A stretch of 44,233 nt of DNA. Origin: a bacterium (GTDB lineage Bacteria > Electryoneota > RPQS01). Location of the stretch: NCBI GenBank assembly GCA_018812265.1, contig JAHJDG010000002.1:1-44233 (forward strand), written 5' to 3'. Below the pieces are notes generated by a model that ran no database searches, was not told where the DNA came from, and saw only the letters and a program-made list of their open reading frames with translations. The position numbers were made by a program, and so were the translations under genes. Every line of letters begins with the position of its first letter. Within the stretch, counting starts at the first letter, position 1. Shown one piece after another: positions 1-44,233 of this stretch.

Positions 1-62
1 AACACGTCCTGAACTACCTGATGCTTAAACTCGTCCGAAAACCGGCGACCCTTCGAGCCCAT
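1..62 (-). CDS. IS3-family transposase OrfA, N-terminal fragment (runs off the window)
   Basis: An ATG at 62-60 is preceded by AAGGAG at 6-nt spacing and opens a frame reading MGSKGRRFSDEFKHQVVQDV up to the edge. The RRFSxEFKxxVV pattern is the start of the helix-turn-helix region of IS3/IS911-type OrfA transposases, which bind the element's ends. Only about 20 residues are visible, so subgroup and intactness cannot be judged. The terminal-repeat-like sequence just upstream supports the call. Confidence 0.7.
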   Translation of the reverse strand, partial: MGSKGRRFSDEFKHQVVQDV

Positions 63-136
63 AACCGTCTCCTTCTTGCCATCCCCCTAATCTAACCAAG
101 TTGAGAGACTCTGTCCAGTCCAATGGGTGCAGTTCA
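1..136 (-). mobile_element. left end of an IS3-family (IS150-like) insertion sequence
   Basis: Read on the minus strand, the segment from 136 down to the window edge starts with TGAACTGCACCCATTGGACT, which resembles the terminal inverted repeats of IS3-family, IS150-group elements (TGTACTGnnCCC...GGAC, from memory). About 75 nt inside this end lies a ribosome site and the start of an IS3-type OrfA transposase. The element begins exactly where the neighbouring repeat-protein gene stops, so it has inserted in that gene. The other end lies outside the window, so length and target duplication cannot be seen. Confidence 0.75.
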
Positions 137-1048
137 CTCTGTGCAGACAACGGAACTCGCAGCTTCCCCGAGCGATCCTCCGTAGTACCTACTCCAAAGA
201 CTGTCCCCATTACTCGCAGCCTTGACAAGCCACATGTCTCCACCAGCCCCATAGGAAGACGTGTTGCCGGCCAGAACGAATCCACCATCATCGGCCAGAA
301 CGATTGCGTCGCACCTTTCCCAAGCCGGACCGCCAAAGGTGCGGCTGAAGATGCTGTCCCCGTTGGCATCAAGACGCAACAACCAAAAGTCCAAAGATCC
401 TGCACCATAGGAACGGGTCGAACCTCCAACAGCAAATCCACCATCCGGAGTTTCAATCCCGGAGAAGGCAAAGTCGAGGTCACTTCCTCCATAAGTGTGG
501 AACCAGACCATGGCACCGAACGAATCGGTCTTCATGACCAGTATGTCGGAGTCCGCCGTTGATCCCGAGTCACTTGCCACTATGAAGAAGCCACCATCCG
601 ACGTTCGCACGATACTCTCCCCCAACTCCTCGCCAAGACCCCAGAAATTCCGGGTCCATAGGGTATCGCCGATGGAGTTCGTTCGCACCAGCCAAACTGG
701 ATATTCATCCGGATTGCCGGTTGCCTTGCCTCCAAGGATCATAAACCCATCATCAGGGACTTGTGTGCCGCTCGTGCCCCAGGTGCGATATGGGCCAGTG
801 GACATCCGAGTCCATACCGTATCTCCATTGTCATCCAACAGAAGCAACCACATGCGAGTGGTTCCATCGCCGAACGATTGAGTTCTCGCGATAACAAGAT
901 ATCCGCCATCTTCTGTGCAGACGACATCAGAACAGGTATCCCAAGCAGGACCACCGAAGGTCCGTGTCCACATCGTATCGGGTAGTTGAGCCGATGTCGT
1001 ACAGGCCTGCACGCCTAAAAGAAGAACGGCAGCAAGAATTCTCATCAT
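134..1048 (-). pseudogene. secreted Trp/Gly/Asp-repeat protein, 3' end removed by an IS insertion
   Basis: The remaining 304 residues start with a Sec signal peptide (MMRILAAVLLLGVQACTTSA, possibly a lipoprotein with Cys16) followed by about five repeats of 50-55 residues with the pattern DSLWSRxFGG...DGGfxLAGxTxSxGAG..D.WLvK.D.nGD. The same repeats fill the neighbours at 2833-4281 and 4310-5767, which end in a T9SS sorting tail. Here the frame breaks off mid-repeat at SVVCTE, just before the expected DGG, and the TGA stop is the first three bases of the IS end. The product would lack later repeats and the sorting tail, so it is probably not secreted to the surface. Such repeats form beta-propeller-like folds; function unknown. 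Confidence 0.8.
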
Positions 1049-1138
1049 GTAGGGCCCCGTTGTTTCCCGTTTGGATTTGAATACAATATCAGATGGATTT
1101 CAAAGAAGCATAAACGATATGATCCAATCAGATCTGAT

Positions 1139-1167
1139 ATCCTTCGGCGGCGGAGCCGCCTCAGGAT
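1139..1167. repeat. interspersed hairpin repeat, family A (copy 1)
   Basis: ATCCT and AGGAT form an outer stem and GGCGGC/GCCGCC an inner stem. A near-identical copy lies at 9059-9087. It sits in the 245-nt gap between the serine hydrolase and the IS-disrupted gene; nothing else recognisable lies in that gap. Confidence 0.6.
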
Positions 1168-1293
1168 GACAAGAAAAATGAATGCCGCCTCAGGGTGGAA
1201 GAAGAGAAACCCAAATCCTCCTTGCCTGCGATCCTCCCCCGCTATGTTGCATGGACCATGTAAAAGTGTTCCAAGAGTGCGGACGCTGTACAA

Positions 1294-2337
1294 TTACCTC
1301 GGTGTATTCACAATCTTGATCATGGTCTGAAAGGCCACATTCGGTCGGGTCTGCTGGTTGACGGTTCCCGTGATGAAGAGATTCCGATCCGGCACATAGA
1401 AGGCCACCGATCCGGTGGAGCCGCAATGCCCGAGCATCTCGGGCACGGTACGGAACGGCGAAAGAACTCGCGGCAGATGGAATTTCTGAATACCGATCCC
1501 GTATTGAAATGGAAAGAAGATGTTGTTCCATCGCTTCAGTTCTTTCAACTTTTCCTTCGGGAAAAAATGCCCGCCGAAGAAGGCTCTCAGAAACGTCATC
1601 TGGTCGCGGGCCGTGGAGATAATGTCGTTGCGGGTGGAAGCCAGAAAAAGCGGTAGGTGTCTGGTTTCCGAGCGGTAGCAGATGGGAACAAACTTTCGTT
1701 CGTCTGCATTGTCGTACACGAAGGTATCCGTCATCTGTAGTTCTTGAAACAGCTTTATCAGAACAATATTCACCGGCTCTCCGGTGACGCGCTCGATCAC
1801 CAGACTCAGAATCTGATGGTTGGTGTCTCCGTATCTGGCCTTGCAGTTTTGCCCGGGAGGAAAATGGGATTTCATCTTCTTTACCTCATGGATCACCCGC
1901 TCCATGGGCCAAGCCTCATCCATCCCGGCCTCCAACTCGGACATGGCCCGCTTTCCGTCGGCTTGCCGATCGGCCAGATAACAGGGAAGCCCAGAGGTGA
2001 GGGACATCAGGTGTTGAACGGTCAGGTCGCGAGAATAGTCCGTTCCGTTATGCCGATGCATTCCCGCCACGACGTCTTCGGGAAGATGGGTTGCGATCCG
2101 GTCCGTCAGGTTCAACTTGCCGTCCATGCACAATCGCAGGACCAGCGCGGAGACAAACAACTTGTTAACGCTGGCGATGTAGTAGCGGCTGTTTTCCTTG
2201 ATGTTTCCGGAGGCACTGATCAGGTTAATGTGGTGGTCGTGCGATGATACGTGGAACACCGCTCCGTAGATATGCTTCTTCGCGACCGCCGCACTTACGA
2301 TTTGATCGAGAGTCGCCTGACTCAGTCTATGTTTCAT
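1294..2337 (-). CDS. serine beta-lactamase-like (class C / DD-peptidase fold) hydrolase
   Basis: The protein has the three motifs of the class C beta-lactamase / DD-peptidase / esterase EstB superfamily: the nucleophile motif SVNK (Ser56, Lys59), the Tyr motif YGDTN (Tyr169, Asp171) in a typical YxDTNxxxLxxxIE context, and HCG (His304, Gly306) in place of KTG. It therefore hydrolyses an ester or amide through an acyl-serine intermediate; the substrate is unknown. No signal peptide is visible, so it is probably cytoplasmic, unlike secreted resistance enzymes. I chose the ATG at 2337; the frame extends to a GTG at 2364. Neither start has a good ribosome site. It is a stand-alone gene downstream of small membrane-protein genes. 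Confidence 0.85.
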   Translation of the reverse strand: MKHRLSQATLDQIVSAAVAKKHIYGAVFHVSSHDHHINLISASGNIKENSRYYIASVNKLFVSALVLRLCMDGKLNLTDRIATHLPEDVVAGMHRHNGTDYSRDLTVQHLMSLTSGLPCYLADRQADGKRAMSELEAGMDEAWPMERVIHEVKKMKSHFPPGQNCKARYGDTNHQILSLVIERVTGEPVNIVLIKLFQELQMTDTFVYDNADERKFVPICYRSETRHLPLFLASTRNDIISTARDQMTFLRAFFGGHFFPKEKLKELKRWNNIFFPFQYGIGIQKFHLPRVLSPFRTVPEMLGHCGSTGSVAFYVPDRNLFITGTVNQQTRPNVAFQTMIKIVNTPR

Positions 2338-2385
2338 GGTTGCCTGAGATTCCGGCAGGGTCACAGACCCGGCTCGGCGAAAATG

Positions 2386-2559
2386 TTATGTGCGCGGTAA
2401 GCGCGAAGAAATTTTCGCGCGCACGAAGTGGACCAGCCAGATGACCGTCACACCGGCAAGCACGGCGAGGATCGTCTCTGTAAAACCATACCGGTTCCGC
2501 ACAGTCGGAAAAAACAGAATGACGAATACCCCGGACAGCAGCCCGGTCGCCGGCGTCAG
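2386..2559 (-). CDS. possible small two-TM membrane protein (start uncertain)
   Basis: The frame ending at 2386 encodes two hydrophobic segments (GLLSGVFVILFF and ILAVLAGVTVIWLVHFV) with a basic tail. This is unlikely by chance and resembles a small membrane protein. No ATG, GTG or TTG lies at a sensible place; CTG at 2559 is the only near-cognate start, so the gene may be frameshifted at its 5' end or translated from a non-standard start. It lies directly downstream of another small membrane protein (2600-2785). I do not recognise a family. Confidence 0.35.
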   Translation of the reverse strand: MTPATGLLSGVFVILFFPTVRNRYGFTETILAVLAGVTVIWLVHFVRAKISSRLPRT

Positions 2560-2599
2560 AACTTTTAAAGAGTTGCGGCATGTTAATATCCGCTGGCTG

Positions 2600-2785
2600 C
2601 TATCTCTTATGCGCGCGCCACAGCCACACGGCAAGGGCACCCGGTCCAAGGACCGCCAACACACTTGCCCACATCGGAACCTCAATATTGGCCAATGTGA
2701 AAGGGATTTGGAAAACCAGCAGCAGCAGGTGAAGCAACGCGACAAGCGACAAGAACAGTATTGCGAAAAACACAGCGGGTTTCAA
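2600..2785 (-). CDS. small two-TM membrane protein, TTG start
   Basis: The 61-residue product has two hydrophobic helices (about residues 3-26 and 34-54) and a basic C-terminus, WRAHKR. The frame also extends upstream to an ATG overlapping the stop of the 2833-4281 gene, but that extension is polar. A strong ribosome site, GAGAGGAGG, stands 7 nt before the TTG at 2785, so I chose TTG. The gene may be co-transcribed with the repeat-protein gene upstream. I do not recognise the family. Confidence 0.6.
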   Translation of the reverse strand: MKPAVFFAILFLSLVALLHLLLLVFQIPFTLANIEVPMWASVLAVLGPGALAVWLWRAHKR

Positions 2786-2832
2786 TGGCGCGCCTCCTCT
2801 CGATAATTGAACACAATCAGCATCCTCACCGG

Positions 2833-4281
2833 TCATTTCATGAGAACGAGCTTTGCAGTTTGATGATGATTCTCGGTTCGCAATTGCGCGAAGTAAATAC
2901 CGGACGGTAACGCGCTGCCGTCGAAGGAAAGCGCGTGCGATCCGGCAGTAAAGTGTTCATCGGCGAGCGTCGTGATGAGTCGTCCGGTGACGTCGAATAC
3001 GCAGAGCCGAGCTCGCGTTGCTCTCGGAAAGTCGAAAAAAATCGTCGTGGACGGATTGAAGGGATTGGGATACACCGACAGAGCGAAGGTCTGCGGTTGG
3101 AAAGAACGGAAATCCCCAGCGGGCAGGGGGTCGGGAGTCGTCTTCAGAATGTAGTGCTGCAGGCCGGCTCCGGTGATGAAGGTAGTCCCGCCCAAGACGA
3201 AGCTGGCGTCGGCGAGCTGAACGACGCTGATGCAGTTGTCCGCGTCCGCTCCACCCCAATGTGTACTCCAAAGACTGTCGCCGTCCTCACTGATGCGAAG
3301 CAGCCAGATGTCGTAAAGACCATTGGAGAAGGAATAGGACCTTCCCGCCAGTACATAACCGCCGCCCATGACCGGGATCACCGTGTTGCAGAAGTCACTC
3401 AGTTCACCGCCGTAGACTCGACCCCACAGGCTGTCCCCGTTGGCGTCTGTCCGAATTGCAATAAAATTGGTATTGCCGGGTGTCAATAGTTGACCCCAGC
3501 CGGTGATCAGATACCCTCCATCCGAAGTCTGCACCACCGCTCGTCCATCTTCCTGATCGGGTCCGCCGAAAGTACGGCTCCACAGACTATCACCGTTGGC
3601 ATCTGTTTTGACCAGCCAGAAATCATGGTTGAGCGCTCCGAACGAACTTGTATAGCCGGCCAGCACAAAGCCACCGTCGGTAGTTTGCTTGACCGAATAA
3701 CAGTAGTCAATGTTTGAACCCCCGAAAGTACGGCTCCAGAGACTGTCACCCTCGCTGTTGATCTTGAGCAACCAAAAGTCGCCACCTCCTCCTGCACCGA
3801 ACGAGGAGGTCCAACCCGCGAGAACATATCCGCCATCGGTGGTCGGCTGTACGTCCCAGCAACGGTCGTCCAACGCTCCGCCGTATCGGTGATCCCAGAG
3901 GGGCGTACCGTCTGCATCAACTTTGACAATCCAGAAGTCCGGCGAACCCGCTACGCTTGTGTAGCCGGCCAGCAGGAAACCGCCGTCCCCCGCCGGGCAC
4001 ATGGCGAATCCCAAGTCCTCCGCCTCGCTGCCGTAGGCGTGACTCCAGAGGGAATCACCGTTCGCATCAGTCTTCAGCAACCAGAAGTCATTGTCTCCTG
4101 CCCCATAGGACTCCGTCCATCCGGCCATCAGGAAACCGCCATCAGCGGCAGGCAAGATGGACCAGCAGATTTCTCCCATGTCTCCACCGAAGCTTCGACT
4201 CCACAGGCTGTCGGGCGGTTGGGCGAAGGCCAGAACCGTCAACACGCAAACCAGCAGGAAAACCGGAAGGGTGCGTTTCAT
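2833..4281 (-). CDS. secreted Trp/Gly/Asp-repeat protein with T9SS type-A sorting tail
   Basis: Residues 1-20 are a Sec signal peptide ending FAQ. Residues 23 to about 385 hold seven repeats of about 52 residues, each with FGG, a DGGfxLAG core and DfWLvKtDanGDSLWS, as in beta-propeller-like surface proteins. The last 80 residues (from SVYPNPFNPSTT to LVLMK) form a T9SS type-A sorting domain, which guides cargo across the outer membrane and is usually cleaved. ATG is preceded by GGAG. It is the middle of three adjacent paralogues (134-1048, 4310-5767), and a fourth lies at 22617-24620. Its binding partner or substrate is unknown. The near-repeats in DNA invite recombination between the copies. 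Confidence 0.85.
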   Translation of the reverse strand: MKRTLPVFLLVCVLTVLAFAQPPDSLWSRSFGGDMGEICWSILPAADGGFLMAGWTESYGAGDNDFWLLKTDANGDSLWSHAYGSEAEDLGFAMCPAGDGGFLLAGYTSVAGSPDFWIVKVDADGTPLWDHRYGGALDDRCWDVQPTTDGGYVLAGWTSSFGAGGGGDFWLLKINSEGDSLWSRTFGGSNIDYCYSVKQTTDGGFVLAGYTSSFGALNHDFWLVKTDANGDSLWSRTFGGPDQEDGRAVVQTSDGGYLITGWGQLLTPGNTNFIAIRTDANGDSLWGRVYGGELSDFCNTVIPVMGGGYVLAGRSYSFSNGLYDIWLLRISEDGDSLWSTHWGGADADNCISVVQLADASFVLGGTTFITGAGLQHYILKTTPDPLPAGDFRSFQPQTFALSVYPNPFNPSTTIFFDFPRATRARLCVFDVTGRLITTLADEHFTAGSHALSFDGSALPSGIYFAQLRTENHHQTAKLVLMK

Positions 4282-4309
4282 TGGAAGATCTCCGTTGAAT
4301 GTGATGAAG

Positions 4310-5767
4310 TTATTTCAGAAGAATCAGTTTGACCGTCTTGACTTCATCCTGTGTCCGCAATTGTGCAAGGCAGACACCCGATGGATATCCGCCGCCGTCA
4401 AACTCAACTCGATGCGTTCCGGCGGAAAAGTGTTCATCGGCGAGCGTTGTGACGAGTCGTCCGGTGACGTCGAAGATGCGAAGCTGTGCTCGCGTCGTCT
4501 TCGGCAGATCGAAGGTGATGGTCGTTGCCGGATTGAACGGATTGGGATAGACGGAAAGGATAAAGGATGAGGGATGAAGGATGAACTGCTCATCGGCGTT
4601 CACTGATGGATCGGGTCCGGTCTTGACCAGCCAGAAGTCCGATGGGAATCCTTCCGCCGGAACCGCGCGACCACCGAGATAGTAGCCGCCGTCGGGAGCC
4701 ACCGCCAAAGTCCATAAAACCTGATCGAGGTCGCGGCCGTAGAGTCGGCTCCATAGGCTGTCACCGTCGGCATCAAGGCGCAGAAGCCAGAAGTCCTGAT
4801 CCCCCGCCGTGAAGGAACGGCCATCCCCACCGATCACCAGTCCACCATCCGGCAGAATCTGCGCGGCTCCCCCGAAATCGTTCGCATTTCCACCGTAGGT
4901 GCGGCTCCATAGTTCATTGCCGCTTCCATCGGTGCGAATCACCCACACGTCCCAATTGTCGGCACCGTCCATGTTCTTACCGCCGATGAGCAGAAATCCA
5001 CCATCCGCCGCCCGCTGAATCGAGCGGCATTCTTCATCAAACTCACCGCCGTAGACCCGGCTCCATAAACTGTCTCCATCGGGACTCGCCGCGACCAGCC
5101 ATACATCCTTGTCCCCTGCGCTAAAAGAGCGCGCATCTCCCGCCATGTAGAAATTGCCGTCAGTACCGATGAGGGACGTGAAACAACGTTCATTCGAAGC
5201 TCCGCCGAAGGTGCGGCTCCACAAGCTGTCGCCGTTTGCACTCATTCGAACCAGCCAGAAATCTTCCGTTCCTGCGCCATAGCTCTCCGTCCAGCCGGCA
5301 ACGTAGATTCCGCCGTCAGTTGTCTGACCGGCGGATCGGGTTTGCTCAGGATTGGAGCCGCCGAAGGTGCGCGTCCACAGGCTGTCGCCATTGGCATCCG
5401 TTCTAATCAGCCAGATGTCTTGAGCACCCACTCCGAAAGAGTTAGTGTTTCCGTATAGGAGAAATCCGGCATCGGAACAGGATTCCACACCCGAAGGATA
5501 GTCTCCGCTCGCACCACCAAAGAACCTACTCCAAAGGCTGTCGCCGCTGGCAGAAGTCTTCAGCAGCCAATAGTCCGCTTCCCCCGCGCCCCAACTGTCA
5601 CAGCGCCCGACGAGGATGAGTGAGCCGTCAGCGAGTACAAGAATTCCGCGCAACACCTCCGAGCTGTCCCCACCGTAATACCGGCTCCAAAGCGAATCGG
5701 GTTGGGCCAGCGCGCCGGTGGTCAACACTAAGCCGACCACTATCACTGCCGCCACATTTCGTTTCAC
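4310..5767 (-). CDS. secreted Trp/Gly/Asp-repeat protein with T9SS type-A sorting tail
   Basis: A paralogue of the downstream gene at 2833-4281, separated by 28 nt. GTG start with GGAGGAGG at good spacing; signal peptide to about residue 21 (ALAQ). Seven repeats carry DSLWSRxxGG, DGGxxLxG and D.WLxr.d.nGD. The tail starts at SVYPNPFNPATTI and ends KLILLK. Between repeats and tail, the linker FILHPSSFILS is encoded by a three-unit heptanucleotide array (4564-4584) also found as intergenic repeat DNA, so repeat DNA has been taken into the coding frame. It is probably surface-exposed after T9SS export; role unknown. Confidence 0.85.
   Translation of the reverse strand: MKRNVAAVIVVGLVLTTGALAQPDSLWSRYYGGDSSEVLRGILVLADGSLILVGRCDSWGAGEADYWLLKTSASGDSLWSRFFGGASGDYPSGVESCSDAGFLLYGNTNSFGVGAQDIWLIRTDANGDSLWTRTFGGSNPEQTRSAGQTTDGGIYVAGWTESYGAGTEDFWLVRMSANGDSLWSRTFGGASNERCFTSLIGTDGNFYMAGDARSFSAGDKDVWLVAASPDGDSLWSRVYGGEFDEECRSIQRAADGGFLLIGGKNMDGADNWDVWVIRTDGSGNELWSRTYGGNANDFGGAAQILPDGGLVIGGDGRSFTAGDQDFWLLRLDADGDSLWSRLYGRDLDQVLWTLAVAPDGGYYLGGRAVPAEGFPSDFWLVKTGPDPSVNADEQFILHPSSFILSVYPNPFNPATTITFDLPKTTRAQLRIFDVTGRLVTTLADEHFSAGTHRVEFDGGGYPSGVCLAQLRTQDEVKTVKLILLK
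4564..4584. repeat. heptanucleotide tandem array (three units) inside a coding region
   Basis: Plus-strand units AGGATGA, GGGATGA, AGGATGA; on the minus strand TCATCCY. The same unit occurs five times at 11164-11198. Here it encodes part of the linker before the T9SS tail of the 4310-5767 protein. Confidence 0.7.
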
Positions 5768-5942
5768 GACAACCTCCTCCGTCAGAGTGAGTCAGGAAAA
5801 TTGTGGAACGTCGCTTCCCAGACATCGCAGAATATTCTAAGTCATTGTTTGATTAGTGTTTGAATTAATGTAATAAATGGTGTGCGGACATGCAAGGAAA
5901 ATGTTCCATGTGAAAATTTCAACATTTTCCGGATCGGATAGA

Positions 5943-5975
5943 AAGCGGGCTGCTGCCGGAGGCAACAGCCCGCTT
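5943..5975 (-). terminator. intrinsic terminator of the rhodanese lipoprotein gene
   Basis: The arms AAGCGGGCTG and CAGCCCGCTT, extended by TGCC/GGCA after one mismatch, form a long stem. On the minus strand the stem ends in GCTTTCT. It lies 40 nt past the stop of the gene at 6016-7317. The rest of 5768-6015 shows only AT-rich DNA upstream of the 4310-5767 gene. Confidence 0.7.
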
Positions 5976-6015
5976 GAGTCGAAGTGTTTAGACCGATCGA
6001 TCGGACGAAAGCCGA

Positions 6016-7317
6016 TCAGCCGCGAATCTGGATCGGGCCGGTTTCCACCGGATAGCTCGGGGTTAGATCCACCCACAGATTGGGATTGAGCACGGCCGGA
6101 TTGTCGGTCACGGCGTTCATGCCCATGCGCATGGAATAGGCGTCATAGCCGAGCGCGTTCAGGTAGGCGTCCATCTGCATGGAAGTCTGACCGGTAAAGC
6201 AGTACACGATCACCGGACGGTCGGTGGGGATGTACTTCAGGTTCTCGCTGACTCCCAGCGAGCCGGGATTGAAGCGGAACGATCCGGGAATGTGTCCGGC
6301 ATTGTAGTTGGCTTCCGGCCAGTAGCAGAGCAGGAACCAATCGTTGTTGGGATCTCCGTCATTCCGGTTGGCAAACACTTCCGCCGCCGACTTCATCTTC
6401 CAACTGGTAGGCGAAGCCGTAAGCTGCAGGGAGATTCGATTGATGAACATCTCCGATGCCGTCGCTCCGGTCACCGTGGGATGGGGGAAGCCATACTCGG
6501 CAGTCAACGGATTGTTCGTCGTTTCCAGCGCCTGTCCGCCCGGCGTGAGCGTGTACCAGCCGCCGCCGGCGCCGGTCTGGGCGGTGTCGCTCGTCCACGA
6601 GCAGAAACCCCACTTGAGGTTGTAGGCATTGAAGCCGGTGAGGTTCAGGTAGCTGGTGCTGAAACTGGCGGTCTGCCCGGTGTAGCAGTAGACGACGATC
6701 TTCTTGTCAGCGGGCAGTTCGTTTCGAAAATTGACCAGATCGGCCGCGTCCCAGTGATGCGCGCCGGGGATGTGGCCGCGCACGGTGTCATCGGCCAGCG
6801 AACGAACGCTGATGATGTAGGGCTGCGTGGGATCGCCGTCGTTCATCTCCGCCCACAACGCTTCGGCGGTGATGTTCTTGGTGGGATTCAGCAGGCTGTC
6901 GCCCCAGGCGGCCATGGTCTCAAATTCCGCCGCCGCGGCGGCAATGGTGAACGTACCGCTGACGCCGAAGACGCCGGCATCGCCGCTGCGCGTCACGCGA
7001 ATCTTGCCGGTGGCCGAAGCCGTCGCCGGAACCAGCCATTGATGCGAGTTGCCGGACACGGCGGTGGCAATCGCGCTCCAGGTTGCGCCGTCATTAAGCG
7101 ACAGACCGATGTCAAAGGAAGTGACGTTTTCAGCCGTCCACAAAACGGTCACCGTCGAATTGTACAGCAAACGGGCTCCCGACGCCGGGGCCGTTACGGT
7201 GATCGTGGCGGTATCGGTCGGTCCGGTAGGCGAATCGTCGTCGTCGGAGCAGCCGACGAACAGCGAAAGACCGGCCACAAGTATCAGCGGAATCAGCCAG
7301 AGGGAAAGACGCTTCAT
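6016..7317 (-). CDS. lipoprotein with two rhodanese-like domains
   Basis: ATG at 7317 has AAGGAG 6 nt upstream; an in-frame extension to 7395 lacks a ribosome site. The 433-residue protein has a lipoprotein signal with lipobox LFVGC (Cys23) and an acidic linker SDDDDS. A beta-sandwich domain follows (about 38-126), then two rhodanese-like domains with catalytic loops CYTGQT (Cys211) and CFTGQT (Cys373). Each domain also has the GHIPG motif. Rhodaneses move sulfane sulfur between donors and thiol acceptors; both loops keep the Cys, so both domains could be active, in contrast to most tandem rhodaneses where only one is. It lies 71 nt downstream of the multihaem cytochrome gene on the same strand and is probably co-transcribed. 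The pair suggests periplasmic sulfur (or selenium) redox chemistry; that is inference. Confidence 0.85.
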   Translation of the reverse strand: MKRLSLWLIPLILVAGLSLFVGCSDDDDSPTGPTDTATITVTAPASGARLLYNSTVTVLWTAENVTSFDIGLSLNDGATWSAIATAVSGNSHQWLVPATASATGKIRVTRSGDAGVFGVSGTFTIAAAAAEFETMAAWGDSLLNPTKNITAEALWAEMNDGDPTQPYIISVRSLADDTVRGHIPGAHHWDAADLVNFRNELPADKKIVVYCYTGQTASFSTSYLNLTGFNAYNLKWGFCSWTSDTAQTGAGGGWYTLTPGGQALETTNNPLTAEYGFPHPTVTGATASEMFINRISLQLTASPTSWKMKSAAEVFANRNDGDPNNDWFLLCYWPEANYNAGHIPGSFRFNPGSLGVSENLKYIPTDRPVIVYCFTGQTSMQMDAYLNALGYDAYSMRMGMNAVTDNPAVLNPNLWVDLTPSYPVETGPIQIRG

Positions 7318-7388
7318 GGATTTCTCCTTAGTTGGGAATAGTGATAGGTTCAATGGTCTCTGGATTCTATGAAAGAGTCCCCGCCGAT

Positions 7389-8738
7389 TCACCACGGCGG
7401 CGGACCGTCGGGAACGATTAAATGCGTATTGGCTTGACGCTCGGCGGCCGAACTCAATTGGTCGAGATCCACCTGCCGCAGGAAGAAGCCCTGTGCGGTG
7501 GCCGGAGTCAAATGGCAGGCCGCGTTGCAGCTTCGCCCACCGCTGGTGTCGGTTTGCGCCGTCCGGCGCACGATGTTGTGCGGCGTGGTGTATTTGAACG
7601 TCGGCACGGAAGCATAGTCCGGACTACTCACACCCCAGGGAGTGAACGTGTTCTCGGAAACCGGGATATGGCGCAGCACGACGTACTCGGCGGGCCGCTG
7701 GTCGGCAATCGGATTGCGGCCGATCTTGAACCCGATCCACGACGGCTGCTGAATCCCCGAACCGGCGTGACAGTCCGCGCAGTTTTTATAGGCCTGCGAG
7801 TGACAAACCTGACACTGGAAGTCCTCGCCATGCGTGTTGTGGTACACGTTGGCGGAAAGCGGATGGTGACACTCTTCGCAGCTCACTTGATTGTCCACCT
7901 CGTAGCGGTGGTCGTATTCGTTGCCGTCGCCGTGCAGTCGCGTGCCGGTATGACAGGCTTTGCAGTGCATTGCGCGGGGAACATAGTGAACGTCGGGACG
8001 ATAACCCGCGTTGGCGCCGGTGTATTCGGCGCCGACCCGGCTGCCGTGACAGGCCATGCACTGATTGGTCATGTCGGGCACCCGCCGGACGTTATGCCCC
8101 TGAATAAATCCGCCGCCGACGGACTTGGGCCGGCTGATGTGGCACGAACCGCAGCTGGCGTGACACTTGTTGCATTCGGCGTCGAACTTCTCGCGGGCGT
8201 GCGGATCGGAGTTGATCGTTTGACCGGTGCGCGCTTCAAAGAGCGTATGATAGCCCTTCATCGTCGTATGGAGGCTGTGTTCAACCTTCGTCGCGATCTC
8301 CGCGTGGCACATGGCACACTGATTCACGGAAATTTCCGACGGATCGGGAACCAGTCCCTGATGAGCCTCGTCTTTGGTCAGTTCACCGATCCCTCCGCCA
8401 TGGCAGATCCGGCATTCCAGTCCGTGGGGACCGGTGCGGAAGGTTTCGTAGCCGCTTCCGGTGAGAATGACCTTTTGCCATCCCTCCAACGGAGGGACAC
8501 TTCCACCTCAGCCCTCGCCGGACGGATCTCCGGGAGGCGCGGTATCGGGCACAGCGACGGCCCGCAGCATGGCTTCATTGGTGTGGCAGCCGATGCAGTC
8601 GGCTCGATAACCTTCGATGGTGTCGGGTGGTGCGGCAGGGTTGTCCTCATCGCTGCAGCCCCCGAAAGTCAGCCCCAGAGCGAGCAGTCCCAGCAGCGTA
8701 ACCGCCCAAGTATTGGCTTTTTTGTTAGTCGGCACCAT
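7389..8738 (-). CDS. multihaem c-type cytochrome lipoprotein, candidate selenoprotein (in-frame TGA at 8510-8508)
   Basis: Read through one TGA codon, the frame encodes 449 residues. Residues 1-28 are a signal with lipobox-like FGGC. Haem motifs follow: CIGCH, then after the TGA (residue 77) CRICH, CAMCH, CNKCH, CGSCH, CMACH, CKACH, CEECH, CQVCH, CADCH and a CNAACH variant, eleven in all. TGA sits in GEG-x-GGSVPPLEGW with no frameshift. The part after it has no export signal and only a TTG start without a ribosome site, so it could not be matured as a periplasmic cytochrome on its own. A perfect hairpin follows the TGA (see 8481-8497). Hence I annotate one gene with Sec77; a nonsense mutation or sequencing error remains possible. 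The role is likely periplasmic electron transfer, with the rhodanese lipoprotein downstream. Confidence 0.7.
8481..8497 (-). promoter_or_regulatory. candidate bacterial SECIS hairpin
   Basis: On the minus strand TCCCTCC-GTT-GGAGGGA is a perfect 7-bp stem with a 3-nt loop, extendable by a G-U pair. It begins 10 nt and its loop 17 nt after the TGA, and the loop starts with G. This fits the published rule for bacterial selenocysteine elements as I remember it: loop 16-37 nt from UGA, 3-14 nt long, with G in its first two positions. Confidence 0.55.
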
Positions 8739-8868
8739 GATTTCGGAAGCACCTCCCAGAGATTGAGATACAATTCACATATATGGCTGAAGCTCTCCAA
8801 AAAACGGCCGGTAGCGGATGATCCCCCGCAGGGTATCCCGTCGGCAGATCGCTTCAATCCAGTACTGT

Positions 8869-8897
8869 ATTATAATACCTCACTCTCTAAAATGCAA
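8869..8897 (-). promoter_or_regulatory. sigma-70 type promoter for the multihaem cytochrome
   Basis: On the minus strand TTGCAT (8897-8892), 17 nt, then a perfect TATAAT (8874-8869). The expected start lies near 8862, giving a leader of about 120 nt before the ATG at 8738. The rest of 8739-9103 holds only the two repeat hairpins listed below. Confidence 0.7.
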
Positions 8898-9023
8898 GTG
8901 TCAAAACATGCAAATACAATAGTTTATCCTATGAATAGTTCATACCAAGCCGGATGTGAATCTCGGTAGGAATGATGAGAGAAGGGGTAGCAACAACGAC
9001 ATTGCGTGCTTCCGCAAGAAGAA

Positions 9024-9047
9024 ACGGACACAGCAAGCTGTGTCCGT
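9024..9047 (-). terminator. intrinsic terminator of the T9SS cargo gene 9104-10147
   Basis: ACGGACACAGC and GCTGTGTCCGT pair around a 2-nt centre. On the minus strand the stem is followed by TTCTTCTT. It lies about 57 nt beyond the stop of the upstream gene. Confidence 0.75.
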
Positions 9048-9058
9048 CAATTCGGGTG

Positions 9059-9087
9059 ATCCTGCGGCGGCGGAGCCGACTCAGGAT
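9059..9087. repeat. interspersed hairpin repeat, family A (copy 2)
   Basis: Matches 1139-1167 with two differences over 29 nt (G for T and A for C) and the same hairpin architecture. It lies just past the stop of the 9104-10147 gene. Confidence 0.65.
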
Positions 9088-9103
9088 GGCTGTCGGGAGA
9101 GTA

Positions 9104-10147
9104 TCATTTCACGAGCTGCATCTTCACGGTCTGCGACTGGCCGGAAGCGGTGACGCGGGCGAAGTAGGTGCCGGTTGCCCAGTTTGCACCGTCCACCGGA
9201 AGGTTGTGCTGCCCCATCGGGAGCTCGAATTCCTCACTCGATACCAGCCGTCCGGTCTCATCATAGATCTTGAGTGTGACCGAACCGGTCTTGGTCAGTT
9301 CCACCGGCAGCGTGGTGGAAGGATTGAAGGGGTTCGGATAGTTCTGTCCGATCCGGAAGTTCTCGGCCAGCGGCCCGCGCGGAGTTTCGATGGCCAGCGG
9401 TGTAGTTGCGGCGGCCGAGAGATAGCCCTGAGTAAAATTCGGATCGGCTTCATCGACGGCGTTCCAAGCCCATATCCCAGTGTAGCCTGTCCGAAAGGAA
9501 TAGCCGTAGTCTTCGGTAATCTGCGGTGGCAGCGGAGGAATGGTCATCGTCGTGAAGACGTGCTCCTGAATTCGCAGACAGGGCCACGATCCCCACGGCG
9601 TAATCACCGTTCCCCAGCCGTCGCAGACGTAGATCGTGGAATCATGTATGATCATGGTGAAGCCCGGCATCGGCTCCCACGACCACTCCGAAACCGACGT
9701 CCAATTCGTTTGATAGGTGCAGGGGAAAACAAAGGTGGTCTCTTCCGGATTGAAATGAATGACCATCTGCTGCTCTTCGTAGTCCCCGGCATAGCCCATC
9801 ATGAAGGCTCCATTGCTGGTGATCCGAGTGTACGAATAGCCGGTCACCGGTTCATCATACATGGTGAAGGCATGGGTTGCCGTGGGGAAATCGCCGGCAT
9901 AGGGAGTGGAACTGGGAGCGACGATGTTGGTGGACTCATCGCCGGTGAAGTCGTAGCTGGAGAAGTCCCAAGTCTGGTTGGCGCCGCCCGAACCGACACT
10001 CAGCGTGACCTCCTCTGTCGAAGCATTGTAGATGGTGCTGCCGACGGGCGGCACGTTGGCGGAGGTGATCGTGATCTGACTGAATGACAGCGCGGTCAGG
10101 CTCAGAAGAGCAACGAGTCCCCAAAGAAGTGTTGTGGTTGATTTCAT
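9104..10147 (-). CDS. secreted protein of unknown function with T9SS type-A sorting tail
   Basis: The 347-residue product has a Sec signal peptide (residues 1-24, ending SFSQ), a region of about 230 residues rich in beta strands, Tyr, Trp and Thr, and a T9SS tail from NYPNPFNPSTTLPV to KMQLVK. The middle domain (pattern NQTWDFSSYDF, then a two-Cys region with PCTY) resembles Bacteroidota-type secreted proteins of undefined function; I do not recognise a catalytic motif. The ribosome site is AGGGAAT. It has its own terminator at 9024-9047 and is probably transcribed alone or with the metallo-beta-lactamase gene 86 nt upstream. Confidence 0.8.
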   Translation of the reverse strand: MKSTTTLLWGLVALLSLTALSFSQITITSANVPPVGSTIYNASTEEVTLSVGSGGANQTWDFSSYDFTGDESTNIVAPSSTPYAGDFPTATHAFTMYDEPVTGYSYTRITSNGAFMMGYAGDYEEQQMVIHFNPEETTFVFPCTYQTNWTSVSEWSWEPMPGFTMIIHDSTIYVCDGWGTVITPWGSWPCLRIQEHVFTTMTIPPLPPQITEDYGYSFRTGYTGIWAWNAVDEADPNFTQGYLSAAATTPLAIETPRGPLAENFRIGQNYPNPFNPSTTLPVELTKTGSVTLKIYDETGRLVSSEEFELPMGQHNLPVDGANWATGTYFARVTASGQSQTVKMQLVK

Positions 10148-10233
10148 GGCAATTCCCTATTTGGTTGTGGTTGTGTGTAATAAGATAATCCATTCATAAG
10201 AATTGTGCAAGAGTCGTGCCGACCCATGCTCAA

Positions 10234-11025
10234 TCAATGGAAGAGCCGGAGCGTGTTTTCGATGAGATCAGGTGTGAAAATCAGGCTGTGGCCCGAGACC
10301 ACGAACCGGGCCGGGAAGCGCTTGAGCTTACGCACCGACTCGGCCCAGTGAACGGTGTCGGCGTCGGCAAGGTTGCCGAGTGAGTTCCCGCCTCGGATCA
10401 TGCAACCGCCGAATAGAGCTTTCTGTGCGGGAAACCAGACCACGATGTTGTCGCGGGTGTGGGCCGGACCCGGATAGTAAAAAATCACCGAATCCCCCCC
10501 GAACGTAAGAACCAGACCGGAATCGGCGGGAAAGACGTGGTCGGGCGGCAGATGGGCGAGAATCGAAGTGTCCACTTCCGCGAGCTCTACCGAATCGCTC
10601 TCCACGTTTGCCATCACCGCTCGAATCTCGGCTTGCCGCTCGGCCAGCAATTGCACCGTCATCTCGCTTCCGTAGGCGGGGACGTTCATCTCCCGCAGCG
10701 CCGCGTTTCCGCCCAGACAATCCACGTGAAAGTGCGTGTTCACGGCAATGGCTCGCGCATAGTGCAGATTCTCGCGGCACCATTCGAGCAGATCGCGGGT
10801 GGCTTCGGGTGTGGTCGGCGTGTCCACCAAGACCAGCATCGAATCGGGCATCATCACGATCAGCGAATTGTACGGCCACTCCCGCTCGTGCACGACGACG
10901 TACACATCTTCATCGAGCTTGGCAACGGTCAGCTCATCGCTGGCCGTCCATTTCGGGTCGGGCAGCGCGGCGAGCGCGAGGGTTGCGAGAAATAGGAAAG
11001 AAATCGGTAGGGTTCGCGAAATCAC
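10234..11025 (-). CDS. subclass B1 metallo-beta-lactamase-like enzyme
   Basis: The 263-residue protein has a signal peptide (1-20) and every B1 zinc ligand: HFHVD (His98, His100, Asp102), His189 in PAHTRDN, Cys208 in FGGCMI and His246 in SGHS. The block DNIVVWFP..LFGGC...LGNLADAD is typical of B1 enzymes such as BcII, CcrA, IMP and VIM, which open beta-lactam rings in the periplasm. Cys103 next to Asp102 also occurs in CcrA, from memory. The length fits the family (about 230-265). The GTG start at 11025 lacks a clear ribosome site. No resistance genes or transfer signs surround it, so this looks like a resident chromosomal enzyme. The substrate is not proven by sequence. Confidence 0.85.
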   Translation of the reverse strand: MISRTLPISFLFLATLALAALPDPKWTASDELTVAKLDEDVYVVVHEREWPYNSLIVMMPDSMLVLVDTPTTPEATRDLLEWCRENLHYARAIAVNTHFHVDCLGGNAALREMNVPAYGSEMTVQLLAERQAEIRAVMANVESDSVELAEVDTSILAHLPPDHVFPADSGLVLTFGGDSVIFYYPGPAHTRDNIVVWFPAQKALFGGCMIRGGNSLGNLADADTVHWAESVRKLKRFPARFVVSGHSLIFTPDLIENTLRLFH

Positions 11026-11064
11026 AGCATTGTCCGTAATAGTAAATTTCGAGCATCACCGAGG

Positions 11065-11084
11065 GGTGACTCTGGAGAGTCACC
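11065..11084. repeat. interspersed 20-nt palindrome, family B (copy 1)
   Basis: GGTGACTCT and AGAGTCACC flank a central GG. Identical 20-mers lie at 28941-28960 and 37515-37534, each followed by ACCGG. Confidence 0.8.
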
Positions 11085-11163
11085 ACCGGGAAAAACCTGA
11101 GACTCGATGAATCGTGTCACTGCGAGATCGCACCGCCGTGCGCGGCAACGGATTCTTTTCGTT

Positions 11164-11198
11164 CATCCTTCATCCTTCATCCCTCATCCCTCATCCCT
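11164..11198. repeat. heptanucleotide tandem array, five units
   Basis: CATCCTT, CATCCTT, CATCCCT, CATCCCT, CATCCCT on the plus strand. It spans the stop codon of the short pyrophosphatase-like gene. The same unit occurs at 4564-4584. Confidence 0.8.
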
Positions 11199-11469
11199 TC
11201 TTCATCCGCCACGCTTCGATGCAGCCGGTGATGATCTTTTCGGCAACCCAGCGATCCTGCCAACCCATCGAGGTCACTTCCTTGTTTTCGAGCTCCTTGT
11301 AGATGCGGAAGAAGTGATCCATCGAGCGCAGGAAGTGTGGCGGAACGTCGTCCAGGCGGTGATAGGTCTCGAAGGCGGGATCGCTGAGCGGAACGGCCAG
11401 AATCTTTTCGTCCACGCACGAGATTTCGGTCGGCGGCTTGTTTCCCGGCGGGAGTTCAAAGAGATTCAT
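11191..11469 (-). CDS. inorganic pyrophosphatase with internal deletion of the catalytic core
   Basis: The 92-residue product starts like a family I soluble inorganic pyrophosphatase (MNLFELPPGNKPPTEISCV) and then jumps to that family's C-terminal third: DEKILAVP, LDDVPP, an HFFxxYKELE helix, and GWQ....AEKII..CIEAW. Normal enzymes are about 175 residues; about 80 residues holding most metal and phosphate ligands (the Glu/Lys/Arg/Tyr set and the DxDxxD motif) are missing, in frame. Only the DxK and YK positions remain, so hydrolysis of pyrophosphate is not expected. It is either a decayed gene with an in-frame deletion or a non-catalytic derivative. No good ribosome site is seen. The end overlaps a heptamer array. 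Confidence 0.7.
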   Translation of the reverse strand: MNLFELPPGNKPPTEISCVDEKILAVPLSDPAFETYHRLDDVPPHFLRSMDHFFRIYKELENKEVTSMGWQDRWVAEKIITGCIEAWRMKKG

Positions 11470-11541
11470 GGCAGATCATTCGGTAGTATTCTACAAACCT
11501 GCTCGATTCCGTAAGGGGGATCATGCAACGCAACCTGTCTA

Positions 11542-12483
11542 TCAAATTCCCGGCGTTTCCGGCGGGGGAGTCTTTTTCGGCCAGAGGAGCGAGGCAACGA
11601 TCGAAAGGGTAATGATAATTCCCACCACCACAAGCGCCCACGCCGTCGCGATCTCGAAGCGGGTGTGCGAGAGCAGCATCTTCACGCCCACGAACGTGAG
11701 CACCACTCCCAGACCGAGCTTGAGATAGCCGAACTTATGCACCACGCCGGCCAGCGCGAAATAGAGCGCGCGCAGGCCGAGAATCGCGAACACGTTGGAG
11801 GTGTAAACGATGAACGGATCGCGGGTGACGGCGAAAATGGCGGGAATCGAATCCAGCGCGAAAACCAAATCGGTGAACTCGACCGTGACCAGCACCAGCA
11901 TCAGCGGCGTGGCCACGATCTTGCCCATCTTGCCCACCACCAGCCGCTGGCCGCAATAATACTTGGTGATCGGCACGAACTTGCGGAACCAGTTCACCAC
12001 CGGATTGTGCGACGGGTCCACGCCGTGTTCCTTCTGCACGGCCATCTTGAATCCGGTGTAGATGAGGAACGCGCCGAAGACGTAGATCACCCACTCGAAA
12101 TTCGCGATAAGCACCGCCCCCACCGCGATGAGAATCCCCCGCAGAACGAGCGCGCCCAAAATTCCCCAGAATAATACGCGATGCTGATACTGCGGCGGCA
12201 CCCGGAAATACGAGAACAGCATCACGAACACGAAGATGTTGTCCACGCTCAGCGACTTCTCGATCAGGTAGCCGGTGAGGAATTCGAGGGCCGGACCGGG
12301 TCCCTTCCAGAAGTAAACGAAGACGTTGAAGAGGAGGGAGAGCAGGATCCAGAAGCCGCTCCAGAGGAGCGCTTCCTTCATCTTCACCTCGTGCGCCTTG
12401 CGATGGAACACGCCCAGATCGAGCGCCAGCATCGCCACGACGAACAGGTTGAAGATCACCCACTTGATGATGAGGGGGGACAC
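11542..12483 (-). CDS. TerC/Alx-family integral membrane protein
   Basis: The 313-residue protein is almost wholly membrane-embedded, with about nine hydrophobic segments and the conserved acidic motifs of TerC/Alx proteins: ALDLGVF, LSVDNIFVF and EFTDLVFALDSIPAIFAVTRD. Members export manganese (Alx, MntP-like role) or assist metal loading of secreted enzymes, and are linked to tellurite resistance. The start is GTG at 12483 with a weak ribosome site. A sigma-70 promoter at 12624-12652 predicts a leader of about 134 nt. I looked for the yybP-ykoY manganese riboswitch there and did not recognise its GGGGAGUAG core. The leader has a GGTTCG...CGAACC hairpin of unknown meaning. Confidence 0.88.
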   Translation of the reverse strand: MSPLIIKWVIFNLFVVAMLALDLGVFHRKAHEVKMKEALLWSGFWILLSLLFNVFVYFWKGPGPALEFLTGYLIEKSLSVDNIFVFVMLFSYFRVPPQYQHRVLFWGILGALVLRGILIAVGAVLIANFEWVIYVFGAFLIYTGFKMAVQKEHGVDPSHNPVVNWFRKFVPITKYYCGQRLVVGKMGKIVATPLMLVLVTVEFTDLVFALDSIPAIFAVTRDPFIVYTSNVFAILGLRALYFALAGVVHKFGYLKLGLGVVLTFVGVKMLLSHTRFEIATAWALVVVGIIITLSIVASLLWPKKTPPPETPGI

Positions 12484-12623
12484 GGGGGGAAACTCAGGTT
12501 ACCGATGAATCCTCAAATCGGCCGGAGATCTGTACTGCGGGGAATATGATGTAAAGAATTATCAATCAAATAAAGAAGGTCGCGGTTCGGACTCACGAAC
12601 CATACAAATAACTCGATTTGTTG

Positions 12624-12652
12624 ATATTAAGAAAATGCAAGGACTTATGCAA
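12624..12652 (-). promoter_or_regulatory. sigma-70 type promoter for the TerC gene
   Basis: On the minus strand TTGCAT (12652-12647), 17 nt, TAATAT (12629-12624). It lies between the acetyltransferase stop (12662) and the TerC start (12483), giving a transcript start near 12617. Confidence 0.6.
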
Positions 12653-12661
12653 GGGGTCGGA

Positions 12662-13111
12662 CTACCCCAGCCATTTTGTCATCAGGTAACGGTCATGGTC
12701 TTGGTAGCCGAACTTGCGGTAGACCTCTTGCGCACGGGCGTTGGCGCGGGTGACTTCAAGGTGGAGAGCCTTGATTCCGAGTTCGCGGGCGGCCATCTCC
12801 ACAAATCGCAGGGCTTCGCTGCCGATTCCCCGGCCGCGAAACGGCTCGCAAACGAACAGTTCATCCACGAAGGCATCTCGCCCCCGGAACTCGAGACTGT
12901 ATCCGAAAGCAAGGATCACATAGCCCACCGTCTCGCCATTGAACTGAATCAGCCACAGGCGGCCGAAGTTCGCATTGGCCAGAAGATCCACGAGAGCGCG
13001 GCGGTGTTCCTGCTCATCAAACGGCGAATGATCGTACTCGTACAGTTCGCGCATCATCGAGAGCAGATCGGGAACGTCGGCGGAGGTGGCGGGAGGGAAG
13101 GTCGTGGACAT
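12662..13111 (-). CDS. GNAT-family N-acetyltransferase
   Basis: The 149-residue protein shows the whole GNAT fold: an N-terminal alpha/beta part, strand VGYVILAFGY, strand FVDELFV, the acetyl-CoA pyrophosphate loop RGRGIGSEAL (motif A), then LHLEVTRANARAQEVYRKFGYQ (motif B). It would transfer an acetyl group from acetyl-CoA to an amine; the acceptor cannot be told from sequence. It lies 67 nt downstream of the TrpF-like gene and may share its transcript. Confidence 0.85.
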   Translation of the reverse strand: MSTTFPPATSADVPDLLSMMRELYEYDHSPFDEQEHRRALVDLLANANFGRLWLIQFNGETVGYVILAFGYSLEFRGRDAFVDELFVCEPFRGRGIGSEALRFVEMAARELGIKALHLEVTRANARAQEVYRKFGYQDHDRYLMTKWLG

Positions 13112-13178
13112 GAATTGGATAACCGATGGAAGAACTTCTATCGAGGACCTTCGATTCGGGCCGAATACAATGGGTTAA

Positions 13179-13844
13179 TCAACTGTCAACATCCAAATAT
13201 TGCAGACTTTTAACGAACATTTTCAGCTTCCTCTCATCCAGCCGGCCGTCCGTTCTGACTCCGCTGCAAACATCCACACCGAAAGGCTCGACCAAGCGAA
13301 CGGCTTCGGCCACGTTGTCGGGATTCAATCCCCCCGCCAGAAAAACCGGAACCTGAGACCGGGTCCGGATTTCGCGACTGATTTCCCAGTTGTGAGTCCG
13401 GCCCGTACCGCCAAGTTTTTTGACCGCCAGGGTCGGATTGCCTGAATCCAGCAAGAGTGCGTTGATATGCGGTGCCGCGGACAACGCTTCCTCGACCGCC
13501 TCCGATCCCGTGACATGAATCACCTGAACCAGCGCGATCCCCGGCAATGCCTCGCGCAGCTCGTGATAAGTCCCGTCCGCCGGCCGGTCGCAAAGCTGAA
13601 TAACCGACGTGCGGCAGCGGCGGTGCTGTGCGATGATCTCGTCCGCTCGCTGTTTGGCGGTCAATAGAAAGCTGGATACCCCCGGCGGAACCACCCGCGC
13701 GATCTCGGCAATCAACGGCTCAGGAATAACTCCCGGTCCGCTCGGCATATCGGAGACCAGCCCCAACGCCGCCGCGCCCGACCGCACCGCCAGATGTGCT
13801 TCCTCGACCGAGCTGATACAGCAGATTTTAATTCGGGGAATCAA
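13179..13844 (-). CDS. phosphoribosylanthranilate isomerase (TrpF)-like barrel protein
   Basis: The 221 residues follow the TrpF barrel from start to end: KICCISS near the N-terminus (KICGIT in TrpF), VIQL, LLLDSGN with the acid-residue strand, GTGRTHNW, FLAGGLNPDNV and FGVDVCSGVR. In tryptophan synthesis TrpF converts phosphoribosylanthranilate to CdRP. Here the Gly of KICGI is Cys, and the usual FxxxSPRY segment with its Arg is replaced by SDMPSGPGVI, so a different substrate is possible. No other trp gene is nearby. The start is TTG at 13844 with AAGGAG rather far upstream. The gene precedes the acetyltransferase. Confidence 0.75.
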   Translation of the reverse strand: MIPRIKICCISSVEEAHLAVRSGAAALGLVSDMPSGPGVIPEPLIAEIARVVPPGVSSFLLTAKQRADEIIAQHRRCRTSVIQLCDRPADGTYHELREALPGIALVQVIHVTGSEAVEEALSAAPHINALLLDSGNPTLAVKKLGGTGRTHNWEISREIRTRSQVPVFLAGGLNPDNVAEAVRLVEPFGVDVCSGVRTDGRLDERKLKMFVKSLQYLDVDS

Positions 13845-13930
13845 CGGTAAATTCGCACGCTCCTTTTCAGTACTAAATTACTCATTTCCCGCTGATATGC
13901 AATCGGAATTATTCATTCGAGGCCAAACAC

Positions 13931-13959
13931 AAAGCGCCACCCCCGCCGGGTGGCGCTTT
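13931..13959 (-). terminator. intrinsic terminator of the superoxide dismutase gene
   Basis: AAAGCGCCACCC and GGGTGGCGCTTT form a perfect 12-bp stem with a 5-nt loop. T-rich tracts follow on both strands, but only the minus-strand dismutase gene ends nearby (14035). Confidence 0.8.
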
Positions 13960-14034
13960 GTCGTTTCACACGTGATCCCCCAAGACGTGACAGGAGAGGA
14001 GACAAGAGCCTGCCGCCGTTTGGTTCTCTTCGTG

Positions 14035-14625
14035 CTACTTTCGTGCCTTATCGTAGTTCGCGCCGATCTTGTCCCAGTCAAGATTCTTCACGAACGCATC
14101 TATGTAAGCCCCGCGATTCACGCTATAGTCGAGGAAGTAGGCGTGCTCGTAGACGTCGAGGGCAAGCATTGGATGAAGATCCCATGACAGATAGGTGTTC
14201 TGTGAGTCCCCCACCCAATTGACAAGCCGCGAAGCCGCCGGGAACCACACCGTCCACGCCCAGCCGCGACCGGCCAGACCGGAAGCCTTGAGATCCTTGA
14301 CAAATGCTTCGTAGCTTCCGAAATCCTTCTCGATCTGCTTCTTCAGCTCGCCCTTCGGTTCACCCCCGCCGCGTTTCAGGTGCGAGAAGTAGATCTCATG
14401 ATTCTGCATACCCCCGACGGCGAAACTTAGTTCCACCTTCAGGGCGCGCGCATCACTGAATACTTGATTAGCCGTGGAGAGGTCTACCTTGGCCAGTTTC
14501 TCCATGACTTCATTGGATTTATTGACATAAGCATTGTATAGCTTGAGATGCTCTTCCACGGTCTTCTTCGAGATTCCCTCCAGATCGAGGATGCCGGGAC
14601 CGAAATCTTTGGGTGTAAACAACAT
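14035..14625 (-). CDS. sodB: superoxide dismutase, Fe/Mn family
   Basis: The 196-residue enzyme dismutates superoxide to oxygen and peroxide. All four metal ligands are present: His26 (VEEHLKLY), His76 (MQNHEIYFSHL), Asp157 and His161 in the signature DVYEHAYFLDY. Gln or Gly choices that separate Fe from Mn types cannot be settled by eye. There is no signal peptide, so it is cytoplasmic. ATG is preceded by AGGAGG at 6 nt. It is monocistronic, with a strong terminator downstream (13931-13959). The 365-nt gap upstream, shared with the divergent TPR gene, shows a -24/-12 match for the other direction and no clear sigma-70 promoter for this gene. Confidence 0.92.
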   Translation of the reverse strand: MLFTPKDFGPGILDLEGISKKTVEEHLKLYNAYVNKSNEVMEKLAKVDLSTANQVFSDARALKVELSFAVGGMQNHEIYFSHLKRGGGEPKGELKKQIEKDFGSYEAFVKDLKASGLAGRGWAWTVWFPAASRLVNWVGDSQNTYLSWDLHPMLALDVYEHAYFLDYSVNRGAYIDAFVKNLDWDKIGANYDKARK

Positions 14626-14885
14626 GGGTGCCTCCTGCTGAAAAGTTGCTGAATACGACTGATTGTGTCCAATTGACCTTTACACGCTCGGCTTTGCCGG
14701 AAGGTTCCGTTCTTTCCGGAGGGTGTCCTGCAATTCCGAAATGTCCCGCATACCACGAGGAGCCGGTTTGCAACGAATTTACTTGCTCTAACTTACTCAA
14801 ATATGCTTTTCGTTGTGGTGATTCGGATACATAGAATTGCGCTTTGACATAAAATCGCTCTATCATTGCCGTTCGAGGCACAACA

Positions 14886-14901
14886 TGGAATGCTTCTTGC
14901 G
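14886..14901 (+). promoter_or_regulatory. sigma-54-like -24/-12 promoter before the first TPR gene
   Basis: TGGAATGCTTCTTGCG has GG and GC elements separated by exactly 10 nt as in TGGCAC-N5-TTGCW. It predicts a start near 14913 and a leader of about 78 nt before the ATG at 14991. Confidence 0.45.
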
Positions 14902-14990
14902 AATCGGCAGGAGGTGGTTATCGTTCACTCTCTTCAACCACCTAATTTCTTTTCTACACAATCGGCTATTAGATCAACCTATCAAGACCT

Positions 14991-16205
14991 ATGTCTGGAG
15001 ACCGCTGGACACGAGGATTGACGGAGGCGCGCCGGGCCTTAGCCGAGGAGCGCAACCATGACGCACAGGCACTGTTCACCATCCTGCTCGACTTTGCCTT
15101 CAAGCACTATGGCCCGACCGATCCACGAGTGGGCATGAGCCATCAGGGACTGGGAGAAGCCTACGAAGCAACGGGGCGGGAAGCCGACGCGGAGAAACAT
15201 TACAAGTGCGCATTGTCCTGCTTCGAGAAGAAGCCGGGAGCTCAGCATCCGCAGACTCTCGGTTTGATTGCGGCCCTGGGGGGATTCTACCGCCGCACCG
15301 GCAGCCACTCTCAAGCCGAGATGTTGCTCCAGAAAGCGATTCACGGTCTGGAACAGATTCCGGGGCCGCCCAGCGAGGAGCTGATTAACGCTCTCAGCCA
15401 ATTGGCGGGCCTGTACTGTGAGACGAAGCGGAAATCGGAAGCCGAACCGATCCTCGAACGAGTGGTGGCTTTACGGGAGGGCGCGCTTACACGGGATCGC
15501 AGCGAATCGGTGAAAGCACTCTCGGAATTCGCCGACCAGCAGATGCAGCGGCGCAACTACTGTGAAGCGCAGCTCCTGCTCGAAGAAGCGCTGTCGGTAG
15601 TGGAACAGACACTGGGCGAGACCCACGGTGAAGCGGCGGAACTCCTGGAACGAATCGGCCGGGCCGCCATAGCGGGATTCCGTCACGATGAAGCCCTTCC
15701 GTTCATCGAGAAACTGGTGGTGGTGCAACGAGCGAACTTCGGCGAGCGATCCGACGAGATGGCCGCCGCCCTCCGCTTGCTCGGTTCGGCATCCTACGGG
15801 GCCGGTAAACAGGCGGAAGCGATCGGGATCTACGAGCGGGTTCTGGAGATTTCGAAGGCGATTCATGGACCCGCGTCTTTGCCGGTCGCTTCCGATCTGC
15901 ACAAACTGTCTTTGCTCTACGCCTCGCCGGGAACCTACGCGAAAGCGGCGAGCTGTGCCGAGCAGGCTCTCAAACTCCGCGAGAAACATCAAGGCGTCCA
16001 CCACCTTGAAGTCATTTCATTAATGAAAGACCTGGCCGATATCTACGCCAACTCCGGGCAACAGGATATCGCCGAGGAGATCGAACTGAAGGCCCGCGAC
16101 CGCCTCCGCAACGTGCAACTCAGTACCGCGCCCTCGAGCGCAGACCCGGCAACACCGGCCGATTCGGATCCCCTCGTCAGTAAGACGGCTGTAAAAGCCG
16201 GCTGA
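14991..16205 (+). CDS. tetratricopeptide-repeat protein (kinesin-light-chain-like TPRs)
   Basis: The 404-residue protein is made of about eight 42-residue TPR units from residue 10 to about 370 (for example LGEAYEATGREADAEKHY, LAGLYCETKRKSEAEPIL, LADIYANSGQQDIAEEI), ending in a Pro/Ser/Ala-rich tail. The 42-residue spacing with hxxLGxxY..xGxxxxA is typical of TPR_12 arrays, which act as protein-binding scaffolds. There is no signal peptide or membrane helix, so it is cytoplasmic. It is about one-third identical by eye to the protein at 16555-17718, and both have sigma-54-like promoters, so the pair may be co-regulated. The partner is unknown. Confidence 0.8.
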   Translation: MSGDRWTRGLTEARRALAEERNHDAQALFTILLDFAFKHYGPTDPRVGMSHQGLGEAYEATGREADAEKHYKCALSCFEKKPGAQHPQTLGLIAALGGFYRRTGSHSQAEMLLQKAIHGLEQIPGPPSEELINALSQLAGLYCETKRKSEAEPILERVVALREGALTRDRSESVKALSEFADQQMQRRNYCEAQLLLEEALSVVEQTLGETHGEAAELLERIGRAAIAGFRHDEALPFIEKLVVVQRANFGERSDEMAAALRLLGSASYGAGKQAEAIGIYERVLEISKAIHGPASLPVASDLHKLSLLYASPGTYAKAASCAEQALKLREKHQGVHHLEVISLMKDLADIYANSGQQDIAEEIELKARDRLRNVQLSTAPSSADPATPADSDPLVSKTAVKAG

Positions 16206-16239
16206 ACGTTATCAACCCGCCAGTAAATGGAAGAAATCG

Positions 16240-16265
16240 GGGCGCATGCGCCCTGCCTTTTTCCG
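16240..16265 (+). terminator. intrinsic terminator after the first TPR gene
   Basis: GGGCGCATGCGCCC is a perfect palindrome followed by TGCCTTTTT. It lies 34 nt past the stop and separates the two TPR genes into different transcripts. The rest of 16206-16554 holds the next promoter. Confidence 0.7.
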
Positions 16266-16372
16266 CACCCCAATCCCGTTAGTCCATTGCCGGATGAAAT
16301 GCGGGTCGCGACCTCGCAACGGATGCGTCACACCTCATGGACAGTTCTGTCATACCGACCCTCTACTAATTC

Positions 16373-16388
16373 TGGTATGCCTGTTGCC
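16373..16388 (+). promoter_or_regulatory. sigma-54-like -24/-12 promoter before the second TPR gene
   Basis: TGGTATGCCTGTTGCC has GG and GC with exactly 10 nt between and the TTGC element intact. A start near 16400 gives a leader of about 155 nt. Confidence 0.55.
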
Positions 16389-16554
16389 GTAGACTATCCA
16401 TGCGGGAATAGTTGTGTTCAAATGAGCCGAAAACCGCCATGCAGTGTTTTGCATAAGGTTCATTTGACGACAACGTACCGGATTCTGGGCGTAGTGCACT
16501 GATGGCTAATAATGCCGATCCGATGGTATCCTATCAACCCTGAGGGGATTAACG

Positions 16555-17718
16555 ATGGTTGACCGATTCTGGTCCAACGCGAGCACACACGCAGCGGCTG
16601 CCCTCTCCGAGGGGCGGTACGGTGACGCTCGAGCCATCTATGAGGTTTTGCTGGTGTTCGTTGAGAAACAGCACGGCAGCACGGACCTGCGAGCTGCCGG
16701 TTGCCATCAAGGGCTGGGCGAAGCCCTTGAGGGTCTCGGCGAAATGAGCCAAGCCGAGCGGCACCTCAAACGGGGTTTAACGATTCTCGAACGACGGTTG
16801 GGCGCGCTCCATCCGATCACGTTGCGGGTCACCACCGGTCTGGGAGTCTTCTATCGCCGCAACGGACAGATTCCCCGAGCCGAGATGACGCTGCGCAAGG
16901 CGTTGCACGGTTGGGGACAGATCAACTCCGCCCCCGATCTCGACGTCTGCGAGACTCTCGATCAGATGTCGAAATTGTACATGCAGATTGGACAGGTTCG
17001 CGAGGCCGAGCGGTTTGCCGACAAGTCGGCGCTGATCCGGCAGCGCGCCGCCGCCCATAGCGCGGAACAGATGCTGAAGGCTCTGTTGGATTTCGCGGAA
17101 CGGCAGAGTCACAAACGAAACCACGAGGAAACCGAGAATCTCCTCAAGGAAGCGTTGGCCATCACCGACTCGATGAGGAAGCCGAACAACCTGCAGGCCG
17201 CTGAGATTCTCACGTGGCTGGGTTGCCTGGCCATGACCGCCTTCCGCTTCGAGGAAGCGGTGTCGCACTTCGAGCGCACACTGTGTATCCTCTGTGGAAA
17301 TCTGGGCGATCAGGACAAGACGGTAGCCGGCACGCTCCGGCTCTTGGGCAGCGCCTATTGGATGACGGGACAAGGCCAGCGGGGAGCTACCTGCTATGAA
17401 GAAGCGCTGGAAACGGCCAAGCGGATCTGCGGGGAAAGATCGGCAATGGTGGCCGCTGACCTTCACAAGCTGGCATTGATCTATCTAAGCATCGGCGATC
17501 TGGCCAAGGCCGAGGAGAAGATGATGGCCGCGCTGGCTCTTCGTGAAGAGCTCCACGGTCGCCAGCATCTTAATGTGGTGGCCGTACTTAAAGACCTTGC
17601 CGACATCCGCTCCGCCCAGAGCCGAGCGCAGGAAGCCGGTGAGCTGCTGATCCGTGTGCGGGATACGCTCCGATCGGCGAGCGAAGCCGCGCGAACCGGC
17701 GCTCCCATCGCCACATAG
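16555..17718 (+). CDS. tetratricopeptide-repeat protein, paralogue of the upstream TPR protein
   Basis: The 387 residues carry about eight TPR units aligned with those of the protein at 14991-16205 (for example LGEALEGLGEMSQAERHL, LGVFYRRNGQIPRAEMTL, LALIYLSIGDLAKAEEKM), without a signal peptide. GAGGGG stands 8 nt before the ATG. It is probably a cytoplasmic scaffold from a tandem duplication whose copies have since diverged and have separate promoters. No enzymatic domain is seen. Confidence 0.8.
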   Translation: MVDRFWSNASTHAAAALSEGRYGDARAIYEVLLVFVEKQHGSTDLRAAGCHQGLGEALEGLGEMSQAERHLKRGLTILERRLGALHPITLRVTTGLGVFYRRNGQIPRAEMTLRKALHGWGQINSAPDLDVCETLDQMSKLYMQIGQVREAERFADKSALIRQRAAAHSAEQMLKALLDFAERQSHKRNHEETENLLKEALAITDSMRKPNNLQAAEILTWLGCLAMTAFRFEEAVSHFERTLCILCGNLGDQDKTVAGTLRLLGSAYWMTGQGQRGATCYEEALETAKRICGERSAMVAADLHKLALIYLSIGDLAKAEEKMMAALALREELHGRQHLNVVAVLKDLADIRSAQSRAQEAGELLIRVRDTLRSASEAARTGAPIAT

Positions 17719-17868
17719 CACCTCGCCTCTCTTATCCACCTGCAAGCCGCACGTTACTCCCCTTCTCCGACGCACGACACTTCTTCCTGTCCGTAGCACG
17801 GCCATAAACAACTCACGTTCGTCGCGACTCTCACGTCTTCATTTTTTTCTCAAGACCAGTGCAGACTA

Positions 17869-17897
17869 TTGACAAATGCTGATAGATACAGTAATGT
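17869..17897 (+). promoter_or_regulatory. sigma-70 promoter for the C39-like gene pair
   Basis: A perfect TTGACA (17869-17874), 17 nt, TAATGT (17892-17897). The transcript start near 17904 leaves a leader of about 210 nt before the ATG at 18117. The remaining part of 17719-18116 shows nothing I can name. Confidence 0.75.
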
Positions 17898-18116
17898 TTA
17901 GACTACAAACCATTGCGTGCAGGTCCCTGGGGCCGGGTTCGCCCACCCCGACGGACTGAATCTCCCTTCCTTCAGCGATCCCCCCCCTCGCTCCTGCGCA
18001 CGCACCTTCCCAAAGAAAAAACCACGTGTGAAATTCTACGAATGATGAACGAGTCTTCGTGAAGTTTTGCTCGTGCAGAAATCCCACCTGAATAATCCTT
18101 GCTCAGAGGAGGAATC

Positions 18117-19997
18117 ATGCTCTTTTTGAGATCCTTCTTTCTCGGAGGCTTGATCTTCGGCCTCGCTATTCTGCCGGAAGCTTGGGCCCATTGGGTCGAA
18201 AAGGCCGGTTACATTGACTACGCTCAGCACCAGGCTGCCGACTGCACCGTAGTCCTGCGGGACGGCATGCCGGATTTCGACCAGCGGCAGGATGGCTGGC
18301 AGAACGCCGTTCCACAATGGAACTGGTGCGGACCGCTGGCCGCCGCCAACTGTCTCTGGTGGTTTGACTCGAAACTCGAAATGGTGAAATGCAAGTCTCT
18401 CCCCTCGGGCAGCGAGGTCCGACCGCCGACGATCAGCGACCACTATAATCTCGTGCGTTCGCTGGTGGCCGGTGTTGACGACCATGATCCGAGGAACGTA
18501 GTTCCGTTTATAAGTACGTTAGGAGCATCCTTCCCGGGCGGCGTCCCCGCCACGGGAATGAACGCCGCGCAGATTCGCACGATGATTGACAACTACCTGT
18601 CTTCGGCGATGGTCAACCTCTGGGGACACTATAGTATCCGAGTCTACATGATGCCCTCGTTCGAGTGGATCTATGCCCAAGTGGACAGCAGCCAGGATAT
18701 CCTTCTGCTGCTCGGTTTCTGGCAGCAGCAACCGGGCGGAGACGCGGGCCGCTTCGGGGGACACTGGGTGACCGTCGCCGGTGTGGACCGGCAAAACGAC
18801 ACCACCCGGATCTCGTTCTCCGATCCTTATCAAGACCATGCGGAGCTGGGATTTCCCGGAAACGTTTGGAACGGCTGGCTGACCCCCCACGCTCCCATTC
18901 CGGGACACGGTTCGGCGGTTCACAACGATGCCGGCAACGTCTCGCATGACTGGTACGTGGTCGGCCCGTCGTACACTCCGGGCGGCCTCATCTCACCCCA
19001 AGACTACGGCCTGCAAACCGTGGTTGAAATGTGGCGGAACTTCGATCAGCTCAACTTCCCGCCCGGTCTCGAAGTATACCGCCGACCGTACATCCCCGGC
19101 GGATTCGTGCACACCGAGATCGAAATCGCCATCGTAATCTGCCCCAATTTCGACTACGGCGATCTGCTCGTAGACTACCCGACGATTGACATCGAATCGT
19201 GCGGCCCCGCCCATCCGCTCACCGACAAGGCGTGGTTAGGCGAGAGCATCAGCGCCGAAGTCAAGCCGCGGATTGATACCGCGGCCAATGTGTATAACCT
19301 GGACAATGCCGACGACGGCGTAACCTTCTTCGGCCTTCCCTGGTCTCCGGGACAGGTAGCCAATGTCAACGTGTGGGTGAGCACGGGGGCTCATTACCTC
19401 GGTGAGCCGCTCGTTCTCAATGCCTGGATGGACGGAAATCTCGACGGCGATTTCGACGACGGCCCCGCCGTTGAGGAAGATGACTTTTTGGTCTGGTCAG
19501 AGTGGATCATTCCGGATATGCCGATTCCGATGGCCGGTGTCTACAACGTCGCGTTCAACGTTCCGGGCGCGGTAACGTATCCCATCAGCACTTGGATCCG
19601 CTTCCGCCTGACCAGTCAGAACGTAAACCGGTTCGGCTACGGCGGCTACTGGGGCGGCGGCGTATCCAACGGCTTGGGAACCTATGATATTGACTGGACG
19701 CTGGGCGAGGTGGAGGACTACATCTATCCGCCTCCGCAACTCCACCCGATAGATGATCTGGTGATTCACGTCGGTGGAGTCGGCGGTCCCATCGAACTCT
19801 ACTGGACCGCTCCCGAGATCGGCCTGTACTTCATCTACACTACCGAGAATCCGAACAATCACGGCGATCCACGGCATGAGAGCGGATGGAACTTGGAGGA
19901 CACACTGTTTCTGGTCGCGGGACCGGCTTCCTGGACAACCCTCAACCTTGGCTTGACCGATCTCAAGTATTACGTGATTGTGTACGAGACTCCATAA
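18117..19997 (+). CDS. secreted C39-like cysteine peptidase-fold protein with GEVED domain
   Basis: The ATG at 18117 has GAGGAGG 5 nt upstream. The 626-residue product has a signal peptide (1-24, ending AWA). A papain-like domain of C39 type follows with Cys71 (NWCGPLAAANCLWWF), His216 (GGHWVTVAGV) and Asp236 (SFSDP) in the right order. Then comes a second region with the GxGGYWGGGVSNGxGTYDIDW..GEVEDY block, a GEVED beta domain seen in FCB surface proteins, and a fibronectin-like end. Unlike its tandem paralogue it has no T9SS tail. If active it would cleave or modify peptides outside the cell; target unknown. Confidence 0.75.
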   Translation: MLFLRSFFLGGLIFGLAILPEAWAHWVEKAGYIDYAQHQAADCTVVLRDGMPDFDQRQDGWQNAVPQWNWCGPLAAANCLWWFDSKLEMVKCKSLPSGSEVRPPTISDHYNLVRSLVAGVDDHDPRNVVPFISTLGASFPGGVPATGMNAAQIRTMIDNYLSSAMVNLWGHYSIRVYMMPSFEWIYAQVDSSQDILLLLGFWQQQPGGDAGRFGGHWVTVAGVDRQNDTTRISFSDPYQDHAELGFPGNVWNGWLTPHAPIPGHGSAVHNDAGNVSHDWYVVGPSYTPGGLISPQDYGLQTVVEMWRNFDQLNFPPGLEVYRRPYIPGGFVHTEIEIAIVICPNFDYGDLLVDYPTIDIESCGPAHPLTDKAWLGESISAEVKPRIDTAANVYNLDNADDGVTFFGLPWSPGQVANVNVWVSTGAHYLGEPLVLNAWMDGNLDGDFDDGPAVEEDDFLVWSEWIIPDMPIPMAGVYNVAFNVPGAVTYPISTWIRFRLTSQNVNRFGYGGYWGGGVSNGLGTYDIDWTLGEVEDYIYPPPQLHPIDDLVIHVGGVGGPIELYWTAPEIGLYFIYTTENPNNHGDPRHESGWNLEDTLFLVAGPASWTTLNLGLTDLKYYVIVYETP

Positions 19998-20114
19998 CGA
20001 GAAAATCCCACAGTCTCAGACGGAGATCAACGTTTGACACGACAAGTGGATGCAAGACGAAGTGACCATGCAGCAGACAAACCCGAACGCGGACGAATCC
20101 GCGAAGGAGGTATC

Positions 20115-22340
20115 ATGCGCCTGATGAGGTTCCTTTTGCTCGGAGGCCTGATTCTTAGCCTCGCTGCTCTTTCCCCCGCCCTTGCCGACTGGATTGAAAA
20201 GGCGGGCTACATTGATTATGCACAGCACCAGGTCGGCGTGCCACCGATGGAGTGGCCGGTTGATGGTATGCCCGACTTCGATCAGAAGCAGGACGCGTGG
20301 CGGAACGCCAACAACCAATGGAACTGGTGCGGGCCGGTAGCCGCCGCCAACTGTCTGTGGTGGTTCGACTCGAAGTTCGAAACGATCAAATGTAAGTCTC
20401 TACCGGCCGGAACACTGATTCGGCCACCGACGATCAGTGACCACTACAGTCTGGTGTACAACTGCGTGGTCGGAGCCAACCTTGACGATCACGATCCGCC
20501 GAACGTAGTGCCGTGGATCACGCTTTTCGGCAACTCGCTGCCCGGTGGAATTCCTCCGGCCGGCGTGACCGCCCAGCAGATCAAGACCATGATCGAGAAC
20601 TGGCTGGCCTCGGCGGCGGTGAATCTGGCTGGACACTACACCGTTAGGATCGTGAATGCACCGACCTGGGACTACATCTACCGGCAGGTGCAGATCAGCC
20701 AGGACGTGATTCTGCTGTTGGGATTCTGGCAGCGAGATCCCTCGAGCGGGCAATGGGGACGTTTCGGCGGACATTGGGTAACGGTGGCTGGCGTGGATAC
20801 ACAGGACGTAGACGAGATTTCCTACAGCGATCCCTGCGTGGACAATGCCGAGCTGGGGATGCCCGGCGTGGTGTGGAACGGATGGATTATTCCGCACGTG
20901 CCGATTCCCGGTCACGGCCCCGGTATCCACAATGATGCGGGCAACGTATCGCACGACCACTATCCGGTGCAAGGCTCGGGTTCGCCCGGCGGCGGAATCT
21001 CGCCCGGTAACTACGGACAGGAGTTCGACTATTCGGACTGGACGAATTTCCAGGGATTGAACAGACCCGCCCGGCTCGATGACTTTCAGTCGCAGTACAA
21101 TCCCAACTGGCCGGTGCATACCGAAATCGAGGACATCGTGGTGGTCTGCCCGAACTTCGATTACGGAGATCTGCAGATTGACTACCCGACCATTGACATC
21201 GAGTCCTGCGGGCCGGCCCATCCCCTCACGGATAAGGCTTGGCTGGGCAACAATATCAGTTCCGAGATTCAACCGAGAATTGATACCGCCAACCAAGTTT
21301 ACGATCAGGACATCTTTGATGACGGAGTGCAATTCGTGGGTCTGCCGTGGATAATCGGAACGAATGTGCAGGTAATCGTCCAGGTTACAACCGGACCGAG
21401 CTACGCCGGAGAACCGTTGTACTTGAGCGCATGGAAAGACGGCAACGTTGACGGGGACTTCGATGACGGTCCGAATAGTCCCGACTTCGATCCCGATGAA
21501 GATAACTGGCTCCAATGCACGGAGTGGGTGATTCAAGATGCTCTCGTGGCAGGCGCGGGAGTGTACACGTTCACTTTCTGTGACCCCGGCTTCGCAAACA
21601 TCGAAATGTGGGATCTGCGAATCCGCGTCCGTCTGAGCAGTCAGCCGGTTGGCCGCTACGGCTACGGCGGTTACTGGGGCGGCGGAGTCTCCAACGGCCG
21701 CGGCACCTATGATATTGATTGGGTGCTGGGCGAAGTTGAGGATTACATCATTGATGATGGACAACAACTCGCGGTTGAGCTTCAGCGTTTTGATGCGGTG
21801 CCGGGGAACAGATGGGTGAACCTCCTCTGGACCACCGCCTCGGAGACCGACAATGCGTACTTCACGCTGGCTCGCCGCACCGGAACGAACGCGTGGAACG
21901 AGATCACGCGCGTGAACAGCCGCGGTAACAGCGCGAGCGCTCAGCATTACAGCTACATCGACGCGGACCTGCTCAACGACGTAACTTACGAGTATCGTCT
22001 GGCGGCAGTGGACATCTTCGGCCACACCGAGGTCCTCGCTCTGGAAAGCGCCACGCCGCGCGCCGAAGCCGTTCCGCTCGAGTACAGCCTCGCGCAGAAT
22101 CATCCCAATCCCTTCAACGCCAAGACCGAGATCGAGTATTCGCTGCGGGAGAGCGGCCGCGTGACCTTGACCATCTACAACGCCACCGGACAGCTCGTGA
22201 AGACGCTGGTGGACGGCTACCAGTCTGCCGACCGCTACCGCGTTTCCTTCAACGCCGATGAACTCGCTTCGGGCATCTACCTCTACAAGCTCGAAGTCAA
22301 CGACTTCACCTCGGTCAAGAAGATGGTGCTCTTGAAGTAA
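20115..22340 (+). CDS. secreted C39-like cysteine peptidase-fold protein with GEVED, FN3-like and T9SS domains
   Basis: The ATG at 20115 follows GAAGGAGG. The 741-residue protein repeats the plan of the upstream gene: signal peptide (1-25), Cys72 in WCGPVAAANC, His220 in GGHWVTV, Asp239 in SYSDP, then the GGYWGGGVSNGRGTYDIDW...GEVEDY block. It continues with an FN3-like domain (about 560-655, TASETDNAYF) and a T9SS type-A tail (HPNPFNAKTEIEYSL to KKMVLLK). The tail DNA is nearly identical to that of the 22617-24620 gene. It probably lies in one transcript with the paralogue 117 nt upstream. It is a surface or released enzyme of unknown target. Confidence 0.78.
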   Translation: MRLMRFLLLGGLILSLAALSPALADWIEKAGYIDYAQHQVGVPPMEWPVDGMPDFDQKQDAWRNANNQWNWCGPVAAANCLWWFDSKFETIKCKSLPAGTLIRPPTISDHYSLVYNCVVGANLDDHDPPNVVPWITLFGNSLPGGIPPAGVTAQQIKTMIENWLASAAVNLAGHYTVRIVNAPTWDYIYRQVQISQDVILLLGFWQRDPSSGQWGRFGGHWVTVAGVDTQDVDEISYSDPCVDNAELGMPGVVWNGWIIPHVPIPGHGPGIHNDAGNVSHDHYPVQGSGSPGGGISPGNYGQEFDYSDWTNFQGLNRPARLDDFQSQYNPNWPVHTEIEDIVVVCPNFDYGDLQIDYPTIDIESCGPAHPLTDKAWLGNNISSEIQPRIDTANQVYDQDIFDDGVQFVGLPWIIGTNVQVIVQVTTGPSYAGEPLYLSAWKDGNVDGDFDDGPNSPDFDPDEDNWLQCTEWVIQDALVAGAGVYTFTFCDPGFANIEMWDLRIRVRLSSQPVGRYGYGGYWGGGVSNGRGTYDIDWVLGEVEDYIIDDGQQLAVELQRFDAVPGNRWVNLLWTTASETDNAYFTLARRTGTNAWNEITRVNSRGNSASAQHYSYIDADLLNDVTYEYRLAAVDIFGHTEVLALESATPRAEAVPLEYSLAQNHPNPFNAKTEIEYSLRESGRVTLTIYNATGQLVKTLVDGYQSADRYRVSFNADELASGIYLYKLEVNDFTSVKKMVLLK

Positions 22341-22521
22341 CCACGTATCATACGATGTCTCCCACTCCTCCTCGGGAATGGGGGACACCTGTTCGTGTCC
22401 GTTCGATCTGCCCTGCTACAACGGGAGGAGGGTGGTTTGGGACGCAACGCAATTCTAAATCAATACACGAGATCTGCGGACTTGGAACCCGTGATTCTCG
22501 TCAAGTTCTTTTCGCTCGCGG

Positions 22522-22550
22522 AGGGGTGGACATCAGTCCACCCCTTTTCT
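22522..22550 (+). terminator. intrinsic terminator between the C39-like pair and the repeat-protein gene
   Basis: AGGGGTGGAC and GTCCACCCCT form a perfect 10-bp stem with an ATCA loop, followed by TTTCT. It lies in the 276-nt gap 22341-22616 and ends the upstream transcript. Confidence 0.8.
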
Positions 22551-22616
22551 CTGTGCAAACGTTTGCCCAATGTTGGGCAGTTTTCGGTAAACCAACCCAA
22601 GGAAAGGGGAACGATC

Positions 22617-24620
22617 ATGAGATCGCAAATCGCATCTCTTGTCCTGCTGCTTATCGCAGTACCGTTAATTGCGGGAGTACCTGATACCGCGTGGACGCGA
22701 ACGTATCCCGGACCGTATGGAACAAGCTTCTCGGATATGCTGCAAACCGAGGATGGCGGCTACATTCTTTGCGGTAACAAAAACTACGGTTCAGGATGGG
22801 GCGAAAACAACAGTTGGCTCGTGCGCACCAATGCCATTGGTGAAACACTCTGGACACGTACATGGGCAGTGGGTACTCTGGAGGAATTCAGAGCCATTGA
22901 TAGAACGTCAGATGGCAATTTTATCCTTGCCGCCTACCACGATGTTGGAGTCTGGGCAACGGAGGAGACCGGGCTTATGAAGGTTTCGGCCAATGGCGAC
23001 AGCTTGTGGTGTCGCAAATTTGATCTATTTCCCGGGCGCGATAACATAAACGATGTGGCATCGGCGTCCGATGGAGGATACTTTCTTATCGGTACTTGCG
23101 GCGGCAGTGTAGATGTCTGCGATCTTACTGTAGCCAAATTCGATGCCGCAGGAGCAGTAATCTGGACGCGACAGATTCATCGGGACATTCGGACCTGGGC
23201 TCAGTCCGTGGTTGCCATGCCCGATGGCGGCTGCGTGGTTGCCGGTGACGTAGGCCAAAGTTGGCCGTCTCCCGCACAGGCATTGCTGATGCGTATGAGT
23301 GCCAACGGTGATATTCAATGGGAGCGCACTTATGGCAGCGCCGATCGCGAGAGCTTTGGCGCTGTTCAGATTACCAGCGACGGGGGATTCATTATGGCTG
23401 GTGCCACACTGACGATGGGCACGCTAACCAGCGATATCTATTTAGTGAGAACCGATGCCTTGGGCAATCCCCTCTGGATTCGCTCCTATGGCACACCCCT
23501 TGGAGATCAAGCCAATACAGTATATCAAACACAGGATGGTGGCTTCATTACAGGTGGGCAAGGGGGCGCCATCTATGGCGGAGCGATCGGCTACTGGATT
23601 ATCCGCATGAACGCAAACGGTGACCTGCTTTGGCAAACCCCCACTGACTACCCGTACGGATTCGCCGTGAGGGGCGTCCTGCAGACGGACGATCTTGGTT
23701 TCATGGCCTGCACTTATTATGGTGCATCTTTGGTGAAATACGAACCGGAACAGGCGTCGGCAGGCTATGTAACCCTTGTGTCTGCAGGTCCTCCAGATTG
23801 GGAGTATCGCTTGCATTGGCAGGAAGGCGACGTGGATCTACTCGTTTTCTCCAACTTATACCCTGGTACTCTTGGATCTGTTATAGGGGAGGCTGCTCTA
23901 ACCGGCTGGGCAGCAACTTCAGGTAACAACTTTGTCATGTTCACTTCTCCGAATGCACTTTCTTCAGGTTCACTTTCCGGTTTCGTGCTATCATGTCCGA
24001 CTCGCAGTGATCTCATCACGTGGGTAGCGGGGGACAGTAGCGGGTACGTGGACGGCCCCCTGCCCGTTGAACTGCTCTCGTTCACCGCACTCCCCGGCAA
24101 CGGAAGCGTCACTCTCGAATGGAAAACCGCCAGCGAGACCGACAACGACTATTTCGAGATCCTGCGAAACGACGAAATCGCCGCTCGCATCTCCAGCCGG
24201 GGCAACACGGCCAGCGGGCACGAGTACTCCTGGACCGACGCAGGTCTGGAAAACGGTTCCATCTACGCCTACACCCTGATCGCGGTGGATCTGAACGGTG
24301 CGCGTGAAGAGCTGAGTACCATCGAGGCAACTCCCACGGAAAGCGACGCTTTGATCACCGAGTACGCATTGCAGCAGAACTTCCCCAACCCGTTCAACGC
24401 CAACACCGAGATCGAGTATTCGCTGCGGGAGAGCGGCCGCGTGACTTTGACCATCTACAACGCCACCGGACAGCTCGTGAAGACGCTGGTGGACGGCTAC
24501 CAATCCGCCGATCGCTATCACGTATCCTTCAACGCCGGTGACCTGGCTTCGGGCATCTACCTCTACAAGCTCGAAGTCAACGACTTCACCGCCATCAAGA
24601 AAATGGTGCTGATGAAGTAA
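22617..24620 (+). CDS. secreted Trp/Gly/Asp-repeat protein with FN3-like domain and T9SS tail
   Basis: The ATG at 22617 has AAAGGGGA before it; the longer in-frame start is upstream of the terminator and is rejected. The 667 residues have a signal peptide (1-20), seven divergent repeats of the same family as at 134-5767 (DTAWTRTY, DGGYILCG, LVRTNAIGETLWTRTW and so on), a non-repeat region with LPVELLSF and TASETDNDYF (FN3-like), and a T9SS tail (FPNPFNANTEIEYSL to KKMVLMK). The repeat part looks lower in GC than the tail, and the tail matches the upstream gene nearly base for base, so the gene appears mosaic. Surface location likely; function unknown. Confidence 0.82.
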   Translation: MRSQIASLVLLLIAVPLIAGVPDTAWTRTYPGPYGTSFSDMLQTEDGGYILCGNKNYGSGWGENNSWLVRTNAIGETLWTRTWAVGTLEEFRAIDRTSDGNFILAAYHDVGVWATEETGLMKVSANGDSLWCRKFDLFPGRDNINDVASASDGGYFLIGTCGGSVDVCDLTVAKFDAAGAVIWTRQIHRDIRTWAQSVVAMPDGGCVVAGDVGQSWPSPAQALLMRMSANGDIQWERTYGSADRESFGAVQITSDGGFIMAGATLTMGTLTSDIYLVRTDALGNPLWIRSYGTPLGDQANTVYQTQDGGFITGGQGGAIYGGAIGYWIIRMNANGDLLWQTPTDYPYGFAVRGVLQTDDLGFMACTYYGASLVKYEPEQASAGYVTLVSAGPPDWEYRLHWQEGDVDLLVFSNLYPGTLGSVIGEAALTGWAATSGNNFVMFTSPNALSSGSLSGFVLSCPTRSDLITWVAGDSSGYVDGPLPVELLSFTALPGNGSVTLEWKTASETDNDYFEILRNDEIAARISSRGNTASGHEYSWTDAGLENGSIYAYTLIAVDLNGAREELSTIEATPTESDALITEYALQQNFPNPFNANTEIEYSLRESGRVTLTIYNATGQLVKTLVDGYQSADRYHVSFNAGDLASGIYLYKLEVNDFTAIKKMVLMK

Positions 24621-24635
24621 CGATGAACGATGACT

Positions 24636-24662
24636 GCGGGGCGGCCTTTGGGGCCGCCCCGC
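24636..24662 (+). terminator. intrinsic terminator
   Basis: GCGGGGCGGCC and GGCCGCCCCGC form a perfect 11-bp stem; TTCCTTGTT follows. It ends the 22617-24620 transcript, 15 nt after its stop. Confidence 0.8.
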
Positions 24663-24776
24663 TTCCTTGTTCCCCTAACTTTGGGATGCAAACTCTCTCT
24701 TTCCCGAAAAGAGAGGCATTCCCAATAGCCTTTTCCTAAATTCAATAATAATAAACTATCAGAAAGGGACATGGAG

Positions 24777-24805
24777 TTGATTTATTGCTTGGATTTGTAT
24801 ATTAT
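24777..24805 (+). promoter_or_regulatory. sigma-70 promoter for rpsU
   Basis: TTGATT (24777-24782), 17 nt, TATTAT (24800-24805). The predicted start near 24812 gives a 50-nt leader. Confidence 0.65.
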
Positions 24806-24861
24806 TAAAGTTTGCAGGAATTATCGAACCAACCACGGCCCGTAAAGGAGGTGGACAGCTA

Positions 24862-25059
24862 TTGCCGTTTGTCAAAGTACGCGAAAACGAGCCCTTTGAT
24901 CGCGCGTTCCGGCGCTTCACCAAGGCTTGCGAGAAGAGCGGACTGATGGCGGAAATTCGCCGTCGCGGACGCTTTGAAAAGCCTTCCGAGATCAAGAAGC
25001 GCGAGCGCAACGCGGCCCGTCGCAAGCTGCGGAAATTGCATTATCTGAACAACCGCTGA
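24862..25059 (+). CDS. rpsU: 30S ribosomal protein S21
   Basis: The 65-residue basic protein matches bS21 along its length: VKVRENEPFDRAFRRFTKACEKSG, then the basic RRRGRFEKPSEIKKRERNAARRK helix. bS21 sits near the anti-Shine-Dalgarno end of 16S rRNA and helps initiation. The start is TTG, with GGAGG 9 nt upstream; no in-frame ATG is available. It has its own promoter and terminator. Its upstream neighbour is unrelated. Confidence 0.95.
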   Translation: MPFVKVRENEPFDRAFRRFTKACEKSGLMAEIRRRGRFEKPSEIKKRERNAARRKLRKLHYLNNR

Positions 25060-25085
25060 GTCCACCTCGATCGCTCGAATTGACT

Positions 25086-25118
25086 GCCGCCTGAGCCCCA
25101 CCAAGCTCAGGCGGTTTG
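25086..25118 (+). terminator. intrinsic terminator of rpsU
   Basis: GCCGCCTGAGC and GCTCAGGCGGT form an 11-bp stem around an 8-nt loop, followed by TTGCC. Few T residues follow, so strength is uncertain. Confidence 0.65.
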
Positions 25119-25220
25119 CCATCCGGTCTCCCGCCCCCTCTTGCATATCCCCTGCGCAATGCTTAATTTGCCTGAAACTAAGCACCCGCCCCCACGGGGG
25201 CACGTTTCCCGAGACCGATC

Positions 25221-25763
25221 ATGACCTTAGCCGACGTCGTCATCGTCCTCGTTCTCATCCTGTTTGCCATTTCCGGCCTCAAGCGCGGAGTGATCTGGGA
25301 GCTTTTGACCACCATCGGACTGGTGGCCAGCTTCGGACTGCTCTATTATTTCCGCGCGGAGATTCTTGAACTGGTGATCCGCATCACGCGGCCGGGCTGG
25401 GAGAGACAATGGGGCGGCATGCTGATCTTTCTGCTGTTCTTCGTGGTCGTGTACATCGGGTTTGCCCTGCTCGGCCGCCACCTCCACAATCTCATCAAGA
25501 ATCCGGTTCTGAAGTTCCTCGATCACGGACTTGGACTGGTGGCGGGGATAGTCAAGGGAGCGATACTCATCGCACTGCTGGTGGCGGTCATTCAGTGGAC
25601 GGACACCGGCGGGGGACGGCTCGGCAAGTTCGTCTGGGAATCGAAAATCATCCGCTGGGGGAAGGAGCTCGTCCACAACGTCATCCGCTGGGAATCGCCG
25701 GAAAACCGCAAGTGGGTAGAGGAATCGGCCACCGGTTTGTACTCGGACCGCCTCGATGTTTGA
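25221..25763 (+). CDS. cvpA: CvpA family membrane protein
   Basis: The 180-residue protein has four membrane helices in the CvpA arrangement: helix 1 DVVIVLVLILFAISGLKRG, with the conserved GxxRG-like turn, helices 2-4, and a cytoplasmic tail with WESP. CvpA homologues support envelope integrity and were first linked to colicin V production; the molecular activity is unknown. It overlaps the next gene by 8 nt, so cvpA, the methyltransferase gene and mutS2 form one operon. cvpA next to mutS2 is a common bacterial arrangement. Confidence 0.88.
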   Translation: MTLADVVIVLVLILFAISGLKRGVIWELLTTIGLVASFGLLYYFRAEILELVIRITRPGWERQWGGMLIFLLFFVVVYIGFALLGRHLHNLIKNPVLKFLDHGLGLVAGIVKGAILIALLVAVIQWTDTGGGRLGKFVWESKIIRWGKELVHNVIRWESPENRKWVEESATGLYSDRLDV

Positions 25764-26505
25764 TCGTCTGAAACGAGCCGTGCAAAGTTGTCCGGCAACC
25801 GAACGAACAGCCCGTCTCCTGTTCGACCGGCGCTTTCAGATGGCTCGAAGGAATCTGCGCGGAATTGGGATCGAAATCGGCGCACTGGACCGGCCGCTTT
25901 TTCTTCCGTGGGGGACGCGCGCTTTCTATCTCGACCGTCTCCACCCGAATGAGCTTCGCCGGCACTATCCTGAACTCAACCACCGTTCTCTATATGTGTC
26001 ACTGATTGCCGATGGCGAGACCATGGACTGCATCCGCGACAACGCGTTGAATTTCATCATCGCCAATCATGTCATCGAGCATTGTGAAGACCCCATCGCC
26101 ACGCTGACGATGTTCACCCGTAAGTTGCTGTCCGGCGGACGGATCTTTTTGGCGGTTCCCGACAAGCGCCGTACGTTTGACCGATCCCGCACCGAAACGA
26201 CCTGGGAGCATTTGGTTGAGGACCATATCCAGGGACCTGCGGTTTCCCGCCTGCAACATTACCGAGAGTGGGCGGAATCAGTGGAGAACCTTCAAGGCAA
26301 CGCCGCTCAGCAGCGGGCCCGGGAACTGACTGCGATGGATTATAGTATTCATTTTCATTGCTGGAGCGAAAGCAGTTTCCTCGATTTCCTGAATCGTGTG
26401 CGTGCGTTCGCCCCATTTGCTCTTCTCGATTCGTGCAGTTGGCGCGACGAAAACATCTATGTTCTGGAATGTACCAACGGCCCGACTCCGGGCAGAACCT
26501 CATGA
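25756..26505 (+). CDS. class I SAM-dependent methyltransferase-like protein
   Basis: The 249-residue protein has GIEIGALDRP (motif I, E-x-G), FYLDRL (acidic end of strand 2), FIIANHVIEHCEDP (motif IV with the usual H-x-x-E-H) and GGRIFLAVPDKRRTFD. It belongs to the Methyltransf_11-type proteins found in polysaccharide or lipid modification clusters; the acceptor is unknown. It overlaps cvpA by 8 nt and mutS2 by 4 nt (ATGA), so it is translationally coupled to both. There is no signal peptide. Confidence 0.8.
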   Translation: MFDRLKRAVQSCPATERTARLLFDRRFQMARRNLRGIGIEIGALDRPLFLPWGTRAFYLDRLHPNELRRHYPELNHRSLYVSLIADGETMDCIRDNALNFIIANHVIEHCEDPIATLTMFTRKLLSGGRIFLAVPDKRRTFDRSRTETTWEHLVEDHIQGPAVSRLQHYREWAESVENLQGNAAQQRARELTAMDYSIHFHCWSESSFLDFLNRVRAFAPFALLDSCSWRDENIYVLECTNGPTPGRTS

Positions 26506-28880
26506 TTTCCGAAGAAACCCTTTCCGCGCTCGAGTTTGACCGGGTGCGACAGATCGCCGCCGAATCGGCCGCTTCCCCCCTGGGCAGGGAGCGGCTTTTG
26601 GTATTGACGCCGTTTGACGCTCCGGCCGACGCCGAGCAATGCATGATGCGGACGCGCGAGATGGTGAAGATCGTCACCGGCGGTGATTTTCCCATTCACG
26701 GATTGGAAGACATTCGCGAGGAACTCAAGGATGCGAGCGTAGCCGGAGCCGCGCTCGACCCGGAAGCGTTGCTGCGGGTGGCGAAAACCGCCGCGGCGAG
26801 CAAGGAAGTCAAGTCATTTCTCGGCGTGCGCAAGACGACCTGCCCCATGCTCTGCGAGATCTCCGCTTCCATCGCCGATCTGAAAGACGTGGCCGACCGG
26901 ATCGCGCGCGCGATTGATCTGGACGGCACGGTGAAGGACGACGCATCGTCCGATCTGAAGCGCATTCGTCAGGCCATCCGCGCCGAGACCCGCACGCTCG
27001 AGAGCCGCATGCAGGGAATTCTGCATCGCTGGGCGGATCAGGGAGTCCTGCAGGATTCGATTATCAGCTACCGTGCCGGACGGCTCGCGCTGCCGGTCAA
27101 GGGTGAACTGCGCGGCCGCGTGCAGGGCGTGATCGTGGATCAGTCCGGCTCGGGCGCGACGGTGTTCATGGAACCGGTCGAGACGCTTGAAATCTCCAAT
27201 CACCTGCGGCAGCTCGAAATTGACGAGCACCGCGAGATTCACCGCATTCTGCTTGACTTGACCGCGCTCGTGCACGCGCGGCTCGGGGAGTTCCGCGAAA
27301 CGCTTTCCGTCCTCGCCGAGCTGGATGAGTTCTACGCGCGGGCGAGGCTGGCCGTGCGCTGGGAAGCGACCGACGCGATTCTCAGCGATCGCGGAAGAGT
27401 GCGGATTCTGAACGGACGACATCCGCTGCTCATGGAAAGGCTCGGCAAGTCGCGCGTGATCCCGCTCTCGCTCGAGATGTCGCCGCCGCTGCGATCATTG
27501 GTGATTTCCGGGCCTAACGCCGGCGGGAAAACCGTGGTGCTCAAAACCGTGGGACTCTTGGCCGTGATGTCGGCGGCGGGACTCTTCGTTCCCGTTTCCC
27601 CCGGCAGCGAGATTCCGTTCTTCACGGGAATTCATGCTGACATCGGCGACGCGCAGAGTATCGAAAGCGATCTTTCGACCTTCACCGCCCACGTCGGCAA
27701 GCTCAAGAACACAGTCAGCGACGAGGCCCGTCCCAAGCTCGTTCTGGTGGACGAAGTCGGCGCTTCGACGGATCCCGCGCTGGGCGTGGCGCTCGGGCAG
27801 GCGGTGCTCCTCGAACTCGTGCGACAGGAGGCGGTCACACTGGTCACCACCCACCACGGCACGCTCAAAGCCTTCGCCCACGAAACCGACGGAATCGAAA
27901 ACGGCAGCATGGCCTTCAATGAGCAGAGTCTGGTGCCAACCTACGTCTTCCGGCCCGGTCTGCCGGGATCCAGCTATGCTCTCGAAATCGCCGAGCGCGT
28001 GGGATTCCCCAAGGAGATTCTCGACACCGCCCGCAGCTTCGTCGGCCAGGGAATGCTCGGACTCGAAGAGCTGGTCAGCGAACTTTCACGCAAGATCGAA
28101 AACTACGAGAAGCTCCGCCGCGAGAGCGACATCAAACTCACCGAATACGCCGCTCTGCAAAAACTCTACACGCAGCGCACGAAGGAACTTCAGAAAGTGC
28201 AAGCCGAGGCCAAAGCGCGCGCGGTGGCGGAGGCGGAAGCGATGATCCAGAAGGCGGGACGCGAAATGGACGCCGCCATTCGCGATATTAAGAAGGAGAA
28301 AGCCAGCCGCGAGGCCGTCAAGACCGCGCAGGAAACCATCGCTCACGTCCGCGAGGAAGTCGAAAAAACGCGCGCGGAGGTGGAGAAAACTCTCGAACCC
28401 GACCGGCCCAAGCGCGAGCCGCTCGAGCAGGTGGCGGTGGGAGATCGCGTGCTCATCGAGGGTAGTGAGGAAGTGGGAACGGTGGTGGCGCTGCAGAGAA
28501 ACGGCAAGCGGGCGGAGGTGGAGATCGGCGGCGTGCGGCTATGGGTGGACACACAGAAACTCTTTGCTGCGCCCGAAGCCGAGAAAAAACGGAAGGGGCC
28601 GCGCGTGAAACTGGAGTTCACGCTGGAAACGAAAAATATCGCCGAGCGGCTCGATCTGCGCGGCAAGTACGGCGATGAAGCGATTGCCGAAGTGGACAGC
28701 TATCTGGCGGCGGTGGCCGAGTCAAGCCTCCGGCAGGTGACGCTCATTCACGGCAAGGGAACCGGCGCGCTGCGAACTAAGATTCACGAATTCCTCAACA
28801 CGCATCCGCTGGTCAAGGGCTTCCACGACGGCGGCCGCAACAACGACGATTTCGGAAGCACCGTGGTGGAAGTCAAGTAG
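26502..28880 (+). CDS. mutS2: endonuclease MutS2
   Basis: The ATG at 26502 overlaps the previous stop (ATGA); a longer in-frame start lies inside the methyltransferase gene and is rejected. The 792-residue protein has the MutS core with the Walker A motif GPNAGGKT near residue 338, Walker B LVLVDEVGASTDP, the signature ESDLSTFTAH, a long coiled coil (about 510-640) and a C-terminal Smr nuclease domain with LDLRGKYGDEA and HGKGTGAL. MutS2 acts on branched DNA and on collided ribosomes rather than mismatches. Its length (about 780-800) is normal. It is the last gene of the operon. Confidence 0.95.
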   Translation: MISEETLSALEFDRVRQIAAESAASPLGRERLLVLTPFDAPADAEQCMMRTREMVKIVTGGDFPIHGLEDIREELKDASVAGAALDPEALLRVAKTAAASKEVKSFLGVRKTTCPMLCEISASIADLKDVADRIARAIDLDGTVKDDASSDLKRIRQAIRAETRTLESRMQGILHRWADQGVLQDSIISYRAGRLALPVKGELRGRVQGVIVDQSGSGATVFMEPVETLEISNHLRQLEIDEHREIHRILLDLTALVHARLGEFRETLSVLAELDEFYARARLAVRWEATDAILSDRGRVRILNGRHPLLMERLGKSRVIPLSLEMSPPLRSLVISGPNAGGKTVVLKTVGLLAVMSAAGLFVPVSPGSEIPFFTGIHADIGDAQSIESDLSTFTAHVGKLKNTVSDEARPKLVLVDEVGASTDPALGVALGQAVLLELVRQEAVTLVTTHHGTLKAFAHETDGIENGSMAFNEQSLVPTYVFRPGLPGSSYALEIAERVGFPKEILDTARSFVGQGMLGLEELVSELSRKIENYEKLRRESDIKLTEYAALQKLYTQRTKELQKVQAEAKARAVAEAEAMIQKAGREMDAAIRDIKKEKASREAVKTAQETIAHVREEVEKTRAEVEKTLEPDRPKREPLEQVAVGDRVLIEGSEEVGTVVALQRNGKRAEVEIGGVRLWVDTQKLFAAPEAEKKRKGPRVKLEFTLETKNIAERLDLRGKYGDEAIAEVDSYLAAVAESSLRQVTLIHGKGTGALRTKIHEFLNTHPLVKGFHDGGRNNDDFGSTVVEVK

Positions 28881-28901
28881 GGGCCGATTCATCGTGCCCG
28901 T
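28881..28901. repeat. interspersed hairpin repeat, family C (copy 1)
   Basis: A 21-nt sequence starting GGGCCGATTCATCG and ending GCCCGT. GGGC/GCCC and GAT/ATC can pair. It is identical to 29052-29072 and begins directly after the mutS2 stop. Confidence 0.7.
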
Positions 28902-28940
28902 CCATAGCGCCCCGCCGTGCGCGACCACAATGTATGCAAG

Positions 28941-28960
28941 GGTGACTCTGGAGAGTCACC
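28941..28960. repeat. interspersed 20-nt palindrome, family B (copy 2)
   Basis: Identical to 11065-11084 and 37515-37534, again followed by ACCGGGA. Confidence 0.8.
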
Positions 28961-29051
28961 ACCGGGAGAAATCACGCACTCCCCTCTGATGTTTTTGGGA
29001 TAGGCTCAGTGTAATGTTCCAGAATACATGCAGTGGCAATCCATGTCGTAA

Positions 29052-29072
29052 GGGCCGATTCATCGTGCCCGT
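29052..29072. repeat. interspersed hairpin repeat, family C (copy 2)
   Basis: Identical over 21 nt to 28881-28901. The 448-nt gap 28881-29328 is thus made mostly of repeat elements; I see no gene in it. Confidence 0.7.
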
Positions 29073-29153
29073 GTTTCATCGGGTGTAGTGGCTCGACCAT
29101 CGCACACCGCGCCATTGCCGCTCGTGAGAGCGACAACGGCGACCAATCCCTTT

Positions 29154-29181
29154 TCATCGCTTATCGTTTATCGCTTATCGC
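29154..29181. repeat. heptanucleotide tandem array, four units
   Basis: TCATCGC, TTATCGT, TTATCGC, TTATCGC. The period of 7 matches the arrays at 4564 and 11164, but the unit differs. Confidence 0.75.
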
Positions 29182-29225
29182 TCTTCTGATCGCACAGCAG
29201 TGCAGCACTACGAGAAATAAACAAA

Positions 29226-29258
29226 CGGAAAGGGACGCACCACCAAGCGTCCCTTTTC
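29226..29258 (-). terminator. bidirectional intrinsic terminator
   Basis: AAAGGGACGC and GCGTCCCTTT pair around an ACCACCAA loop, with T-rich flanks on both strands (CCTTTT on plus; TTTCCGTTTG on minus). It mainly ends the minus-strand gene at 29329-29769. Confidence 0.75.
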
Positions 29259-29328
29259 CAATCAAGGGCATCCCAAGAACCGGAGGAGGAACACCCTCGA
29301 AGAGAGGCTGAAATTATCGGGTGAAAAG

Positions 29329-29769
29329 TTACCGTGCCGGAGCGGCGATGGGTCCTCTCACGGCAGTCTTGGCTCCGCTCGCACTCTGGCGGGACATCTG
29401 CCAGTTTTCCTCGAGCTGTTTGGCGGCGACGAGTCCGGCTTCCACGATCTCGATGGCGGTCACGCGGCAGGGCGGTTTCTCGATCAGCCATTCCTCCAGC
29501 GGTTTGCCGTCAATCCAGATCTGGCCGGTTCCCTCGCGGCTGCTGTACATGCCGAGCTGGACTTCGATACCGGATTTGCGCAGCTTCGAGCGCAGGATTT
29601 TACACGCTTTCTGGACTTCGGCTTCCAGCACGCAGCAGTCATTGGCCTTGACAATCGTTGCTGCCGGCGGCTGATAGTGAAGGGTCAGGGTCGGCTTGTC
29701 CGGTGTCGCGCTAATCACTGTAAAATTCAGCGCGAACAGTAAGGTAGCGATCAGTGTGAGGTTTTTCAT
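29329..29769 (-). CDS. secreted DUF2703-like protein
   Basis: The ATG at 29769 follows GGGGGAAA; an upstream in-frame ATG at 29790 is less likely. The 146-residue product has a signal peptide (1-21) followed by a thioredoxin-fold-like domain: a Cys-rich segment DCCVLEAEVQKAC (Cys45, Cys46, Cys56), KSGIEVQLGMY, GTGQIWIDGKPLEEWL and KPPCRV (Cys101). This order fits DUF2703 proteins, whose function is unknown and which often pair cysteines as in metal or redox proteins. The tail after residue 115 is polar. It is monocistronic and divergent from lepB. The 213-nt gap to lepB shows no clear promoter. Confidence 0.65.
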   Translation of the reverse strand: MKNLTLIATLLFALNFTVISATPDKPTLTLHYQPPAATIVKANDCCVLEAEVQKACKILRSKLRKSGIEVQLGMYSSREGTGQIWIDGKPLEEWLIEKPPCRVTAIEIVEAGLVAAKQLEENWQMSRQSASGAKTAVRGPIAAPAR

Positions 29770-29982
29770 GGGTTTCCCCCTTTTCTGCATTCTGGGAAAT
29801 CAGTGCGTTGTTTGGGGTAAATCGTGAGTCCCACCATTGCCCATTTCCGGCAGTGCGGGTTCTCGATGAATTGGAGCGGGATTCCCTTTTCTTGTTGCAG
29901 CAAACCCTGAAAACGGTCTGGAACAAATCACCCAATTCTCCCGTCTCATCAATATCCTGTCTCAAAGAGGTATTCTATCCTC

Positions 29983-30651
29983 ATGTCCACACGATGGTTT
30001 GAAAAAAGCGCAAAATGGTTGTGGCGGGAATGGGTCAAGCCGATTCTGATCGTTCTGGCCATTATCCTACCGCTTCGTTCTTCGATAGCCGATTGGATGG
30101 ACGTTCCCACCGGCTCCATGCTTCCCACCATTGTTGAAGGCGACCGCATTTTCGTCAACAAGCTGGCCTATGACCTGAAAGTCCCCTTCACAAAGTGGCG
30201 GCTGGCCACGTGGTCGGAACCGGCCCGCGGAGATATTGTGGTATTTCGTTCGCCCGTGGAAAACGTCCGGTTGGTCAAGCGAGTCATTGGACTACCGGGA
30301 GATGAAATCACCTTGCGCGACAACCGCCTGACCATTAACCGAGAACCGGTTGTCTATGAGCCTCAGCGGATGTCGAAAACCACTCAGTTCCTGATTGAGA
30401 ATCTTCCACCCCGTCACGACGTCCTGTTTACGCCTCAAATGCCTTCTTTTAAGACGTTCGGCCCGATTCGAGTGCCGGACGGTCAGTACTTCATGATGGG
30501 AGACAATCGGGATAACAGCGCGGATTCGCGGTACTTCGGTTTCGTTTCGCGAGACCTCTTCGTCGGCGAGGCAACCACGGTAGTGATTTCACTCGACCGT
30601 AAGCGCTATTTCCTCCCCCGCTTCGAGCGGTTTCTTTCCGATCTGCAGTAG
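29983..30651 (+). CDS. lepB: signal peptidase I
   Basis: The 222-residue enzyme removes Sec and Tat signal peptides at the periplasmic face. One N-terminal membrane anchor (about 17-32) precedes box B PTGSMLPT with the nucleophile Ser45, box C GDRIFVNK, box D RLVKRVIGLPGD with the general base Lys99, and box E GDNRDNSADSRYFGFV. The size is typical of single-anchor enzymes. The window holds more than a dozen exported proteins that would be its substrates. The ATG has only a distant AGAGG. Confidence 0.93.
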   Translation: MSTRWFEKSAKWLWREWVKPILIVLAIILPLRSSIADWMDVPTGSMLPTIVEGDRIFVNKLAYDLKVPFTKWRLATWSEPARGDIVVFRSPVENVRLVKRVIGLPGDEITLRDNRLTINREPVVYEPQRMSKTTQFLIENLPPRHDVLFTPQMPSFKTFGPIRVPDGQYFMMGDNRDNSADSRYFGFVSRDLFVGEATTVVISLDRKRYFLPRFERFLSDLQ

Positions 30652-30786
30652 CGCCCCATTGCCGCGCGGGGCAATGAATTCGGCAGGGAACCAACATTCT
30701 GGACAAGGCGTTCAAGAATCAGGAAGGGTGAGGAGCGCCGGATTTCGTCCGAGGTGCGCGCAAAGCCTCCCGCGCGCACTGACAAA

Positions 30787-30822
30787 AGGGGCGACCCCAG
30801 ATCGGGATCGCCCCTGCTTTTT
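30787..30822. terminator. bidirectional intrinsic terminator between convergent genes
   Basis: AGGGGCGACCC pairs with GGG-A-TCGCCCCT (one bulged A). TGCTTTTTT follows on the plus strand and TTTTG on the minus strand. It serves lepB and the convergent gene at 30845-32383. The smaller CATTGCC/GGCAATG hairpin at 30657-30676 lies just after lepB. Confidence 0.8.
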
Positions 30823-30844
30823 TCTCGACAGAGCGAAACGGATG

Positions 30845-32383
30845 CTACCGCAAATAGAGGAGCTTGCCGGTCTCAACCTTGCCCGCGCCTTCCAGCCGCA
30901 GCAGATAGAGGCCGGTGGCGCCGGTGGGTGACCACGTATAGTCGTGCGCGCCGGGCGTCAAGCTGGTGAGCTTTTCGCTAAGCACCTCGCGGCCCAATAC
31001 ATCGAACACCGACAGACTGAGTTCGCGCACCGCGCCGACTTCAAAGCGAATCTGCACACTGCTGTTGAACGGATTGGGATAGGATTCGAGCAGACGGAAA
31101 TCGCGCACCGTCACCGTCGTCGGCTCATCACCGACGGCATCGGGAATCAAGATGTCCGAAGGATAACGCGGCGTGATCTGATAGCCGTCGGTGTAGGGCG
31201 AAGTGTTGTCGAACTGCGTGACAATCCCCATCACGTCGAAGGTGGCGGGCGGAGCCGGGCTGCCGTCCACGTCGGTATCGCTGTCAATCCGCAGCGTGAT
31301 CGTTCCATTGCCGTCGGTGATGGTCAAGTTCGCATATTGTCCCTCCCCCGGCCAGGTGCCGCTGATGATCGAAACACCGTTCATGCGGACGAGCATCCCC
31401 TCGAACGACTCGAAGTAGGATGCTCCGGTGACCAGCGTAGGTTCCACCGTGTCCACGCTGCCGATGACTTCCACGGAAAAGACGCAATTGCCGCTGCCCG
31501 AGGAAAGTAATTCCGTCAAGCCATTGTATTGTCCGACCCAGCCCGACACCTCCACGCAGTCGCCTTCCATGATTCCCACCGGAACGTTGCCGCGGAACAC
31601 GTTGCATCCGGCGTCGTCATCCTGAATGTAAAAGCTGCTTTCGGTGAGACTGTCCAGCGTGTAGTTGTCCACGTTGACGATTCCCTGCACGACGACGAAT
31701 ACACCGTCCAGAACGGGAACTCCGTTCCCGTCGTTCTCGCGGACGTCGCTCAGCGTGACGTACTGCGGATCGCACGGCGAGCCGCTGTTGGGCGTGCCGG
31801 GGGAAGGTGGATCGAGCAACATCCAATCCGCTCCGTTGTTGTCGGTATCCTGATGATCGGGGACGCGGCCGATGGATTTGGCTGGTCCGGAGGCCGGAGG
31901 ATCATAGTCGGGCGCATTCGATCCGCCTTCGCCGGTGCAATTACCGGGATTTTCGCATTCACCATAGCAGAGATGATCTACGGTAGTGCCGCTGGCGTTG
32001 CGCAGATCTACGCCATCGCAGTCGGGTGTGCTTTGGTAGCCGCCGTTCTGCCAATCCACGCCGGCAGTGGTTCCGACATTGAGAACCAGATCAACGTTGG
32101 GAACACTGGCCGTATTGCCAATGACGAAGTACCCGTCGGCGGGAATCGTGCCACTCAGAGTGACCGTGCGATACTCGGTGCCGTTGTTGCCGTTGGTCCC
32201 GACCAGCGTCCAGCCGGAAAGACTCGTCCCCGGCGGACCCCAGAGTTCCGTGAACAAGACGTCTGCGTTCTCAGCACCGGGATTGTCATAATAAACCTCA
32301 TTCAAAATGACTTGTGCGGGTGCGTTCGCCGCCAGCGCGAGACACAGCAGGGTTGCGAAAGCGATTAACAGTTTGCGAGACAT
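30845..32383 (-). CDS. secreted lamin-tail-domain protein with T9SS type-A sorting tail
   Basis: ATG after GGAGG. The 512 residues have a signal peptide (1-23, ending APA) followed by a lamin-tail domain (about 24-190: VILNEVYYDN, FTELWGPPGTSLSGWTL, VIGN). Then comes an OB-fold-like region (about 205-400) with SSFYIQDDDAG and VEVSGWVGQYNGLTEL, as in secreted nuclease-associated proteins. The T9SS tail is SYPNPFNSSVQIRFEV to KLLYLR. Such lamin-tail plus OB combinations often accompany extracellular nucleases, but no nuclease domain is present here. It is likely surface-bound and of unknown target. A methyltransferase gene lies 17 nt upstream. Confidence 0.8.
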   Translation of the reverse strand: MSRKLLIAFATLLCLALAANAPAQVILNEVYYDNPGAENADVLFTELWGPPGTSLSGWTLVGTNGNNGTEYRTVTLSGTIPADGYFVIGNTASVPNVDLVLNVGTTAGVDWQNGGYQSTPDCDGVDLRNASGTTVDHLCYGECENPGNCTGEGGSNAPDYDPPASGPAKSIGRVPDHQDTDNNGADWMLLDPPSPGTPNSGSPCDPQYVTLSDVRENDGNGVPVLDGVFVVVQGIVNVDNYTLDSLTESSFYIQDDDAGCNVFRGNVPVGIMEGDCVEVSGWVGQYNGLTELLSSGSGNCVFSVEVIGSVDTVEPTLVTGASYFESFEGMLVRMNGVSIISGTWPGEGQYANLTITDGNGTITLRIDSDTDVDGSPAPPATFDVMGIVTQFDNTSPYTDGYQITPRYPSDILIPDAVGDEPTTVTVRDFRLLESYPNPFNSSVQIRFEVGAVRELSLSVFDVLGREVLSEKLTSLTPGAHDYTWSPTGATGLYLLRLEGAGKVETGKLLYLR

Positions 32384-32400
32384 GGCTCGCCCTCCTTCGT

Positions 32401-33231
32401 TTATTCAAAGTGTGTGGTGTTTCCAAAGAGAATCTTCAGATTCGAGAGTTGCGTTTCAAACTCGGCGCGGAAATCGCGCCATGAAAGCAGATGGAGAAGC
32501 TCGCGGCGATGCCGGTCGAGAAATGAATAGTTCCACTCCTGCCCGTCGTCCAGCGGAAACCGTTCTTGCTGGCCGCGCATAATGACACCTACACCGTGAT
32601 CCGCATGGACGGTTCCCATCCACAGATCGGAGCGCGTTGCCCGCAATTGTGCGATCGCTTTCCAAACCGTTCCGCACCACAAGGAAACGCCGTCATACTC
32701 TTCAATCTGCCACGCTTCTTCCATGGGATTGCAGTCGTGAAGAGCGATCACGCCGCGCGGAGCAAGAAATCTCAGCGAGTTCTCCACGTCGCGCAGCACT
32801 TGCTCGGCTAGATGCAATCCGTCAATGTAAATCAAATCGTATACCCGTGCGTTGCGCGCGAAAAACTCATCGGACGTCACCGGATGACTGCATTTGCCGG
32901 CCGGGTCCACCCCGTCCTTGTGTTTCACCTGCACGAGATTGAAGTTGTTCCGCGGATCGCTGACGCCGATTTCGAGGTAGCTTTGCGCTTCGATTCGCCC
33001 GGCGATGTAGTTCACCACGTCGGTCCGCGTGAGTGCCCGAACTCCATGCTGCTGCATCGCCACCGAAGTAAGTCGCTCGGCGGTTTGGCGGGCATCGCGC
33101 TCCATCCGACTCCGAAACAGTTTCCGGCGCAGAAAACCCTTGCGCAATCGAACCTCGATCAGTGCCGCCTCCAACGCTTCCCGCAGCGCGGCGACCTGAT
33201 CGTCATCCCAAAGACAAGCGAGTTGACACAT
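32401..33231 (-). CDS. class I SAM-dependent methyltransferase (Methyltransf_24-like)
   Basis: The 276-residue protein has an N-terminal helical part and a Rossmann methyltransferase core: SYLEIGVSD (motif I), VDPAGK, YDLIYIDGLHLAEQVLRDVENSLRFLAPRGVIALHDCNP. The YIDGxH and HDCxP motifs are typical of Methyltransf_24 family members that modify sugars or glycans. The start may be the ATG at 33231; its ribosome site is weak. The substrate is unknown. It sits between the lamin-tail gene and the AT-richer insert, and could be co-transcribed with the lamin-tail gene. Confidence 0.78.
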   Translation of the reverse strand: MCQLACLWDDDQVAALREALEAALIEVRLRKGFLRRKLFRSRMERDARQTAERLTSVAMQQHGVRALTRTDVVNYIAGRIEAQSYLEIGVSDPRNNFNLVQVKHKDGVDPAGKCSHPVTSDEFFARNARVYDLIYIDGLHLAEQVLRDVENSLRFLAPRGVIALHDCNPMEEAWQIEEYDGVSLWCGTVWKAIAQLRATRSDLWMGTVHADHGVGVIMRGQQERFPLDDGQEWNYSFLDRHRRELLHLLSWRDFRAEFETQLSNLKILFGNTTHFE

Positions 33232-33274
33232 TCAATACATCTGCCGCTGTTACTCAAGGTTAATGCAAACGGGA

Positions 33275-33931
33275 TCAGAAAGGGCACGAACCAACAAGCT
33301 CTTTCATGTACTTTGAGACTGCTTTCTCTGTGAAAATAGCCAACCTCGATACGTGTGCATGGAAATCAACGCAATGACTTTTATTCACTGATTCCGCAGT
33401 GATAGCTCTATGCGCAAGAGAGCCGCGCATCGTCACGAACTTCTCCAAGTTGTCTCGAGCTTTCTTTACACTAAGACCTCGAGTCTGCCAGCTTTTGCTG
33501 ACATCTCGCAAGCCTAAGACAGTCATGAAAAGACTATCCAGATTCCTCCACTTCGGCGCATGAAAAGTGTCAAGGATGCGTTCGACAGATGCCCGTGTCT
33601 TCGTTCGCCATGCTGAGCCAGCTAGTTCCCAATAGTCCATCGGGTTTCTCGCCTTCTTCTCGCACCATGAAGAAGCGACCGCTGTTTTCAGACTATTCGG
33701 TAGAGTCTTGGGCTCGGCTGTGCTACTCAGAAGGTGGTCAAAGGCTTCTTTGCAGAGGTCCTCACAGTACGCTTCCCACGAGGCACAAATAAGCACAATA
33801 GCAGACTTATTAAGAACTTCGAGATTATATCTTCTCCCTGCACCCGTTCCCCCTACATCTTCATGAATCTCAAGAAGACGATCTATGTCTTTGAGGTTCT
33901 GCTCAAAGTTCCTAAATGCATCTGATTTCAT
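33275..33931 (-). CDS. HEPN-domain protein (RiboL-PSP/MAE-like), possible RNase effector
   Basis: The ATG at 33931 follows AGAAGG; an in-frame GTG at 33952 is less likely. The 218-residue all-helical protein has an N-terminal SWEAYCEDLC helix (51-60) as in RiboL-PSP and MAE-type HEPN domains. The catalytic-type R-x4-H motif is RGSLAHR (Arg169, His174), the signature of HEPN ribonucleases in toxin-antitoxin and abortive-infection systems. It is 92 nt downstream of the zinc-ribbon membrane gene on the same strand. Both genes are lower in GC than their neighbours, which suggests transfer. RNA cleavage is inferred from the motif only. Confidence 0.7.
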   Translation of the reverse strand: MKSDAFRNFEQNLKDIDRLLEIHEDVGGTGAGRRYNLEVLNKSAIVLICASWEAYCEDLCKEAFDHLLSSTAEPKTLPNSLKTAVASSWCEKKARNPMDYWELAGSAWRTKTRASVERILDTFHAPKWRNLDSLFMTVLGLRDVSKSWQTRGLSVKKARDNLEKFVTMRGSLAHRAITAESVNKSHCVDFHAHVSRLAIFTEKAVSKYMKELVGSCPF

Positions 33932-34023
33932 GGCACCTTCTCTAAAGCCCACTGTGAATTTTGGATCGCAAAAAAAGGAATCTTTTCATCATTCCAACAG
34001 CAAATGGAGGATAACCACTACCC

Positions 34024-34581
34024 TCAAAGTTTCATTTCCGCATAAACGATTCGGTGGACCCTATCTGATACGACCCATGCTCTGTCACGTGATGTGACCG
34101 AAAACCTGCATTTTGCACAGATCCATGTATATGGTCGCCAGAATCGCCAATGTGACTCTCTCTCCTCTAACTGCACTCCACAGTTAGGGCAGAATGGAGA
34201 GCTTGAGACATGTATGACAGGGGGACGCTGATAACCAGAAAAAATCGCATCCACGCTTCGCCCCCTATATGGATCTATCTCCTTCTCAATCGCCCACTTA
34301 ACCTTGTTGAATTGTCTTTCTCCAATTTTCACTCTTGGATTTCCTGACACAACTCCAAAGGCAACGCCACCACGCTTCCGCCCGCGCACCGCAGATATCC
34401 ACAGAGCTAAGAACAGCACAGCTACCACACTCGGATATACCCAGACCGGAATTGCAGAGAAAACACCACGCCAGTCTCCTTGCAGCCAAGTTCCCAGCAC
34501 AGCTCCAAAGATTGTCGAGGCGACGGTACTCACAGCGGTCCAAAATAAGACGCGCTTTTCTTGTGGTGTAATATCACTCAC
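34024..34581 (-). CDS. two-TM zinc-ribbon protein of unknown function
   Basis: The 185-residue protein has two membrane helices (about 10-32 and 45-66), a basic RGRKRGG segment, a middle region of about 55 residues and a C-terminal zinc ribbon with CPNC (Cys131, Cys134) and CAKC (Cys155, Cys158). I do not recognise the family. It precedes the HEPN gene, so the two may form one operon. Membrane anchor plus ligand-binding-like domain beside a HEPN RNase fits the general layout of defence or stress modules, but this is inference. GC content is lower than in the flanking genes. Only 12 nt separate it from the nucleotidase gene stop at 34594. Confidence 0.6.
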   Translation of the reverse strand: MSDITPQEKRVLFWTAVSTVASTIFGAVLGTWLQGDWRGVFSAIPVWVYPSVVAVLFLALWISAVRGRKRGGVAFGVVSGNPRVKIGERQFNKVKWAIEKEIDPYRGRSVDAIFSGYQRPPVIHVSSSPFCPNCGVQLEERESHWRFWRPYTWICAKCRFSVTSRDRAWVVSDRVHRIVYAEMKL

Positions 34582-34593
34582 TTGTGCTTCTAA

Positions 34594-36219
34594 TCAGGGA
34601 TTCCCGCCGACGGTGATCCATCGTCCGTCGAGTTTCGGTTCCAGCGGCGAATGCTGCTGGATGTATTCGATGACCGCGTCGCGCATGTACGAGCCCGACT
34701 CCACCGCCGCTTCGTTGCGCAGCGCGGCCAGCTTCTCCATTCCCGAATTGCCTTCGAGCAGATAATCGGTCGTGACCAGCCGGTATCTGGCGGTAGGATC
34801 ATAGGGTTTGCCGCCCACGTCGAGCGTCACGATCCGTTCGCCCCGCGGCTTGGACCTATCCACCCGAACGGTAACACCGCTCACATCAAGCCCGCTGCCA
34901 CCGTAGGCGACCTTGTCTTCGAGAAGCTCCTTCAGAAACGCGCCCGTCACATTCACCGCGCCCAAAGTGTTGTCGAACGGCAGGACGTTGAACACGTCGC
35001 GCGGCGTGATGATTCCGGCGGGCAGATCGGTGCGGATGCCGCCCTTGTTGGTGATGGCCACGTCGCCGTGCAGCTTCCAGCGCATGGCGTCGGTAACCAG
35101 ATTTCCCAGTGGAGTCTCGCCCTCGCCGCTGCGCAGAATCGGAGCGGTCGCTTCGCCGATCTTTTCGCTGAATCCCTCTTCAACGCGCGCGACGACCGTG
35201 TCAATCGTCTCGGCCACCCCGCGGTCGCGCGGGAAACGTTCCGTGAACAGCGTGACCAGTGTGCCGTCGTCGGTAAACGGTTTCCAGCCCAGCAGCTTCT
35301 TCGTTTTCAGATCGAACTCGAACTCGACGGCCAGCAGGTTGGTGCCGCGGCCATAGCCCTGAAAACACGGCGTGTGGTTTACCGGGTCCACCCACGGTTT
35401 CTGATAGCCGACGTGGATATCGCCCGCGAACAGAATGTCAATTCCCGGCACGCGGCGAGCGAGCTCGAACGCGTTGCGCACGTAGTCCGATTTCCAGCCT
35501 TCCTGCTCGCGCTTTTCCAGATCGTCCCACGCATCCCAGCGATCGTACGGCAGCCCGAGATGACAGGCGGCGATCACCACGTCGGCTCCGCGCGCGCGAA
35601 CCGAGTCTCGATAGGCGGCCAGTGAAATGGTTTCGGGAGCAAAGTAGAGCCCGCGCACGTTATCTTCGAACGATGCGCGCATCGTTCCTGAAGTGGTAAT
35701 GCCCACAACCCCGATCTTGATGGAGCCGAAATCCTTCAAGACGTACGGTTGTGCGAAATGATCGAGCCCGCCGGCCGCCGTCGAGTCGTAGATGTTGGCC
35801 GACAGCGTGGGAAACTCGGCTTGCTTCATCACCGCTTCGCAGACGTCACGGCCAAGGTCAAACTCATGATTGCCGATCACCCACGCATCATAGCCGACCT
35901 GGTTCATGTAGCGCATCACGGCTTCGCCGCGCGACTTCGTGCCGACCAGCGTCCCCTGAAAGATGTCGCCGGTATCGAGCAGCAGAAATCCCTTGCCGGT
36001 GCGCTTGGCGTACTCGCGCATCTGGCGGATCATACGCGCCGCCGACGCCCCTCCGCCCAGATCGGGCGGCATTTCGGGATTCATGAACACGGCTTTCGAC
36101 GAATCAATCCCACCGTGCACGTCATTCGAGTAGAGCACCACCAGCGACCACGTATCGGCAGCCGATGCGCCGCTCGACAGCAGGCAGAGCGCGGCGATTA
36201 GCAGTAGAAGCTTCTTCAT
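34594..36219 (-). CDS. UshA/5'-nucleotidase-family metallophosphoesterase
   Basis: The ATG at 36219 follows GGAGGAG; a longer start at 36243 overlaps the upstream gene. The 541-residue protein has a signal peptide (1-21). The N-terminal metallophosphoesterase domain has SNDVHG (Asp33, His35), LDTGD (Asp82), GNHEFD (Asn117, His118) and ACHLG, and the C-terminal 5'-nucleotidase domain has GNLVTDAM, NKGGIRTDLPAG and PFDNTL. Such enzymes hydrolyse nucleotides or other phosphoesters in the periplasm. The last metal motif is GDIH, where GHxH is usual, so the first His of that pair is Asp. It lies 20 nt downstream of the PorV-like gene and is likely co-transcribed. Confidence 0.87.
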   Translation of the reverse strand: MKKLLLLIAALCLLSSGASAADTWSLVVLYSNDVHGGIDSSKAVFMNPEMPPDLGGGASAARMIRQMREYAKRTGKGFLLLDTGDIFQGTLVGTKSRGEAVMRYMNQVGYDAWVIGNHEFDLGRDVCEAVMKQAEFPTLSANIYDSTAAGGLDHFAQPYVLKDFGSIKIGVVGITTSGTMRASFEDNVRGLYFAPETISLAAYRDSVRARGADVVIAACHLGLPYDRWDAWDDLEKREQEGWKSDYVRNAFELARRVPGIDILFAGDIHVGYQKPWVDPVNHTPCFQGYGRGTNLLAVEFEFDLKTKKLLGWKPFTDDGTLVTLFTERFPRDRGVAETIDTVVARVEEGFSEKIGEATAPILRSGEGETPLGNLVTDAMRWKLHGDVAITNKGGIRTDLPAGIITPRDVFNVLPFDNTLGAVNVTGAFLKELLEDKVAYGGSGLDVSGVTVRVDRSKPRGERIVTLDVGGKPYDPTARYRLVTTDYLLEGNSGMEKLAALRNEAAVESGSYMRDAVIEYIQQHSPLEPKLDGRWITVGGNP

Positions 36220-36239
36220 CACTCCTCCTTCATCCTTTC

Positions 36240-37469
36240 TCACAGCGCATACCGCAGCGTAATCATCCCCCGGAACAGCGCGGTCTCGACTTTGTCATTA
36301 TCAGAACGGTCGGTATCGCCGTAGAGGGACTGCGGGAAAAGATCGGGTGACGTCGTGTTGACCTTGCCCAATTCCACTGCGAAATCGCCCGTGAGTCTCT
36401 GTAGGTGGAAACCGATTCCGGCGGTGAACAGCGACGTGGCGCGGTCCTTGTCCTCGGGAGCATTGGCATAAACGAAGCCCAGCCGCACCGGCGTTCCCGC
36501 CACGACCTCCTGTTCGGCTCCGGCCCGGATCTCGAACGTGTTATCGAGGTCGTTGCTCACGTCCCGGTAGGTAATGATCTCGCCTTCCAGCAGCAGGATC
36601 GGCCGGAACTCACTCTGCGGACGGTAGCGGACACCGAGGGTATATCGCGCGGGATACCTCACCCCGAAGGTTTCCTGCGATTCCGGGTTGCTCTCCACTT
36701 CAAATCCCATCGGCAATAGAATCCGAGTGCCCATTGACACCCTTTGATTGATCGCCCAAAGAGCACCCAAGTTCATCTCCGTGGGGAGCCCGCGCGGACG
36801 ATAATCAACTCGTTCCACACGATTCGTGGAATCTGGATCTGCATAATAGACGCCCGTTGTATTTGTCCACTCGCCGTAGTAGAGCGCCATGCCAATTCCC
36901 CAGGCAAACGATTCGCTCTCGCTCACGGCAGCGCCAAGCGAAAGGCAGCGCAGGTCGCCGTCCACGTCAATCCGATTTTCCCCGAGTCGGCGATCTTGAA
37001 TGCCGCCCGAGGCATAGCGGTCGCGGACTTCCTCGTGGTAGCGGTAGTCGAAACGGTAGGCCGAGTAGCTGGCCGCTGCCAGTACAAGCGATCCTTCCGC
37101 ACCATCTATGGCGCGCCAAGACGCTCCGCCGTCGAGCTTCGAGTAGAGATGATCGTTGATCGCGTAGTTGTTGTAGATCAGCACCGCGTCGAAGGAGTCG
37201 TAAACCGGATACTTACGCGTTTCCTTGACGCGCGTTACGTCGGCCGAGACGTCCACCAGCCATTGCGTTTCCTGCGCGGAAAGCGTCGCCGGATTGCCAA
37301 GCAACGCGGCCGGGCCGGGTTGATCCGTAACGTACGTGTGGCCGAGGGCCATCGAGCGCGCGGAAAACGCTCCCGCCCGCGTGCCGAGCGTCGTGCTGAG
37401 GAACGGCGATTGAGCCGGCGCCGACACACTGGTGACGCTGATCAGAAAGATTGCGATGAGAGTTCGCAT
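36240..37469 (-). CDS. PorV/UPF0164-like outer-membrane beta-barrel protein
   Basis: The 409-residue product has a signal peptide (1-19, APAQ) and the N-terminal hallmark of FadL/PorV-related barrels, GTRAGAFSARSMALGHTYVTDQPGPAALLGNPATLS. About 14 amphipathic strands with aromatic ends follow, ending in ITLRYAL. PorV is the T9SS shuttle that carries cargo to the attachment complex, whereas other members transport hydrophobic compounds. With seven T9SS tails in the window, a link to T9SS is plausible but not shown. It is the first gene of a two-gene operon with the 5'-nucleotidase. Confidence 0.75.
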   Translation of the reverse strand: MRTLIAIFLISVTSVSAPAQSPFLSTTLGTRAGAFSARSMALGHTYVTDQPGPAALLGNPATLSAQETQWLVDVSADVTRVKETRKYPVYDSFDAVLIYNNYAINDHLYSKLDGGASWRAIDGAEGSLVLAAASYSAYRFDYRYHEEVRDRYASGGIQDRRLGENRIDVDGDLRCLSLGAAVSESESFAWGIGMALYYGEWTNTTGVYYADPDSTNRVERVDYRPRGLPTEMNLGALWAINQRVSMGTRILLPMGFEVESNPESQETFGVRYPARYTLGVRYRPQSEFRPILLLEGEIITYRDVSNDLDNTFEIRAGAEQEVVAGTPVRLGFVYANAPEDKDRATSLFTAGIGFHLQRLTGDFAVELGKVNTTSPDLFPQSLYGDTDRSDNDKVETALFRGMITLRYAL

Positions 37470-37514
37470 GAAGCCTGTCCTATCGAAAATGTGTTTTGTT
37501 TTCGTTGATCGAGG

Positions 37515-37534
37515 GGTGACTCTGGAGAGTCACC
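37515..37534. repeat. interspersed 20-nt palindrome, family B (copy 3)
   Basis: Identical to 11065-11084 and 28941-28960, and preceded by GAGG as at 11065. It occupies the 81-nt gap 37470-37550. Confidence 0.8.
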
Positions 37535-37550
37535 ACCGGAAACGTGGGTC

Positions 37551-38489
37551 TCATTTACTGACCGCGTCGGCGGTGAGGCGCTTGATCCAGCGCCAGTAGA
37601 GATGAACCACCAGCATCAGGATCAGCGTGAGGAACACCGGCCGCCACGACACGAACGGCCGATTGAATATCTTGGCCTGCAGAGCCGTACGCTCCGTGCC
37701 GTAGTATTCCAGCCGCAGTCCGTCGGTCTCGAAGACGTAGCGATGGCGGGTGGTGTCCAATCCGGCGCTGGCGAAGAGTTCTTCGTCCTCTACGAAGGCG
37801 CGAAGTTTGGGCAGATCGTCGCGCGCGTAGGTGCAGGGAAGCTGAATAACCTCTTCCAAAATCTCGGCGGGATCGTCGCTGCGGAGGTTCATTCGCTGCT
37901 GATTCAGATTACGAAAGAACGCCCGCCACGTATCCTGATAGCTGAAGACAGTTCCCCAGCGCAGGCTATCAGACATCCGTCCCACAATGTCCGCCCGCAG
38001 CTTGAGCGTATCGCCTTCGGAATAGGCGCGGGTGACTTTCATCGCGCCGCATTCCCTGCGCGTCACGTGGTCGCCCTCGCCCGGACCGCAGAACAACCGC
38101 TCGACCAGCGCTTTTCCCCCTTCCAATTCGGGCGGACAAGCCATCCACGTCAGGCCGCGATTGTCACGCACGAACACTGCCACCGACTGATCGAGTTCTT
38201 CGGCAATCGCTCTTGCCCAAGTTTCGCGCTCGAAAACCTGACTCGGCGGCAAGTAGGGCAAGAGCTTCTGACCGCGCAGAAAGAAAAAGCGACTAAATTC
38301 CCCCATCAACAACCCGTTGGCCGCGAGTAGCGGTTCATCCTGAACGATGCGGGACATCGTATCACGATACGCGTGCCAGCTCCAGCGGACCGTCGCCGTC
38401 AAGATGAGCGCGACAATGAGCAGGAGCTGCATCACCCAATGGATGATCCGTGCCGTATTGCGAATCTTGGCTTTTTGTGCGTTGTCCAC
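37551..38489 (-). CDS. membrane-anchored protein with extracytoplasmic sensor-like domain, unknown
   Basis: I chose GTG at 38489 because GGGGAGG stands 5 nt before it; the frame extends upstream but overlaps the BNR gene and is basic and improbable. The 312-residue product has an N-terminal helix (about 16-36), an extracytoplasmic region of about 240 residues with three Cys (WMACPPE, LFCGPGE, RRECGAM), and a C-terminal helix (FLTLILMLVVHLYWRWI) with a short basic tail. This is the layout of a two-TM sensor whose output domain is missing. No HAMP, kinase or cyclase domain follows. It lies 25 nt downstream of the BNR-repeat gene. I do not recognise a family. Confidence 0.6.
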   Translation of the reverse strand: MDNAQKAKIRNTARIIHWVMQLLLIVALILTATVRWSWHAYRDTMSRIVQDEPLLAANGLLMGEFSRFFFLRGQKLLPYLPPSQVFERETWARAIAEELDQSVAVFVRDNRGLTWMACPPELEGGKALVERLFCGPGEGDHVTRRECGAMKVTRAYSEGDTLKLRADIVGRMSDSLRWGTVFSYQDTWRAFFRNLNQQRMNLRSDDPAEILEEVIQLPCTYARDDLPKLRAFVEDEELFASAGLDTTRHRYVFETDGLRLEYYGTERTALQAKIFNRPFVSWRPVFLTLILMLVVHLYWRWIKRLTADAVSK

Positions 38490-38514
38490 AACAGCCTCCC
38501 CGGTTTGCGCGGTT

Positions 38515-40656
38515 CTATCGCAGGAGAACGATCTTCTGCGTCCGCGCGACCGACGATGTTTCGAGACGGGCGAAGTAGATTCCGCTGGCCAGACCCGCGC
38601 CATCCAAAGCAACCGAATGCGGTCCGGCGGCAAAGACCTGATCGGTCAGTCGCTCAACAATCCGTCCCATCACGTCGTAGATTACGATAGTCACCCGCGA
38701 AGATAACGGCAGGTCGAACGTGATGGTTGCCCGCGCATTGAACGGATTGGGATAAACCGCGAGCGTAAAATCACGGGGCGATAGCGATGATTCAATTTCC
38801 GGCGGCACCGCCGCCGTAGCCGGCCAGTGCAGAATCGTTCCGCCGCTACCCACCGTCCAAAGATGATTTCCGACGGCGGTTATGCCCCACAAATCGTTGT
38901 CCGTTCCACCAGACTCGTTCGTCCACGTTGTTCCGCCGTCGGTCGTGCGCATGATCCCGCCCGCGAAACCCACCGCCACCGCGCTCTGCGCATCACCGGC
39001 AGCTACGTCAAGCAGAATATCTCCCGCGGCGGCGGTCTGGGGAGTCCAGATCGCGCCGCCGTCGGTCGTCACGACCACAAAGCGGCGTCCCAGTTGAATA
39101 TTATATCCCACCGCCCAGCCGCTGTTCGCATCCGCGAAGTTCACGCCGAGCAGAATCAGATTCCCGAAGGAACGTTGCACGGTCCATTCCGCGCCGCCAT
39201 TCGTCGTGTGAAAGATGGCGGCGATCACCTGCGTTGTTTCGTAGAATCCGACTGCCCAGGCGCGTTGCGCGTCCAGACACGTCACGTCCCACAAATCCAT
39301 GCCGGGAACCGAACAGTCCTGATTCTGCCACGACTGACCGCCGTTGGTCGTATGCAGCAGTGTTCCCCCCGCTCCCACCACCCAGCCGTTCACGGGATCG
39401 GCAAACGACACCCCGTGAATATCCTCCCACACGTCAGCGTCCTGCGTCGTCCAGCCGGCTCCGCCGTCGGTGGTATGGAGAATCGTGCCGAGCGCGCCCA
39501 CCGCCCAGCCGTTCTGCGCGTCGGCGAAATCCACATCACGTAAAGTGTGCATCGTGGGACGGGCCTGTAAACTCCAGTTCGATCCGCCGTCGGTCGTGTG
39601 CAGAATCGTTCCCCAGGCTCCCGCCGCCCATCCAAGATCGTTCCCTGCAAATGAAATCGCCATCAAGCCGCTCGGCACTCCCGTATTCCAGCGATTCCAC
39701 GATCCGCCGTCATCGGTGGAATGGCAGAGCGTTCCGCCGTCGCCGCTGACCCAGACGGTTCCGCCGGGGGTGACCGTAATCTGCCAGAGCACGGCTCGCT
39801 CAGCGATGTCGCGCGATTCCCAGGAATCACCGCCGTCGGTGGTTCGCAATACCGTCCCGCCGCTGCCCGCCGCCCAGGCGACGGATGAATTCCGGCAGAC
39901 GACACTGGTCAGTCCGGTGTTCACGTTCGGGCTTTGCTGTGTCCATTCTGCGCCGCCGTTGGTGGTGTGAAAGATCTCGCCGCCGGTACTCACCACCCAG
40001 CCGTGTTGATTTCCGCTGAAGGCGATATCGGAAAACTCACCGCCGCAGGCTACGGGTTGTTCGGCCCACGACAATCCGCCGTCATAAGAGAAGAAGACTA
40101 CGCCGTGGTAGTGGCGGGCGTCATAGCCGACCACCCATCCATGCGAGGCATCCGCGAAATGAATCGCCCACAGATCGTAGTCATCTTCACTGTGATACCA
40201 GTACCAGTTCAGTCCGCCGTTTTCCGTGTACCAGAGATTGCCCGCCCCCACGGCATAGCCGGTGTTCTCGTTGAGAAAGAACACGTCCCGAATCCGGTAC
40301 GGTGCGGCGAACGACTGCCGCGACCAGTTCATGCCGCCGTTGGTCGTGCGGCAGATCGCTCCCCGGTTGGTTTCCGAGTCGAATCCCGCCGCCCAGCCGT
40401 GGTTCGGATCCACGAACGTCACCGCCTCAAAGCGGGCACGCGTACCGCTCGTTTGCGCGTTCCACGTGGTTCCGCCGTCGGTCGTGTGCAGAATCGTTCC
40501 GTAGCCGCCCACCGCCCAGCCGGTCAGATCGTCCACGAACACAACGTCACTGATCGTGTGACCCCACGGTCGCGGATTCTGCCATTCCCAGTCCTGCGTA
40601 AATCCCGTCTGTACGAGGAGGGCCGTCGTTACCAGCGCCAAGAGAAAGTTCCGCAT
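38515..40656 (-). CDS. secreted Ycf48/BNR-repeat beta-propeller protein with T9SS tail
   Basis: ATG after AGGAGG. The 713-residue protein has a signal peptide (1-20, GFTQ). About 12-13 repeats of about 46 residues follow, each with DgxxGWaVGxxGtIlhTtDGGxxWxxQ, the pattern of Ycf48/HCF136-type BNR propellers and of sialidase-like repeats. The T9SS tail is VYPNPFNARATITFDL to QKIVLLR. Ycf48 itself assists photosystem II assembly, but bacterial relatives in non-phototrophs are surface proteins of unknown role. No catalytic residues of sialidases are seen. The gene follows the T9SS-tail fossil at 40690-40764. Confidence 0.83.
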   Translation of the reverse strand: MRNFLLALVTTALLVQTGFTQDWEWQNPRPWGHTISDVVFVDDLTGWAVGGYGTILHTTDGGTTWNAQTSGTRARFEAVTFVDPNHGWAAGFDSETNRGAICRTTNGGMNWSRQSFAAPYRIRDVFFLNENTGYAVGAGNLWYTENGGLNWYWYHSEDDYDLWAIHFADASHGWVVGYDARHYHGVVFFSYDGGLSWAEQPVACGGEFSDIAFSGNQHGWVVSTGGEIFHTTNGGAEWTQQSPNVNTGLTSVVCRNSSVAWAAGSGGTVLRTTDGGDSWESRDIAERAVLWQITVTPGGTVWVSGDGGTLCHSTDDGGSWNRWNTGVPSGLMAISFAGNDLGWAAGAWGTILHTTDGGSNWSLQARPTMHTLRDVDFADAQNGWAVGALGTILHTTDGGAGWTTQDADVWEDIHGVSFADPVNGWVVGAGGTLLHTTNGGQSWQNQDCSVPGMDLWDVTCLDAQRAWAVGFYETTQVIAAIFHTTNGGAEWTVQRSFGNLILLGVNFADANSGWAVGYNIQLGRRFVVVTTDGGAIWTPQTAAAGDILLDVAAGDAQSAVAVGFAGGIMRTTDGGTTWTNESGGTDNDLWGITAVGNHLWTVGSGGTILHWPATAAVPPEIESSLSPRDFTLAVYPNPFNARATITFDLPLSSRVTIVIYDVMGRIVERLTDQVFAAGPHSVALDGAGLASGIYFARLETSSVARTQKIVLLR

Positions 40657-40689
40657 GGCGTCCTCCTGTTTTCATTGTTGCGAAAGATA

Positions 40690-40764
40690 CTATTTCAGAA
40701 GAAGGAGTCGCTGGGTGGTTTGTGTGCCACCCGCCTGAAGCTCGGTAGAATAAGTTCCGCCAGT
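40690..40764 (-). pseudogene. orphan fragment of a T9SS sorting tail after sucC
   Basis: In a frame different from sucC, starting at the sucC stop, the DNA encodes TGGTYSTELQAGG and TQTTQRLLLLK followed by TAG. This is the last strand pattern of a type-A sorting tail (SGxYxxxLxxxxxxxxxKxxLLK). It has no upstream tail, no start and no cargo domain, so it is the 3' remnant of a lost T9SS gene. Confidence 0.7.
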
Positions 40765-41954
40765 TACTTGGCCGTCTTCGCCAGTTCCACCGCCCGTTTC
40801 GAGATCTCTTCGATGGGAGTCTCGATGCCGTGGAACTCCATGTTCTTGAAAATGTCGGGCGTTTCTTTCTTCGCTTCCTCGACGATGCGCAAGCCTTCTT
40901 CCCACTTGTTCCCGGTCATACGCACCACCATCGGCTTGGAAAGTCCGTGCTCGCGGAGGAACTGAATGACTCCCTTCGCGAAATCGTCACAACGCGAAAT
41001 TCCGCCGAAGCGCGCGCCGAAAATCACCTTTACCTGCGGATTATCGTCGAGCAGAACCAGCATCTTGGCGATGCGCTCGGGAGACGGGCCACCGCCCGAG
41101 TCCATGAAGTTGGCCGGCTTGCCGCCATAATGATGAATGAAATCGTTGCCGAGAATCCCGAATCCCGCACCGCCGGGGAACATGCCGATGTTGCCGTCGA
41201 GATCCACATAGGGAATCCCCCACTCCTGCGCCTGCTTTTCGCGCGGCGTGAGTTCGCCCACTTCGTGCCGCGCCCCGATCCCCATCTCCGCAAACTCGGG
41301 ATGACGGAACAGCGCGTCGTCGTCGAGCGCGATGCGGGCGTCGGCGGCGATCCAATTTCCGTCCTTCGTCCGCACCAGCGGATTGATTTCCACGACCTTC
41401 GCGTCGAGCTTCTTGAACAGATGGAACAGCCGCACGGCAATATCGGAGACCGCCTTCAGATCATCACCTCCCAAACCAAGCCGCTGCGCCATCTGAATCC
41501 CGTGATAGGGATAGCAAGGCTCGTCAATCTCGAACGCGATTTTGATGATCTTGTCGGGCGAGGTCTTGGCCGTCTCCTCGATCTCCACTCCGCCCTCCGC
41601 GCAGCCGATCAGCACCAGTTTGTAGTGCGCGCGGTCAATCGTCACTCCCAGATAGATCTCGCGCTCGATCTCCAGCGCCGGTTCGATCAGGAGTTTCTCA
41701 ACGGGATAGTCTTTAATGACCAATCCGAGAATCTTCGCGGCGTGTTCGTTGGCTTCGGCTTCGCTTTTCGCGAGCTTCACTCCGCCCGCCTTGCCGCGTC
41801 CGCCGGTCAAAACCTGCGCCTTAACGATCACTGGAAAGCCGATTTCCTGGGCAACCGTCACGGCATCTTCCACCGTCGCTGCGACTTTCCCTTTTGAAGT
41901 GGGAATCTTGTTCTTGGCAAAAAACGCTTTGCCTTCGTGTTCGTAGAGTCTCAT
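40764..41954 (-). CDS. sucC: succinyl-CoA synthetase beta subunit (ATP-grasp)
   Basis: The ATG at 41954 starts MRLYEHEGKAFF as in SucC; the longer in-frame start overlaps the upstream gap. The 396-residue subunit of the TCA-cycle enzyme has the ATP-grasp part with GRGKAGGVKL, LIEPALEIEREIYLGV, KVVEINPLV and WIAADARIALDD, and the C-terminal ligase part with GNIGMFPGGAGFG, GGKPANFMDSGGGPSPERI and GVIQF. It needs the alpha subunit SucD, which is not next to it. It is the last gene of the cluster starting with pgi. Directly after its stop lies the T9SS-tail fossil. Confidence 0.92.
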   Translation of the reverse strand: MRLYEHEGKAFFAKNKIPTSKGKVAATVEDAVTVAQEIGFPVIVKAQVLTGGRGKAGGVKLAKSEAEANEHAAKILGLVIKDYPVEKLLIEPALEIEREIYLGVTIDRAHYKLVLIGCAEGGVEIEETAKTSPDKIIKIAFEIDEPCYPYHGIQMAQRLGLGGDDLKAVSDIAVRLFHLFKKLDAKVVEINPLVRTKDGNWIAADARIALDDDALFRHPEFAEMGIGARHEVGELTPREKQAQEWGIPYVDLDGNIGMFPGGAGFGILGNDFIHHYGGKPANFMDSGGGPSPERIAKMLVLLDDNPQVKVIFGARFGGISRCDDFAKGVIQFLREHGLSKPMVVRMTGNKWEEGLRIVEEAKKETPDIFKNMEFHGIETPIEEISKRAVELAKTAK

Positions 41955-42000
41955 GTGCGTCCTGTTCTTCTCCCTCCGCTTGCGGGGGGACCAAGGGGGG

Positions 42001-42297
42001 CTACAACTTCTCTTCCACGCTCTTGATCTTGTCTTCCATGTGCGCGTCTTTGTCGCGGCGGTCGTCAATCTTGATGACCGTTCCCACCCGTTTCGCGCCC
42101 ATCGCAAACACCGCTTCCTGCATCTTGCGGATGACCTCGAAACACACGTCCACGTCCCCTTCCAGCGTGGTGAACATCGGATCGAGCCGGTACCTCACGC
42201 GGCCGTCTTCGCGGAGCACCCGCTCCGCCGCCGCCACGTACTTCGACAAACTCGTCCCCACGTCCGTCGGGGCAATGGATACCGCGACAATAGCCAT
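42001..42297 (-). CDS. MTH1187-family (DUF77, thiamine-binding) protein
   Basis: The 98-residue protein matches the YkoF/MTH1187 family: start MAIVAVSIAPTDVGTSLSKYVAAAERVL, the middle LDPMFTTLEGD, then AVFAMGAKRVGTVIKIDDRRDK. Members form ferredoxin-like dimers or tetramers and bind thiamine-like ligands; an enzymatic activity is not known. The start lies 1 nt after the stop of the membrane protein gene, so translation is coupled. The sucC start is 46 nt downstream. Confidence 0.85.
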   Translation of the reverse strand: MAIVAVSIAPTDVGTSLSKYVAAAERVLREDGRVRYRLDPMFTTLEGDVDVCFEVIRKMQEAVFAMGAKRVGTVIKIDDRRDKDAHMEDKIKSVEEKL

Positions 42298-42298
42298 G

Positions 42299-42775
42299 TC
42301 AATCCCCGTCTTCCACTTCCGCCGGCACGACGTACCCCGCCCGCAGTTCCGGATGATGAATCTTGCCGCCCAGCGAAGCGGTGTAGAGCATCACCAGCAG
42401 CGAAATCACCGACAGGGCCAGAATCGAAACCGAGGCTATCACCTTCAGCGATTTCTGCTTGTGCAGGAGATAGAGTCCGCCCAGCGTCGCGAGGCCGACG
42501 AGGATCATCATCACCTGTGCCGTCACCGCCGCGTCCTCGTGCTGCTCGATTCGCTGCTCCGAGATGTCCGGCAGACCCTTGATGACGTCCGCCGCTCCAT
42601 CCCCCGTCAGATAGGCCGGAAACACCGCCAGCGCCGCCAGCAGAAACACGAGCAAGGCTGCGCGCTGCACGTCCGCGCTCCGGCGGATCAGGCCGTACAC
42701 CAACACCATCAGCCCGAATCCGAGCCCCATCATCGGAATGTGATTGAATGCGAGATGAAGCTGCGCGAGATTCAT
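42299..42775 (-). CDS. four-TM membrane protein, DUF2231-like
   Basis: The 158-residue protein has four hydrophobic helices, with LHLAFNHIPMMGLGFG in helix 1, an FPAYLTGDGA turn, an EQHEDAAVTAQVM motif before helix 3 and KIHHPELRAG near the end. The His pattern (His7, His12 and others) recalls DUF2231 proteins, which may bind haem b. The ATG overlaps the pgi stop by 4 nt (ATGA), and the stop is 1 nt from the next gene. The role is unknown; coupling to pgi and sucC does not itself suggest one. Confidence 0.65.
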   Translation of the reverse strand: MNLAQLHLAFNHIPMMGLGFGLMVLVYGLIRRSADVQRAALLVFLLAALAVFPAYLTGDGAADVIKGLPDISEQRIEQHEDAAVTAQVMMILVGLATLGGLYLLHKQKSLKVIASVSILALSVISLLVMLYTASLGGKIHHPELRAGYVVPAEVEDGD

Positions 42776-44136
42776 CGCGTAATCCCCTTTGCCTTTTCCT
42801 CAAATCCCTTCCTGCCCATCAGCCCGTAGGTAAGCTGTTTGCCCAGTTCCACGCCCGGCTGATCGAAGGGATTGATGTGGTAGAGATGTCCGCATAGCGC
42901 GGTCACGATTTCAAAGAGCATGAAGAACTCGCCTATCGCCCGCGCGTCCACCCGCGGAAACGTGATCGTCAGCGACGGCCGGTGATTGCGAGCCAGCGCT
43001 TCGCGCGTGGCGGCGAACTCCGCGGCCATGAGCTTGTTCATCGTCTGCCCGCCCAGATAGCCGAGCGAAGACACGTTGCGATAGAGCGCGGGCAACTTGA
43101 GCGTGTGCTCGAACTCTTTCACTTCGAGGAACAGGAACACCTTGTCGAACGGTCCCTCGATGTAGAGCTGCACCTGCGAGTGCTGATCGGTCGTGCCCAG
43201 AGCTTTCACGGGTATCGGTCCCGTGTTCACCGTCTTGCCGTCGAGTGTCACCGCCTTGCCCAGCGACTCCGCCCACAGCTGGCGGAACCAGTCGGCCATC
43301 GTGTAGAGCGAATTTGCGTAGGCCATCATCACGTGAATCGGCTTGCCATAGCTCGTGTCGAAAAGATAGAGCATGGCCGCGAGCTTGGCGGCGGGATTCC
43401 GCGCGAAATCGTCGGACAAACACTGCTCGGCCATCTCGCCCGCCCCGACCAGCATCGCCTCCCCGTCCACACCCAGCAGGAACGCGGGGAAAAGCCCCAC
43501 CGGAGTCAGCACGGAGAATCTTCCGCCCACTCCCGTCGGTAAATCCAGTGTGGGCAGCTTCTCTTTTTCGCAGAGCTTGCGCAGATCGCCGCTTGTCGGA
43601 TCGGTCGTACAAACCATGTGATCGCGCCACTTTGCGCCGAGCTTTTTCTTGAGACGGTCGAAAACGATCAGCGTGGCCGCCGCCGTCTCCGCCGTCGCGC
43701 CGCTCTTCGAGATGATGTTGAATACGGTCTCGCGTGGATCGCAGAAATCGAAGCAGGCCATCGCGTGATCGGGATCCACGTTGTCCACCACGAAAAATCG
43801 CGGCGCACCGCCGCGCGCCTTGGCGTCCAGCAGATTGTGCAGCGGATGGCAGAGCGCGGAGAAAATCGCCGCCGGACCGAGTGCCGAGCCGCCGATGCCC
43901 GCGATTACGAGGTTCTCGACTCCCGCGAAACTCGCCGCCGCCTGCACACACGTCGTGTAGGCTCCCGCGTCATACGGCAGATCGAGAAATTCGAGTTTCC
44001 CCGCCGCCCGTCGCGCGCGCATTTCCCGCAGCGCGTCGAGCACCCGCGGCTTAAGATAATCGAGGTCCTGCGGTCCGAGACCGTGCTCGTCCGCCTTGTC
44101 CGAAAAACTGTGTGTGAAATTGAAGGAAAGAGTCAT
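42772..44136 (-). CDS. pgi: glucose-6-phosphate isomerase
   Basis: The 454-residue enzyme interconverts glucose 6-phosphate and fructose 6-phosphate. It has the phosphate-binding SKSGATAET, GIGGSALGP, the VGGRFSVLTPVGLFPA signature and HINPFDQPGVELGK. The length is shorter than the about 550-residue E. coli type and fits the about 450-residue bacterial/Thermotoga-like type. It heads a tightly packed operon: pgi, DUF2231-like gene, MTH1187-type gene, sucC. The 97 nt upstream contain a hairpin repeat at 44167-44187 and no clear promoter. Confidence 0.92.
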   Translation of the reverse strand: MTLSFNFTHSFSDKADEHGLGPQDLDYLKPRVLDALREMRARRAAGKLEFLDLPYDAGAYTTCVQAAASFAGVENLVIAGIGGSALGPAAIFSALCHPLHNLLDAKARGGAPRFFVVDNVDPDHAMACFDFCDPRETVFNIISKSGATAETAAATLIVFDRLKKKLGAKWRDHMVCTTDPTSGDLRKLCEKEKLPTLDLPTGVGGRFSVLTPVGLFPAFLLGVDGEAMLVGAGEMAEQCLSDDFARNPAAKLAAMLYLFDTSYGKPIHVMMAYANSLYTMADWFRQLWAESLGKAVTLDGKTVNTGPIPVKALGTTDQHSQVQLYIEGPFDKVFLFLEVKEFEHTLKLPALYRNVSSLGYLGGQTMNKLMAAEFAATREALARNHRPSLTITFPRVDARAIGEFFMLFEIVTALCGHLYHINPFDQPGVELGKQLTYGLMGRKGFEEKAKGITR

Positions 44137-44166
44137 GATGAGTCGCTTGGTTTGGTGCGTATGTCC

Positions 44167-44187
44167 AGCGCACTGCCGTGCGGCGCT
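44167..44187. repeat. short intergenic palindrome, family D
   Basis: AGCGC/GCGCT arms with an inner GCAC-TGCC-GTGC. Related sequences with the GCCGTGCGCG core lie at 28906-28923 and 11122-11145. Confidence 0.4.
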
Positions 44188-44233
44188 ACCCCGAATGTGG
44201 AGATGTGTGTGGATTAGTCCGTCTCCGGCCGGG

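Follow-up and report, generated by a model that had tools for sequence, protein, structure and literature searches.

The cytochrome gene and its product

On the minus strand of the window (the whole stretch of 44,233 nucleotides that was analysed) lies a gene for a multihaem cytochrome that is interrupted by an in-frame TGA, and it is followed by a gene for a rhodanese-type lipoprotein. The features of the locus, with the TGA taken as a selenocysteine (Sec) codon, are as follows.

7389..8738, minus strand: predicted gene of the Sec-containing 11-haem lipoprotein cytochrome, 449 amino acids with UGA as Sec
8655..8738, minus strand: signal sequence up to Cys28, a cysteine of the lipid-attachment type, found in at least 90% of 11 aligned rows
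8583..8597, minus strand: haem motif 1, CIGCH, residues 48-52, the sole haem motif 5' of the Sec
8508..8510, minus strand: in-frame TGA, codon 77, in the motif GEG-U-GG, read as Sec; the counts for this column in 81 sequences are given below
8481..8497, minus strand: SECIS-like hairpin with a 7-bp stem and a GTT loop, 10 nt after the TGA
7512..7529, minus strand: haem motif 11, CX3CH, residues 404-409, which is CxxCH in several relatives
6016..7317, minus strand: two-domain rhodanese lipoprotein, 71 nt downstream of the cytochrome, with the catalytic-loop Cys conserved in both domains

Translated on the minus strand, 8738-7389 yields 449 residues; a TGA is the one stop inside the frame and a second TGA closes it, in agreement with the first-pass annotation, where this single in-frame TGA was described as the only interruption of the gene. 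The N-terminus is lipoprotein-like, with a hydrophobic leader up to Cys28. After the TGA we count nine CxxCH motifs and one CX3CH motif, that is, ten haem motifs, and the leader and the first haem lie before it, which is the arrangement described in that annotation. If the UGA were not recoded, only a 76-residue fragment with one haem would be made, and the second half, which carries no export signal, would therefore have no haem attached, as had been argued before. Very probably the gene product is exported and transfers electrons, with eleven haems and one Sec, and we infer that it is anchored by lipid. It is noted that among the Pfam families only Cytochrome_C7 matches the protein, over a short stretch, and that no NCBIfam model matches it.

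A fold predicted from 11 sequences was poor (pLDDT 41), while that predicted from 68 sequences was good (pLDDT 85, pTM 0.80); a search of the PDB with the AlphaFold model gave no match at E 0.001. The residue Sec77 is part of an invariant loop, rich in Gly, that lies between haem 1 and haem 2. Besides the eleven proximal histidines, the conserved histidines number nine (105, 126, 157, 215, 251, 269, 300, 303 and 387). With nine candidate distal histidines for eleven haems, about two haems are left with no obvious second His, and it is at such haems that a substrate site might be expected.

The TGA column across relatives

In a first search of 61 genomes, 10 homologues from other genomes were obtained over most of the length. 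All ten have exactly one in-frame TGA, at the same codon, inside an invariant G-U-G-G. A scan of GTDB genomes then gave 388 relatives, mostly from metagenome bins and several with doubtful labels, of which the best 80 were kept, so that with the window there were 81 sequences. The first-pass annotation had proposed looking for Cys or TGA at the GEG-x-GG position of homologues, and among the window and the best 80 of the 388 relatives this column reads TGA in 62, TGC in 11, TGT in 5, CGG in 2 and TGG in 1, i.e., TGA in 62/81 and a Cys codon in 16/81; neither TAA nor TAG occurs there in any of the 81 sequences. Nearly all sequences of this set are free of any further internal stop. The exchange of Sec and Cys at one column is a classical sign of selenocysteine. 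A tree of 80 rows places 14 of the Cys forms in one group of Ignavibacteriota, Bacteroidota and Chlorobiota and nests the other two among the Sec rows, and from these two nested rows at least one switch from Sec to Cys is likely to have occurred. The two CGG sequences are near-identical in the tree and possibly reflect a single event. With Arg in two near-identical sequences and Trp in one, either the residue is not absolutely required or these copies are altered. The Arg members read GEI-R-GG; SelB is present in their genomes and the rhodanese neighbour is absent.

The relatives that have TGA or Cys at the column are drawn from many phyla and many independent assemblies, with members of the family found in Krumholzibacteriota, KSB1, Calditrichota, Electryoneota, Chloroflexota, Planctomycetota, Myxococcota and others; Stygiobacter electus is a cultured relative with the Cys form. 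In bins labelled Thorarchaeota, Gemmatimonas, Latescibacterota and Fibrobacter, the family genes almost match those of other phyla or nest among them, and these may be mis-binned contigs. So many independently obtained assemblies share this TGA that a sequencing error is ruled out, which disposes of a doubt that had been raised with the original observation.

The SECIS-like hairpin

The hairpin begins after a 10-nt spacer (8507-8498) and consists of the stem strand TCCCTCC (8497-8491), the loop GTT (8490-8488) and the stem strand GGAGGGA (8487-8481), with the G of the loop 17 nt past the TGA. The earlier description of a perfect 7-bp hairpin at this distance, with its GTT loop and its G at 17 nt, is exact in the sequence. 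A hairpin at the fixed site is present in 58 of the 62 TGA genes as compared with 1 of the 16 Cys genes, and a G at position 20 is present in all 62 TGA genes as compared with 6/16 of the Cys genes.

The TGA genes fall into two hairpin classes, one with a GTT loop (34 sequences) and the other with a GGA loop (28 sequences), the latter loop sitting three bases later than the former. In the GTT-loop class the seven pairs are kept in 90.8% of the cells, and pairing falls to 41-60% when the partner is slid by 1-3 columns. Changes on both sides occur in four of the pairs of this class, a level reached by none of 500 shuffles, while in the GGA-loop class one pair is C-G in 18 sequences and A-U in 10, again with 0/500 shuffles, it being noted that these shuffle figures overstate independence because the sequences share ancestry. 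One of the coupled exchanges joins the silent third base of a Val codon with a residue change (GTC/GGA, GTG/GCA, GTA/GTA).

Selenocysteine machinery and the reading of the UGA

The genome of the window, which is 97.5% complete, contains tRNA-Sec (anticodon TCA), SelB over its cut-off, SelA and SelD, so the search for selA, selB, selC and selD that had been suggested with the original observation found all four. The SelD gene of this genome (14934-15650 on its contig) itself has one in-frame TGA and probably encodes a selenoprotein too. A survey of SelB covered 38 genomes of the family (19 with TGA, 16 with Cys and 3 with Arg or Trp at the column). SelB was found in 19/19 of the TGA genomes, in 18 of them above the cut-off and in one apparently split over two contigs, as against 1/16 of the Cys genomes (Fisher p 5e-9, a figure inflated by the relatedness of the genomes); it is present in all three of the genomes with Arg or Trp.

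Based on these comparisons of sequences, we consider that UGA codon 77 is decoded as Sec in a Sec-containing 11-haem cytochrome, with a probability of about 0.95. In this reading, SelB and tRNA-Sec would read the codon as Sec under the direction of the hairpin 10 nt downstream. Two other readings of the codon are extremely improbable. That translation really ends at the TGA, or that the TGA arose through faulty sequencing or marks a pseudogene, leaving two separate or dead genes, could be argued from the facts that TGA is an ordinary stop in this stretch, terminating 12 of the 23 genes of the window, and that errors are possible in a metagenome-assembled sequence, but it is inconsistent with the recurrence of the TGA with almost no further internal stops and Cys in most of the remaining sequences, with the covariation of the hairpin and with a second half that has no means of export and hence of haem attachment. 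That UGA is read as some other amino acid through a reassigned code or a suppressor tRNA might be suggested by the Trp codon in one relative and the CGG in two; against this, TGA ends about half of the genes of the window, of the 19 sequences with a sense codon in place of TGA, 16 have Cys, and the Sec machinery is present in the genome, with SelB tracking the TGA.

The rhodanese partner and the gene neighbourhood

The rhodanese reading frame as listed starts at 7395; an ATG at 7317 is preceded by AAGGAG, which resembles a Shine-Dalgarno sequence. A lipoprotein with two rhodanese domains adjoins the cytochrome on the same strand at 63/81 loci, nearly always downstream and with a median gap of 61 nt, and it is present at 15/16 of the Cys-form loci; the next most constant cluster of neighbours occurs at only 25 of the 81 loci. 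Some of the loci that lack the rhodanese are close to contig ends and others are not. Subsets of the loci have as neighbours cytochromes with 4, 7, 12-14 or 17-19 haems, porin-like and MtrB/PioB-type barrels, an Fe-S protein with a cytochrome b561, and regulators of the sigma-54 and TetR kinds.

In the window, the genes around the cytochrome-rhodanese pair encode secreted repeat proteins and others with no clear link to it, and no conduit genes stand beside the pair. Proteins with type IX secretion sorting tails (Por_Secre_tail) flank it at 2833-5767, 9104-10147, 20034-24620, 30845-32383 and 38515-40656, two of them with delta-60 repeats. The gene at 10234-11025 (minus strand) is near the subclass B1 metallo-beta-lactamases, with 187.6 bits against a cut-off of 200, and is thus a divergent relative below the naming threshold. 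The gene at 33275-33952 (minus strand) encodes a HEPN RiboL-PSP domain protein, possibly an RNase of the defence or toxin-antitoxin kind.

Comparison with known selenocysteine cytochromes

The octahaem tetrathionate reductase family (TIGR04315, PDB 1sp3) is like the present family in that the stretch joining haem 1 to haem 2 holds a Sec or Cys, and differs in having eight haems and the motif NNF-U, as compared with eleven haems and GEG-U-GG. Many TIGR04315 genes have one in-frame TGA, and in those read it lies at NNF-U, aligned to Cys64 of 1sp3, which we take to be the active-site position. These TGA genes stand beside Cys forms and are common in one phylum, a pattern suggesting that Sec and Cys are widely interchanged within an enzyme family already known. 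The TIGR04315 model itself gives no match to the cytochrome (curated cut-off 375 bits). By hhalign a match between the two families is scored at 97.7% and E 1e-12 over 183 columns, with shared DVH and CQxCH stretches; a distant haem core in common may lie behind it, but haem motifs inflate such scores and the AlphaFold model has no match in the PDB. The equivalence of Sec77 and Cys64 was considered and is not claimed: in the best profile alignment there is a shift of two haems, which places haem 3 onward of the present family on haem 1 onward of the octahaem family, with Sec77 outside the aligned region, so that the Sec sites of the two families do not align.

It was supposed in the first-pass annotation that Sec in the linker of such a cytochrome would be a redox centre not yet described. 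This holds only in part. Sec in multihaem cytochromes had been described already: ExtKL of Geobacter was put forward as a Sec cytochrome in 2007 (PMC1914089), its Sec was also described in PMC5877670, and the inventory of 2026, with 119 selenoprotein families, includes ExtKL, the Sec forms of the TIGR04315 octahaems and GSU2204 (PMC13188914). By contrast, the present family is absent from the 119 families of that inventory (PMC13188914), and in the open-access literature we found no published description of it or of its Sec site. GSU2204, the family of CXXCH (seleno)proteins (NF041027) listed in a context of extracellular electron transfer (PMC13188914), is an outer-membrane barrel, unlike the cytochrome of the window, and gives no match to it; a barrel near some loci of the family matches NF041027 weakly.

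The resemblance to ExtKL (NF040886) is that of an exported c-type cytochrome with several haems and a single predicted Sec, with TGA in most of the members found and with a rhodanese-type lipoprotein in its cluster, where ExtH is the rhodanese and ExtI a porin (PMC5877670, PMC6148476). This likeness of the gene pair is the ground on which the cytochrome could be taken as an ExtKL orthologue and the rhodanese as ExtH, a reading that we regard as very improbable. ExtKL has five haems as compared with eleven, and its Sec, near residue 300, belongs to a C-terminal domain free of haems (AGHxIPDGUPTPN) and does not lie between haems 1 and 2; the cytochrome does not have the ExtKL layout of five haems followed by a GUPTPN Sec domain. 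It has no match to NF040886 at E 0.01 (curated cut-off 250 bits), the best NF040886 score in the genome of the window being 32 bits, at a different gene, and the rhodanese scores 15 bits against ExtH, for which the cut-off is 200. The profiles of the two families share 23 columns around one haem, with no full-length similarity, and early searches for ExtKL in other genomes gave haem-motif noise only. Set against real ExtKL-family genes in layout, score and profile, the cytochrome is rejected as a member. As judged from sequence, it would represent a separate family among the Sec multihaem cytochromes, with its Sec in GEG-U-GG between haems 1 and 2 of 11.

A cytochrome gene beside rhodanese genes, as at the window locus, is also described for Dethiobacter alkaliphilus, where an octahaem-rhodanese cluster (DealDRAFT_1917) is raised in thiosulfate-grown cells (PMC10376724). 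Its cytochrome is of the octahaem SirA/Otr type, with no Sec reported in the accessible part of that paper, and is likened to the present one by description (PMC10376724).

Discussion

We tentatively propose that the cytochrome is a cell-envelope enzyme in which the Sec handles sulfane sulfur or oxyanions of sulfur or selenium and the haems wire it to respiration. In the proposed mechanism, the Sec would be the reactive, substrate-handling residue, probably located beside a haem that lacks histidine as second ligand. The cytochrome would have as its partner the tandem rhodanese lipoprotein of the next gene downstream, acting as donor or acceptor of sulfane sulfur or selenium, and the selenol would be converted to a persulfide or selenosulfide. 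Electrons would pass along the haems to or from the membrane or outer-membrane cytochromes, and in sum a sulfur or selenium compound would be respired outside the cytoplasm. That the substrate is a sulfur or selenium compound is a guess made from the rhodanese neighbour; chemistry of this kind is suggested by the rhodanese together with the Sec/Cys octahaem tetrathionate reductases and the thiosulfate-induced octahaem-rhodanese cluster of Dethiobacter (PMC10376724). The fuller proposition, in which an undescribed and widespread selenoprotein family has a Sec at a haem as the catalytic centre of an envelope respiratory enzyme for sulfur or selenium and is fed by a dedicated tandem rhodanese, is more doubtful.

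Two other roles are each rather unlikely. The first is that the Sec binds one haem axially and tunes a wire for electron transfer, with no catalysis. Cys-ligated haems are known in the sulfur cytochromes SoxA, TsdA and DsrJ, and such a ligand would be consistent with the shortfall of conserved distal histidines relative to the haems. It is expected less from the long retention of Sec over Cys, which suggests chemistry and not ligation, and from the occurrence of Arg in place of Sec in two sequences. The second is that the two proteins belong to a conduit for extracellular electron transfer to metals, with the rhodanese structural or protective. The porin-like and MtrB/PioB barrels and large cytochromes near some loci point this way, as does the altered metal reduction upon extHIJKL deletions in Geobacter (PMC6148476); by contrast, most loci share the cytochrome-rhodanese pair only, and the window lacks conduit genes adjoining it.

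Returning to the reading of the protein as a Sec cytochrome, it is noted that gene calling with TGA as a stop would split every Sec member in two, as in the list of reading frames of the window, so that the family would likely be missed or taken for a signal-less fragment. The family would be another one of Sec multihaem cytochromes beside ExtKL and the Sec octahaems, with a Sec site of its own, which suggests that selenium has been adopted more than once in haem-chain proteins. The neighbouring rhodanese, a sulfur-transfer enzyme, hints at the respiration of sulfur or selenium compounds, and with this recurring partner and the cultured, Cys-bearing Stygiobacter electus the function can be tested.
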